Shown here: positions 1-36,173 of the stretch, piece after piece
Position numbering within the stretch: position 1 is the first letter of the stretch
Layout of the letters: each line of letters starts with the position of its first letter
Source: a virus
Reading direction: 5' to 3' (one strand)
DNA length: 36,173 nt
Virus record (IMG/VR): IMGVR_UViG_3300020281_000065
Location: 1 to 36,173 of that record
Position numbers and translations under genes: made by a program
The notes under the pieces: model-generated
The model's database searches: none
Told to the model about the DNA's origin: nothing
Seen by the model: the letters and a program-made list of their open reading frames with translations, nothing else

Positions 1-25
1 TACCGTAGAGTCCTATAATTTTCAT
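1..25 (-). CDS. Start of a gene running off the window, possibly a nucleoside monophosphate kinase
   Basis: An ATG on the minus strand at 25 overlaps the TGA of the Dam-type gene as ATGA, the junction used throughout this genome. Only eight residues are visible (MKIIGLYG). A start of this kind, a beta strand leading into a glycine-rich stretch, is common in P-loop kinases, including phage deoxynucleoside monophosphate kinases such as T4 gp1. Eight residues cannot prove it. That a gene starts here is likely; the function is a guess. Confidence 0.4.
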
Positions 26-852
26 ACTGTATAGTTAGTCAATACTAATTCTTTACGATCCATTTGTTCTAACATATATTTACCCACTGATCTCATGGTA
101 TATGTGTGATCAAATTCAGATGCATTCCAATTTACAAAACGATCACGAATTAACTGTGATGAATTATAAGATATTATATGATCTGCACATGCATCATCAC
201 AATCTGAAGCAAACTGATCATGATCAAACTTTTTATGCATAGCACCTTTTCTACCATACAGGTTTGATGATATCTCATATGGTGGATCAGAATATATGAA
301 GACTGTAGGATCATCAGTTAAGAGATCTGTATATGTACTATTAGTTATCTTCCAATGCTGAATTAATTTTCCATACTCTGCTAGTTTTTCAATTCCTCTA
401 TAAGAAAAATTAGATTCTGATGCCTGTGGAGAAAAAGAACTCGACTCAGTAAGACCAGAAAAACTACACTTATTGGTAACATAAAATGCTGCTGCTCTTT
501 CTCTATTAGTTAATCCTTTATTGTTTATATCTTCTTTTGCTTGTTCAAATAATTCTCTAGCAGTATCTCTATCTGGATGCAAGTTTTTTATTTTCCAAAC
601 TGAGTTCTGCAATGCCTCACCATCATGCTGCAACTCCATCCAAAAGTTTGCTAATGGTTCGTATAAGTCATTAACCCATACTTTAGTATCAGGAAATCTT
701 TTAGTCCATTCTAAAGCAAACGAACCACCTCCTAGAAATGGTTCGCGAAATTCTTTGTAATCAGATTTATTATAAGGATAATAACCAAATAATTTCTTAA
801 CTGCTCTAGACTTTCCACCAGGATAACGAAGGGGAGTTTTCAATTGCTTCAT
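22..852 (-). CDS. dam: D12-class adenine-N6 DNA methyltransferase (Dam-like)
   Basis: This 276-residue protein has the layout of the alpha-class (D12/Dam) adenine methyltransferases, which move a methyl group from S-adenosylmethionine to N6 of adenine in a short DNA site. The N-terminal LRYPGGKSRAVKKL (residues 8-21) is the family's motif X. REPFLGGGS (36-44) is the SAM-binding motif I. DPPY (189-192) is the catalytic motif IV. The length is normal for phage Dam proteins. Its ATG overlaps the TGA of the upstream nuclease-like gene by 4 bases, so the two are probably translationally coupled. It may protect phage DNA from host or phage cleavage. The target site cannot be read from sequence. Confidence 0.9.
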   Translation of the reverse strand: MKQLKTPLRYPGGKSRAVKKLFGYYPYNKSDYKEFREPFLGGGSFALEWTKRFPDTKVWVNDLYEPLANFWMELQHDGEALQNSVWKIKNLHPDRDTARELFEQAKEDINNKGLTNRERAAAFYVTNKCSFSGLTESSSFSPQASESNFSYRGIEKLAEYGKLIQHWKITNSTYTDLLTDDPTVFIYSDPPYEISSNLYGRKGAMHKKFDHDQFASDCDDACADHIISYNSSQLIRDRFVNWNASEFDHTYTMRSVGKYMLEQMDRKELVLTNYTV

Positions 853-1457
853 GCTGCAAGTTCAAATAAAGTAGGTCTATGAAGAAAAAATTCTGGATAA
901 TGTTGATAGACTTGTTTACTATACTCTGCTGATACTAAACATGATCTAATATCAGTTCCTTCTTGTCTTCTTCGTTGTATAGAAGCTCTATCAAGACATG
1001 GATTTTTCATCTTTGCAAATGCACCATCAGGATTAGTTGTTAATCCTATGGTTGGAACTTTAAAGATGAGAGTCCTCCAACATGTCATTAAAACATGATA
1101 GAAAACATCAGTGTTTTCTTTTGTACGAGGAGGAGAGTTATTACCAGAAGTTTGGAATCTAAAGTCAAAGATTGCTCTATGCTTTATTATACCACGCTTT
1201 TTCATTCCGTAGTCAAGACTATGTTTATATACAACTTTTTTTACTTGTGCTCTCTCTAATCCTTCTTCCTCAATTACAAGATCAATTCCTTGATCTATAT
1301 GAGGTATGGAATAGTTAATTTTGTTTCTTAGTAGATACATCTCTACTGCTTTTTCACATGCCCCACCATTAAAAGAGTGATCACAATTTTTAGCATTAAA
1401 ATCTTTTATTATTTCTCCTTCTAATAGAGGAGGCATTACTGGAACTATACGAGACAT
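849..1457 (-). CDS. Putative PD-(D/E)XK-fold nuclease, possible restriction partner of the adjacent methylase
   Basis: This 202-residue protein is not a known T4 core gene. Near the N-terminus it has GACEKAVEMYLL (residues 32-43), then a predicted strand with GIDLVIE (57-63) and AQVKKV (70-75). A helix Glu followed by Asp and then Q-x-K matches the PD-(D/E)XK arrangement, with E35, D59, Q71 and K73 as candidate residues. Q in place of E in the last motif is common among DUF4365-like and intron-associated nucleases. The start at 1457 is chosen over an ATG at 1484 because GGAG lies 9 bases ahead. The overlap with the Dam-type gene suggests a restriction-modification pair. Alternatives are a homing or host-DNA-degrading nuclease, or a nuclease-fold protein without activity. 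Confidence 0.5.
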   Translation of the reverse strand: MSRIVPVMPPLLEGEIIKDFNAKNCDHSFNGGACEKAVEMYLLRNKINYSIPHIDQGIDLVIEEEGLERAQVKKVVYKHSLDYGMKKRGIIKHRAIFDFRFQTSGNNSPPRTKENTDVFYHVLMTCWRTLIFKVPTIGLTTNPDGAFAKMKNPCLDRASIQRRRQEGTDIRSCLVSAEYSKQVYQHYPEFFLHRPTLFELAA

Positions 1458-1461
1458 AATA

Positions 1462-1671
1462 TTATTCTCCAGACATTTTAGCAACTAACTTGTCTGCTAA
1501 AGCATCAATCTCTTCATCAGTTGGAAAGACAGGATAGTCCTCAGGATCCTGTTCTATACCCATATCAGAAAGATATTCGTATCTTCTTTGTGCTTCAGAA
1601 AAACGATTCTGAAGTCTGTTTTCTGCCATTGTAAGGCACTCCATACGGAGTTCGTAAGGATTACGAGCCAT
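1462..1671 (-). CDS. Conserved small phage protein of unknown function
   Basis: A 69-residue acidic protein starting MARNPYELR, with a predicted long helix (about residues 3-37) and then DYPVFPTDEEIDALADKLV (45-63), which looks like a second short helix. It resembles, by recollection only, a short family found in many cyanomyoviruses that starts with a similar NPYELR segment. I cannot name a function. It ends 4 bases ahead of the nuclease-like gene, whose ribosome-binding site GGAG lies inside its last codons, so the two are probably co-transcribed. Confidence 0.75.
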   Translation of the reverse strand: MARNPYELRMECLTMAENRLQNRFSEAQRRYEYLSDMGIEQDPEDYPVFPTDEEIDALADKLVAKMSGE

Positions 1672-1712
1672 AGTTTTTAATTGTAATTTGAGTCTGTATT
1701 TGTGTCTGTGTA

Positions 1713-1730
1713 TGTAAGATATTTCTTACA
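1713..1730 (-). other. Short hairpin in a 5' leader
   Basis: A perfect 7-base inverted repeat (TGTAAGA, loop of 4, TCTTACA) lies in the 87-base gap ahead of the 69-residue gene. No T-run follows it on the minus strand, so it is not a standard terminator. It could be an mRNA leader structure. Confidence 0.35.
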
Positions 1731-1743
1731 CTTCAAATACTGT

Positions 1744-1749
1744 ATTATA
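1744..1749 (-). promoter_or_regulatory. Possible -10 element (TATAAT)
   Basis: TATAAT sits within an interrupted palindrome (CTGTAT...ATACAG, 1740-1756) just downstream of the 105-residue gene. No convincing -35 is seen: the hexamer 17 bases upstream reads AGGAAA. It would drive the 69-residue, nuclease-like and Dam-type genes. Confidence 0.4.
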
Positions 1750-1758
1750 TATACAGGT

Positions 1759-2076
1759 TTAGTAAGTTTCCTGACTAATTGTTTCCCAAATGACATAATC
1801 ATCAGGATCAAGATCTTTTAAGAATTGTACTCCATCATTCTCATAATCCTCTGGTTTAGGAACAGGTGCATAAAATCCTCTTGGTTCCATCAAACGCTTC
1901 TGTATCATGATAGCAATAGTCTTATCAAACCATGCATCTAATGAGGTTGATAATTTTCTATGTGAAGTACCAACATAGAGTTGTCCTGCTACTACAGAAC
2001 ATGTAGCAACACCCCAGAACAGATAATAAAATCCACTCTTAACTTGGTTGCGTAATTTGTTTGATTTAATAGTCAT
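1759..2076 (-). CDS. Small single-pass membrane protein, unknown function
   Basis: A 105-residue protein with a basic N-terminus (about residues 1-14), one hydrophobic segment FYYLFWGVATCSVVAGQLYV (16-35), and then a charged tail ending in an acidic stretch (LKDLDPDDYVIWE). The basic residues ahead of the segment suggest the N-terminus stays in the cytoplasm. It starts 5 bases after the gp44 stop, where T4 relatives usually carry gp62. It does not look like gp62, which has no membrane segment. It resembles small membrane proteins I recall beside gp44 in cyanophages. Function unknown. Confidence 0.7.
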   Translation of the reverse strand: MTIKSNKLRNQVKSGFYYLFWGVATCSVVAGQLYVGTSHRKLSTSLDAWFDKTIAIMIQKRLMEPRGFYAPVPKPEDYENDGVQFLKDLDPDDYVIWETISQETY

Positions 2077-2081
2077 AATTT

Positions 2082-3026
2082 TTACTTGAACTTACATTCT
2101 ACCATAATTTCGGTAAGACATGCAAGCATGTTAATTTCCTGATCTGCTACGAATGCCATCTGATATTGATACTTAGCAATAATAAGCACAGCAGCAGCAA
2201 TACTAGGACCGTCAAGGGATGTGTATAAAGCATCGTAGATACGACGGAAGAGAAGATTAGGATCATTATCCAAATTGGAAACCGTCCACTTCCGAACCGA
2301 TGGGAAATCCTTCTCTTTGAGTTTCTTAATGAGATCATTTACTTTTACATCTGAAAATTCTGCAAGGATTGCTGAGTCTATTATACCACCAACAGAGTAT
2401 CTTTGGCATTCATTTAAGACTCTTCTCCAGTCTGGAAAGTGCTTGTTAATTAATTCAACAATAACCTTCTTATCAGATTTAATTTTTTCTACATTTAATA
2501 TTTCGTTGAGTCTTTGGAAAAATGATGCTGCAATTTTCTGCTTCTCTTTACCTTTGATACCAAACTCTACAACAGCACATCTAGAATGTAATGGTTCTAT
2601 AATTTTATTCTTGTAGTTACAAGTAAAAATAAATCTACAGTTGTTATAAAAAGACTCAATGTTTGCTCTTAATAATAACTGTACATCATGTGTTGTATTG
2701 TCTGCCTCATCAATAATGATTACCTTATGAGTGCTAGTTTGTGATAGAGAAACAGTTGATGCAAAATTCTTTGCCTGATTTCTTACAGTATCAAGAAACC
2801 TACCTTCATCAGATCCATTAATAATAATGTAGTCGCATGATAATTGTTCACAAAGTGCTCTTGCAATAGTTGTCTTACCACATCCTGCAGGACCAGCAAG
2901 TAATAAATTAGGTATCTCACCTTTATCTACAAACTTCTGAAAAGTATTCTTTATACTATCAGGAAGTATACACTCATCTATAGTCTTGGGTCTATACTTT
3001 TCGACCCAAAGAAATTCAGTTTTCAT
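2082..3026 (-). CDS. 44: Sliding clamp loader, large subunit (gp44)
   Basis: AAA+ ATPase of 314 residues, matching T4 gp44 (319). In T4, gp44 with gp62 opens the gp45 clamp and loads it at primer ends using ATP. It has Walker A GPAGCGKT (residues 45-52), Walker B IIIDEAD (103-109) and the SRC motif (148-150), whose arginine acts across the subunit interface in this family. The N-terminal WVEKYRPKTIDECILP is typical of clamp loaders. Its ATG overlaps the stop of the upstream oxygenase gene as TAATG. No recognisable gp62 follows. Confidence 0.97.
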   Translation of the reverse strand: MKTEFLWVEKYRPKTIDECILPDSIKNTFQKFVDKGEIPNLLLAGPAGCGKTTIARALCEQLSCDYIIINGSDEGRFLDTVRNQAKNFASTVSLSQTSTHKVIIIDEADNTTHDVQLLLRANIESFYNNCRFIFTCNYKNKIIEPLHSRCAVVEFGIKGKEKQKIAASFFQRLNEILNVEKIKSDKKVIVELINKHFPDWRRVLNECQRYSVGGIIDSAILAEFSDVKVNDLIKKLKEKDFPSVRKWTVSNLDNDPNLLFRRIYDALYTSLDGPSIAAAVLIIAKYQYQMAFVADQEINMLACLTEIMVECKFK

Positions 3027-3559
3027 TACAAAAGATTCAATGAAATAATAATACGATCTTGGTTACTATCATGTGGTGGTGCCATATGCAACAGACCACT
3101 TGGGAAGATTACCAAGTCACCTTCTTCAACTGCAATAGAATTAGTATCACGACTACCAGATTCTGCTGCAAACGGTGAAAAGAACAAAGTACTTTTATGT
3201 ACCTTTGGGTTTATTCTAGCATAAAATACACAAGAATAACCAACAGTGCCATGATCATGAGGAACATGATAATCTCTGCTCTTATATCTTTGACACCAAA
3301 GACCACTTACATGAGTAAATTTGTACTGAGAAATTTTTAAAAATTCATCTAGATACGGTTGTGTAATCTTTAAAAAATCTTCGGCATATGGAGGTGCTGA
3401 TTTATTAAAGTAGTCTGTGTAATCAATATGCGTGTGTTGAAAATTTGTACTGCTGTTAAAGGGAACCATAGACAATATACGGTTCCCTTCTTTTTTCCAT
3501 TCAGTTATATTAACCTTATGGATATAAACACTAAAAAGTGGTAATGACTCAATCCGCAT
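3026..3559 (-). CDS. 2OG-Fe(II) oxygenase family protein (first of four)
   Basis: A 177-residue protein with the double-stranded beta-helix signature of 2-oxoglutarate/Fe(II) dioxygenases. HVPHDHG (residues 98-104) supplies the first iron ligands. GDLVIFPSGLLHMAPP (147-162) carries the distal histidine H158. R169 in DRIIISLNLL is the likely 2-oxoglutarate contact. The W-x-x-x-Y pattern before the first motif resembles a 2OG oxygenase family common in marine phages. It lies between gp45 and gp44 and overlaps gp45's end by 11 bases. The substrate is unknown: protein, nucleotide or base hydroxylation are all possible. Confidence 0.85.
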   Translation of the reverse strand: MRIESLPLFSVYIHKVNITEWKKEGNRILSMVPFNSSTNFQHTHIDYTDYFNKSAPPYAEDFLKITQPYLDEFLKISQYKFTHVSGLWCQRYKSRDYHVPHDHGTVGYSCVFYARINPKVHKSTLFFSPFAAESGSRDTNSIAVEEGDLVIFPSGLLHMAPPHDSNQDRIIISLNLL

Positions 3560-4226
3560 ATGTTGAATCTGGTTCCAATGCTATAAAGTAATCTAAATTA
3601 TACTTGCTGTTGGTAAACTTAGCAAGATTCTTTCTAGAAATTTGAACTTCATATGAACCAGGAATCAACTTGATATTTTCAATCTTGAAATTAAATTCAA
3701 ATATACTGTCGGTCTCCCCAACAACAAGAGAAAACTCATTAGAGTTATCATTCTTCTTGTCACGAACTGTCAAAGTAATATTCTTCCCATTACCAACAGC
3801 AGCAAGATCTGGCAACTGATATATTGAAGATGCCTTAAGCAACTTCTGAAGTTGAATACTATCCAACTGGAATGATACATCAGGGTTAGTTAATTCAATA
3901 CCTTTCTCTGGTGGAGATATGATCACCTCAGGATCAGCAAAAGCAAATTTTACTTTGGTTGTTTCACCTTCACGAAGAATCATATAAGACTCATTCCTAA
4001 GATCGATGTCTGGGTCATTCATAAGATTGACACCATTTAAGAACTGTGGGAGATCATATATCCCAAATTCTTTTTCAAAGTTTTCATCAACTTCTGCCTC
4101 TGCAAGGATGTTCTTCATCACAGATATTGTACGAAGTTTAGATCCTTTTTTAACCAAAATAGATTGATTAATAGAAGAAAAGTTTTCTAAGAGGTCGATA
4201 GTTTTTTCAGATAGTTTCATATCCAT
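3549..4226 (-). CDS. 45: DNA polymerase sliding clamp (gp45)
   Basis: A 225-residue protein matching T4 gp45 (228) in length and pattern. The N-terminus MKLSEKTIDLLENFSSIN and the segment FGIYDLPQFLNGVNL (about residues 55-69) are characteristic. gp45 forms a trimeric ring that holds the polymerase on DNA; in T4 it also activates late transcription together with gp55 and gp33. AAGGA lies 10 bases ahead of ATG 4226, which favours this start over the ATG two codons later. It starts 4 bases after the DUF3310 gene and overlaps the next oxygenase gene. Confidence 0.96.
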   Translation of the reverse strand: MDMKLSEKTIDLLENFSSINQSILVKKGSKLRTISVMKNILAEAEVDENFEKEFGIYDLPQFLNGVNLMNDPDIDLRNESYMILREGETTKVKFAFADPEVIISPPEKGIELTNPDVSFQLDSIQLQKLLKASSIYQLPDLAAVGNGKNITLTVRDKKNDNSNEFSLVVGETDSIFEFNFKIENIKLIPGSYEVQISRKNLAKFTNSKYNLDYFIALEPDSTYAD

Positions 4227-4229
4227 TGG

Positions 4230-4715
4230 TTAAGAGTCCTTGTCTAATTCTTCAAAGTGGTATAATAATACAGCATAGTGTATTATCTTCTGTATGTCAA
4301 GTTTTGCTGTTCCTTTTTTATCATATCGAGATGCATACTTAAGTATGTTACTACGACAGAATGCTGATGCATCCCCAACAGAATCAATAAGATCTAGAGT
4401 TTGTATTTTATTAGAGTAATGTTTGGAATATGTTTTTCCAATATACTCTTTCATACTATCTAATATCTCATCTTCGTTGTACTTGTACTCAGGAGATTCT
4501 TCAGCGATTGTGTATGTTGATTTCCCTTCAGTAAAATGATGCATATACTGGTCATCTATATCTGCAGGTTCTTCTGGTGGCCATGGCGAACCAGGAGTCC
4601 ATTCAAACCCACCAGTTCTTTCGATCCATTCTAGATCATCATCATTCATAAGTGGGTAATCCTCCTCAAAGGTTCCGTCTAGTATAGATGCTGCTAGACT
4701 CCATGCATTTACCAT
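4230..4715 (-). CDS. DUF3310-domain protein
   Basis: A 161-residue protein with two parts. The N-terminal part (about 1-75) is acidic and tryptophan- and proline-rich and is not recognised. The C-terminal part matches DUF3310: HY (99-100), TLDLID (106-111), NILKYASRYDKKG (123-135) and DIQKIIHYA (140-148). The best-known member is T7 gp1.7, a nucleotide kinase, so a role in nucleotide metabolism is possible but not shown here. The start at 4715 is chosen over the in-frame ATG at 4742 because AGGAG lies 7 bases ahead. That ribosome-binding region copies the one ahead of the neighbouring oxygenase gene. Confidence 0.75.
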   Translation of the reverse strand: MVNAWSLAASILDGTFEEDYPLMNDDDLEWIERTGGFEWTPGSPWPPEEPADIDDQYMHHFTEGKSTYTIAEESPEYKYNEDEILDSMKEYIGKTYSKHYSNKIQTLDLIDSVGDASAFCRSNILKYASRYDKKGTAKLDIQKIIHYAVLLYHFEELDKDS

Positions 4716-4742
4716 TATATCACTCCTAAGTGTTTGAGTCAA
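4713..4742 (-). repeat. Duplicated gene-junction sequence, copy 1
   Basis: The minus strand reads TTGACTCAAA, six variable bases, then GGAGTGATATAATG, ending at the DUF3310 start codon. The same arrangement recurs at 5309-5339. In this copy the upstream oxygenase gene stops at the TGA inside TTGACTC. Confidence 0.85.
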
Positions 4743-5311
4743 CCATATACTTCTTTAATGTTAAAATTAAAAGAGAGAGTTTTTCTTATTTCATTATTTT
4801 TATGTGGACGAACTCCATGTAAAACATGACTAGGAAAAAAAATTATATCTCCTTTTCTAACTGATGGTTCATGAGTATCTGAATAAGATATTAAATCTTC
4901 ATACTCTTCTGAAAAGTTACAAGAATTTCTATCTATAAAAAATAATTTTCCAAAATCAATCCCATCATTTGCAAAAAATACACATGAAATATCATGTCCT
5001 GAGTGATCATGAATCTCTTGAAAATAACCTTTCTTATACAAATTTAACCAAGGGTCATACAATGTATAATCAAAATCTTTTTCTAATTTATTACCAAAGA
5101 TTTTTATACTTGGTTCTAACAGATATTCAAAATTGTTATTTTCAAGTGGTATTCTATCAACTGTACAATGTTCTCCCCATTCAAAGTAATCGTTATTTAC
5201 TTCTTTAGTGTTACATACATTTTCAATTGTAGATATTAACTCATCTGCATTAGGGGCAGGAAAAATTAAATAAAATTCAGATAAAAATAATCCTCCTCCT
5301 TCTACCAACAT
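4739..5311 (-). CDS. 2OG-Fe(II) oxygenase family protein (second)
   Basis: A 190-residue 2-oxoglutarate/Fe(II) dioxygenase-like protein. EIHDHSGHDISCVFF (residues 100-114) gives the proximal ligands H101 and H103. GDIIFFPSHVLHGVRPH (154-170) gives H165. R176 in EIRKTLSFNF is the likely co-substrate contact. It is related in plan to the genes at 3026-3559 and 5316-5957. The ATG at 5311 is preferred over one at 5338 because GGGAG lies 7 bases ahead and the longer form overlaps the previous gene. The substrate is unknown. Confidence 0.82.
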   Translation of the reverse strand: MLVEGGGLFLSEFYLIFPAPNADELISTIENVCNTKEVNNDYFEWGEHCTVDRIPLENNNFEYLLEPSIKIFGNKLEKDFDYTLYDPWLNLYKKGYFQEIHDHSGHDISCVFFANDGIDFGKLFFIDRNSCNFSEEYEDLISYSDTHEPSVRKGDIIFFPSHVLHGVRPHKNNEIRKTLSFNFNIKEVYG

Positions 5312-5339
5312 TATATCACTCCCTAATATTTGAGTCAAC
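5309..5339 (-). repeat. Duplicated gene-junction sequence, copy 2
   Basis: This is the counterpart of 4713-4742: TTGACTCAAAT, a short variable stretch, then GGGAGTGATATAATG ending at the start codon of the second oxygenase. Here the upstream gene reads through TTGACTC and stops at the TGA of AGTGATA, so its last residues (VDSNIRE) are encoded by the repeat. Confidence 0.85.
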
Positions 5340-5957
5340 TTGTATGTTGAATATATTATAACTCATAGTTATCCTAGTAACATCACTTGTAAATGGATAC
5401 ACAGTATGTTTTAACTGTGCAGGGAATACAAATATGTCACCTGTCCTAGGAACTACTTTATAACTTCCAGTATACATGTATCCAGAAGGACCGTCAAGAA
5501 ATTCTAACTGACCAGGACAAGGCATATTAGTTTTGTCCTTAACAGCATCAGATTCTTCTTCTATCTCTTTGGGAACATCAATCATTATAATAGAAGAAAG
5601 TTCACCACTGTGAACATGAACAGGATTGAATTCATTTTTCTTTTGAAAATTCATCCAAGGACCATTACCACAATTAAAAGTAAGTCTTGACATTGGTGGA
5701 TCTGGTTGTCCTAACATATCTTGATTTCTTCTTTGTAAACATCCTGCCATATACCTAAAAATGTGAGGATAAATTTCCTTCACAAATCTATCAGGATCAA
5801 GTTCACATTGTAATTGATCATCTATATTACCTGCTAAATCCCATCCAACATTTTCATTTTTAATTTTTGTTTGGACAGATGCATCAACAAGAAAATTTAA
5901 AAAGTCCTCTGATATCACTTCATGTAATATCAAAGGACCAAAAGGTTTAATTAGCAT
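5316..5957 (-). CDS. 2OG-Fe(II) oxygenase family protein (third)
   Basis: A 213-residue protein with a 2-oxoglutarate/Fe(II) dioxygenase core. NPVHVHSGELSSIIMID (residues 111-127) holds H114 and H116. GDIFVFPAQLKHTVYPF (173-189) holds H184. R195 in VTRITMSYNI is the likely 2-oxoglutarate contact. It is longer than its two neighbours, with an inserted acidic loop (about 130-150). It overlaps the end of the CobS-like gene by 11 bases, so it is in the same operon. Its C-terminal tail is written by the duplicated junction sequence. The substrate is unknown. Confidence 0.85.
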   Translation of the reverse strand: MLIKPFGPLILHEVISEDFLNFLVDASVQTKIKNENVGWDLAGNIDDQLQCELDPDRFVKEIYPHIFRYMAGCLQRRNQDMLGQPDPPMSRLTFNCGNGPWMNFQKKNEFNPVHVHSGELSSIIMIDVPKEIEEESDAVKDKTNMPCPGQLEFLDGPSGYMYTGSYKVVPRTGDIFVFPAQLKHTVYPFTSDVTRITMSYNIFNIQVDSNIRE

Positions 5958-7032
5958 CTTCAGATTTAAGATCTACATCTGCATCTACCTTATCATATAA
6001 GTCAAGGAAAGCAGATTTTGTTTCATCATCGAAACGATTTAAGCAAACTTGGATTGCTTTGAGTTTGTCACCCCAGATAGCATAGGCACGAACAATATGA
6101 ACTAACCTACGAGTTGAGATGATCTCATCAACACCACCGTCAAAGAATGTCTTACGAATGATGTCTGCCCAATCTACTAGATGCTTGCAGAATGGAATAT
6201 CTTCACACTCTTTCTCAAGAATCTTTTGCTCGATAGAAACACTAGGATATGATTGCTCAAATGTTACTGGGAATCTCTCAAGGAATGCTTCGTTAAGAAC
6301 ATTAGTACCGATGAATCTACCATCGTCAGAACCTTTACCTTTTGTGTTAGCAGTAGCAATAACATTGAATCCCTTAGCAGGAAGAACATGCCTACCAATC
6401 TTTTTAAGGAATACTCCTTTACCTTCTAGGATAGATTGTAAACATAGTATCTTGTTAGATGCTAGATCGATCTCATCTAAAAGGAGGACAGCTCCTCTCT
6501 CCAATGCTTCGACAACTGGACCGTTATGCCATACTGTGCTACCATTGACAAGACGGAAACCACCAATAAGATCATCTTCGTCTGTTTCGATTGTGATGTT
6601 AACACGAATAAACTCTCTCTTTGTTTGAGCACATGCTTGTTCTACAGAGAAGGTCTTACCATTACCTGATAGACCTGTGATGAATGCAGGATAGAATACC
6701 TTGGACTTAATGATCTTTCTGATATCATTGAAGTTGCCAAATTTAACAAAGTGATCATCTGTATCTGGAATAAGATTTAGACTCTGTACTGGTTGAGCAG
6801 AAGGTGCTGAATAATTTTTCTCTAGTGCTTCTGCCACAGTTAATGTCCACTTACCACGAGTAACTTTACGGAACTCTTTAAGTTTGTTGACACGCTTTGT
6901 AACGCTTTGCACTTGTACATCAAAGTGTGCTGCTGCTTCATTTATTTGCTTACTAGTAACTTCCTTAACAGTATCGTTTTTTGTTAAGAATGAAATCAAG
7001 TCTTCGTTTGAAAATTTTGCTTGGAAAGCCAT
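5947..7032 (-). CDS. cobS: MoxR/CobS-type AAA+ ATPase
   Basis: A 361-residue AAA+ protein. Residues 1-70 form a lysine-rich, helix-turn-helix-like region. Walker A is GLSGNGKT (120-127) and Walker B is LLLDEID (183-189), followed by the sensor-like segment NVIATANTKGKG. In cyanophages this gene is usually called cobS, after the cobaltochelatase subunit that inserts cobalt into the B12 ring. The next gene upstream encodes a VWA protein with an N-terminal HExxH motif, the typical partner of MoxR-class ATPases, so a chaperone- or protease-like remodelling role is equally possible. A candidate promoter lies in the leader. No clear Shine-Dalgarno is seen; the leader instead has ACGAGACAA, shared with the VWA gene. 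Confidence 0.88.
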   Translation of the reverse strand: MAFQAKFSNEDLISFLTKNDTVKEVTSKQINEAAAHFDVQVQSVTKRVNKLKEFRKVTRGKWTLTVAEALEKNYSAPSAQPVQSLNLIPDTDDHFVKFGNFNDIRKIIKSKVFYPAFITGLSGNGKTFSVEQACAQTKREFIRVNITIETDEDDLIGGFRLVNGSTVWHNGPVVEALERGAVLLLDEIDLASNKILCLQSILEGKGVFLKKIGRHVLPAKGFNVIATANTKGKGSDDGRFIGTNVLNEAFLERFPVTFEQSYPSVSIEQKILEKECEDIPFCKHLVDWADIIRKTFFDGGVDEIISTRRLVHIVRAYAIWGDKLKAIQVCLNRFDDETKSAFLDLYDKVDADVDLKSEDAN

Positions 7033-7036
7033 AATG

Positions 7037-7061
7037 TTGTCTCGTATATGTATATATTATA
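7037..7061 (-). promoter_or_regulatory. Putative promoter and leader of the CobS-like gene
   Basis: The -10 hexamer TATAAT (7056-7061) lies 24 bases ahead of the start codon, within AGTATAATATATACA, which recurs identically near 30103-30117. Then comes ACGAGACAA (7037-7045), shared with the VWA gene leader. The hexamer 16 bases upstream (TTTATT) is a weak -35 and overlaps the terminator loop. Confidence 0.5.
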
Positions 7062-7065
7062 CTGT

Positions 7066-7088
7066 AAAACAAGGGGGAATAAACCCCC
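7066..7088 (-). terminator. Hairpin terminator after the VWA gene
   Basis: The minus strand has GGGGG, a 6-base loop TTTATT, then CCCCC and TTGTTTT. It lies just downstream of the VWA gene stop. Preceding it is TGTCCACTTG, also found before the terminator at 9357-9381. Confidence 0.8.
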
Positions 7089-7102
7089 AAGTGGACAGTT
7101 TG

Positions 7103-9325
7103 TTAAGCGACCATCTCAACGAATTCGCCTAATACTTTTTTGTTCATCTTTTTGTTAGTGAAAGACTTTTTAAAAGCAGATCTGATTTGTGCTTTGGTTG
7201 CATCCTCAGCAACTTCAAACTCAGTAGTATTTGAAAGATTGTTGGAAGAAAGAACAAAGAATGAATCGTATCCTTGATTCTTGATAGTGAAGGACTTATG
7301 CTTTTTCCAATCAGCACGAGCACGATCTCTACCGTCAAAATCAGGAATGTAGTGAGAGATCATAGATGAAAGATCTCTGGCACCAAGTAAACGGAATCCT
7401 ACAAAATTAACTTGAGGGAAAGATGACTTAAGATCTTCTAATAAGACCTTAGTAAACTTGAAATAAATGTCACTCAACCTACGAGTATAACCATTGTGTC
7501 TTAGGAAACAGTTGCTACGAATATGCTTATGACGCAATTCTGGTCTCTCTTCCCAATCACGCTGAACCATTGCAGTTCTACAAAGTGAACTTGCTTCACC
7601 ATCAGTAAGTACAACACAGTTTACTTTCTCAACTCCAGTATTCTTTTGGAACTGAGGGATGATCTCATGAAGAGAAATTAATGCTTCATTTAAAGGAGTG
7701 CCAGATAGTGACATTCTTCTAGGAGTAACACCATGTCTAGTATGAAAACCTTCTGCTATCTTCCAGATATTCAACATCTGTCTCTCACATTCTTTAGCAT
7801 TACAGTTGCTACTAAGAAGATTCATCAAACAGAAATGATCTTCAATGTATAATTCATCTGCACCTTGCTCTTCACGAGCAGGTCTATCATCTTTCATACC
7901 ATAGTAGTACCACTCGTTAGTAAATGCGTAAACCTCATATGGGATGCCGACTTTGCGAGAAAACCATATCAAATTGTACATCTGTTTTACAGTGTTTAGT
8001 AACACATCTGCCATAGAACCAGACCAATCTAGTACAAAAACCAAGCCATGATTCTTACCATCAGGAAGAACTGTAATCTTCTTGAATATGTCATCGTTAT
8101 ACTTGTACTGGTGTAGTTTTAAGCAATCAAGAACTCCAGTTTTAGAAGTCGCAGCACGAGCATATGCAGATGCTGCTTTTTTCATTTCAAACTCTTTAAC
8201 AAGATAACTAACTTCTTTACCAGTTGATCTCTTGAACTTTTGATATGCGTCTTCAGACTCTTTGTGCCATTCTTTTACCCAATTAGCACCACCATATCTT
8301 GCAAGATCTTCACCCATTCTCTCTTCATAGGTATTCCAATCATCTTCAATATATGAGTGAATCTCATCTACAGGAACTACAGTTCTATTGACATCAATTT
8401 TTGGAAGACTTAGATAAACTGGTGTCTCACGATTAGGGTCATACTTACCTGCTAGTTCTTCTAATTTTTCTGCTAGTGAGTCTACAGTTTTAGTCTCAAA
8501 ATCATTAGTAGCATGAGTACCACCTGTTGTACCTCTGAAGTTAAGATCTTGTATATCATCGTCATCATCTGCTTCAGTATCATCAAGATCGAAATCTCCA
8601 TCTATATCTTCTGGTTTAAGATTGTTACCTTCACCTGTTGTTTCTTCTTTCTCTTCTTCTGATTTCTCTGCTAACTCATTTAGTAAGTCATCTAAATCCA
8701 TAGGATTAGAAAGACCACCTTGAGCAACACCTTCTTTTGAAACTACTTTCTCTACAAACTCTAGATCTTTAGTTTGGTTCTCTTCGATAAAAGCACTTAG
8801 TCTTTTTGCTGCTTGTAATGCATCATCAAATGTTTCAGACTTACCTATAATATCTACAATCTCTTTCTCTTTGTTAGAGAACTTGATGTTTAAGAATGCA
8901 CCTACTTTGAACCATAGATTGATACGATCAGGGAAACTATATGATGCAAGATCTTCACCTTGAGTCTCAAAGAAATCATCATCATTTAACTGTGTATATC
9001 CTCTACTGAATGTTTTGTTTAGACCTGCATATCTTCTCTTCATTAACTTCTCAATACGAGCATCTTCTGTGATGTTTACTAAAGATGGATTAAGATCTTT
9101 GTACTCATCTTCCATGAACCAGTTACGAGGGTCAGTATAAAGTGCATGACCAACCTCATGTGCTACTAGAAGATCATATACATCTTCAGAATTAATTTTC
9201 CACATTGGTAGAGTAAGAACTCTACGCTCTACATCGAAAGATGCAGTAGTCACATCTCTATGCTCGATGATCAAATTTTCTGTTGCTAGGAGTTTGGCAA
9301 GTTTACCTTTAATTTCGTGAAGCAT
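7103..9325 (-). CDS. Metallopeptidase-like protein with C-terminal VWA domain (CobT-like)
   Basis: A 740-residue protein. AHEVGH (residues 55-60) followed by NITEDARIE (84-92) looks like the zinc site of a gluzincin-type peptidase. A long acidic middle (about 215-265) resembles the linker of CobT. A VWA domain begins with FVLDWSGS (430-437), whose D-x-S-x-S forms a metal-ion adhesion site. The order peptidase, acidic linker, VWA, next to a MoxR-type ATPase, is that of CobT-like partners. I infer the pair works together, on an unknown substrate. It has its own candidate promoter and terminator. The leader lacks a recognisable Shine-Dalgarno. Confidence 0.85.
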   Translation of the reverse strand: MLHEIKGKLAKLLATENLIIEHRDVTTASFDVERRVLTLPMWKINSEDVYDLLVAHEVGHALYTDPRNWFMEDEYKDLNPSLVNITEDARIEKLMKRRYAGLNKTFSRGYTQLNDDDFFETQGEDLASYSFPDRINLWFKVGAFLNIKFSNKEKEIVDIIGKSETFDDALQAAKRLSAFIEENQTKDLEFVEKVVSKEGVAQGGLSNPMDLDDLLNELAEKSEEEKEETTGEGNNLKPEDIDGDFDLDDTEADDDDDIQDLNFRGTTGGTHATNDFETKTVDSLAEKLEELAGKYDPNRETPVYLSLPKIDVNRTVVPVDEIHSYIEDDWNTYEERMGEDLARYGGANWVKEWHKESEDAYQKFKRSTGKEVSYLVKEFEMKKAASAYARAATSKTGVLDCLKLHQYKYNDDIFKKITVLPDGKNHGLVFVLDWSGSMADVLLNTVKQMYNLIWFSRKVGIPYEVYAFTNEWYYYGMKDDRPAREEQGADELYIEDHFCLMNLLSSNCNAKECERQMLNIWKIAEGFHTRHGVTPRRMSLSGTPLNEALISLHEIIPQFQKNTGVEKVNCVVLTDGEASSLCRTAMVQRDWEERPELRHKHIRSNCFLRHNGYTRRLSDIYFKFTKVLLEDLKSSFPQVNFVGFRLLGARDLSSMISHYIPDFDGRDRARADWKKHKSFTIKNQGYDSFFVLSSNNLSNTTEFEVAEDATKAQIRSAFKKSFTNKKMNKKVLGEFVEMVA

Positions 9326-9326
9326 T

Positions 9327-9354
9327 TTGTCTCGTCTTGTATACTACTAGTATA
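9327..9354 (-). promoter_or_regulatory. Putative promoter and operator-like palindrome of the VWA gene
   Basis: A candidate -10 TATACT (9349-9354) sits inside a near-perfect 22-base palindrome (9337-9358, TTGTTATACTA and TAGTATACAA around one G). ACGAGACAA (9327-9335) lies one base ahead of the ATG. The palindrome over the -10 could be a repressor site; no -35 is convincing. Confidence 0.45.
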
Positions 9355-9356
9355 AC

Positions 9357-9381
9357 AAAAAAATAGAGGGTAAAAACCCTC
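9357..9381 (-). terminator. Hairpin terminator after the fourth oxygenase gene
   Basis: The minus strand reads GAGGG, a 6-base loop TTTTTA, CCCTC and TATTTTTTT, a standard Rho-independent terminator. It is preceded by TGTCCACTT, as at 7066-7088. Confidence 0.85.
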
Positions 9382-9408
9382 AAGTGGACACTTTAATATA
9401 CTGTCACA

Positions 9409-9948
9409 TTACGGTATCATGCATGCACAGGTCAATCTGTAAAATGGTGTGTCTACTAGTATAGGCATAGCATCATGTAGTTCAGTAGATTTGAATGCTA
9501 TAAAATCACCAGGTTCAAAAGTAAAAGTCTCTTCTTGGATTTGTAATTCTCCACCCCAAGACTTATCCCATTGTGGAGTCATGAATCCAATGATACTCCA
9601 ACTATATTTCTTGCTACCAGTACCATCAGTATGGAAACAAGGTATGTTGCCTTTCCTTTGGGCATTGAAAACTACCGACTCTATATCATGTGTAGGTAGT
9701 TCAAAACCATATTTATCTCTGATCTTTTGTTTGACATTAACCATCGTTGCAATCATATATGCAGCAATAAATTCTGAATGTATTCCATTAGGATCTTTTG
9801 CAACAAATCTAGGATATGCTAGTATTGGATTATCTGCATTAGCATAACCACCACCAATATGCCAACATGGATTATTCATCAAATGATCATAGACCTGTTT
9901 GATCTCTGTATAATCTAAAACATTCTTAGCAATATATGCTTCTTTCAT
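9409..9948 (-). CDS. 2OG-Fe(II) oxygenase (prolyl-4-hydroxylase-like; fourth)
   Basis: A 179-residue protein with the canonical HxD...H...R set of 2-oxoglutarate/Fe(II) dioxygenases: H106 and D108 in CFHTDG, H158 in STELHDAMP, and R171 in FYRLTCAC. The segment SWSIIGFMTPQWDKSWGGELQI (116-137) is the usual strand region between the ligands. It differs from the other three oxygenases in having a true HxD. The ATG at 9948 is favoured by AAGGAG 9 bases ahead; a GTG two codons earlier is too close to that site. It overlaps the stop of a 53-residue gene as ATGA and ends before a terminator. The substrate is unknown. Confidence 0.88.
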   Translation of the reverse strand: MKEAYIAKNVLDYTEIKQVYDHLMNNPCWHIGGGYANADNPILAYPRFVAKDPNGIHSEFIAAYMIATMVNVKQKIRDKYGFELPTHDIESVVFNAQRKGNIPCFHTDGTGSKKYSWSIIGFMTPQWDKSWGGELQIQEETFTFEPGDFIAFKSTELHDAMPILVDTPFYRLTCACMIP

Positions 9949-10106
9949 GACCACAATCTCCTTAACTGACGAACATCAGTTACACCATATAATGCCTTGA
10001 CAGTTGCTTCTGCATCCTCTCTTAAATTGGATGGTGAAAAGAACTCTACTCTTGTTAATCTATTTGATTGTAACATTATTTGTGCTGTCCATTTAGTCTC
10101 TTTCAT
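9945..10106 (-). CDS. Small conserved phage protein (53 residues)
   Basis: An open frame of 53 codons fills the space between gp46 and the fourth oxygenase. It starts MKETKWTAQIMLQSNR and ends DVRQLRRLWS. It begins 2 bases after the gp46 stop and its TGA overlaps the oxygenase ATG (ATGA). The short beta-like start followed by a helix (LREDAEATVKALYG) resembles a small protein I recall next to gp46 in cyanophages. No function can be assigned. Confidence 0.7.
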   Translation of the reverse strand: MKETKWTAQIMLQSNRLTRVEFFSPSNLREDAEATVKALYGVTDVRQLRRLWS

Positions 10107-10108
10107 AA

Positions 10109-11839
10109 TTAACCCTCAACCAAAGACTTACTAGACATATAAGAGAACCCACCTTTCTTAGTAAATTCTATTACAGTATTGAACTTATCTAACATATCAA
10201 TCTTATGAGAAATCACAAAGACATTTGAATCTGCAATAACATATCTAATAATCTTATTGAATTCTTCTGTACCTACACTATCTAGTGATGAATCAAACAC
10301 CTCATCAAGTATAAGAAGATTTGTATTTGCAGAATTTTTAAACCTAGCAACCTCTCTCCAAGCGAAAAGAAGTGCTAGGTCAATACGCATTTTCTCACCC
10401 TCTGAAAAAGATGAGTATGTAAATTTATCATGAACTGGACTCTGAACAGTTTCAGTAAACTCTTCATCCAATTTAAAATTGATATAGAAATCCATCATCT
10501 GCAAGTAACGATTGACTTGCTGATTAATGAGTGGTAAATATTTCTTGATGATCTTAGACTTCACTCCACCATCTCTAAGAAGAGAGAATGCAAAGTCTTG
10601 GTATTTTATATCTTCTTTTTTCTCTACGAGTTCATCAAATACTTGTTGAAGATCATCCTCGAATCTTTTTAGTTTCTCATGTTCAGAATTTCTACCTTGA
10701 AGTTGTTTGGTAAGAGTTTGAATTTCTTGTTGTAAATCTCCTGTCTGTCTCTGGTATCCAGTAATGCGAACATTGTTCTGAGAAATGCCATGTGATAGAT
10801 TCGTAATCTCCTTGGAAAGTGTGAGAAAAAGACGCTCTCTCTCTGTTTCTTCTTTTATCGACTCCTCAAGCTTCGTATAGCCGTCTCTGAGTTCCTTTGC
10901 CTTATTTTGAGCGTCTTCGATTTTATTTAGACGAAAGTTTTCTTCAATAGGTTGGGTGCATGTAGGACATGTGACATTATCGTTAAAGAACTTATGTTCC
11001 TTTGTAATAACAGATACTTTCTCAGTTAACTTAACCTTTAATTTTTCTAGTGTCTTCAACCGTTTTGGAGATTCATTTACCTCTGATAATTGTTTGTTTT
11101 TTGTAACAATTTGGTCTTCGATTTCTATATTTTCATTAAGTAATTTGTCAACTTCTAGATTAATTTTTGTAATTTTTCCTTCATTTTTCTCTATATTTTT
11201 TTCACCCCTATCTTGCAACTCTTTTAAGAAATCCTCTTGCATAGATATCTTTTCTTTTATGGTATCTTTCTTAGTATTGAGTATCTTAATCTCATCTCTA
11301 ATGTCTTTGATCTTATCTTTAACAAGGTTCCACATTGCAGAGAAAATTTTAATATCTAATAGATCTTCAATAACCTCTCTACGATGAGAAAGAGATAATT
11401 GCATGAAAGGAATAAAATTACTACTACCTAATATTACAATTTGTGTGAATGATTTATAATTTAATTTTAATATATGATCTTCTAATATTTTTTGGTTAAT
11501 CCTATCATCTGCTTCTTTGTTTCGCATCTCACCATTGATTTCTATATCAAATATATTTGGTTTGATACCACGACGAACAAGATAACTTTTAGTTCCTATT
11601 TTAAATTCAACTTCTACTAGAGTTCCTTTCTCGTTAGAACTATTAACCATTTGAAGTTTTGTTATTCTTCTGTATGGTTTGTTAAACAGCACAAAACACA
11701 GGGCATCTAGCATGGTAGATTTTCCTGCACCATTTGCTCCTACAACAAGAGTGGTTCCAGTCTTGTCAAGTTGTATATTAGTCCATTGGTCTCCTGTACT
11801 CAGGAAATTTTTCCAACGAACTTTCTCAAATTTTATCAT
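10109..11839 (-). CDS. 46: Recombination endonuclease subunit gp46 (Rad50-like)
   Basis: An SMC/Rad50-type ATPase of 576 residues, near T4 gp46 (560). With gp47 it resects DNA ends for recombination-dependent replication and helps degrade host DNA. It has Walker A GANGAGKST (residues 34-42), a long coiled coil (about 160-440) split by the zinc-hook CPTC, the signature FSEGEKMRIDLALLF, and Walker B LLILDEVFD near the C-terminus. It overlaps the end of the DUF3110-like gene by 14 bases. Confidence 0.97.
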   Translation of the reverse strand: MIKFEKVRWKNFLSTGDQWTNIQLDKTGTTLVVGANGAGKSTMLDALCFVLFNKPYRRITKLQMVNSSNEKGTLVEVEFKIGTKSYLVRRGIKPNIFDIEINGEMRNKEADDRINQKILEDHILKLNYKSFTQIVILGSSNFIPFMQLSLSHRREVIEDLLDIKIFSAMWNLVKDKIKDIRDEIKILNTKKDTIKEKISMQEDFLKELQDRGEKNIEKNEGKITKINLEVDKLLNENIEIEDQIVTKNKQLSEVNESPKRLKTLEKLKVKLTEKVSVITKEHKFFNDNVTCPTCTQPIEENFRLNKIEDAQNKAKELRDGYTKLEESIKEETERERLFLTLSKEITNLSHGISQNNVRITGYQRQTGDLQQEIQTLTKQLQGRNSEHEKLKRFEDDLQQVFDELVEKKEDIKYQDFAFSLLRDGGVKSKIIKKYLPLINQQVNRYLQMMDFYINFKLDEEFTETVQSPVHDKFTYSSFSEGEKMRIDLALLFAWREVARFKNSANTNLLILDEVFDSSLDSVGTEEFNKIIRYVIADSNVFVISHKIDMLDKFNTVIEFTKKGGFSYMSSKSLVEG

Positions 11840-12095
11840 CTAGTGGTGGAGGTACAACGATATCGTTAGGTGTAATTACAGTGTACTTATAATTATACAT
11901 CTCACAGGCAGAAATTGCAACACCCTCATCAATTTCTATAACCTGCATTTGGACTCCATGATCAGAAAACAACTGAGATGAGTATCTTTCTGCATCATCT
12001 TGTTGTTCAAAGATAAACAAAACTTTTTCTCCAGCCTTATCCTTTACAGCATAAGCACCTTCTTTTGTTTGTTTATCTGAGGTTAGTAAATACAT
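11826..12095 (-). CDS. DUF3110-like protein between gp46 and gp47
   Basis: An 89-residue protein lying exactly between gp47 and gp46, overlapping both. The segment KVLFIFEQQDDAERYSSQLF (about residues 24-43) closely follows the pattern of DUF3110, a family widespread in cyanobacteria (FE-x-x-DDAERYA). It reads as a small alpha/beta fold. Function is unknown; the position suggests a link to the gp46/gp47 nuclease. Its presence supports a cyanobacterial host. Confidence 0.7.
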   Translation of the reverse strand: MYLLTSDKQTKEGAYAVKDKAGEKVLFIFEQQDDAERYSSQLFSDHGVQMQVIEIDEGVAISACEMYNYKYTVITPNDIVVPPPLDDKI

Positions 12096-13147
12096 TACTC
12101 GACTTCTGAAGCTTTAGTGTATAAGTTTTTGAACATGTCTTTTGCTCTAGATTTGTCTAGATTATCTTCAGACTCATCAATATATGTATTTAATATTGAC
12201 AAGGTATTTTCCTCACTCACATCAATATCATCATCGCCATGTAACCATCCATTATTGTAATCAAAATTTTCGACGATTTTTAATTCTTCAACATTAGAAG
12301 ATTGAATCTTATCGATAAACCTTTCAAATGATTTGACATCACTTTTTTTCTGAACAATTACTTTGACTATCTTCCCTTCTAGTTCTCTACTATCAAATGT
12401 TTGATAAGGTGTATCATCATAATAAACATTATAGAACATACGATAAGGATTATTAACTGATTCTAGTTCATAAGTTTCAGTATCAAAGAAATGGAATCCT
12501 CTATCATCTTCTACATCATTCCAATACATTTCATATGGATTACCAAGATAAAATACCTGACCATCATTACTACGAGTATGATAATGTCCACTAAAGACTC
12601 TATCAAATTTTTGTAAGTGTTCTATATCTTGTCCTCTTGTTTGTTCAAATCCTTTGTATGGAGAGAAACCATTTAACTCTAGATGACCACAGGCAACTTT
12701 TGCTTTAGATGCTTTGATTTTTCTTAGCATTGATTTTTCATTTTCTTTATTCATCCAAGCGAGGAAGGCAAATTTGGTGCCTCCAATTGTATACTCAGCA
12801 AAGTCTCTGATAGGAATAATATTATTATATTCTCGTAATAATAAGTCAATAGTGTTAACTGTGTTATTATTTTTGTAGTACGCAGTGTGATTCCCAACAA
12901 TAGAGTATACAGCAATTCCCATATCTTGTAACCTATCGAAGTAATTTTCTTTAGCCCATTTGAGAGACCAGAGATCAATGTTCCTCCTATTGTCGAAAGT
13001 GTCTCCCATATCGATAAGAGTTGTGATGCCTTCTCTAGCAATCGCAGGGAAAAAAATGTCTTCATAAAATTTTTGAAAATACTGGTGGAACTCTACGCTA
13101 CCTTTTCTAGCACCGAAATGCTGATCTGTTATAATTGCTATCTTCAT
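12095..13147 (-). CDS. 47: Recombination endonuclease subunit gp47 (Mre11-like)
   Basis: A metallophosphoesterase of 350 residues, like T4 gp47 (339). Motifs run in order: TDQHFGAR (residues 7-14), IDMGDTFDNRR (about 45-55), VGNHTAY (about 84-90), CGHLELNG and FSGHYHTRS. These supply the two-metal site of Mre11-type nucleases. It forms the nuclease part of the gp46/gp47 complex. Its ATG overlaps the stop of the methyltransferase gene (ATGA). Confidence 0.97.
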   Translation of the reverse strand: MKIAIITDQHFGARKGSVEFHQYFQKFYEDIFFPAIAREGITTLIDMGDTFDNRRNIDLWSLKWAKENYFDRLQDMGIAVYSIVGNHTAYYKNNNTVNTIDLLLREYNNIIPIRDFAEYTIGGTKFAFLAWMNKENEKSMLRKIKASKAKVACGHLELNGFSPYKGFEQTRGQDIEHLQKFDRVFSGHYHTRSNDGQVFYLGNPYEMYWNDVEDDRGFHFFDTETYELESVNNPYRMFYNVYYDDTPYQTFDSRELEGKIVKVIVQKKSDVKSFERFIDKIQSSNVEELKIVENFDYNNGWLHGDDDIDVSEENTLSILNTYIDESEDNLDKSRAKDMFKNLYTKASEVE

Positions 13148-14073
13148 AAAAAACTCTCCAATGTACCTTGTCTAGAATTTACTCTGTCTTGTATTAGACT
13201 ACCATAACCCTCATGCAATTCGCAACCTATGTAGTCTCTGCCTAGTTTCTTAGCAACCATAGCAGTGGTTCCAGATCCCATGAATGGATCAAGAACAATG
13301 TCACCTTTCTCACTTCCTGCAAGAATGCATGGTTCAATTAAGTCAGGTGGGAATACAGCAAAGTGTGCTCCTTTATATGGTTTGTTAGTTATTGACCAAA
13401 CAGACCGTTTATTTTTTGTAGGGTAAGACTTGGATAACCCACTATGAGGAGCCAAGCCAGTGCCAGGATTGTGGTACTTACCTTTACTGCGATCCCTTGT
13501 TCCCCAGTCTTTTGCTGGTTCTTTAATTGCTTCATTGTCGTAAAAATACTTTTTGTTTTTGCTTAAAAGGAAAATGTATTCATGTGATTTTGTACATCTA
13601 TCCTTCATACTTTCTGGCATTGGGTTTGGTTTATGCCAAATGATATCCTGTCTAAGATACCATCCATCTGCTCTTAATGCAAATGCAAGCATCCAAGGAA
13701 TACCAATCAAATCCTTTTCTTTTAGTCCTTCTAATTTATTTGCTCTTCTATTACAATTTTCTGGTAGATCTTGATTGGTTTTACTAACAGTTTGCTTAGG
13801 TAATCCTCCAGTACCAGGTCTATAGTTATAGTATGAGTCTCCTATGTTCAACCACAGTGTACCATCATCTGTTAGAATATTTCTTACCTCTCGAAATATC
13901 TCTACTAGTTTTTGAATATACTCTTCTGGAGTTGATTCCAATCCTATTTGATCGCCCTCGCCACCATAGTCTCTTAGACCATAGTAAGGAGGAGATGTAA
14001 CACACATCCTAGGTTTCTCATCAAATTCTTTAAGGGTGTCTAAACAATCCCCAAACAAAATTAAGTCTCTCAT
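13144..14073 (-). CDS. DNA methyltransferase, SPPY type (N4-cytosine or N6-adenine)
   Basis: A 309-residue protein with the beta-class order of DNA amino-methyltransferases. It starts LILFGDCLDTLKEF, then has the catalytic CVTSPPYYGLRDYGG (about residues 24-38) and ends with DPFMGSGTTAMVAKKLGRDYIGCEL, the SAM-binding motif. S-P-P-Y is often seen in m4C enzymes but also in some m6A ones. No nuclease gene adjoins it, so it is probably a solitary enzyme. It sits between gp55 and gp47 with 4-base overlaps on both sides, an unusual place for a methylase in T4-like phages. Confidence 0.9.
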   Translation of the reverse strand: MRDLILFGDCLDTLKEFDEKPRMCVTSPPYYGLRDYGGEGDQIGLESTPEEYIQKLVEIFREVRNILTDDGTLWLNIGDSYYNYRPGTGGLPKQTVSKTNQDLPENCNRRANKLEGLKEKDLIGIPWMLAFALRADGWYLRQDIIWHKPNPMPESMKDRCTKSHEYIFLLSKNKKYFYDNEAIKEPAKDWGTRDRSKGKYHNPGTGLAPHSGLSKSYPTKNKRSVWSITNKPYKGAHFAVFPPDLIEPCILAGSEKGDIVLDPFMGSGTTAMVAKKLGRDYIGCELHEGYGSLIQDRVNSRQGTLESFL

Positions 14074-14546
14074 CTATTAGAATTTCTATACTGGATGTTA
14101 TCTTTAATTGTATTATAGTCTGAAGCACTTCCACTTGCACCTTCTTCTACAACCATGACCTGATCGAATCCTGTCTTCTCTATTATCTTAGTTTTTATCT
14201 CAAGTTGCTTCTTCTCCTTCTGTATGCGTCTCAGAAAGGCATAATAGATTATCTGTGTAAAGTATGCAAAAGGATTAGTAGACTTCTCAGGATTGAAATT
14301 ATGGATGTATTGAACGCAATTCTCTATACCATCGCCGATCATGTCCTCTCGGAACATGTAATTTACAAAGTTCGGTTTATACGACAAATGAGTTGCAATT
14401 TTTAAAAAACAATCACCCAAATAATTACTGATTAATGGTGGTTCCAGACCCTTCTCTTTTGCAATGGCACACTTATTTCTGTAGACTACCATTGCCTCTA
14501 ATAGCTCTTTATTATTGACATAGTGATCCGATCTTTTGCGTGGCAT
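14070..14546 (-). CDS. 55: Late-transcription sigma factor gp55
   Basis: A 158-residue sigma-like protein, slightly shorter than T4 gp55 (185). The segment FVNYMFREDMIGDGIENCVQYIHNFNPEKSTNPFAYFTQIIYYAFLRRI (about residues 60-108, cited by its key features YMF.EDMIGDGIE and NPFAYF) corresponds to sigma region 2, which recognises the late -10 element. gp55 guides host RNA polymerase to late promoters, with gp45 as activator. A good sigma70-type promoter lies 21-49 bases upstream, fitting expression before the late genes. Confidence 0.93.
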   Translation of the reverse strand: MPRKRSDHYVNNKELLEAMVVYRNKCAIAKEKGLEPPLISNYLGDCFLKIATHLSYKPNFVNYMFREDMIGDGIENCVQYIHNFNPEKSTNPFAYFTQIIYYAFLRRIQKEKKQLEIKTKIIEKTGFDQVMVVEEGASGSASDYNTIKDNIQYRNSNR

Positions 14547-14567
14547 AGTTCTTATCTGTATAAGGGT

Positions 14568-14595
14568 ATTATAGCACAGCTTGACAAAAGTTCAA
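14568..14595 (-). promoter_or_regulatory. Sigma70-type promoter for gp55
   Basis: On the minus strand TTGAAC (14590-14595) and TATAAT (14568-14573) are separated by 16 bases, with TG one base ahead of the -10 as in extended -10 promoters. It lies in the 92-base gap between the 149-residue gene and gp55. This is the best host-type promoter in the window. Confidence 0.75.
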
Positions 14596-14638
14596 ATCCC
14601 CATTAGAATAACTTTGTAGAAGTTCAGAAGGATTGTAG

Positions 14639-15088
14639 CTAAGTATCTGTTGCTATTCCTACGGACTTATTTTCCTGAGAATCTAGAGCAAATATATTTT
14701 CTAATTTTTTCTTGGCATCTTTAACGGTTCCTTTGTATCCCATTTTTTCCGAGGGGCGAGTTTTTTTGCCTTTATTTTTAAATACAGGACCGTACTTCTG
14801 TTCTAATTTTTCTGCTAGGTAATTGCAGTAATACTCTATCATGTCATGGTCTTCATCAATCTCTGTCATTGTAACAACTTTGTTGTAATTGACAAAGAAG
14901 AAATCATCGTTAGGAATATGTAACCAAGGTTCCACTCTTACATACGAGCCTCTCGCTCCGTGGATAACTTGTATGACAACAGGATCTTGTAGTATCAGAG
15001 TTTCTGGTGCTTCAGGGTCTATAGTCACTATGGCAAATATCTCCTCGCCAGTAACTAATTTAATTGTACTATAGAATTCGTCTTCCAT
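14639..15088 (-). CDS. Conserved phage protein of unknown function
   Basis: A 149-residue protein. The N-terminal half (about 1-75) is rich in beta strands, starting with STIKLVTGEEIFAIVTID, a pattern that could fold like an Sm/SH3 barrel. The C-terminal half is lysine-rich (KNKGKKTRPSEKMGYKG, about 105-121) and probably flexible. It lies between UvsW and gp55, as a similar unknown protein does in cyanophages as I recall them. The Sm-like idea is an inference only. It overlaps the UvsW stop by 1 base. Confidence 0.75.
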   Translation of the reverse strand: MEDEFYSTIKLVTGEEIFAIVTIDPEAPETLILQDPVVIQVIHGARGSYVRVEPWLHIPNDDFFFVNYNKVVTMTEIDEDHDMIEYYCNYLAEKLEQKYGPVFKNKGKKTRPSEKMGYKGTVKDAKKKLENIFALDSQENKSVGIATDT

Positions 15089-16554
15089 TATTTACTCCTG
15101 AAGTTAATAGTTATCATATCATAGTTAAAATTTTCTTCTTTATAGATTTTAATTCTTTCGATGAGATGATTCAAAGTGTAGTTTCTACTTGATAGATAAG
15201 TGCAATCATCTGCTATATCATATAGGGTTGCACTAAATTTGTTATTAGATTTACGAAGCACTCTACCAATACTTTGTAAATTTCTTATTCTGGATTTAGA
15301 TGGAGATGCAAAGATTACATTATGTAAGTTCTTAATGTTAATTCCAGTTGAGAAGGTGCCGTAAGAGGCAACGATGATAGCATCTTTTTCTTTCTCTGCA
15401 ATTTCACGAACTTGTTCTCTGTCTTGAACATCCACCCCTCCGTGAATAAAGAAAACCTTTTGGGTTTCTTCCTTGTCACTATTTATCTTATCAAAAAGTA
15501 TTTGTCCGTGGTTTTCCACCCTAGCAAAAAGGACTAAAGTATTTCCTTTTAAGTCTAATGCTAGATTTTTAATAAAATTATTCCTACGGTCATTACTAAT
15601 CAAGTAATCTATTTCATCTTGATAGTTAGAAAATTTTATCTCATCATGTTTTAGTAAAAGAATCTTTGCCTGTAATTTTGCAAGATAACCTTTTTCCATC
15701 AACTCATCAGTACGAACTACTTTGTAAGAAGGACCGAACAAGCCTTCAAGAACCCATTTATGTGTTTGTGTACCACTCAGTGTACCAGTAAAACCAAATC
15801 TATATTTCGCTAAATGAAGTTTTGTCATGATTTGTGTCAAAGATTTTGCTTTGAATAGATGTGCCTCATCTCCTATTACAACTTCAAATCTTTCAAAGTA
15901 CTTTCTTTCTAACTTATAGATAGATTGCCAGGTAGTAATAACAACTGGAGCACTTGGTTCTTTATCTCTTCCAGCATAAATTCTTTGACAATATGAATCA
16001 GCATCCCACCCATATTCCGAGAAGTCTTTATGCATCTGCTCTACCAGAGATGTCGTTGGAACAACTATCAGAATATTTTTCTTTCGTTCTGCAAAGTAAC
16101 GAACTACTGAGTAAATCATCAAAGACTTGCCAGAGGCAGTGGGCGATATCACTAACCTTCTATTGTGTCTTAGAGCATCGTATACTCCCTCAACTTGGTA
16201 TTTCCTTGGGCGATGATTTGAGATACGATTAATATATTCTTTAACACCTTCTTTTGATATTAGTTCATTCTCTTCATAAGGAGTACCAAAAAATTTACTG
16301 TCTATAAATTCATATTCATATCCATGTCTCTGACAAAACGAAACTAACTTATCTAACAATCCAACATATAACTCTCTAGTATGAGTTGAAAACAAACGAA
16401 TCTTTCCATCCCAATATCGTTTCCGATACTGCTTCATGTATTGTGCTCCTTCTATGTCGAAAGAAAAATGATCCGACAGTTCTTGATACACATGTGGTTC
16501 AGACTGAATCTTTAGAAAGACTTCATTCTTTTTAGAAATAACAACCTTACTCAT
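15088..16554 (-). CDS. uvsW: DNA/RNA helicase UvsW
   Basis: A superfamily 2 helicase of 488 residues, near T4 UvsW (503). The N-terminal domain (about 1-105) contains the typical MKQYRKRYWDGKIRLF. Walker A is SPTASGKS (137-144) and motif II is DEAH (229-232). Motif VI is the segment QSIGRVLRKS near the end. UvsW unwinds recombination intermediates and R-loops and helps switch from origin-dependent to recombination-dependent replication. It starts 2 bases after UvsY. Confidence 0.96.
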   Translation of the reverse strand: MSKVVISKKNEVFLKIQSEPHVYQELSDHFSFDIEGAQYMKQYRKRYWDGKIRLFSTHTRELYVGLLDKLVSFCQRHGYEYEFIDSKFFGTPYEENELISKEGVKEYINRISNHRPRKYQVEGVYDALRHNRRLVISPTASGKSLMIYSVVRYFAERKKNILIVVPTTSLVEQMHKDFSEYGWDADSYCQRIYAGRDKEPSAPVVITTWQSIYKLERKYFERFEVVIGDEAHLFKAKSLTQIMTKLHLAKYRFGFTGTLSGTQTHKWVLEGLFGPSYKVVRTDELMEKGYLAKLQAKILLLKHDEIKFSNYQDEIDYLISNDRRNNFIKNLALDLKGNTLVLFARVENHGQILFDKINSDKEETQKVFFIHGGVDVQDREQVREIAEKEKDAIIVASYGTFSTGINIKNLHNVIFASPSKSRIRNLQSIGRVLRKSNNKFSATLYDIADDCTYLSSRNYTLNHLIERIKIYKEENFNYDMITINFRSK

Positions 16555-16556
16555 GA

Positions 16557-16982
16557 CTATCCAGACCTAAAGTTGTGCCAATCAATAATATTTTTTAACT
16601 GATAACTTCTGTTCCCTACCTGTTTAATTATATCCTCAAGATAGGTAAGCATTACATCGTAGTATTTAATTTTTAAAGTTGACTGCTGTACCTTCTCATC
16701 AGCATCCATATATCTTTTTAACGCATCTTTCTCTCTAACTTTAAAAGGAAAAGGTTCGGCCTGATACACTTCAGGGTCGGATTTTCCTGAGTAATAGTTC
16801 CATCTTTCCAAACGAATCTTATTATCTACTGTTATAGATCTCTCTCTAAGTAACTTTATATTATTGTACAGGTCAAAATACTTTGCATGAAGAGATGGTA
16901 TCTTTGCTGCTTCGTCATGTAAATTGTCTTGATCAATCTGTGCGTCTTTAGACCACATACTTTGTATAGTTTCAAGATTCAT
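16557..16982 (-). CDS. uvsY: Recombination mediator UvsY
   Basis: A 141-residue, strongly helical and charged protein, close in length to T4 UvsY (137). It starts MNLETIQSMWSKDAQID and contains IPSLHAKYFDLYN, both typical of the family. UvsY loads the recombinase UvsX onto single-stranded DNA covered by gp32. It is followed at once by UvsW, an order common in T4-like marine phages. Confidence 0.93.
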   Translation of the reverse strand: MNLETIQSMWSKDAQIDQDNLHDEAAKIPSLHAKYFDLYNNIKLLRERSITVDNKIRLERWNYYSGKSDPEVYQAEPFPFKVREKDALKRYMDADEKVQQSTLKIKYYDVMLTYLEDIIKQVGNRSYQLKNIIDWHNFRSG

Positions 16983-16985
16983 AAA

Positions 16986-17543
16986 TTAAGTGTCAACTTC
17001 AATCGTATAGAACAGATACTTAAATGTTGCAGTAGCTGTAAAGTATGTATAATCGTTTTCGGTGGCAGTAAATTCTAGTGATGATAATGATATTGGGAAT
17101 AAATCTCTAAATTTTACACGGGTGCTTACATTAAAATTACTATTCAAAATTGACAATGTACCATCACTAAACTGTTCCTTAACATCTTTTTGACCATCTG
17201 ATTGTGTAATCAACTCTTGGAACTCAGATATACTTTCTGGATAACCTAAACCATATATCCAGTTATGGATTTCCAAATAATTTTCTAAGTTTTCATCTAC
17301 AATAAAATCTAAAGTTAAATCTTCAAATTCTATGTTGTCACCAGGTAAATCAATCTTTTTTAGATAGTTACCAAGTTGGGGTGTAGGTAAATTTATACCA
17401 GGTATCTTTGCACTATTGGAAAAGAAATCAACCTTAGGCGTTTTAACTATATTAAATTTAAAACCAACAGGAGACAAATAATTTTTATTTGTAACTTGTT
17501 TAGCAAAAAATGACTGAGATAAAGGATTAGTTGCTTGCGTCAT
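16986..17543 (-). CDS. Probable structural protein, tail-tube-like
   Basis: A 185-residue protein between gp23 and UvsY. Strands dominate, and the run LPGDNIEFEDLTLDFIVDENL (about residues 67-87, quoted in outline: a PGD turn followed by D-L-T-L-x-F) resembles the core of contractile-tail tube proteins such as gp19. No clear signature proves this. It could be a tube-initiator, neck or baseplate component. A gene of similar type lies here in cyanophages as I recall. A possible late promoter octamer, TCTAAATA, lies 28-35 bases ahead of the ATG. Confidence 0.55.
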   Translation of the reverse strand: MTQATNPLSQSFFAKQVTNKNYLSPVGFKFNIVKTPKVDFFSNSAKIPGINLPTPQLGNYLKKIDLPGDNIEFEDLTLDFIVDENLENYLEIHNWIYGLGYPESISEFQELITQSDGQKDVKEQFSDGTLSILNSNFNVSTRVKFRDLFPISLSSLEFTATENDYTYFTATATFKYLFYTIEVDT

Positions 17544-17570
17544 TATTTTAGACAGGTCTCCATATAGTAT

Positions 17571-17578
17571 ATTTAGAT
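17571..17578 (-). promoter_or_regulatory. Possible late promoter (TCTAAATA)
   Basis: One mismatch to the T4 late -10 TATAAATA. It lies in the gap ahead of the tail-tube-like gene, beside the T-run of the gp23 terminator. The same octamer occurs at 30536-30543. Confidence 0.4.
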
Positions 17579-17608
17579 AAAAAAAGAGACCCCCTAAGGA
17601 GTCTCTTG
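17579..17608 (-). terminator. Hairpin terminator after gp23
   Basis: The minus strand has AAGAGAC, an inner CC/GG-rich loop, GTCTCTT and a T-run continuing to 17581. It lies 21 bases past the gp23 stop, where a highly expressed capsid gene would be expected to end its transcript. Confidence 0.85.
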
Positions 17609-17629
17609 AGAAATATATAAGCGTCTCGC

Positions 17630-19075
17630 TTACATAAGGTTCTTAACAACTGTTCTCTGATAGTAACGGTTGCTGTTAGATGTGATTCTACCAAGACCTT
17701 GAGCAGTTCCTTCAGCGAATGGGTTTGAAACAAGACCGTATCTTGTCTTAAATCCAATTTTAGGTTGGAAGGTTCCGTCGTTCACGGCTCTGACCATTTG
17801 TAGAGGTACATATGGGCAGTAGAATAATCCAGCGTCATAAGGAGATGTTCCCTTATAACCAACAACATAGTACTGGTTCTGAGCACTGTTTGCTGAGAAT
17901 GGATCGATATACACTCTGTACTTACCGTTGATAGTACCAGCAAATGTATTACCAGTATCGTCAACCTGTAGGTTAGCGTTAAGAGCAGGAGTGTAATCAA
18001 GTACACCAGCCATGGTTAGAGCAGATGCTACATCAGCACTTGTCATGATGATGTTACCCTTTCCACGACGAGTCCTTTGTGCGATTCTGTTAGCATCTCT
18101 TTCGATGTTGAACAGAAGACCCTTGAACTTCTCAACTGACCATCTACCATTGGAGTCAACATCTAGATCAAAGAATCCAGCGTTGGCAACATTGACTTGT
18201 GATCCTGCTTCAGCAGTCTTATAGATTGTTCTTATAACTTCTCTGTTAATCTCTGCAAGAATTTCAGAAGAAAGTATGTTTGCTAACTCAGCCTCAGCGT
18301 TCAATCCGTGGATTGCACGAAGGTCTTGAGCAAGTTCCATGCTGTACTCTGCCTTTAGTGCTCTAGACTTAGCAGTAACAGTAACTTTCTCGATGGAGAA
18401 TGCCATCTCGTTGAAGTCACCGTTAGTACCGTCACCTAGTGCCTCAGAGTCACCAGTTGCCATACCTTGACCGAGTGAATACTGTGCTTGAACTGCATCA
18501 GATGCTGTTCCTTCAAGTATCGCAGGGTTTGTTCCTCTCTGAACTCCAGTAGAACCGAAACCAACAGTACCATCATCGTCAGTAGCATCGGTGTAATCAC
18601 CTTGAGTTGCCTGACCAATGTTAGTTCCTGCCTTGTTTGCAGAGAATGCAGAATCTGGTTCGTTGAAGAATGATTCTGTTCCACCCTGATCGGTGTATCT
18701 GGATCTCATTGCGAAGATTAATCCAGTAGGACCATTCATTGGTTGAACACCTGCTAACTCGTATGCAACGAGGTTAGGCATTGATCTTCTAATCAATGAA
18801 ATTAATACTGGGTCGAAACCTGCAGTAGGACCTGTGGATGCTGAATCTGCACCGAATGCACCTGAAGCACCTACAGCGTTACCACTGTTTGTAGGAGCTG
18901 CCTCAGTAAGCATTCCGTTTCCTGATTCAAATGCTTGTTGTTCTTTTAGAAAACGCTCTTGGTTTTCAAGGAGAACCGCCGTTGTTGAGCGTCTGTGGGA
19001 ATCCTTAATAGGATCAACCCCTTCAGCGTCGAGAAGTGGACCCCACTTCTCCATTAGTTGTTCTGCGTTGTACAT
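17630..19075 (-). CDS. 23: Major capsid protein gp23
   Basis: A 481-residue precursor matching the T4-like gp23 family (T4 521). It starts with a charged helical propeptide (about residues 1-58). LTE followed by AAPTN (56-63) fits the L/I-x-E cleavage rule of the gp21 protease, so mature capsid protein probably begins at A59. VLISLIRRSMPNLVAYELAGVQPM (about 90-113) is the hallmark HK97-fold N-arm region. The C-terminal RYGLVSNPFA is also typical. The GC content looks slightly higher than its neighbours, as expected for a highly expressed gene. No late octamer is visible directly ahead of it. Confidence 0.98.
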   Translation of the reverse strand: MYNAEQLMEKWGPLLDAEGVDPIKDSHRRSTTAVLLENQERFLKEQQAFESGNGMLTEAAPTNSGNAVGASGAFGADSASTGPTAGFDPVLISLIRRSMPNLVAYELAGVQPMNGPTGLIFAMRSRYTDQGGTESFFNEPDSAFSANKAGTNIGQATQGDYTDATDDDGTVGFGSTGVQRGTNPAILEGTASDAVQAQYSLGQGMATGDSEALGDGTNGDFNEMAFSIEKVTVTAKSRALKAEYSMELAQDLRAIHGLNAEAELANILSSEILAEINREVIRTIYKTAEAGSQVNVANAGFFDLDVDSNGRWSVEKFKGLLFNIERDANRIAQRTRRGKGNIIMTSADVASALTMAGVLDYTPALNANLQVDDTGNTFAGTINGKYRVYIDPFSANSAQNQYYVVGYKGTSPYDAGLFYCPYVPLQMVRAVNDGTFQPKIGFKTRYGLVSNPFAEGTAQGLGRITSNSNRYYQRTVVKNLM

Positions 19076-19101
19076 CGTACGGGGAAAATTAAATTTGCGA
19101 G

Positions 19102-20175
19102 TTATTTGGCCATTCCAAGGGCCTTAAGATAGTTGCTCATTGAACCACTAACTTCTGTTCCTGAACCCTCGGCAGTCACACCCTCAGAGAGAGTTTCGAC
19201 TTTATTTGGGGAACTTTTTGTTTCACTAGGGAAATAAGATTCTCTAAGTGTAACTAGTTTCTCACGGTATGCTTTTTCACTCTCAAACTCAACACCCTCA
19301 GATAACGATCCCAACTTTTCTTTTTGTGTTTCAGCAAGTCCTTCGGCTACTTCACGGAAAATTCCATCTGCTGTAGATTCACCTAGGCGTTTGTTGAGAG
19401 AAATGTTTGTTTCGATCTGTTCGTTAAGTCTGGATTCCATTTCATCTAATTTGGAGACCATACTCTCCAATACATCATATTTGTCGTCAGGGATTGATAC
19501 ATAATGATCTTCAAAAAGACTCTTCATTCCACTTAAGAATGATTCTGTCATTTCTGTCTTGAGTCCATGCTCTACTTCAATCTTGTTCTCAGACATCCAC
19601 TCAGAGGAGACATACTCCAAATAAGCATCAGTTCTTTCGATCAAGTCTGCTTTAGTAGACTCAAGTTGTTCAGACATTGTTTTTTCAAACTCAGCTGTCA
19701 TTTCTTCTTTAACAGCGTTAACTTTTTCAGTTACTGCTGCCTCGAAGATTGTTTTAGCTTTTGCTTGAAACTCTTCTGATAGTTCTTCACCACCAAATAG
19801 AGCAGCAAGATCTTGCTCGACATCCACAGTTGGAGTTGTCTCCTCTTCGGATGGGGTTTCTTCAGCAACTACTTCTGCTGAATCTTCTTTAGCTGGTTCG
19901 TCACCTTGCTTAAGAACTTCTGTACCGATAGACTGCATGGCATCAGCTTTACCTGCTCCACGATTTACTACATCAGATACAGTTTTGATTTTGGGTTCTT
20001 TAAGCTTGGCTGAGTCGTTATCTGGCTTATAGTTTTGGTTGGTAGGACCTCCCAAATCTTCATAAGACGCAGATGCTCCTGGAGAAGTTGAATCATCAAC
20101 CTTCTTCATACCGTCGCCAGACTTCGCACCCCTTGTTACAGGATTTTCCATTTCTTGTAATTCCTTAGCGGACAT
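19102..20175 (-). CDS. 22: Prohead scaffold (core) protein gp22
   Basis: A 357-residue, very acidic and helical protein rich in Glu and Lys, as expected for the scaffold around which gp23 assembles. It is longer than T4 gp22 (269) because of a disordered N-terminal part (about 1-115). The centre and C-terminus (about 125-310) are predicted coiled coil. It ends SNYLKALGMAK, like other cyanophage gp22 proteins by recollection. Several L-x-E sites could be cut by gp21. A TATAAATA late octamer lies 40-47 bases ahead. Confidence 0.93.
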   Translation of the reverse strand: MSAKELQEMENPVTRGAKSGDGMKKVDDSTSPGASASYEDLGGPTNQNYKPDNDSAKLKEPKIKTVSDVVNRGAGKADAMQSIGTEVLKQGDEPAKEDSAEVVAEETPSEEETTPTVDVEQDLAALFGGEELSEEFQAKAKTIFEAAVTEKVNAVKEEMTAEFEKTMSEQLESTKADLIERTDAYLEYVSSEWMSENKIEVEHGLKTEMTESFLSGMKSLFEDHYVSIPDDKYDVLESMVSKLDEMESRLNEQIETNISLNKRLGESTADGIFREVAEGLAETQKEKLGSLSEGVEFESEKAYREKLVTLRESYFPSETKSSPNKVETLSEGVTAEGSGTEVSGSMSNYLKALGMAK

Positions 20176-20214
20176 TTGTGAACACTCCGATTAGATCTTG
20201 TTATAATCTATGTT

Positions 20215-20222
20215 TATTTATA
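20215..20222 (-). promoter_or_regulatory. Late promoter (TATAAATA) ahead of gp22
   Basis: An exact match to the T4 late -10 octamer in the gap between gp21 and gp22, 40 bases ahead of the gp22 start. It can drive gp22 and, by read-through, gp23. Confidence 0.8.
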
Positions 20223-20227
20223 AAATG

Positions 20228-20878
20228 TTAGAGATTTGATAGGAAGTTTTGGAACAATCCTAGCTTATTCTCCTCCAGTTGTTTTTGGTCAACCATAGTA
20301 TTGACCTTCTTATATGTCTTAGCTGCAAACCTTTCTCTTACTATACCACCATCCCATACCCAATCTTTTCCTTCCATAATACCTTGTACAAAGGCATCAG
20401 GTGCGGATGGATCAGCTACAATATCAGCAGCAGTTGCGAGATGAAAATCATCAGAAACAATTTTAACACCTTCGTTATTAGTAGTAAGTGTACCAAGACC
20501 ACGAGATGATACTCCTAGTTTGACACCCTCATCGATTAGATTCTTAGCAATTCTTCCCATTGGTGTATCAAGGATCTTAGCCTTGCCAATGAAATTTGTA
20601 CCATTTTCTCTTAGAGAAGTTATTTTATGAGAGACCCTATCTAGATTTACGGTTGGACCTTCGGGATGACCCAATTCGCCAAGAGCACGACCACCAGATA
20701 TGAAACTTTCATTATATCTTTGAACTTCCTTTCGGAGTGTGTCCATCGGATACATGCGTCCATTACGATTCTTCAAGTCTCCTTGAAGGAAGATACCCTC
20801 AATAAACATAGACTTTTTACCGCCTCGCTCTTCGACGATAACTTCTACATTTTCGATTTCTTCTGTAATGAGTTTCAT
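20228..20878 (-). CDS. 21: Prohead core protease gp21
   Basis: A 216-residue serine protease, matching T4 gp21 (212). ELGHPEGP (residues 68-75) provides the catalytic histidine H71 and LGVSSRGLG (121-129) the serine, in the herpesvirus-protease-like fold of this family. It cuts scaffold and capsid precursors at L/I-x-E sites during head maturation. It follows the 90-residue gene by 4 bases. Confidence 0.96.
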   Translation of the reverse strand: MKLITEEIENVEVIVEERGGKKSMFIEGIFLQGDLKNRNGRMYPMDTLRKEVQRYNESFISGGRALGELGHPEGPTVNLDRVSHKITSLRENGTNFIGKAKILDTPMGRIAKNLIDEGVKLGVSSRGLGTLTTNNEGVKIVSDDFHLATAADIVADPSAPDAFVQGIMEGKDWVWDGGIVRERFAAKTYKKVNTMVDQKQLEENKLGLFQNFLSNL

Positions 20879-20882
20879 TGGT

Positions 20883-21155
20883 TTAATTAGTAAATCCTAC
20901 TTTTACACCTTTAACATCAGCACCACTAGCAAACACTGTGAACGCTGCTTGTTTTTCTAGAATTTCGGTAGTACCTGCTTTGAGTGTGAATGTACCCACT
21001 CCAGTACCGCCTCTAGTTTCTTGAACGGTGATTACTCTGTCAGCAGCATTGCCATTGTAAAGACGAACACAGGTTGCTTGGGTAAAACTTACCCCAGTAC
21101 CAGCCGTGGTTGGTACACTAACCTCGTCTGAACCGAGTAATAATATCCTAGACAT
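20883..21155 (-). CDS. Small beta-rich protein in the head cluster
   Basis: A 90-residue protein of alternating strands rich in Thr, Val and Gly (VSVPTTAGTGVSFTQATCVR; TFTLKAGTTEILEKQ). It lies between the gp67-like gene and gp21, overlapping the former by 8 bases. T4 has gp68 at this place, but no clear likeness is seen. It could be a head decoration or completion protein; this is inference from position and composition. Confidence 0.7.
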   Translation of the reverse strand: MSRILLLGSDEVSVPTTAGTGVSFTQATCVRLYNGNAADRVITVQETRGGTGVGTFTLKAGTTEILEKQAAFTVFASGADVKGVKVGFTN

Positions 21156-21345
21156 TAGGCTCCTCTTCTGCTGTTGCTACTTCAGGGGACTCTTCACTTT
21201 CAACGCTTCCAAAAAGACTTGCTGCTGCAGCAGGACGAGAATCGTCTACTTTACCAGCGGCTTTTGCATATAAAAGGTCTTTGATCTGGTCGCTAATATC
21301 TGCTGCGGAATTGCCCGAAGCAATCATATTGACTAGTTCTTCCAT
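21148..21345 (-). CDS. 67: Prohead core protein, gp67-like
   Basis: A 65-residue protein between gp20 and gp21, the position of T4 gp67. It starts MEELVNMIASGNSAADISDQ with two predicted helices and ends with an acidic tail (SVESEESPEVATAEEEPNV), as gp67 does. gp67 is an internal scaffold component later cut to peptides. Position and composition carry the call more than sequence. Confidence 0.65.
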   Translation of the reverse strand: MEELVNMIASGNSAADISDQIKDLLYAKAAGKVDDSRPAAAASLFGSVESEESPEVATAEEEPNV

Positions 21346-21369
21346 AATAAAACATTAGAGTTATAAACT

Positions 21370-21377
21370 TATTTATT
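21370..21377 (-). promoter_or_regulatory. Late promoter-like octamer (AATAAATA) ahead of the gp67-like gene
   Basis: One mismatch to TATAAATA, 25 bases ahead of the start codon in the gap after gp20. Confidence 0.6.
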
Positions 21378-21381
21378 AGTA

Positions 21382-23085
21382 TTAGATTTCTCCTTCTCCA
21401 GATTTAGGTAATTTTGCAGGTGTTTGCATTCCAGGTGGTTGCTCTGGTGTACCTGGCATACCAGGACCAAAACCTTGTTCCGCACCTCCTGCACCATCAG
21501 GTCCCATACCCATCGCAGCTTGCTGTTCAAACTCTAGCATTTGTTGATTAGGATCAGGTAAAACACCTTTTTCAATCTCTTGTTCTATTTGTTGATCTAT
21601 TTCTACGATCTCTTGATCCCTTTGACGGAGTACTTGTCTTCTAATATACTCTGTAGAATAGTAACGACCAGCATAAGGTTCGATCATTCCTAAAAGTCCT
21701 AAACGACCTTCCATTAATTCCTTATCTTTAAGTTCCGCAAAATGATTATCATATAAGAAGTCAAACTGTATATGCTCATTCATTGTATCCCAATCTTGTG
21801 GGGTAATAATATTCTTTAGAAGTAGTTGAGTTCTTAATAGATCTAATAGTAAGTTACTAAAACGCTTACGCAATCTACCAACAAACTTGCTGAACTTAAG
21901 TTCGTCTCTTAATATCTCTGATGATCTACCTAAATTAAATCCATCTCCAGAACCAGCAATTCTAGACTCAGGAATTGCTAATGATCTGTAAAGTTTTTTC
22001 TGGAAGTATTCAATGTCTGCTAGTTCACCTAAGTTTTGTCCGCCAGGTAATGTAGTAATTTCAGTTCCTCTACCACCTTCTCTACGAGGTAACCAGAAAT
22101 CTTCTAGCATACTCATCATTCTCTTATCGTCTCTTATCTCACCACTATTAGAATCATATACCAACTTGTTACGGTAACGCATCATAACTTCACGGAGATA
22201 TTGTTCTGCCTTTACTTTAGGTAGATTACCAACATCAATATAAAATATTCTTCTTTCTGGTGCTCTTGATAATCTGTATATAACAAGAGAGTCCTCAATC
22301 ATTCTTAACTGATTAAGTGCTTTGATTGCTTTATGTAAGTATGATAATCCAGTTCCTTTATTTCTATCTACCAATCCAGCAGTACAATATGCAACGGAAT
22401 CTTTTGCAAGTTTAATACCTTTCAATGCTGATCCTGCACCTGCTACACCAATGTTAGTTGGATATTGTGCTTTTGGTGTGTATAGAAAATACTCTTCTAT
22501 TTCTGGAAAGTATACTTTATCATTCTCATGCACATTCTGCATGTTGAATAAGTTACTCTTATCATCTTTCTTCTTTTCCTTACGCACATAACGCATCTTA
22601 AGAGGATCGATATATCTTAATTCTTGTAAACCCTCTTCTGGTTTTTTAATGTCTATGACTTTATTGTAATATAATCTTCCGTCAACATACCAGTTTCTAA
22701 AAATCTCATGACTTTTTGTGTCGAAATCAAGAAGATCTTTAATATGTTTAAATTCTTTGCGGATAATATTTTTAATACCATCACTTGCATTTAGATTCTC
22801 TAGGTCTATTTCTACAGGAGAATCATTAGTATCAGATACTATTGCTTCGTTTACAACATCTTCTACAGCATTGTCCACCTCTGGGTGTAATGCCATCTCA
22901 CGATACTTTCTTATAAGTTCATGTTCTGTTTTGTAGATACCCTCAAGATCTACAACCTGACTAGAAAAACCACCCTGAATATAATAATCAACCCCAGCCT
23001 CACCTGTCGGTGGAATGGGGCTGACTATACCCTTGGCGTTCTTTTCGTCTTTATCCTCAATTGAGAAACCAAATAGTTTCGCCAT
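21382..23085 (-). CDS. 20: Portal vertex protein gp20
   Basis: A 567-residue portal protein, near T4 gp20 (524). The segments GVDYYIQGGFSSQ, DNAVEDVVNEAIVSD (about residues 71-85) and SYLHKAIKALNQLRMIEDSLVIYRL (quoted in outline: LHKAIK...EDSLVIYR) are landmark regions used as markers for cyanomyoviruses. Twelve copies form the ring through which DNA enters and leaves the head. The C-terminus is Gly/Pro-rich (about 520-567). It has a late octamer 28 bases ahead. Confidence 0.98.
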   Translation of the reverse strand: MAKLFGFSIEDKDEKNAKGIVSPIPPTGEAGVDYYIQGGFSSQVVDLEGIYKTEHELIRKYREMALHPEVDNAVEDVVNEAIVSDTNDSPVEIDLENLNASDGIKNIIRKEFKHIKDLLDFDTKSHEIFRNWYVDGRLYYNKVIDIKKPEEGLQELRYIDPLKMRYVRKEKKKDDKSNLFNMQNVHENDKVYFPEIEEYFLYTPKAQYPTNIGVAGAGSALKGIKLAKDSVAYCTAGLVDRNKGTGLSYLHKAIKALNQLRMIEDSLVIYRLSRAPERRIFYIDVGNLPKVKAEQYLREVMMRYRNKLVYDSNSGEIRDDKRMMSMLEDFWLPRREGGRGTEITTLPGGQNLGELADIEYFQKKLYRSLAIPESRIAGSGDGFNLGRSSEILRDELKFSKFVGRLRKRFSNLLLDLLRTQLLLKNIITPQDWDTMNEHIQFDFLYDNHFAELKDKELMEGRLGLLGMIEPYAGRYYSTEYIRRQVLRQRDQEIVEIDQQIEQEIEKGVLPDPNQQMLEFEQQAAMGMGPDGAGGAEQGFGPGMPGTPEQPPGMQTPAKLPKSGEGEI

Positions 23086-23112
23086 TACTAGTTTTTTACT
23101 AACTTATATTCT

Positions 23113-23120
23113 TATTTATC
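23113..23120 (-). promoter_or_regulatory. Late promoter-like octamer (GATAAATA) ahead of gp20
   Basis: One mismatch to TATAAATA. It overlaps the stop codon of gp19 and lies 28 bases ahead of gp20. Confidence 0.6.
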
Positions 23121-23739
23121 AGGCCACATCTCCACCATTTCCAGCAGCTTCCCACCACTGTACTTGGAGATTAACTGTAAATTCTTCAACAGCATCAGAG
23201 TTATCGTATGAAAGATCCAACTGAGATACCTGTGTTGGGAACACACTATAGAATTTATATGTTCTAAGAATAGGCATATTTGATGCAGACTCCTGTGAGT
23301 TTGGAGTAACAGCAGATCTACCTAACTGATAGACATAAGCATCTCTAGTATAATCTTCTGGGTTAGTATTACCAGATGTATCTGAAACTTTTGCCATTGA
23401 GTTCATCCATCTCTCGAAAGAAGAACGGATAGCAAAATCTGAATCGTTGATTACAGTGATTTGCCATTCATCGAATGTTCTGTCACCTGCAATTTTTAAC
23501 TGTCTACCTCTAAAAGGTACTACTATTGGAGCAATGTTAGACGCTGGAAGTGCAGCAGACTTAACTAAGAATCTAGCTTTTGAATCTAGATCGTTGACAC
23601 TAGCATCAACTACTCCGTCTGGGAATGCAAGTACAACCTCAAACAGGTTAGGTCTTGCGATACCACCTGACAACCTTGACTTAAATTTGTCAATTGTCCT
23701 ATCGGCGGTCTTAGGTGGGTTTTGGTTAGTAATGGCCAT
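23119..23739 (-). CDS. 19: Tail tube protein gp19
   Basis: A 206-residue protein matching the T4-like tail tube family (T4 163), with a longer form usual in marine relatives. SRLSGGIARPNLFEVVLAFP (residues 21-40) and the strand ARFLVKSAALPAS are typical, as is the C-terminal VNLQVQWWEAAG. Stacked rings of it form the inner tube that is covered by gp18. It starts 35 bases after the gp18 gene. Confidence 0.95.
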   Translation of the reverse strand: MAITNQNPPKTADRTIDKFKSRLSGGIARPNLFEVVLAFPDGVVDASVNDLDSKARFLVKSAALPASNIAPIVVPFRGRQLKIAGDRTFDEWQITVINDSDFAIRSSFERWMNSMAKVSDTSGNTNPEDYTRDAYVYQLGRSAVTPNSQESASNMPILRTYKFYSVFPTQVSQLDLSYDNSDAVEEFTVNLQVQWWEAAGNGGDVA

Positions 23740-23774
23740 TTAATGTTTACCTCTGGGATTTTAATAAAGTTAGA

Positions 23775-26156
23775 TCAAACTCGACCAATAACTTCTTCAA
23801 AGCTAACACCTGTGCGTGTAGCAACGAATGTAAGACCGATGAAGTTGATAGATCTTGCTGGCTTGATGTAAATGTCAGCAACGAATTCGTTACTGTCAAT
23901 AATTGCAGCAGTGTTATTTGTTTCATCACAAACTAAAACGAAGTCTGTGATACCTCTCTTAGATTGTACATCTCTCAAGAAAGGTTCAACGATATTGATG
24001 AAGTTAATTCTTGTAATCTCATCGTTGAATTCAAATAGTTGATCTTTTGCAGCAGCAGCGATTGCTTTTTCTAGGAAGATAAACAAACGACGAACATTAA
24101 TTCTATCGAATGCTGATGCTCTACCAAGACCTGTTTTATCACCAAATAAGATGATACCAGCACCAGGTGAGAAGATAACTGGGTTTACTCTAGAAGAGTA
24201 AAGTTTGTCTCTTTCTACTTGAGTTGGGTTGTATGCTAACTTAACAGCATTGAGGATTGATCCTCTTTGTGTTCCGCCTGGTGAGAACCAAGGGAAGTTG
24301 TTGATATCGTTTCTAGCACAGATACCTGCAATGTCTCCGTTTAGAGGTACATAGCGGAACTGTTTACTGAAGCGATCATACATGTACTTGTAACCACTAT
24401 CAAATATGGCATAAGAAGATGATGAAATCGCTGAATAGAAACTAATAATTGCAGATGTAATTGTATCTGACTTAAGTGTCAAATCTTCTCCATCTCCAGA
24501 AGAAGCTAAGAATGCTTGTCTGTGAGGAGAGATACATGCTACACAGTCTTTTCTAATTTCAGCAACAGCAATTAACTTATTAGCAAGTGCTTGAGTTTCT
24601 TCTTTACCATGAGCACCAGATCCCATGATAAGGAAATCTAGTGGGTATGCATCTTTATTTGCTAAAAGATCATATCCTTCTGAAAGATCTCCAACTGTTA
24701 CTTTTAGTGCATCAGTTGTATCGATGGTTGTTTTTCCACCGTAATCTGTACCACCTGAGAGTGATGCTACATAATTTCCAATCGCAGCAAAGGAAATATT
24801 TTCAGTATCCTGATCCCATGCTACATCAGATACAGGGTTGAAATCTGCATCAAGATCAGTAGTGATAACTCCAGCTGGAGCACCACCAGCAAATATATTT
24901 GGACTACCTATTTCAATAACCTTTCTATAGTATTGTGCATTACCTACTGAGTAGATAGCATCTTTTGCTTTAGAGGTAGTAGTAAACTTGTCGAGAAGAG
25001 TACCTGCATTACCAGTAATCTTACCTGAGTCATCATAGACAACTACATGAACTTCATCATTCTTAGAGTTTCTCTCTTTTGCATAATTAGAAGTTCCTGG
25101 TCTTTCAGCTAAGTTATTCCAGTAAATTTTCTCTCCGTCTGTTAATGTGAACCATTGGCTATCGAACCAATCTTTCTCTCCAGTATAATCAAGAGTACCA
25201 GGAGCAAATTCTTGTGCAGCAAGATAACGGTTATCACCAACAGTAACACCAGCACCTGTTAAAGCAGATAAGAAATTACCACTACCAAAACTAGATCCGT
25301 ATGAAACTGTGCTTGCTTGCCAACCTAACTTACCACTACCGATAGCAGATTGTACATGAACATGAATACCACCGCTTGCATTACCTGTTTCTGTGAATGC
25401 ATAAACTCCACCAGGTGTGTAGTCTACTGAAGTTTCAGTACCAGCAGCACTAACATGAGATACTACTTTAACTGATACTTGACCTGTTCCAACTTCAGTG
25501 ATTACCCCTTTAAGATATCCATCAAGAACTGATGTTGAACCAGCACCTGCTATCACAGTATTAGCAGGGATTGCTTGTGTTACACCGAGACCAACTGTTA
25601 AATCTATTGGAGATAAACCATCTTCATATCCAGCGACAGCAGCAAGACCACCATTAGCAGTTGATGAGAAACCTAAAACAGAGACAGTAGCGATACCAGT
25701 TAATATTTGATCAGCAAGACCATCTATCATTGCTACCTTAAGACCGTTACCCCATGAACCAGGATTCTTAGCAGCAAACACAACATTAGAAATGTTATTC
25801 TCTGCATATCCTTTGGTCACATAATCGTCACCACTTTTGATGATTACGCTTGAAGCAGTACCAACAAAGGCATTCTTCAAACCAGATTCATTTGAACGAA
25901 CAACCTGTAGCACACCACCATATGCAAGATATGATGAGGCAGTTAACCAGTATTCGTAATGATTGCTGTCCCTATATGGTGAACCGAAGGTATCGAGAAG
26001 ATCCGCTTCTGTTTCTATAAGGGTTGGTTTTTCTACAGGTCCTTTCGCAAAGGGAGCAACTAAACCACCAGACTTTGTAGATGTAGGATCTACTCTACCA
26101 TTGGTTAAGTCAATTTCCTTTACAATTATTCCTGGAGATGCTAAATTCAGGGGCAT
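23775..26156 (-). CDS. 18: Contractile tail sheath protein gp18
   Basis: A 793-residue sheath protein, longer than T4 gp18 (659); the extra length lies in the variable middle (about 130-330), which is rich in Gly, Ser and Val and probably surface exposed. The start SPGIIVKEIDLTNGRVDPTSTKSG and the C-terminal core (KTGLGRASAFDRINVRRLFIFLEKAI, quoted in outline) are conserved sheath features. Contraction drives the tube through the cell envelope. A late octamer lies 36 bases ahead. Confidence 0.97.
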   Translation of the reverse strand: MPLNLASPGIIVKEIDLTNGRVDPTSTKSGGLVAPFAKGPVEKPTLIETEADLLDTFGSPYRDSNHYEYWLTASSYLAYGGVLQVVRSNESGLKNAFVGTASSVIIKSGDDYVTKGYAENNISNVVFAAKNPGSWGNGLKVAMIDGLADQILTGIATVSVLGFSSTANGGLAAVAGYEDGLSPIDLTVGLGVTQAIPANTVIAGAGSTSVLDGYLKGVITEVGTGQVSVKVVSHVSAAGTETSVDYTPGGVYAFTETGNASGGIHVHVQSAIGSGKLGWQASTVSYGSSFGSGNFLSALTGAGVTVGDNRYLAAQEFAPGTLDYTGEKDWFDSQWFTLTDGEKIYWNNLAERPGTSNYAKERNSKNDEVHVVVYDDSGKITGNAGTLLDKFTTTSKAKDAIYSVGNAQYYRKVIEIGSPNIFAGGAPAGVITTDLDADFNPVSDVAWDQDTENISFAAIGNYVASLSGGTDYGGKTTIDTTDALKVTVGDLSEGYDLLANKDAYPLDFLIMGSGAHGKEETQALANKLIAVAEIRKDCVACISPHRQAFLASSGDGEDLTLKSDTITSAIISFYSAISSSSYAIFDSGYKYMYDRFSKQFRYVPLNGDIAGICARNDINNFPWFSPGGTQRGSILNAVKLAYNPTQVERDKLYSSRVNPVIFSPGAGIILFGDKTGLGRASAFDRINVRRLFIFLEKAIAAAAKDQLFEFNDEITRINFINIVEPFLRDVQSKRGITDFVLVCDETNNTAAIIDSNEFVADIYIKPARSINFIGLTFVATRTGVSFEEVIGRV

Positions 26157-26191
26157 CTTTTTCTCCTCGGTGAATTCTAAATTCCTAAGAT

Positions 26192-26199
26192 TATTTATT
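26192..26199 (-). promoter_or_regulatory. Late promoter-like octamer (AATAAATA) ahead of gp18
   Basis: One mismatch to TATAAATA, in the 81-base gap upstream of gp18 and 36 bases ahead of its start. Confidence 0.6.
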
Positions 26200-26237
26200 G
26201 TTTAAGGTGTTTTCATCGGGGAAACACTGGGTGAACA

Positions 26238-26465
26238 TTACCAATCAGGATACATCCAAATATTATTATCTAACTTTTTTCTTTTTAATTTTATTCTTTT
26301 CTTTGTACATTCCTTACACTCGTATGAGTAAGAAGATGCTACGCTCCCTCTATCTTTATGAGTCTTATAAAATTCTGTTAGTAAATCTTTTACTTTTTTA
26401 CAGCATCTACATTTTCTCTCTTGGAGAACTAGATGACCTAGATCGAATTCTTCGGTGAAGTCCAT
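26238..26465 (-). CDS. Small zinc-ribbon protein
   Basis: A 75-residue basic protein with two cysteine pairs: CRCC (residues 19-22) and CKEC (49-52), a spacing fit for a zinc ribbon. A lysine/arginine-rich tail follows (KKRIKLKRKK), consistent with nucleic-acid binding. The ATG at 26465 overlaps the cytidylyltransferase gene by 28 bases; a TTG at 26480 would add five residues. Similar short Cys4 proteins are common in phages, some of them related to HNH nucleases, but no HNH residues are seen. Function unknown. Confidence 0.65.
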   Translation of the reverse strand: MDFTEEFDLGHLVLQERKCRCCKKVKDLLTEFYKTHKDRGSVASSYSYECKECTKKRIKLKRKKLDNNIWMYPDW

Positions 26466-26878
26466 TCTTTTAAGATCCAACTGCTAGAGTTTTGTTTGTG
26501 TGTACCACCAACCCCAAATGCAAATTGCACTCTAGGATCTTTATCAAATGCATCTATCTCAGGTATATTATCCTGAGTCCTATCTCCACCATTAGCAAAT
26601 AAAACATCATCAAATAACACTAAAGTTTTTTTGATGAGATCTATAGAACTGTTGTCATCGTCATTAAATGCTACAGCACTATCAACCATTCTCAATTCTC
26701 TAATAACTGACAACCTTTCTTCTATTGGCATAAATGGTTTACCCTTCTTTCTAGTTAACCATTCATCGGAGTTTAATCCTACTATAAGAATGTCTCCTAA
26801 TTTCTTTGCCTCTTTAAAATGTTCAATGTGTCCACTATGGATAGGATCAAATCCACCACTAACAATAACTATTCTCAT
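26438..26878 (-). CDS. Cytidylyltransferase-like nucleotidyltransferase
   Basis: A 146-residue protein of the HIGH-type nucleotidyltransferase family. GGFDPIHSGHIEHF (residues 8-21) carries the HxGH motif that binds the nucleotide phosphates. KLGDILIVGLNSDEWLTRKKG (26-46) matches the next core segment. NSSSWILKEW near the C-terminus corresponds to the ISSTxI motif. Relatives make CDP-glycerol, ADP-heptose or similar activated sugars or alcohols. The substrate here is unknown. It could alter the cell envelope or supply precursors to the host. Its ATG overlaps the upstream stop (ATGA). Confidence 0.85.
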   Translation of the reverse strand: MRIVIVSGGFDPIHSGHIEHFKEAKKLGDILIVGLNSDEWLTRKKGKPFMPIEERLSVIRELRMVDSAVAFNDDDNSSIDLIKKTLVLFDDVLFANGGDRTQDNIPEIDAFDKDPRVQFAFGVGGTHKQNSSSWILKEWTSPKNSI

Positions 26879-27138
26879 TTTTGTTCCTGTAATTTTTCTA
26901 CAACTGTCTTTGCTTGCATTGGTGCAATATCATTTAATCCATTAGCATCAAACCAAGGTGCTTCTTCCCAATCAAATCCTTCGCCAAATGTATTGTCGGG
27001 TGACATAACATACCAATGACACTTAGCATCAGGTATATCTACAGCACACACTGCCCAATCATCTGCCCACTGGGGCACTTGCACATACATTACTGGTAGA
27101 TGATTAGCAAATAGTGATAGTATGAATGCGAATATCAT
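26875..27138 (-). CDS. Small protein with N-terminal signal-like segment
   Basis: An 87-residue protein. The first 17 or so residues (MIFAFILSLFANHLPVM) are hydrophobic and could be a signal peptide or membrane anchor. The rest is rich in Trp, Asp and Pro, with two cysteines (C31 and C40) that may pair outside the cytoplasm. It closely resembles a small protein I remember next to gp17 in cyanophages. Function unknown. Its ATG overlaps the stop of a 35-residue gene as ATGA. Confidence 0.75.
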   Translation of the reverse strand: MIFAFILSLFANHLPVMYVQVPQWADDWAVCAVDIPDAKCHWYVMSPDNTFGEGFDWEEAPWFDANGLNDIAPMQAKTVVEKLQEQK

Positions 27139-27242
27139 AATATTGAAATTGTTTGTGATCCGTCTTTATTATCTATTATAGTTATTTTTTTCTTTGGAAA
27201 TGATTTTTGTAATAATCTTTTTAGTTTCAAATGTTTAAACAT
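27135..27242 (-). CDS. 35-residue basic microprotein
   Basis: An open frame of 35 codons exactly fills the gap after gp17. Its ATG shares one base with the gp17 stop (TAATG) and its TGA overlaps the next ATG (ATGA). The product starts MFKHLKLKRLLQKSFPKKK and is strongly basic in the first 20 residues. The perfect fit at both ends is the main evidence. Function unknown. Confidence 0.6.
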   Translation of the reverse strand: MFKHLKLKRLLQKSFPKKKITIIDNKDGSQTISIL

Positions 27243-28912
27243 TAGTAATAATCCCACATGTAAGACATATCACCATATGTTGATGACATCTCTTTGTCTA
27301 CTGTCCACTTAGTTCCTTCATCATCGACAAACTCATCATCAGTTAGTCCATCACTAATAAATCCAAATGGTGCCATATCTTGTTCTATTTGCTCTTTCTG
27401 TTCTTCATATATTCTTTTACGAACATCATTGTCCGTCATTTCTCTGAAGTAATCTTGAGCAACTAACCATGCAAAGATAACTAAGCACATTGCTAAGTCA
27501 TCGTGGCAACCTTCTTCTGCCTCCCATGATTGCTTCTTTTGTATGAAGGTAGTCAACTCTGATATTATATCATAATCTTTAGTTTCTAGTTTATCCTCTT
27601 CAATCAACGCTTTTAAATTAGAGCATCCAGTCTTCTTAACTGCCTGTGTCATTCTAACACCCATTTGTGTTTTCTTACCAGAGAATCCAGATCCAACTAC
27701 TTGACCATTTCTACCTCTCATAGAACACATGAGAACATTCTCATATTCCAAATCATATTGAAGTATAGTTGCAACCTGTTCTCCTATATCATTTACTTCT
27801 ATCAAAGCATATGCATAATTATATGCTTTACACATATCCTCAATTATAGAAGGAAATAGCATAGGTTTTATTTCATTGTTCTTATATCTTGCTACTGTCC
27901 TATATGGGAACTGAGTAATATCAAATACCACAAAGGCAGAATAGTCATGATCTATACCCCTAGCAGTATCAACAGTTATGATATAGTTGTGATCTTTTTG
28001 TGGTGCTTCGTATACAACTAATCCTTTACCATTATCCTGTATAGGATCTTCAAATACTAATGTTCTTAATTTAGAAACTGCTATAAGCGTGTCAACAGAT
28101 CCTAAGAACTCACACTCAAACTCAACTTTAAACTGTTGCTCTGATGTGTTTGAAATAGTTTGTGCTTTCCAACTAGCATCTCTACCTGGCACTTCTGACC
28201 AGTGAACTTCAGTTGGTGTGTATTCATTCTTTCCTCGTTGAGCATTATGCCAATACCTATAAAAATGGTTCATTCCGTGAGGAGTAGAAACCATTATGAC
28301 TTTGGTTGTTTTACCAGAAGTGATAGTAGGATATACTGAGCTGAAGAATGCGTCAGCAATATGATTAGGCACAAAGGCAAACTCATCCAAAAATAGAATG
28401 TTGAAAGACATACCCCTAACTGCAGATGCAGAGGTAGATGCTGCAAGTATTTTAGATCCATTTTCTAACTCCAATGATCCTTTGTTCCAAGATATAATAC
28501 CCTGTTGCATCCATTTAGGTAAATTCTCATATGCAGTTTGTAATCTACCTAATAGTTCTCTTGCAGTTGCTGCTTTGTTTGCCAGAATACCAATGTTTAC
28601 ACTATCATTGAATACTGCATAATGTAGTAGATAAGAAACAGCAGTTGTAGATTTACCAGTCTGCCGAGGCATTTTGCATATATTGAATCTACTCTCATGA
28701 AAATTTCTAATTAATTTCTCCTGAAAAGGATACATCTTAAATTTAACAAGACCTTCATCTAGTGATACTATCTTTACATAATTTTTCGCAAAGTAAATTG
28801 GATCTCGTTTACACTTGATCCATTCTTCTACTTGTTTTTTTGTAAATTGTATCTCAGTATTTGCCTTTTTTAAATTAGGATTACCTAGATAAATTTCTTC
28901 TTTTGCTACCAT
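27242..28912 (-). CDS. 17: Large terminase subunit gp17
   Basis: A 556-residue packaging motor, slightly shorter than T4 gp17 (610). The ATPase domain has Walker A PRQTGKST (residues 82-89) and Walker B FLDEFAFVP. The nuclease domain has ITVDTARGIDHDYSAFVV (an RNase H-like core with its first Asp) and CHDDLAMCLVIFAW near the C-terminus. It cuts the concatemer and pumps DNA into the prohead through gp20. It overlaps the nuclease gene by 1 base. Confidence 0.97.
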   Translation of the reverse strand: MVAKEEIYLGNPNLKKANTEIQFTKKQVEEWIKCKRDPIYFAKNYVKIVSLDEGLVKFKMYPFQEKLIRNFHESRFNICKMPRQTGKSTTAVSYLLHYAVFNDSVNIGILANKAATARELLGRLQTAYENLPKWMQQGIISWNKGSLELENGSKILAASTSASAVRGMSFNILFLDEFAFVPNHIADAFFSSVYPTITSGKTTKVIMVSTPHGMNHFYRYWHNAQRGKNEYTPTEVHWSEVPGRDASWKAQTISNTSEQQFKVEFECEFLGSVDTLIAVSKLRTLVFEDPIQDNGKGLVVYEAPQKDHNYIITVDTARGIDHDYSAFVVFDITQFPYRTVARYKNNEIKPMLFPSIIEDMCKAYNYAYALIEVNDIGEQVATILQYDLEYENVLMCSMRGRNGQVVGSGFSGKKTQMGVRMTQAVKKTGCSNLKALIEEDKLETKDYDIISELTTFIQKKQSWEAEEGCHDDLAMCLVIFAWLVAQDYFREMTDNDVRKRIYEEQKEQIEQDMAPFGFISDGLTDDEFVDDEGTKWTVDKEMSSTYGDMSYMWDYY

Positions 28913-29376
28913 TAACCTGCGTCTAGCGTACCAAATGATCTACGAATTTCTCTGAGTTCTTCAAAGTCTTTCTTCTTTGTACCACCATCATATCCCCAAG
29001 CGTACCCTTCATCAATCATTTGTTCATTGAGAGACACTTCTGCGTCCCCGATGTAACACCACCCCAGTAACCGTCCGTACTTCCCAACGCCCCCCACAAG
29101 CTCAGTACGAATGAAAAGCTGATCATCACCAGCAAGTGTGCTCTCCAATTTTTCTTTAAGCCAGTTGGTAGCATCGATTCCTAACTCCTTTTCTTCCAAG
29201 TTTCTTGTTCTTTTCTCTGGCGTATCAACTCCTGCAATTCTAACTCTCTCTTTCTTGTATAGATCAAACCCAAGATCAATGGTGACATCAATAGTATCCC
29301 CGTCAAGAACACGATTAATCTCCGTCACTCGAAAGTTGTAACAACTCTTCCTGCTCGGTGGGGTCATTGTTCCCAT
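28912..29376 (-). CDS. Staphylococcal-nuclease-like (thermonuclease) protein
   Basis: A 154-residue SNase-fold protein. VLDGDTIDV (residues 23-31), RVRIAGVDTPE (44-54) and GKYGRLLG (98-105) are the three catalytic landmarks of Ca-dependent nucleases of this family, with R45 or R47, D51, E54 and R102 as candidate active-site residues. No signal peptide is seen, so it probably acts in the cell, perhaps on host DNA or RNA. AAGGAG lies 7 bases ahead of ATG 29376. It overlaps the membrane-protein gene upstream by 62 bases, in another frame. Confidence 0.88.
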   Translation of the reverse strand: MGTMTPPSRKSCYNFRVTEINRVLDGDTIDVTIDLGFDLYKKERVRIAGVDTPEKRTRNLEEKELGIDATNWLKEKLESTLAGDDQLFIRTELVGGVGKYGRLLGWCYIGDAEVSLNEQMIDEGYAWGYDGGTKKKDFEELREIRRSFGTLDAG

Positions 29377-29476
29377 CAGACATCTCCTTATAAGCCATTC
29401 TAAGTATATAGTAGATATACCAAGATACCGCTACAAGGAGTATTGCAATCATCCAGATTACACCCCAGACAATCAT
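29315..29476 (-). CDS. 53-residue single-pass membrane protein
   Basis: An open frame of 53 codons whose ATG overlaps the upstream gene's TGA (ATGA). Residues 4-25 are strongly hydrophobic with several Trp and Tyr, followed by a charged, acidic tail (DGNNDPTEQEELLQ). Its last 62 bases overlap the nuclease gene. The topology, N-out or N-in, is unclear. Function unknown; small one-helix proteins near packaging genes can be lysis-related, but nothing here shows that. Confidence 0.65.
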   Translation of the reverse strand: MIVWGVIWMIAILLVAVSWYIYYILRMAYKEMSDGNNDPTEQEELLQLSSDGD

Positions 29477-29637
29477 TGCCAATATTCATCTAAAACATCA
29501 AACACTCTATTAAGATATTCGTTTGCTCCTTGACACTCCCATTCTCCTTTCTCTCCAATCTCACACTTGTAATGTAGTTCTCTTTTAAGTTGCATAAGTC
29601 TATTAGTCATTGCTACTTTATCCAGTCTACCGTTCAT
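29473..29637 (-). CDS. 54-residue conserved unknown protein
   Basis: A short protein starting MNGRLDKVAMTNRLMQLKRE, mostly helical, with two cysteines (C25 and C36). The ATG at 29637 is chosen because GGAGG lies 6 bases ahead; the frame extends upstream but overlaps the previous gene. The segment NEYLNRVFDVLDEYWQ closes the protein. Function unknown. Confidence 0.7.
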   Translation of the reverse strand: MNGRLDKVAMTNRLMQLKRELHYKCEIGEKGEWECQGANEYLNRVFDVLDEYWQ

Positions 29638-29638
29638 C

Positions 29639-29799
29639 TTAGTCCTCCTTAATACAGTATTCAGCAGCATGAGGATTATTAAAACCTTCTAAGTCTTCTC
29701 TTGCTTGCTTTATAGCAGTGAATGCATCGTCTGCATATTCGCAGATTTCATGCATATCGTGTTGGTTATCGTGATAACCTACGGTATAATGGGACATGA
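29639..29799 (-). pseudogene. Small conserved gene apparently split by a 2-base insertion
   Basis: A frame opening at ATG 29799 encodes MSHYTVGYHDNQH. After a run of ACACAC the conserved-looking continuation (DMHEICEYADDAF..., ending HAAEYCIKED) is in another frame, with its own ATG at 29755 and stop at 29639. Removing one AC would join them into one protein of about 52 residues like one I recall in cyanophages. As it stands, only 38 residues from ATG 29755 could be made directly. A sequencing error is possible, as is ribosomal frameshifting. GGAG lies 12 bases ahead of ATG 29799. Confidence 0.5.
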
Positions 29800-29821
29800 T
29801 AGTTTCAACTCCATTTCCCAG

Positions 29822-29829
29822 TATTTATC
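29822..29829 (-). promoter_or_regulatory. Late promoter-like octamer (GATAAATA)
   Basis: One mismatch to TATAAATA, in the 66-base gap ahead of the split small gene. It could drive the small genes, the nuclease gene and gp17. Confidence 0.55.
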
Positions 29830-29865
29830 TACATTCTCTGTATTTTTGGATGTACTGTTAGAGTA

Positions 29866-30087
29866 TCAAAGCAACTCTTTTTTAGATGTTTTGAAATACT
29901 TATTAATGATATCAATTTGATCTTGATACTTAGCAATCATATCTAATTCTTGTTCAATTGCCTCAACTATATTTGAGTGCTCACCAATACCTGCAGGATT
30001 AGTAAGATACACTTCTACATTAGCAACATGCTTTTGGATATCTCCTTGGGCGTGTGCCAGCAGTGCTTTGATTAATTGTTCTCTCAT
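29866..30087 (-). CDS. Conserved helical protein, unknown function
   Basis: A 73-residue protein starting MREQLIKALLAHAQGDIQKHVANVEVYL (quoted as MREQLIKALLAHAQG and HVANVEVYL), then GIGEHSNIVEAIEQELDMIAKYQDQI, a strongly helical stretch. It closely resembles a protein I recall as common in cyanomyoviruses. The ATG at 30087 is used rather than a TTG two codons earlier. A candidate -10 lies 25 bases upstream. Function unknown. Confidence 0.78.
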   Translation of the reverse strand: MREQLIKALLAHAQGDIQKHVANVEVYLTNPAGIGEHSNIVEAIEQELDMIAKYQDQIDIINKYFKTSKKELL

Positions 30088-30102
30088 ATACAATATAGTT
30101 TT

Positions 30103-30117
30103 ACTGTATATATTATA
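30103..30117 (-). promoter_or_regulatory. Putative promoter (-10 TATAAT)
   Basis: AGTATAATATATACA lies in the short gap ahead of the 73-residue gene, with TATAAT at 30112-30117. The 15 bases are identical to those ahead of the CobS-like gene. A -35 is not obvious: AAGACA lies 18 bases upstream. Confidence 0.5.
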
Positions 30118-30513
30118 CTACATCTTGTAGTTTTCTGTCTTCTTAGGTGACTCAGCAATAATTTTTAATGGTGCTTGTTCTATAATAATAGTCTGTGTAG
30201 GACCACCATTCTTACCAATTCCACTAGCACCAGGTGGCATTTTCATAGTACCATCGCCTTTCTTAGAAGCCGTTTGAATTCCAAAACTAGCTAAAACTCC
30301 TGTGAAAACCGAAGCTATAAAAGTTGGATCTATCTTTTGTTGTGGTACACCTGGTATAGCAACATAATTTAAAGTTAGTATTCCACCACTCCAAACTAAT
30401 ACACCAAGTCTCACAAAGGTAGAGATAATCGCTGCTTGTTCGTCTTCATCTGGTAATATTTTCTCTTTTATCTTACCAATAATTCCTTTAGGTGCTTCTT
30501 TCTTTTCTGTCAT
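30118..30513 (-). CDS. Two-pass membrane protein, holin-like in layout
   Basis: A 131-residue protein with a charged N-terminus (KIKEKILPDEDEQ, about 14-26), two hydrophobic segments (about residues 28-52 and 64-82) joined by a short loop with GVPQQKIDP, and a polar Gly/Lys-rich tail. Small size, two helices and charged ends are features of class II holins. No known holin signature is seen, and I recall a similar gene of unknown function in cyanophages. A TCTAAATA octamer lies 23 bases ahead. Confidence 0.65.
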   Translation of the reverse strand: MTEKKEAPKGIIGKIKEKILPDEDEQAAIISTFVRLGVLVWSGGILTLNYVAIPGVPQQKIDPTFIASVFTGVLASFGIQTASKKGDGTMKMPPGASGIGKNGGPTQTIIIEQAPLKIIAESPKKTENYKM

Positions 30514-30534
30514 GATTTCTTCTAGAAGGCACTT

Positions 30535-30957
30535 TTATTTAGAGTTTCCCATCTCTTTGAGCATTTTCTGCAACTCTGCAGTGCTACCAACGAACATAGC
30601 ATTGTTTGTTACATTAGTTGTTCCTTTAGATTTTGTCTCATCAATATCTTTTAACTTCTTCTGTAGATCTAATAATTTATCAGTGGTATCAGCAACACTC
30701 TTAAGAACTTGTCCAGCAACTTCAAATGCTCTTGGAGATTGTGTCTCGTCTGCTAACTCCATAATACCATTAAGAGTCTCCTGCCCCTTTTCAATTAGAG
30801 AATAGAGATTGCCTCTGGTATATTCATAATCTTTATCAAGTTCTTTACTAACATCCCTTGTTGAAAGTTCTGGTTTAACTTCAGGTGTAGCAGTAACTTC
30901 CACATCAATACTATTAGTATTTAATGCTTTATCTATAGATCCAAAATCTTTTTTCAT
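30535..30957 (-). CDS. 16: Small terminase subunit gp16
   Basis: A 140-residue helical protein, a little shorter than T4 gp16 (164). ELDKDYEYTRGNLYSLIEKGQETLNGIMELA (about residues 39-69, with landmarks DYEYTR and YSLIEKGQE) and SPRAFEVAGQVLKSVADTT are typical of the T4-like family. gp16 forms a ring that recognises the DNA and regulates gp17. It lies 2 bases after the 88-residue gene. Confidence 0.93.
   Translation of the reverse strand: MKKDFGSIDKALNTNSIDVEVTATPEVKPELSTRDVSKELDKDYEYTRGNLYSLIEKGQETLNGIMELADETQSPRAFEVAGQVLKSVADTTDKLLDLQKKLKDIDETKSKGTTNVTNNAMFVGSTAELQKMLKEMGNSK
30536..30543 (-). promoter_or_regulatory. Possible late promoter (TCTAAATA)
   Basis: One mismatch to TATAAATA. It overlaps the end of gp16 and lies 23 bases ahead of the holin-like gene. 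Confidence 0.4.
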
Positions 30958-30958
30958 G

Positions 30959-31225
30959 TCAACACTTCCACTTTCTAAGTGCTAATGCTTTACGAGTGGG
31001 TTCACCATTAGGTTTTTTCATAGGTCCTTTTACACCACCCATACGAGCACAGAAAGATCTCTTTCTAGGTCCGCCTTCGGGTTGTGGTGCTTTTAAATCA
31101 GAACCAGGATTTTCTCTTTCATATGATTTTCTACCTTTCTCATTCAATCCTCCTGATTTATTCTTACCTTCCTTCCTCTGCCATGCAGCAGATTTAGCTT
31201 CGGTAATAAATTCATCAAAAGTCAT
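30959..31225 (-). CDS. Small basic protein of the DUF6321 type
   Basis: An 88-residue, strongly basic protein. NPGSDLKAPQPEGGPRKRSFCARM (landmarks SDLKAPQPEGG and RKRSFCARM) is a highly distinctive stretch shared with a family of phage proteins that I know as DUF6321. Its C-terminus ALALRKWKC is also typical. Basic charge suggests nucleic-acid or capsid contact, but no function is known. It overlaps the upstream gene's stop by 4 bases (ATGA). Confidence 0.8.
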   Translation of the reverse strand: MTFDEFITEAKSAAWQRKEGKNKSGGLNEKGRKSYERENPGSDLKAPQPEGGPRKRSFCARMGGVKGPMKKPNGEPTRKALALRKWKC

Positions 31226-31470
31226 TTTTTGTCTCCAATGGATTCTGATCCACCAACAGCAAAAGGATTATATTTTGCTCTGGCTAATCTAAACATCTTC
31301 TCATGTATAGTTATATTATCTTCTTCGTCTACACCAGGAGGTTGATACTCACATGGCATAGTATCGATAGGGTCTTCTTCTTTAATAGGCATAAGATCTA
31401 GGGGGTTAATTTTATCATCGAACCAAGCATCATAGGGAACATTCTCTCTTGCAGGTGCGAAATAGGTCAT
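31222..31470 (-). CDS. Small acidic protein, unknown function
   Basis: An 82-residue acidic protein between gp15 and the DUF6321-type gene, linked to both by 4-base overlaps. It starts MTYFAPARENVPYDAWFDDKI; the run HEKMFRLARAKYNPFAVGG (about residues 56-74) is a possible helix followed by a turn. It is rich in Pro, Asp and Glu and is probably partly unfolded. I recognise no function. Confidence 0.7.
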   Translation of the reverse strand: MTYFAPARENVPYDAWFDDKINPLDLMPIKEEDPIDTMPCEYQPPGVDEEDNITIHEKMFRLARAKYNPFAVGGSESIGDKK

Positions 31471-32267
31471 ACATCCTCTCTTCTTGTTGGACTATATTGT
31501 TTACTATCGAAGAACATAGTAGACTCCTCACTAAATCCAAAGTCATCATCTGGTTCTGCATCAACAGGATCTGGAGTTGCAGTATACCTCATTTCACGCT
31601 TCGCATTTTGTTTATCAGTATTTGTATAGTAATCGACTTGAACCTTACGGATGATTCCATCTGTAGATTCTGCAATAGGACCGAATAGATAGGTCTTTGC
31701 ACTAAATGTCATAGTATACATCAATACTCTACGAGTACTAAAATCTCCTTCATATTCATCTGTAAAAGATATATTCTCCAGAACAACTGGTATATCTCGT
31801 TTTTCACCAATAGAACTTACTAAGTCTACTGTAATATTAAATGCAGGTTGAAAGAAAGGAAGAATTTGTTCTACGATCTGCAATGCATCATCATTCAATT
31901 TACACATAATGTTAAGTTCAAACCCAACATTATACGGAACAGGAAGATAAACTTTTTTTACTTTATCGGCACCATCCAGTGCTTTATAAGTTTTAGTAAC
32001 AGAAGTTTTTCTTGTTGCATCATATGACAAGTCAGTCATTTCAAATGACATTCTTGGTAATGATATTGCAGTTGGTTTATTCAGTTCCTGTAACTGTTCT
32101 AATCTTGCAAGAAACTTTGCCCTAGGACCATATGCCAAAGGAACATTAAGATCACTAATTACTTTACCATCCTTGTCCTGTTTTTGAACATGAATTTCAT
32201 TAAAAAGTGTTCCGAAGGATATGACAGTCCTTCGTAATATTTCGTGATAAAAATAGGTACCTAACAT
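31467..32267 (-). CDS. 15: Proximal tail sheath stabiliser gp15
   Basis: A 266-residue protein, matching T4 gp15 (272). The start GTYFYHEILRRTVISFGTLFN and the segment PRMSFEMTDLSYDATRK are family landmarks, as is VPYNVGFELNIMCKLNDD. gp15 caps the tail as a hexamer and forms the joint with the neck made of gp13 and gp14. It overlaps gp14's stop by 1 base. Confidence 0.96.
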   Translation of the reverse strand: MLGTYFYHEILRRTVISFGTLFNEIHVQKQDKDGKVISDLNVPLAYGPRAKFLARLEQLQELNKPTAISLPRMSFEMTDLSYDATRKTSVTKTYKALDGADKVKKVYLPVPYNVGFELNIMCKLNDDALQIVEQILPFFQPAFNITVDLVSSIGEKRDIPVVLENISFTDEYEGDFSTRRVLMYTMTFSAKTYLFGPIAESTDGIIRKVQVDYYTNTDKQNAKREMRYTATPDPVDAEPDDDFGFSEESTMFFDSKQYSPTRREDV

Positions 32268-33694
32268 TAATAATTACCAAATGGATTAGTCTCTGCAAAA
32301 TCAATGATCTCATCTGCCTCAAGTTCAAACTCATCATTAGATGTGTAAGCACTAGTGGTGTCAACACCAGTGTGTGATAGAACTTGGTATCTAGCAGACG
32401 AAGCAGTTCCAGTTATGTACTCACCAGGAGTGAATACACCATTATTTATTGACAACTTCAGTTTTCTCTCTATTACATTCCATTCTTTAACATATGCTTC
32501 TGTTCCAGATTCAGATCCAAGAACTCTTTCATTATAGAAATATGTTCCAACTCCAGTAGAAATTGGAGAACCAATTGTGATAGTAGGAGTTCCCTCATAA
32601 CCACTACCAGCATTGCTAAGATAAATTCTACTTAATTTATCACCCTCAAGAGTAGCAATAGCAGTTGCTTGTACTTGACCAGGTTTACTACCTACAGTTC
32701 CTGTAGTTCCAATAGCAACATTTGATGGATGTTGAATACTTATGATAGGTGGTTGAATATAATTATTACCAATAGAAGTAATACGAATAGAAGTAATACC
32801 ACTACTTGTCAAAGATGCTGTAGCAGCAGCACCTACGCCTGGTCCTCCGAAAGTAATTGCTGGAGCCTCTGTATATGCAAAACCTGGATTTTGTAGTACT
32901 ACAGAATCCACAGAATATAGACCAGACCTTGATGTGTTGAAGGCAAATGCACCAGCTCTACTTGAAGTAACACCAGCAGGAGAGGGTGCGATTGTGACAG
33001 AGGGTGCGGAAGTATAGTTATATCCGTCATTGTTAAGTGTGATGAATTGTAGGGCACCTTGAGAAGCAAATGAGTCAACTATTGCAATAGCAGTTGATCC
33101 GATACCTGCCATAGCGACTGTAGTTACTTCTCCCTCATCATCAACTCTTTGATCTATTACAGCAACATTAGTGTCAATATACTCATCCTCATAACGGAAT
33201 AGTTCACACTGAAGTTCATAGATATAATTCTTACCAAGTTGGTAAAAAGGATTTTCAAACTCTACATGTTTGATTTCAAAAAGTCTTTCTCCTAATGGAA
33301 AATATATTAGATCACCTTCTTTAGGTCTAGTACCAAACATGATCTCAGTTCCAGCATTCTTTGGATCATGAGTAACAACAAATGGTGCTACAAAATCTTC
33401 ATATCTTTCTCGTGATATAGTTAGTGTAATCTCATTTTCTAGATTGACACCAAACTTAGTCATAATATCACTACCTTTAGCATACCCTTCATAATTGTTT
33501 AGATATGCTTCAATAACATAAGCATCATTAAATTTAGATGATTGAACTTCTCCAAGCACATCATCAGTTTCAATCATTTTTCTGGGTAGATAATAAACAT
33601 CTATCCCAAATATTTTTAAGTGCTCGTCAATTAATTCTTGAACAAGTTTTTGTTCAGTGGGCGAACCTTGAAGAAAGAATGGATTAAGTGCCAT
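32267..33694 (-). CDS. 14: Neck protein gp14 with a repeat-containing insertion
   Basis: A 475-residue protein; T4 gp14 has 256. The N-terminal 175 residues (NPFFLQGSPTEQKLVQ; FGIDVYYLPRK; LGKNYIYELQCELFRYEDE) and the C-terminus (ELEADEIIDFAETNPFGNY) follow the gp14 pattern. The extra length is an inserted block (about 195-385) with four degenerate repeats of G-x-x-Y-x-x-x-P-x-I-x-I. The core joins the head portal to the tail; the insert probably decorates the neck. Confidence 0.94.
   Translation of the reverse strand: MALNPFFLQGSPTEQKLVQELIDEHLKIFGIDVYYLPRKMIETDDVLGEVQSSKFNDAYVIEAYLNNYEGYAKGSDIMTKFGVNLENEITLTISRERYEDFVAPFVVTHDPKNAGTEIMFGTRPKEGDLIYFPLGERLFEIKHVEFENPFYQLGKNYIYELQCELFRYEDEYIDTNVAVIDQRVDDEGEVTTVAMAGIGSTAIAIVDSFASQGALQFITLNNDGYNYTSAPSVTIAPSPAGVTSSRAGAFAFNTSRSGLYSVDSVVLQNPGFAYTEAPAITFGGPGVGAAATASLTSSGITSIRITSIGNNYIQPPIISIQHPSNVAIGTTGTVGSKPGQVQATAIATLEGDKLSRIYLSNAGSGYEGTPTITIGSPISTGVGTYFYNERVLGSESGTEAYVKEWNVIERKLKLSINNGVFTPGEYITGTASSARYQVLSHTGVDTTSAYTSNDEFELEADEIIDFAETNPFGNY
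32567..33025 (-). repeat. Four degenerate protein repeats in gp14
   Basis: Repeats begin at residues 224 (GYNYTSAPSVTIA), 271 (GFAYTEAPAITFG), 309 (GNNYIQPPIISIQ) and 364 (GSGYEGTPTITIG), spaced 38-55 residues apart. The pattern suggests repeated beta-strand units. Confidence 0.8.
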
Positions 33695-33695
33695 A

Positions 33696-34550
33696 TCATC
33701 CTATCATATCAAGTGGAGGTAATTCGTAATCTGTCATCATTTTCTCTTCTATCCTTTGTATTTCCATTACAGCATCTTCATATATTTGTCTACCATTTAA
33801 TTCAATTCCACCAGGAAGTTTAACTCCTTGGAACTTAGTTAAATTAGTACCCCATTGTTTTTTAACTGCTTGAGTAAAATATCTTTTGATGAAGTAATCA
33901 TTATAGACTCCACTATAATTAGCAGGATCCATAATTCTATGACAATTTAAAATTATGTATGTACCTTCTGTCATTGATCCCCAATCAATATCAAGATATA
34001 ACTTTCCATTTCTCTTATTAAATCTAGTTGGTTTTTCTGTAGATAGTAGGAAATCAATGTCCTCTAGATAGGTCTTAGTCATTGCATAACTTAGAAGTCC
34101 ACTATATCCAAGATTAAATGCAACATCATTCAGGAACAATTGATATTTGAAACTGAACATATTGTTTGATATAAAACTAGCATCGAAAACAAATACTCTT
34201 TCTATACCAATAACAGAATCTGGTAATGGAAATTCACTTTGATTCTCTTCCCAATTAAAAGATAAAGTTGTATTAGCAGAACCTACAATATTACTAGTTG
34301 TAGTTGTTGTAGTAATACCTAATGACTCACTACCACCTCTTGCCCTTCCACGCTTTATATCGTCAGCAGTAATTTTATATTTCAAATAAACTCTTTCTAC
34401 ACCATCAAAATGGCGTTCATAAAAAAGTTGTAATGTATCATCAAGAGCATCTTCCACTTGCTCATCAGCAACATTAATTTCTAATACAGGGGCACCAAGT
34501 TGTCTAAGAGCGTAGTCTTTCAACTCCTCTCTTGTGGTCGGTTTTGCCAT
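33696..34550 (-). CDS. 13: Neck protein gp13
   Basis: A 284-residue protein, close to T4 gp13 (309). The start TREELKDYALRQLGAPVLEINVADEQVEDALDDTLQLFYERHFDG (landmarks LKDYALRQLGAP and LQLFYERHFDG) and the segment KYQLFLNDV are characteristic. It binds the portal after packaging and, with gp14, seals the head and receives the tail. It overlaps the fibre-like gene's stop by 1 base. Confidence 0.96.
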   Translation of the reverse strand: MAKPTTREELKDYALRQLGAPVLEINVADEQVEDALDDTLQLFYERHFDGVERVYLKYKITADDIKRGRARGGSESLGITTTTTTSNIVGSANTTLSFNWEENQSEFPLPDSVIGIERVFVFDASFISNNMFSFKYQLFLNDVAFNLGYSGLLSYAMTKTYLEDIDFLLSTEKPTRFNKRNGKLYLDIDWGSMTEGTYIILNCHRIMDPANYSGVYNDYFIKRYFTQAVKKQWGTNLTKFQGVKLPGGIELNGRQIYEDAVMEIQRIEEKMMTDYELPPLDMIG

Positions 34551-36172
34551 TAGAAGAATCCTCCATCAATCGATTCAGACCATATTGGTTCTCCAGATGA
34601 GTTCACGGTAAGAACATAGTCGGAGACAGTTATGAATCCAACAGTACTTAGGCCACTAACAATCTTACCTGTTGCATCAAAGTATGCGATTCCGTTAGGA
34701 CCACTATACCCAATACCATTTGCAGAATCTGGATAATATAAACCATTCTTGAATGTACCATATCCTACAACCAATAGATTGTCATTGACATCTACTTGAT
34801 CTTCAGAAGATTCAAGAACCAATTTACCACTGGTAGTAGTAATTTTAGTAGTAGAAGTAGCAGTACCAATTTGAATATTCTTAGAGGTTGTTACTCCAGT
34901 AATAACCATAGCAGCAATTGTTGCTATGCCAGTGATGTTTATATTTCTACCATCTATCTCATCATATACAACATCACCAACAACATTTAAGTTACCTGCA
35001 ATGAATACATCATCGTTGAAAGTTGTGATTCCAACAACAGTCATTCCAGCACTAACAACTGCATCAGTAGCAACTAATAATTGTCCAGTTTGTAATTCAC
35101 CACTAACACTAACACCAGCACCTAGAGTTTCTAATCTAGGACCGTTATTATGGAATAATTTAACTGAACCATCAGCAGTAAAGTTAGCAAGAGTTTCACC
35201 AGTATACTTCTGTAACTGAATCTCATTAGAACGAATTGCAAGAGCACCGAATCCTGAATCGTCAATGTAAGATCCGAAAGATGGGTTATGGTAGATCTTA
35301 AGATCTCCACCATCTCCAAAGTGTACCGCAGCATTATCTGCATAAGTTACAATACCACTAACCTGACCATCTGTTAGTGTCATAGAAGTTATAACACCAG
35401 CATTTATTTTGGCGTTAACTATATCACCATCTGTAACATCGATAGTAGAAATAGTTGCAGCAGTACCAACCAAGTCAGTTGCAATACCAGATGTTATCTT
35501 AACAGTTTTAAGATCAGCAGTCTCTGTATCGAAAGTTGTAATAGTACCAACACCAGATACATCTAAGTTTCCTGTTACGCCAATACCAGTAGAATCTATA
35601 ATACCAGATACATCTAAGTTTCCGTTGATGTCTCCACCAGTAGAAGTTATGATACCAGCAACATTAAGAGCACCACCAAATGTACCAACGCCAGTTACAT
35701 TAACATTTTCAAATCTAGCAGTATCTAAAACATCTAATCTATCTCTGACTGCAGCAGTTCCAATACCAACTTTCTGATTGGCATCGACACGCATTGCCTC
35801 ATCGCCATCTGTAGAAAGACGGATAGTTCCATCAGTACCACTATCAGTAAGAGCAACAGATGTATCACCTTTCTGGAATGCATCTAGTTGAATAACTGTA
35901 GCAGTTAAGATACCTAAAACATTTACATCACCAGTAATGTTGATGTCTCCTGAACCAGCAGGATCAATGTTAATATCTCCTGAAGTAGATTCTATGTTAT
36001 TTCCAGCTATCTGGATGTTACCAAATGTACCACTGTTAGGTGTAATCTGACTGCTATTTGAACCGTCAGTGATTGTTAGATTAGATAATGCCTGAAGACT
36101 TGTTACTTGTTGTGAGAATGATACTGTACCATTTTCTTGATCAACAAAGAATGCTTCACCAACTCTGAAATC
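34550..36172 (-). CDS. Repetitive fibre-like structural protein, partial
   Basis: The frame stays open to the window edge, giving at least 540 residues; the N-terminus lies outside. An internal ATG at 35794 is not likely to be the true start, since the frame continues without a break upstream. The sequence is beta-rich with repeats such as GNLDVSG and NITGDVNVLG, and has MRVDANQKVGIGT, a motif common in phage tail fibres and in large cyanophage virion proteins. It ends WSESIDGGFF. It probably forms a trimeric fibre or a whisker-like appendage, but its exact role is unknown. Confidence 0.8.
   Translation of the reverse strand, partial: DFRVGEAFFVDQENGTVSFSQQVTSLQALSNLTITDGSNSSQITPNSGTFGNIQIAGNNIESTSGDINIDPAGSGDINITGDVNVLGILTATVIQLDAFQKGDTSVALTDSGTDGTIRLSTDGDEAMRVDANQKVGIGTAAVRDRLDVLDTARFENVNVTGVGTFGGALNVAGIITSTGGDINGNLDVSGIIDSTGIGVTGNLDVSGVGTITTFDTETADLKTVKITSGIATDLVGTAATISTIDVTDGDIVNAKINAGVITSMTLTDGQVSGIVTYADNAAVHFGDGGDLKIYHNPSFGSYIDDSGFGALAIRSNEIQLQKYTGETLANFTADGSVKLFHNNGPRLETLGAGVSVSGELQTGQLLVATDAVVSAGMTVVGITTFNDDVFIAGNLNVVGDVVYDEIDGRNINITGIATIAAMVITGVTTSKNIQIGTATSTTKITTTSGKLVLESSEDQVDVNDNLLVVGYGTFKNGLYYPDSANGIGYSGPNGIAYFDATGKIVSGLSTVGFITVSDYVLTVNSSGEPIWSESIDGGFF
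35553..35623 (-). repeat. 20-base direct repeat in the fibre-like gene
   Basis: Two identical 20-base segments (35553-35572 and 35604-35623) lie 51 bases, or 17 codons, apart, both encoding GNLDVSG. They show recent in-frame duplication of a repeat unit. Confidence 0.85.
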
Positions 36173-36173
36173 T

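What the first reader, a model, noticed from the sequence alone, without database searches (positions are those of the whole stretch)
22..1457. Possible phage-borne restriction-modification pair
A Dam-type methyltransferase gene overlaps by ATGA a gene whose product has a PD-(D/E)XK-like set (E35, D59, Q71-x-K73). This gene is not part of the T4 core. Lytic T4-like phages often carry solitary methylases, but a coupled nuclease would be unusual: it could destroy host or competitor DNA while phage DNA is methylated.
Basis: partly seen in the sequence, partly recalled or inferred. Interest (0 to 1): 0.65.

Follow-up and report, generated by a model that had tools for sequence, protein, structure and literature searches.

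The report
Clamp-linked phage nuclease, not restriction-modification pair
Beside a common phage DNA-methylating gene sits a real but uncharacterised DNA-cutting enzyme that many ocean cyanobacterial viruses carry in the gene cluster for their DNA-copying 'sliding clamp', usually with a tail that looks built to grip that clamp, so it is probably a mobile nuclease working on viral DNA during copying and not half of a restriction-modification pair.

Summary
The two genes, the ATGA overlap and residues E35, D59, Q71 and K73 are as described. The 202-aa protein is very probably a PD-(D/E)XK nuclease. Two AlphaFold models match the homing endonuclease I-Ssp6803I best (Z 10.7 and 11.3; Holliday-junction resolvases follow at about 7). 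D59, Q71 and K73 never vary in 58 aligned homologues (50 distinct), and E35 varies once. The methylase is a near-universal, usually solitary gene of T4-like cyanophages. The nuclease comes and goes beside it (at least 6 changes on the methylase tree). It touches the methylase in only 21 of 40 loci, and five homologous contigs lack the methylase. What it stays with is the gp45/gp44/gp62 clamp and clamp-loader cluster, where it occupies at least four different slots. Most homologues end in a clamp-binding-like peptide (for example QQTLCEFF; 41 of 50 match a broad pattern, 1.7 expected), similar to the C-termini of the phages' own polymerases. The window's copy has a degenerate version (PTLFEL). 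Best reading: a mobile accessory nuclease, probably tethered to the phage clamp, that cuts replicating or recombining phage DNA. Activity, target and clamp binding are untested.

The parts
849..1457 (-). 202-aa PD-(D/E)XK nuclease gene ('R'); stop codon at 849-851
   Evidence: predicted fold; homologues
1353..1355 (-). codon of E35, first active-site acid on the core helix
   Evidence: 57 of 58 aligned homologues, T in L031
1281..1283 (-). codon of D59, metal-binding acid
   Evidence: 58 of 58
1239..1247 (-). codons of Q71-x-K73, catalytic strand
   Evidence: Q71 and K73 58 of 58
1422..1433 (-). family-specific N-terminal motif P9-P10-L11-L12, followed by invariant E15; function unknown
858..872 (-). 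C-terminal TLFEL (residues 196-200), degenerate form of the clamp-binding-like tail of the family
   Evidence: family statistics; the window's copy does not match the broad pattern
22..852 (-). D12-class adenine DNA methyltransferase, near-universal and usually solitary in T4-like cyanophages; neighbour, not shown to be a partner
   Evidence: PF02086 6.8e-28; distribution
1462..1671 (-). 69-aa ORF between R and the 105-aa ORF; homologue next to R in L030, missing in L007, L010 and L012
1759..2076 (-). 105-aa cluster ORF (phrog_2000, unknown function)
2082..3026 (-). gp44 clamp-loader subunit, the most constant neighbour of the nuclease family
   Evidence: about 80% identical to annotated clamp loader; positions
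3549..4226 (-). gp45 sliding clamp, the proposed tether
   Evidence: homology and gene order with annotated gp45 of P-RSM1 and MbCM1

Best explanation
The 202-aa protein is an accessory PD-(D/E)XK endonuclease of T4-like cyanophages, with a core closest to the homing endonuclease I-Ssp6803I. It is encoded inside the gp45-gp44-gp62 sliding-clamp and clamp-loader cluster. In most of the family its C-terminal tail is a clamp-binding-like peptide, so the enzyme is probably tethered to the phage's own gp45 clamp and cuts DNA that carries this clamp: replicating, recombining or late-transcribed phage DNA, not host DNA. Two modes are open. The slightly favoured one is homing or competition: it cuts the cluster of co-infecting phages that lack it, and recombination then copies it in. 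The other is a junction- or mismatch-type nuclease like clamp-activated NucS or PCNA-bound Hjc. The methylase next door is an older, independent gene. Shown here: the distribution, the changing positions, the conservation of the active site and of the tail. Inferred: catalysis, clamp binding, target and purpose.
For: Fold: two models of distant members, pLDDT 76.9 and 79.0; I-Ssp6803I at Z 10.7 over 128 residues and Z 11.3 over 134, next hit about 7; Foldseek E 2.6e-5; weak profile hits to phrog_5018 (7.7e-9) and PDDEXK_5/DUF4365. Active site: D59, Q71, K73 58/58, E35 57/58. Selection: dN/dS 0.09-0.57, below 1. Cluster linkage: 47 of 52 distinct loci lie by gp44 or the methylase, with at least 7 position changes on the gp44 tree. 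Tail: 41 of 50 distinct sequences match [STN][LIVM]xx[FLM][FLMIV] in the last 22 residues against 1.7 in shuffles; 22 of 50 match Q-x-x-[LIVM]-x-x-[FY][FY] against 0.4; a narrower form occurs nowhere inside any of the proteins. Polymerase gp43 of the same phages ends ASLEFLFA or ANLEMFFS. T4 clamp ligands gp43, gp55 and gp33 bind through similar hydrophobic, acidic C-termini (PMC2988020). Mobility: at least 6 presence changes on the methylase tree, empty site in L136, R 49% but methylase 90% identical between P-RSM1 and L037.
Against: No activity, target or clamp contact was tested. The window's own tail (RPTLFELAA) misses the broad pattern, and L007/L010 end at KPTLF, so tethering may be weak or lost in this clade, although KPTLF resembles the NucS clamp peptide [E/K]-[L/Y]-[T/R]-L-F (PMC8228993). 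Three homologues lie outside the cluster (L031, L230, L261). The metaG-MbCM1 copy has an in-frame stop. Flank comparison of one R+/R- trio gave only a faint hint of co-conversion, so homing is not demonstrated.
Confidence: 0.55

Rival explanations
1. Plain freestanding homing endonuclease without functional clamp tethering: it cuts a site in gp44 or a neighbouring gene of phages that lack it and is copied in by recombination. The tail has another role.
For: Closest fold is a homing endonuclease; sporadic presence and shifting slots close to gp44; precise absence in L136; cyanophages carry other freestanding homing endonucleases such as F-CphI (PMC6083498).
Against: The C-terminal clamp-like peptide is conserved far above chance. 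No homing site or strong co-conversion was seen.
Confidence: 0.2
2. Clamp-activated repair or junction nuclease, like archaeal/actinobacterial NucS (EndoMS) or PCNA-bound Hjc, serving the phage's own replication or recombination.
For: Hjc structures are the next best fold family (Z about 7). NucS, also a clamp-stimulated nuclease, carries a C-terminal clamp peptide. Encoded among clamp genes.
Against: A housekeeping role fits poorly with absence from most relatives, repeated gain or loss and fast divergence.
Confidence: 0.17
3. Restriction-modification pair as first proposed: the nuclease cuts unmethylated host or competitor DNA while the neighbouring methylase protects phage DNA.
For: Nuclease fold and active site are real; adjacency and ATGA overlap in the window clade and 21 of 40 loci. 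Chloroviruses show that lytic viruses can use such pairs against host DNA (PMC7019647).
Against: Methylase usually solitary; nuclease often distant from it or without it; methylase 90% but nuclease 49% identical between the same two phages; a phage-clamp tether would steer it to phage DNA. Chlorovirus R and M genes are always adjacent.
Confidence: 0.06
4. Methylation-directed strand-nicking system: the clamp-tethered nuclease uses methylase marks to tell new from old strands, as MutH does with Dam.
For: Clamp-like tail plus a neighbouring adenine methylase.
Against: Same non-linkage to the methylase as above; MutH does not appear in the fold-hit lists, which is no exclusion.
Confidence: 0.02

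Closest known systems
I-Ssp6803I (PDB 2OST), PD-(D/E)XK homing endonuclease, PF11645
   Same: Best fold match by a clear margin over about 130 residues; spacing and kind of the E/D/Q-x-K residues agree (I-Ssp6803I residues recalled, not aligned here).
   Different: Only 12-17% identity and below the Pfam cut-off; not inside an intron; extra N-terminal PPLL-xx-E motif and C-terminal clamp-like tail; homing not shown.
NucS/EndoMS clamp-activated mismatch endonuclease (PMC8228993)
   Same: Endonuclease with a short clamp-binding peptide at the very C-terminus.
   Different: [quoted passage not shown] no NucS among the listed fold hits; here the gene is mobile and accessory.
Archaeal Hjc Holliday-junction resolvases
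   Same: Second-best fold family, similar size.
   Different: Z about 7 only; junction cleavage untested.
Chlorovirus restriction-modification pairs (PMC7019647)
   Same: Lytic virus with a nuclease gene beside an adenine methylase gene.
   Different: There the two genes are always adjacent; here they are not.
F-CphI and other freestanding homing endonucleases of T4-like phages (PMC6083498)
   Same: Sporadic accessory nuclease gene beside core phage genes.
   Different: Different catalytic motif (Endo VII type, per the abstract); only the abstract was read.

Membership tests
PD-(D/E)XK nuclease superfamily | helix plus mixed beta-sheet core | tested here: met
   two AF2 models with Foldseek and VIA hits only to this fold at the top
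PD-(D/E)XK nuclease superfamily | conserved E / D / (D,E,Q)-x-K active site | tested here: met
   D59, Q71, K73 58/58; E35 57/58
PD-(D/E)XK nuclease superfamily | metal-dependent DNA cleavage | not testable with these tools
   needs purified protein
Type II restriction-modification system | endonuclease and methylase genes travel together | tested here: not met
   methylase mostly alone; nuclease not adjacent in 19 of 40 loci and without methylase in L226, L227, L031, L230, L261
Type II restriction-modification system | methylation blocks cleavage at a shared site | not testable with these tools
   needs assay
I-Ssp6803I-type (PDDEXK_5, PF11645) homing endonucleases | same fold as I-Ssp6803I | tested here: met
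   Z 10.7 and 11.3, well above the next hits
I-Ssp6803I-type (PDDEXK_5, PF11645) homing endonucleases | Pfam gathering score reached | tested here: not met
   best E 0.12, below cut-off
I-Ssp6803I-type (PDDEXK_5, PF11645) homing endonucleases | promotes its own copying into R-less alleles | tested here: inconclusive
   sporadic presence and empty site seen; flank signal faint
Sliding-clamp ligands (PIP / T4 gp43-type C-terminus) | C-terminal hydrophobic clamp-binding peptide | tested here: met
   for the family: 41/50 broad and 22/50 canonical against 1.7 and 0.4 expected; degenerate in the window's copy
Sliding-clamp ligands (PIP / T4 gp43-type C-terminus) | physical binding to gp45 | not testable with these tools
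D12-class adenine methyltransferase | PF02086 domain above cut-off | tested here: met
   98.5 bits against 22
Dam (GATC) methylase | GATC specificity | not tested
   only PDB sequence relative at E<=0.01 was 7m6b; GATC count in the window is near expectation

The most novel reading that the evidence does not exclude
A clamp-guided mobile endonuclease: a homing or competition nuclease that lives among the clamp genes and uses the phage's sliding clamp to find and cut replicating DNA of co-infecting phages.
Probability: 0.3. Interest if true: 0.75.

Novelty: new variant of a known kind. Interest (0 to 1): 0.5.

Why it matters
If true, it adds a widespread, unannotated nuclease family to marine T4-like cyanophages and joins a homing-endonuclease-like catalytic core to a clamp-binding tail. 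I found no description of that combination in the papers searched. It would show how a mobile nuclease can be steered to replicating phage DNA, and it removes a tempting but wrong restriction-modification annotation (one GenBank copy is even labelled 'Dam').

Tried and rejected
Direct sequence search of the nuclease family against PDB chains: no hit. Pfam and PADLOC for the window protein: nothing significant. Genome-wide bacterial scan with the early alignment: no relative; plasmids: none. Endonuclease VII and PDDEXK_5 family searches rang in no control genome, so those absences are not evidence. Methylase adjacency as pairing evidence: rejected after about 90% of cyanophage records with gp44 proved to have a methylase and. 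The ATGA overlap as evidence of coupling: rejected, common in this phage. GATC avoidance: none.

Full report
Observation. The downstream gene is a D12-class adenine methyltransferase (PF02086). The window is a fragment of a T4-like phage: major head protein, portal, tail sheath, terminase, helicase and gp46/47-like SbcCD subunits were found. Four-base overlaps occur elsewhere in the window, so the overlap alone is not evidence of a functional pair.

What the 202-aa protein is. Sequence libraries alone are nearly silent, but homologues fetched from viral contigs and two cyanophage genomes (P-RSM1 and metaG-MbCM1) gave alignments deep enough for structure prediction. Models of the window protein and of the distant homologue in L155 both match I-Ssp6803I, a PD-(D/E)XK homing endonuclease, at Z 10.7 and 11.3, with archaeal Hjc at about 7 and restriction enzymes at 4-7. 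Foldseek agrees. D59, Q71 and K73 are invariant in 58 aligned rows (50 distinct sequences); E35 is replaced once, in L031. dN/dS is below 1 throughout. A working nuclease is therefore very likely, although no activity has been shown.

Is it half of a restriction-modification pair? The methylase is old and common: about 413 of 461 cyanophage-named records with gp44 have it, and 72 of the 80 methylase loci nearest to the window's lack the nuclease (some flanks are short). On a tree of 100 methylases the nuclease's presence changes at least 6 times. L136, with a methylase 89% identical to that of P-RSM1, runs from methylase straight into gp62 with no nuclease. In 40 distinct loci where both gp44 and the methylase are visible, the nuclease touches the methylase in 21, touches gp44 in 15, and touches neither in 8 (some touch both; coordinates are stop-to-stop ORFs). 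In L226/L227 it sits between gp44 and gp62 with no methylase there, and L031, L230 and L261 lie on contigs with no D12 methylase found. Between P-RSM1 and L037 the methylase is 90% identical but the nuclease only 49%, odd for two enzymes that must share a target site.

What it is linked to. Wherever gene order can be read, the nuclease is almost always inside the gp45-(speD)-gp44-gp62-regA cluster that makes the sliding clamp and its loader: directly upstream of gp44, directly downstream of it, between gp44 and the methylase, or between the methylase and gp62. This needs at least 7 position changes on the gp44 tree. Independently, the C-terminus carries a conserved hydrophobic peptide after a linker of variable length: EQQTLCEFFDYE, EQTTLDNFFDD, QQTVMEFFS, QQSTLTEFL. 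A broad pattern fits 41 of 50 distinct sequences (1.7 in shuffles), the canonical PCNA-interacting form fits 22 (0.4), and a narrower T4-like form fits 29 (0.5) and never occurs elsewhere in these proteins. The DNA polymerases of the same phages end ASLEFLFA or ANLEMFFS, and in T4 the C-termini of gp43, gp55 and gp33 are the clamp-binding parts (PMC2988020). The window's own copy ends PTLFELAA, a degenerate version, and two close relatives end at PTLF.

Mechanism. The simplest joint reading is a nuclease brought to phage DNA by the phage clamp. Its coming and going, shifting slots, fast divergence and homing-endonuclease-like core favour a mobile, homing or competition role slightly over a repair or junction role like NucS or Hjc. 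A clamp tether would point it at phage, not host, DNA. Homing itself was not shown: one comparison of flanks gave only a faint signal.

Limits. Most homologues are metagenome contigs, and presence or absence was read within limited flanks. The metaG-MbCM1 copy has an internal stop, in a genome that by its name is itself metagenome-derived. No cleavage, binding or specificity can be tested with these tools.

Noticed in passing
window 13144-14073 (-): Second DNA methyltransferase (PF01555, E 3.8e-58) beside the late sigma factor gp55; its C-terminus RQGTLESFL also looks like a clamp-binding tail.
   Followed up: partly
L006 7405-9111 and the same place in L005, L007-L010 and L012, just beyond the window's low end: A carbamoyltransferase-like gene (HDSGATLFVDG motif; name by inspection) lies between the methylase and gp62 in the window's close relatives; it might modify DNA.
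   Followed up: no
L028 3254-3883: A second small PD-(D/E)XK protein (PF11645, E 2.1e-7, above cut-off) next to an HNH-like ORF, directly upstream of the nuclease gene: looks like a homing endonuclease cluster.
   Followed up: partly
L001 4923-5585 (metaG-MbCM1): The homologue has an in-frame stop after residue 159 and is annotated in GenBank as a Dam methylase although it is the nuclease.
   Followed up: yes
window 3026-3559, 4739-5311, 5316-5957 and 9409-9954 (-): Four 2OG-Fe(II) oxygenase-like genes near the clamp cluster.
   Followed up: partly
window 28912-29376 (-): SNase-type nuclease (PF00565, E 3.5e-11; phrog_452) overlapping the terminase gene end.
   Followed up: no
L103 279-707: 142-aa ORF beside a gp45-gp44-methylase cluster, weak hit to the nuclease profile and to phrog_5018: perhaps another small nuclease.
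   Followed up: no
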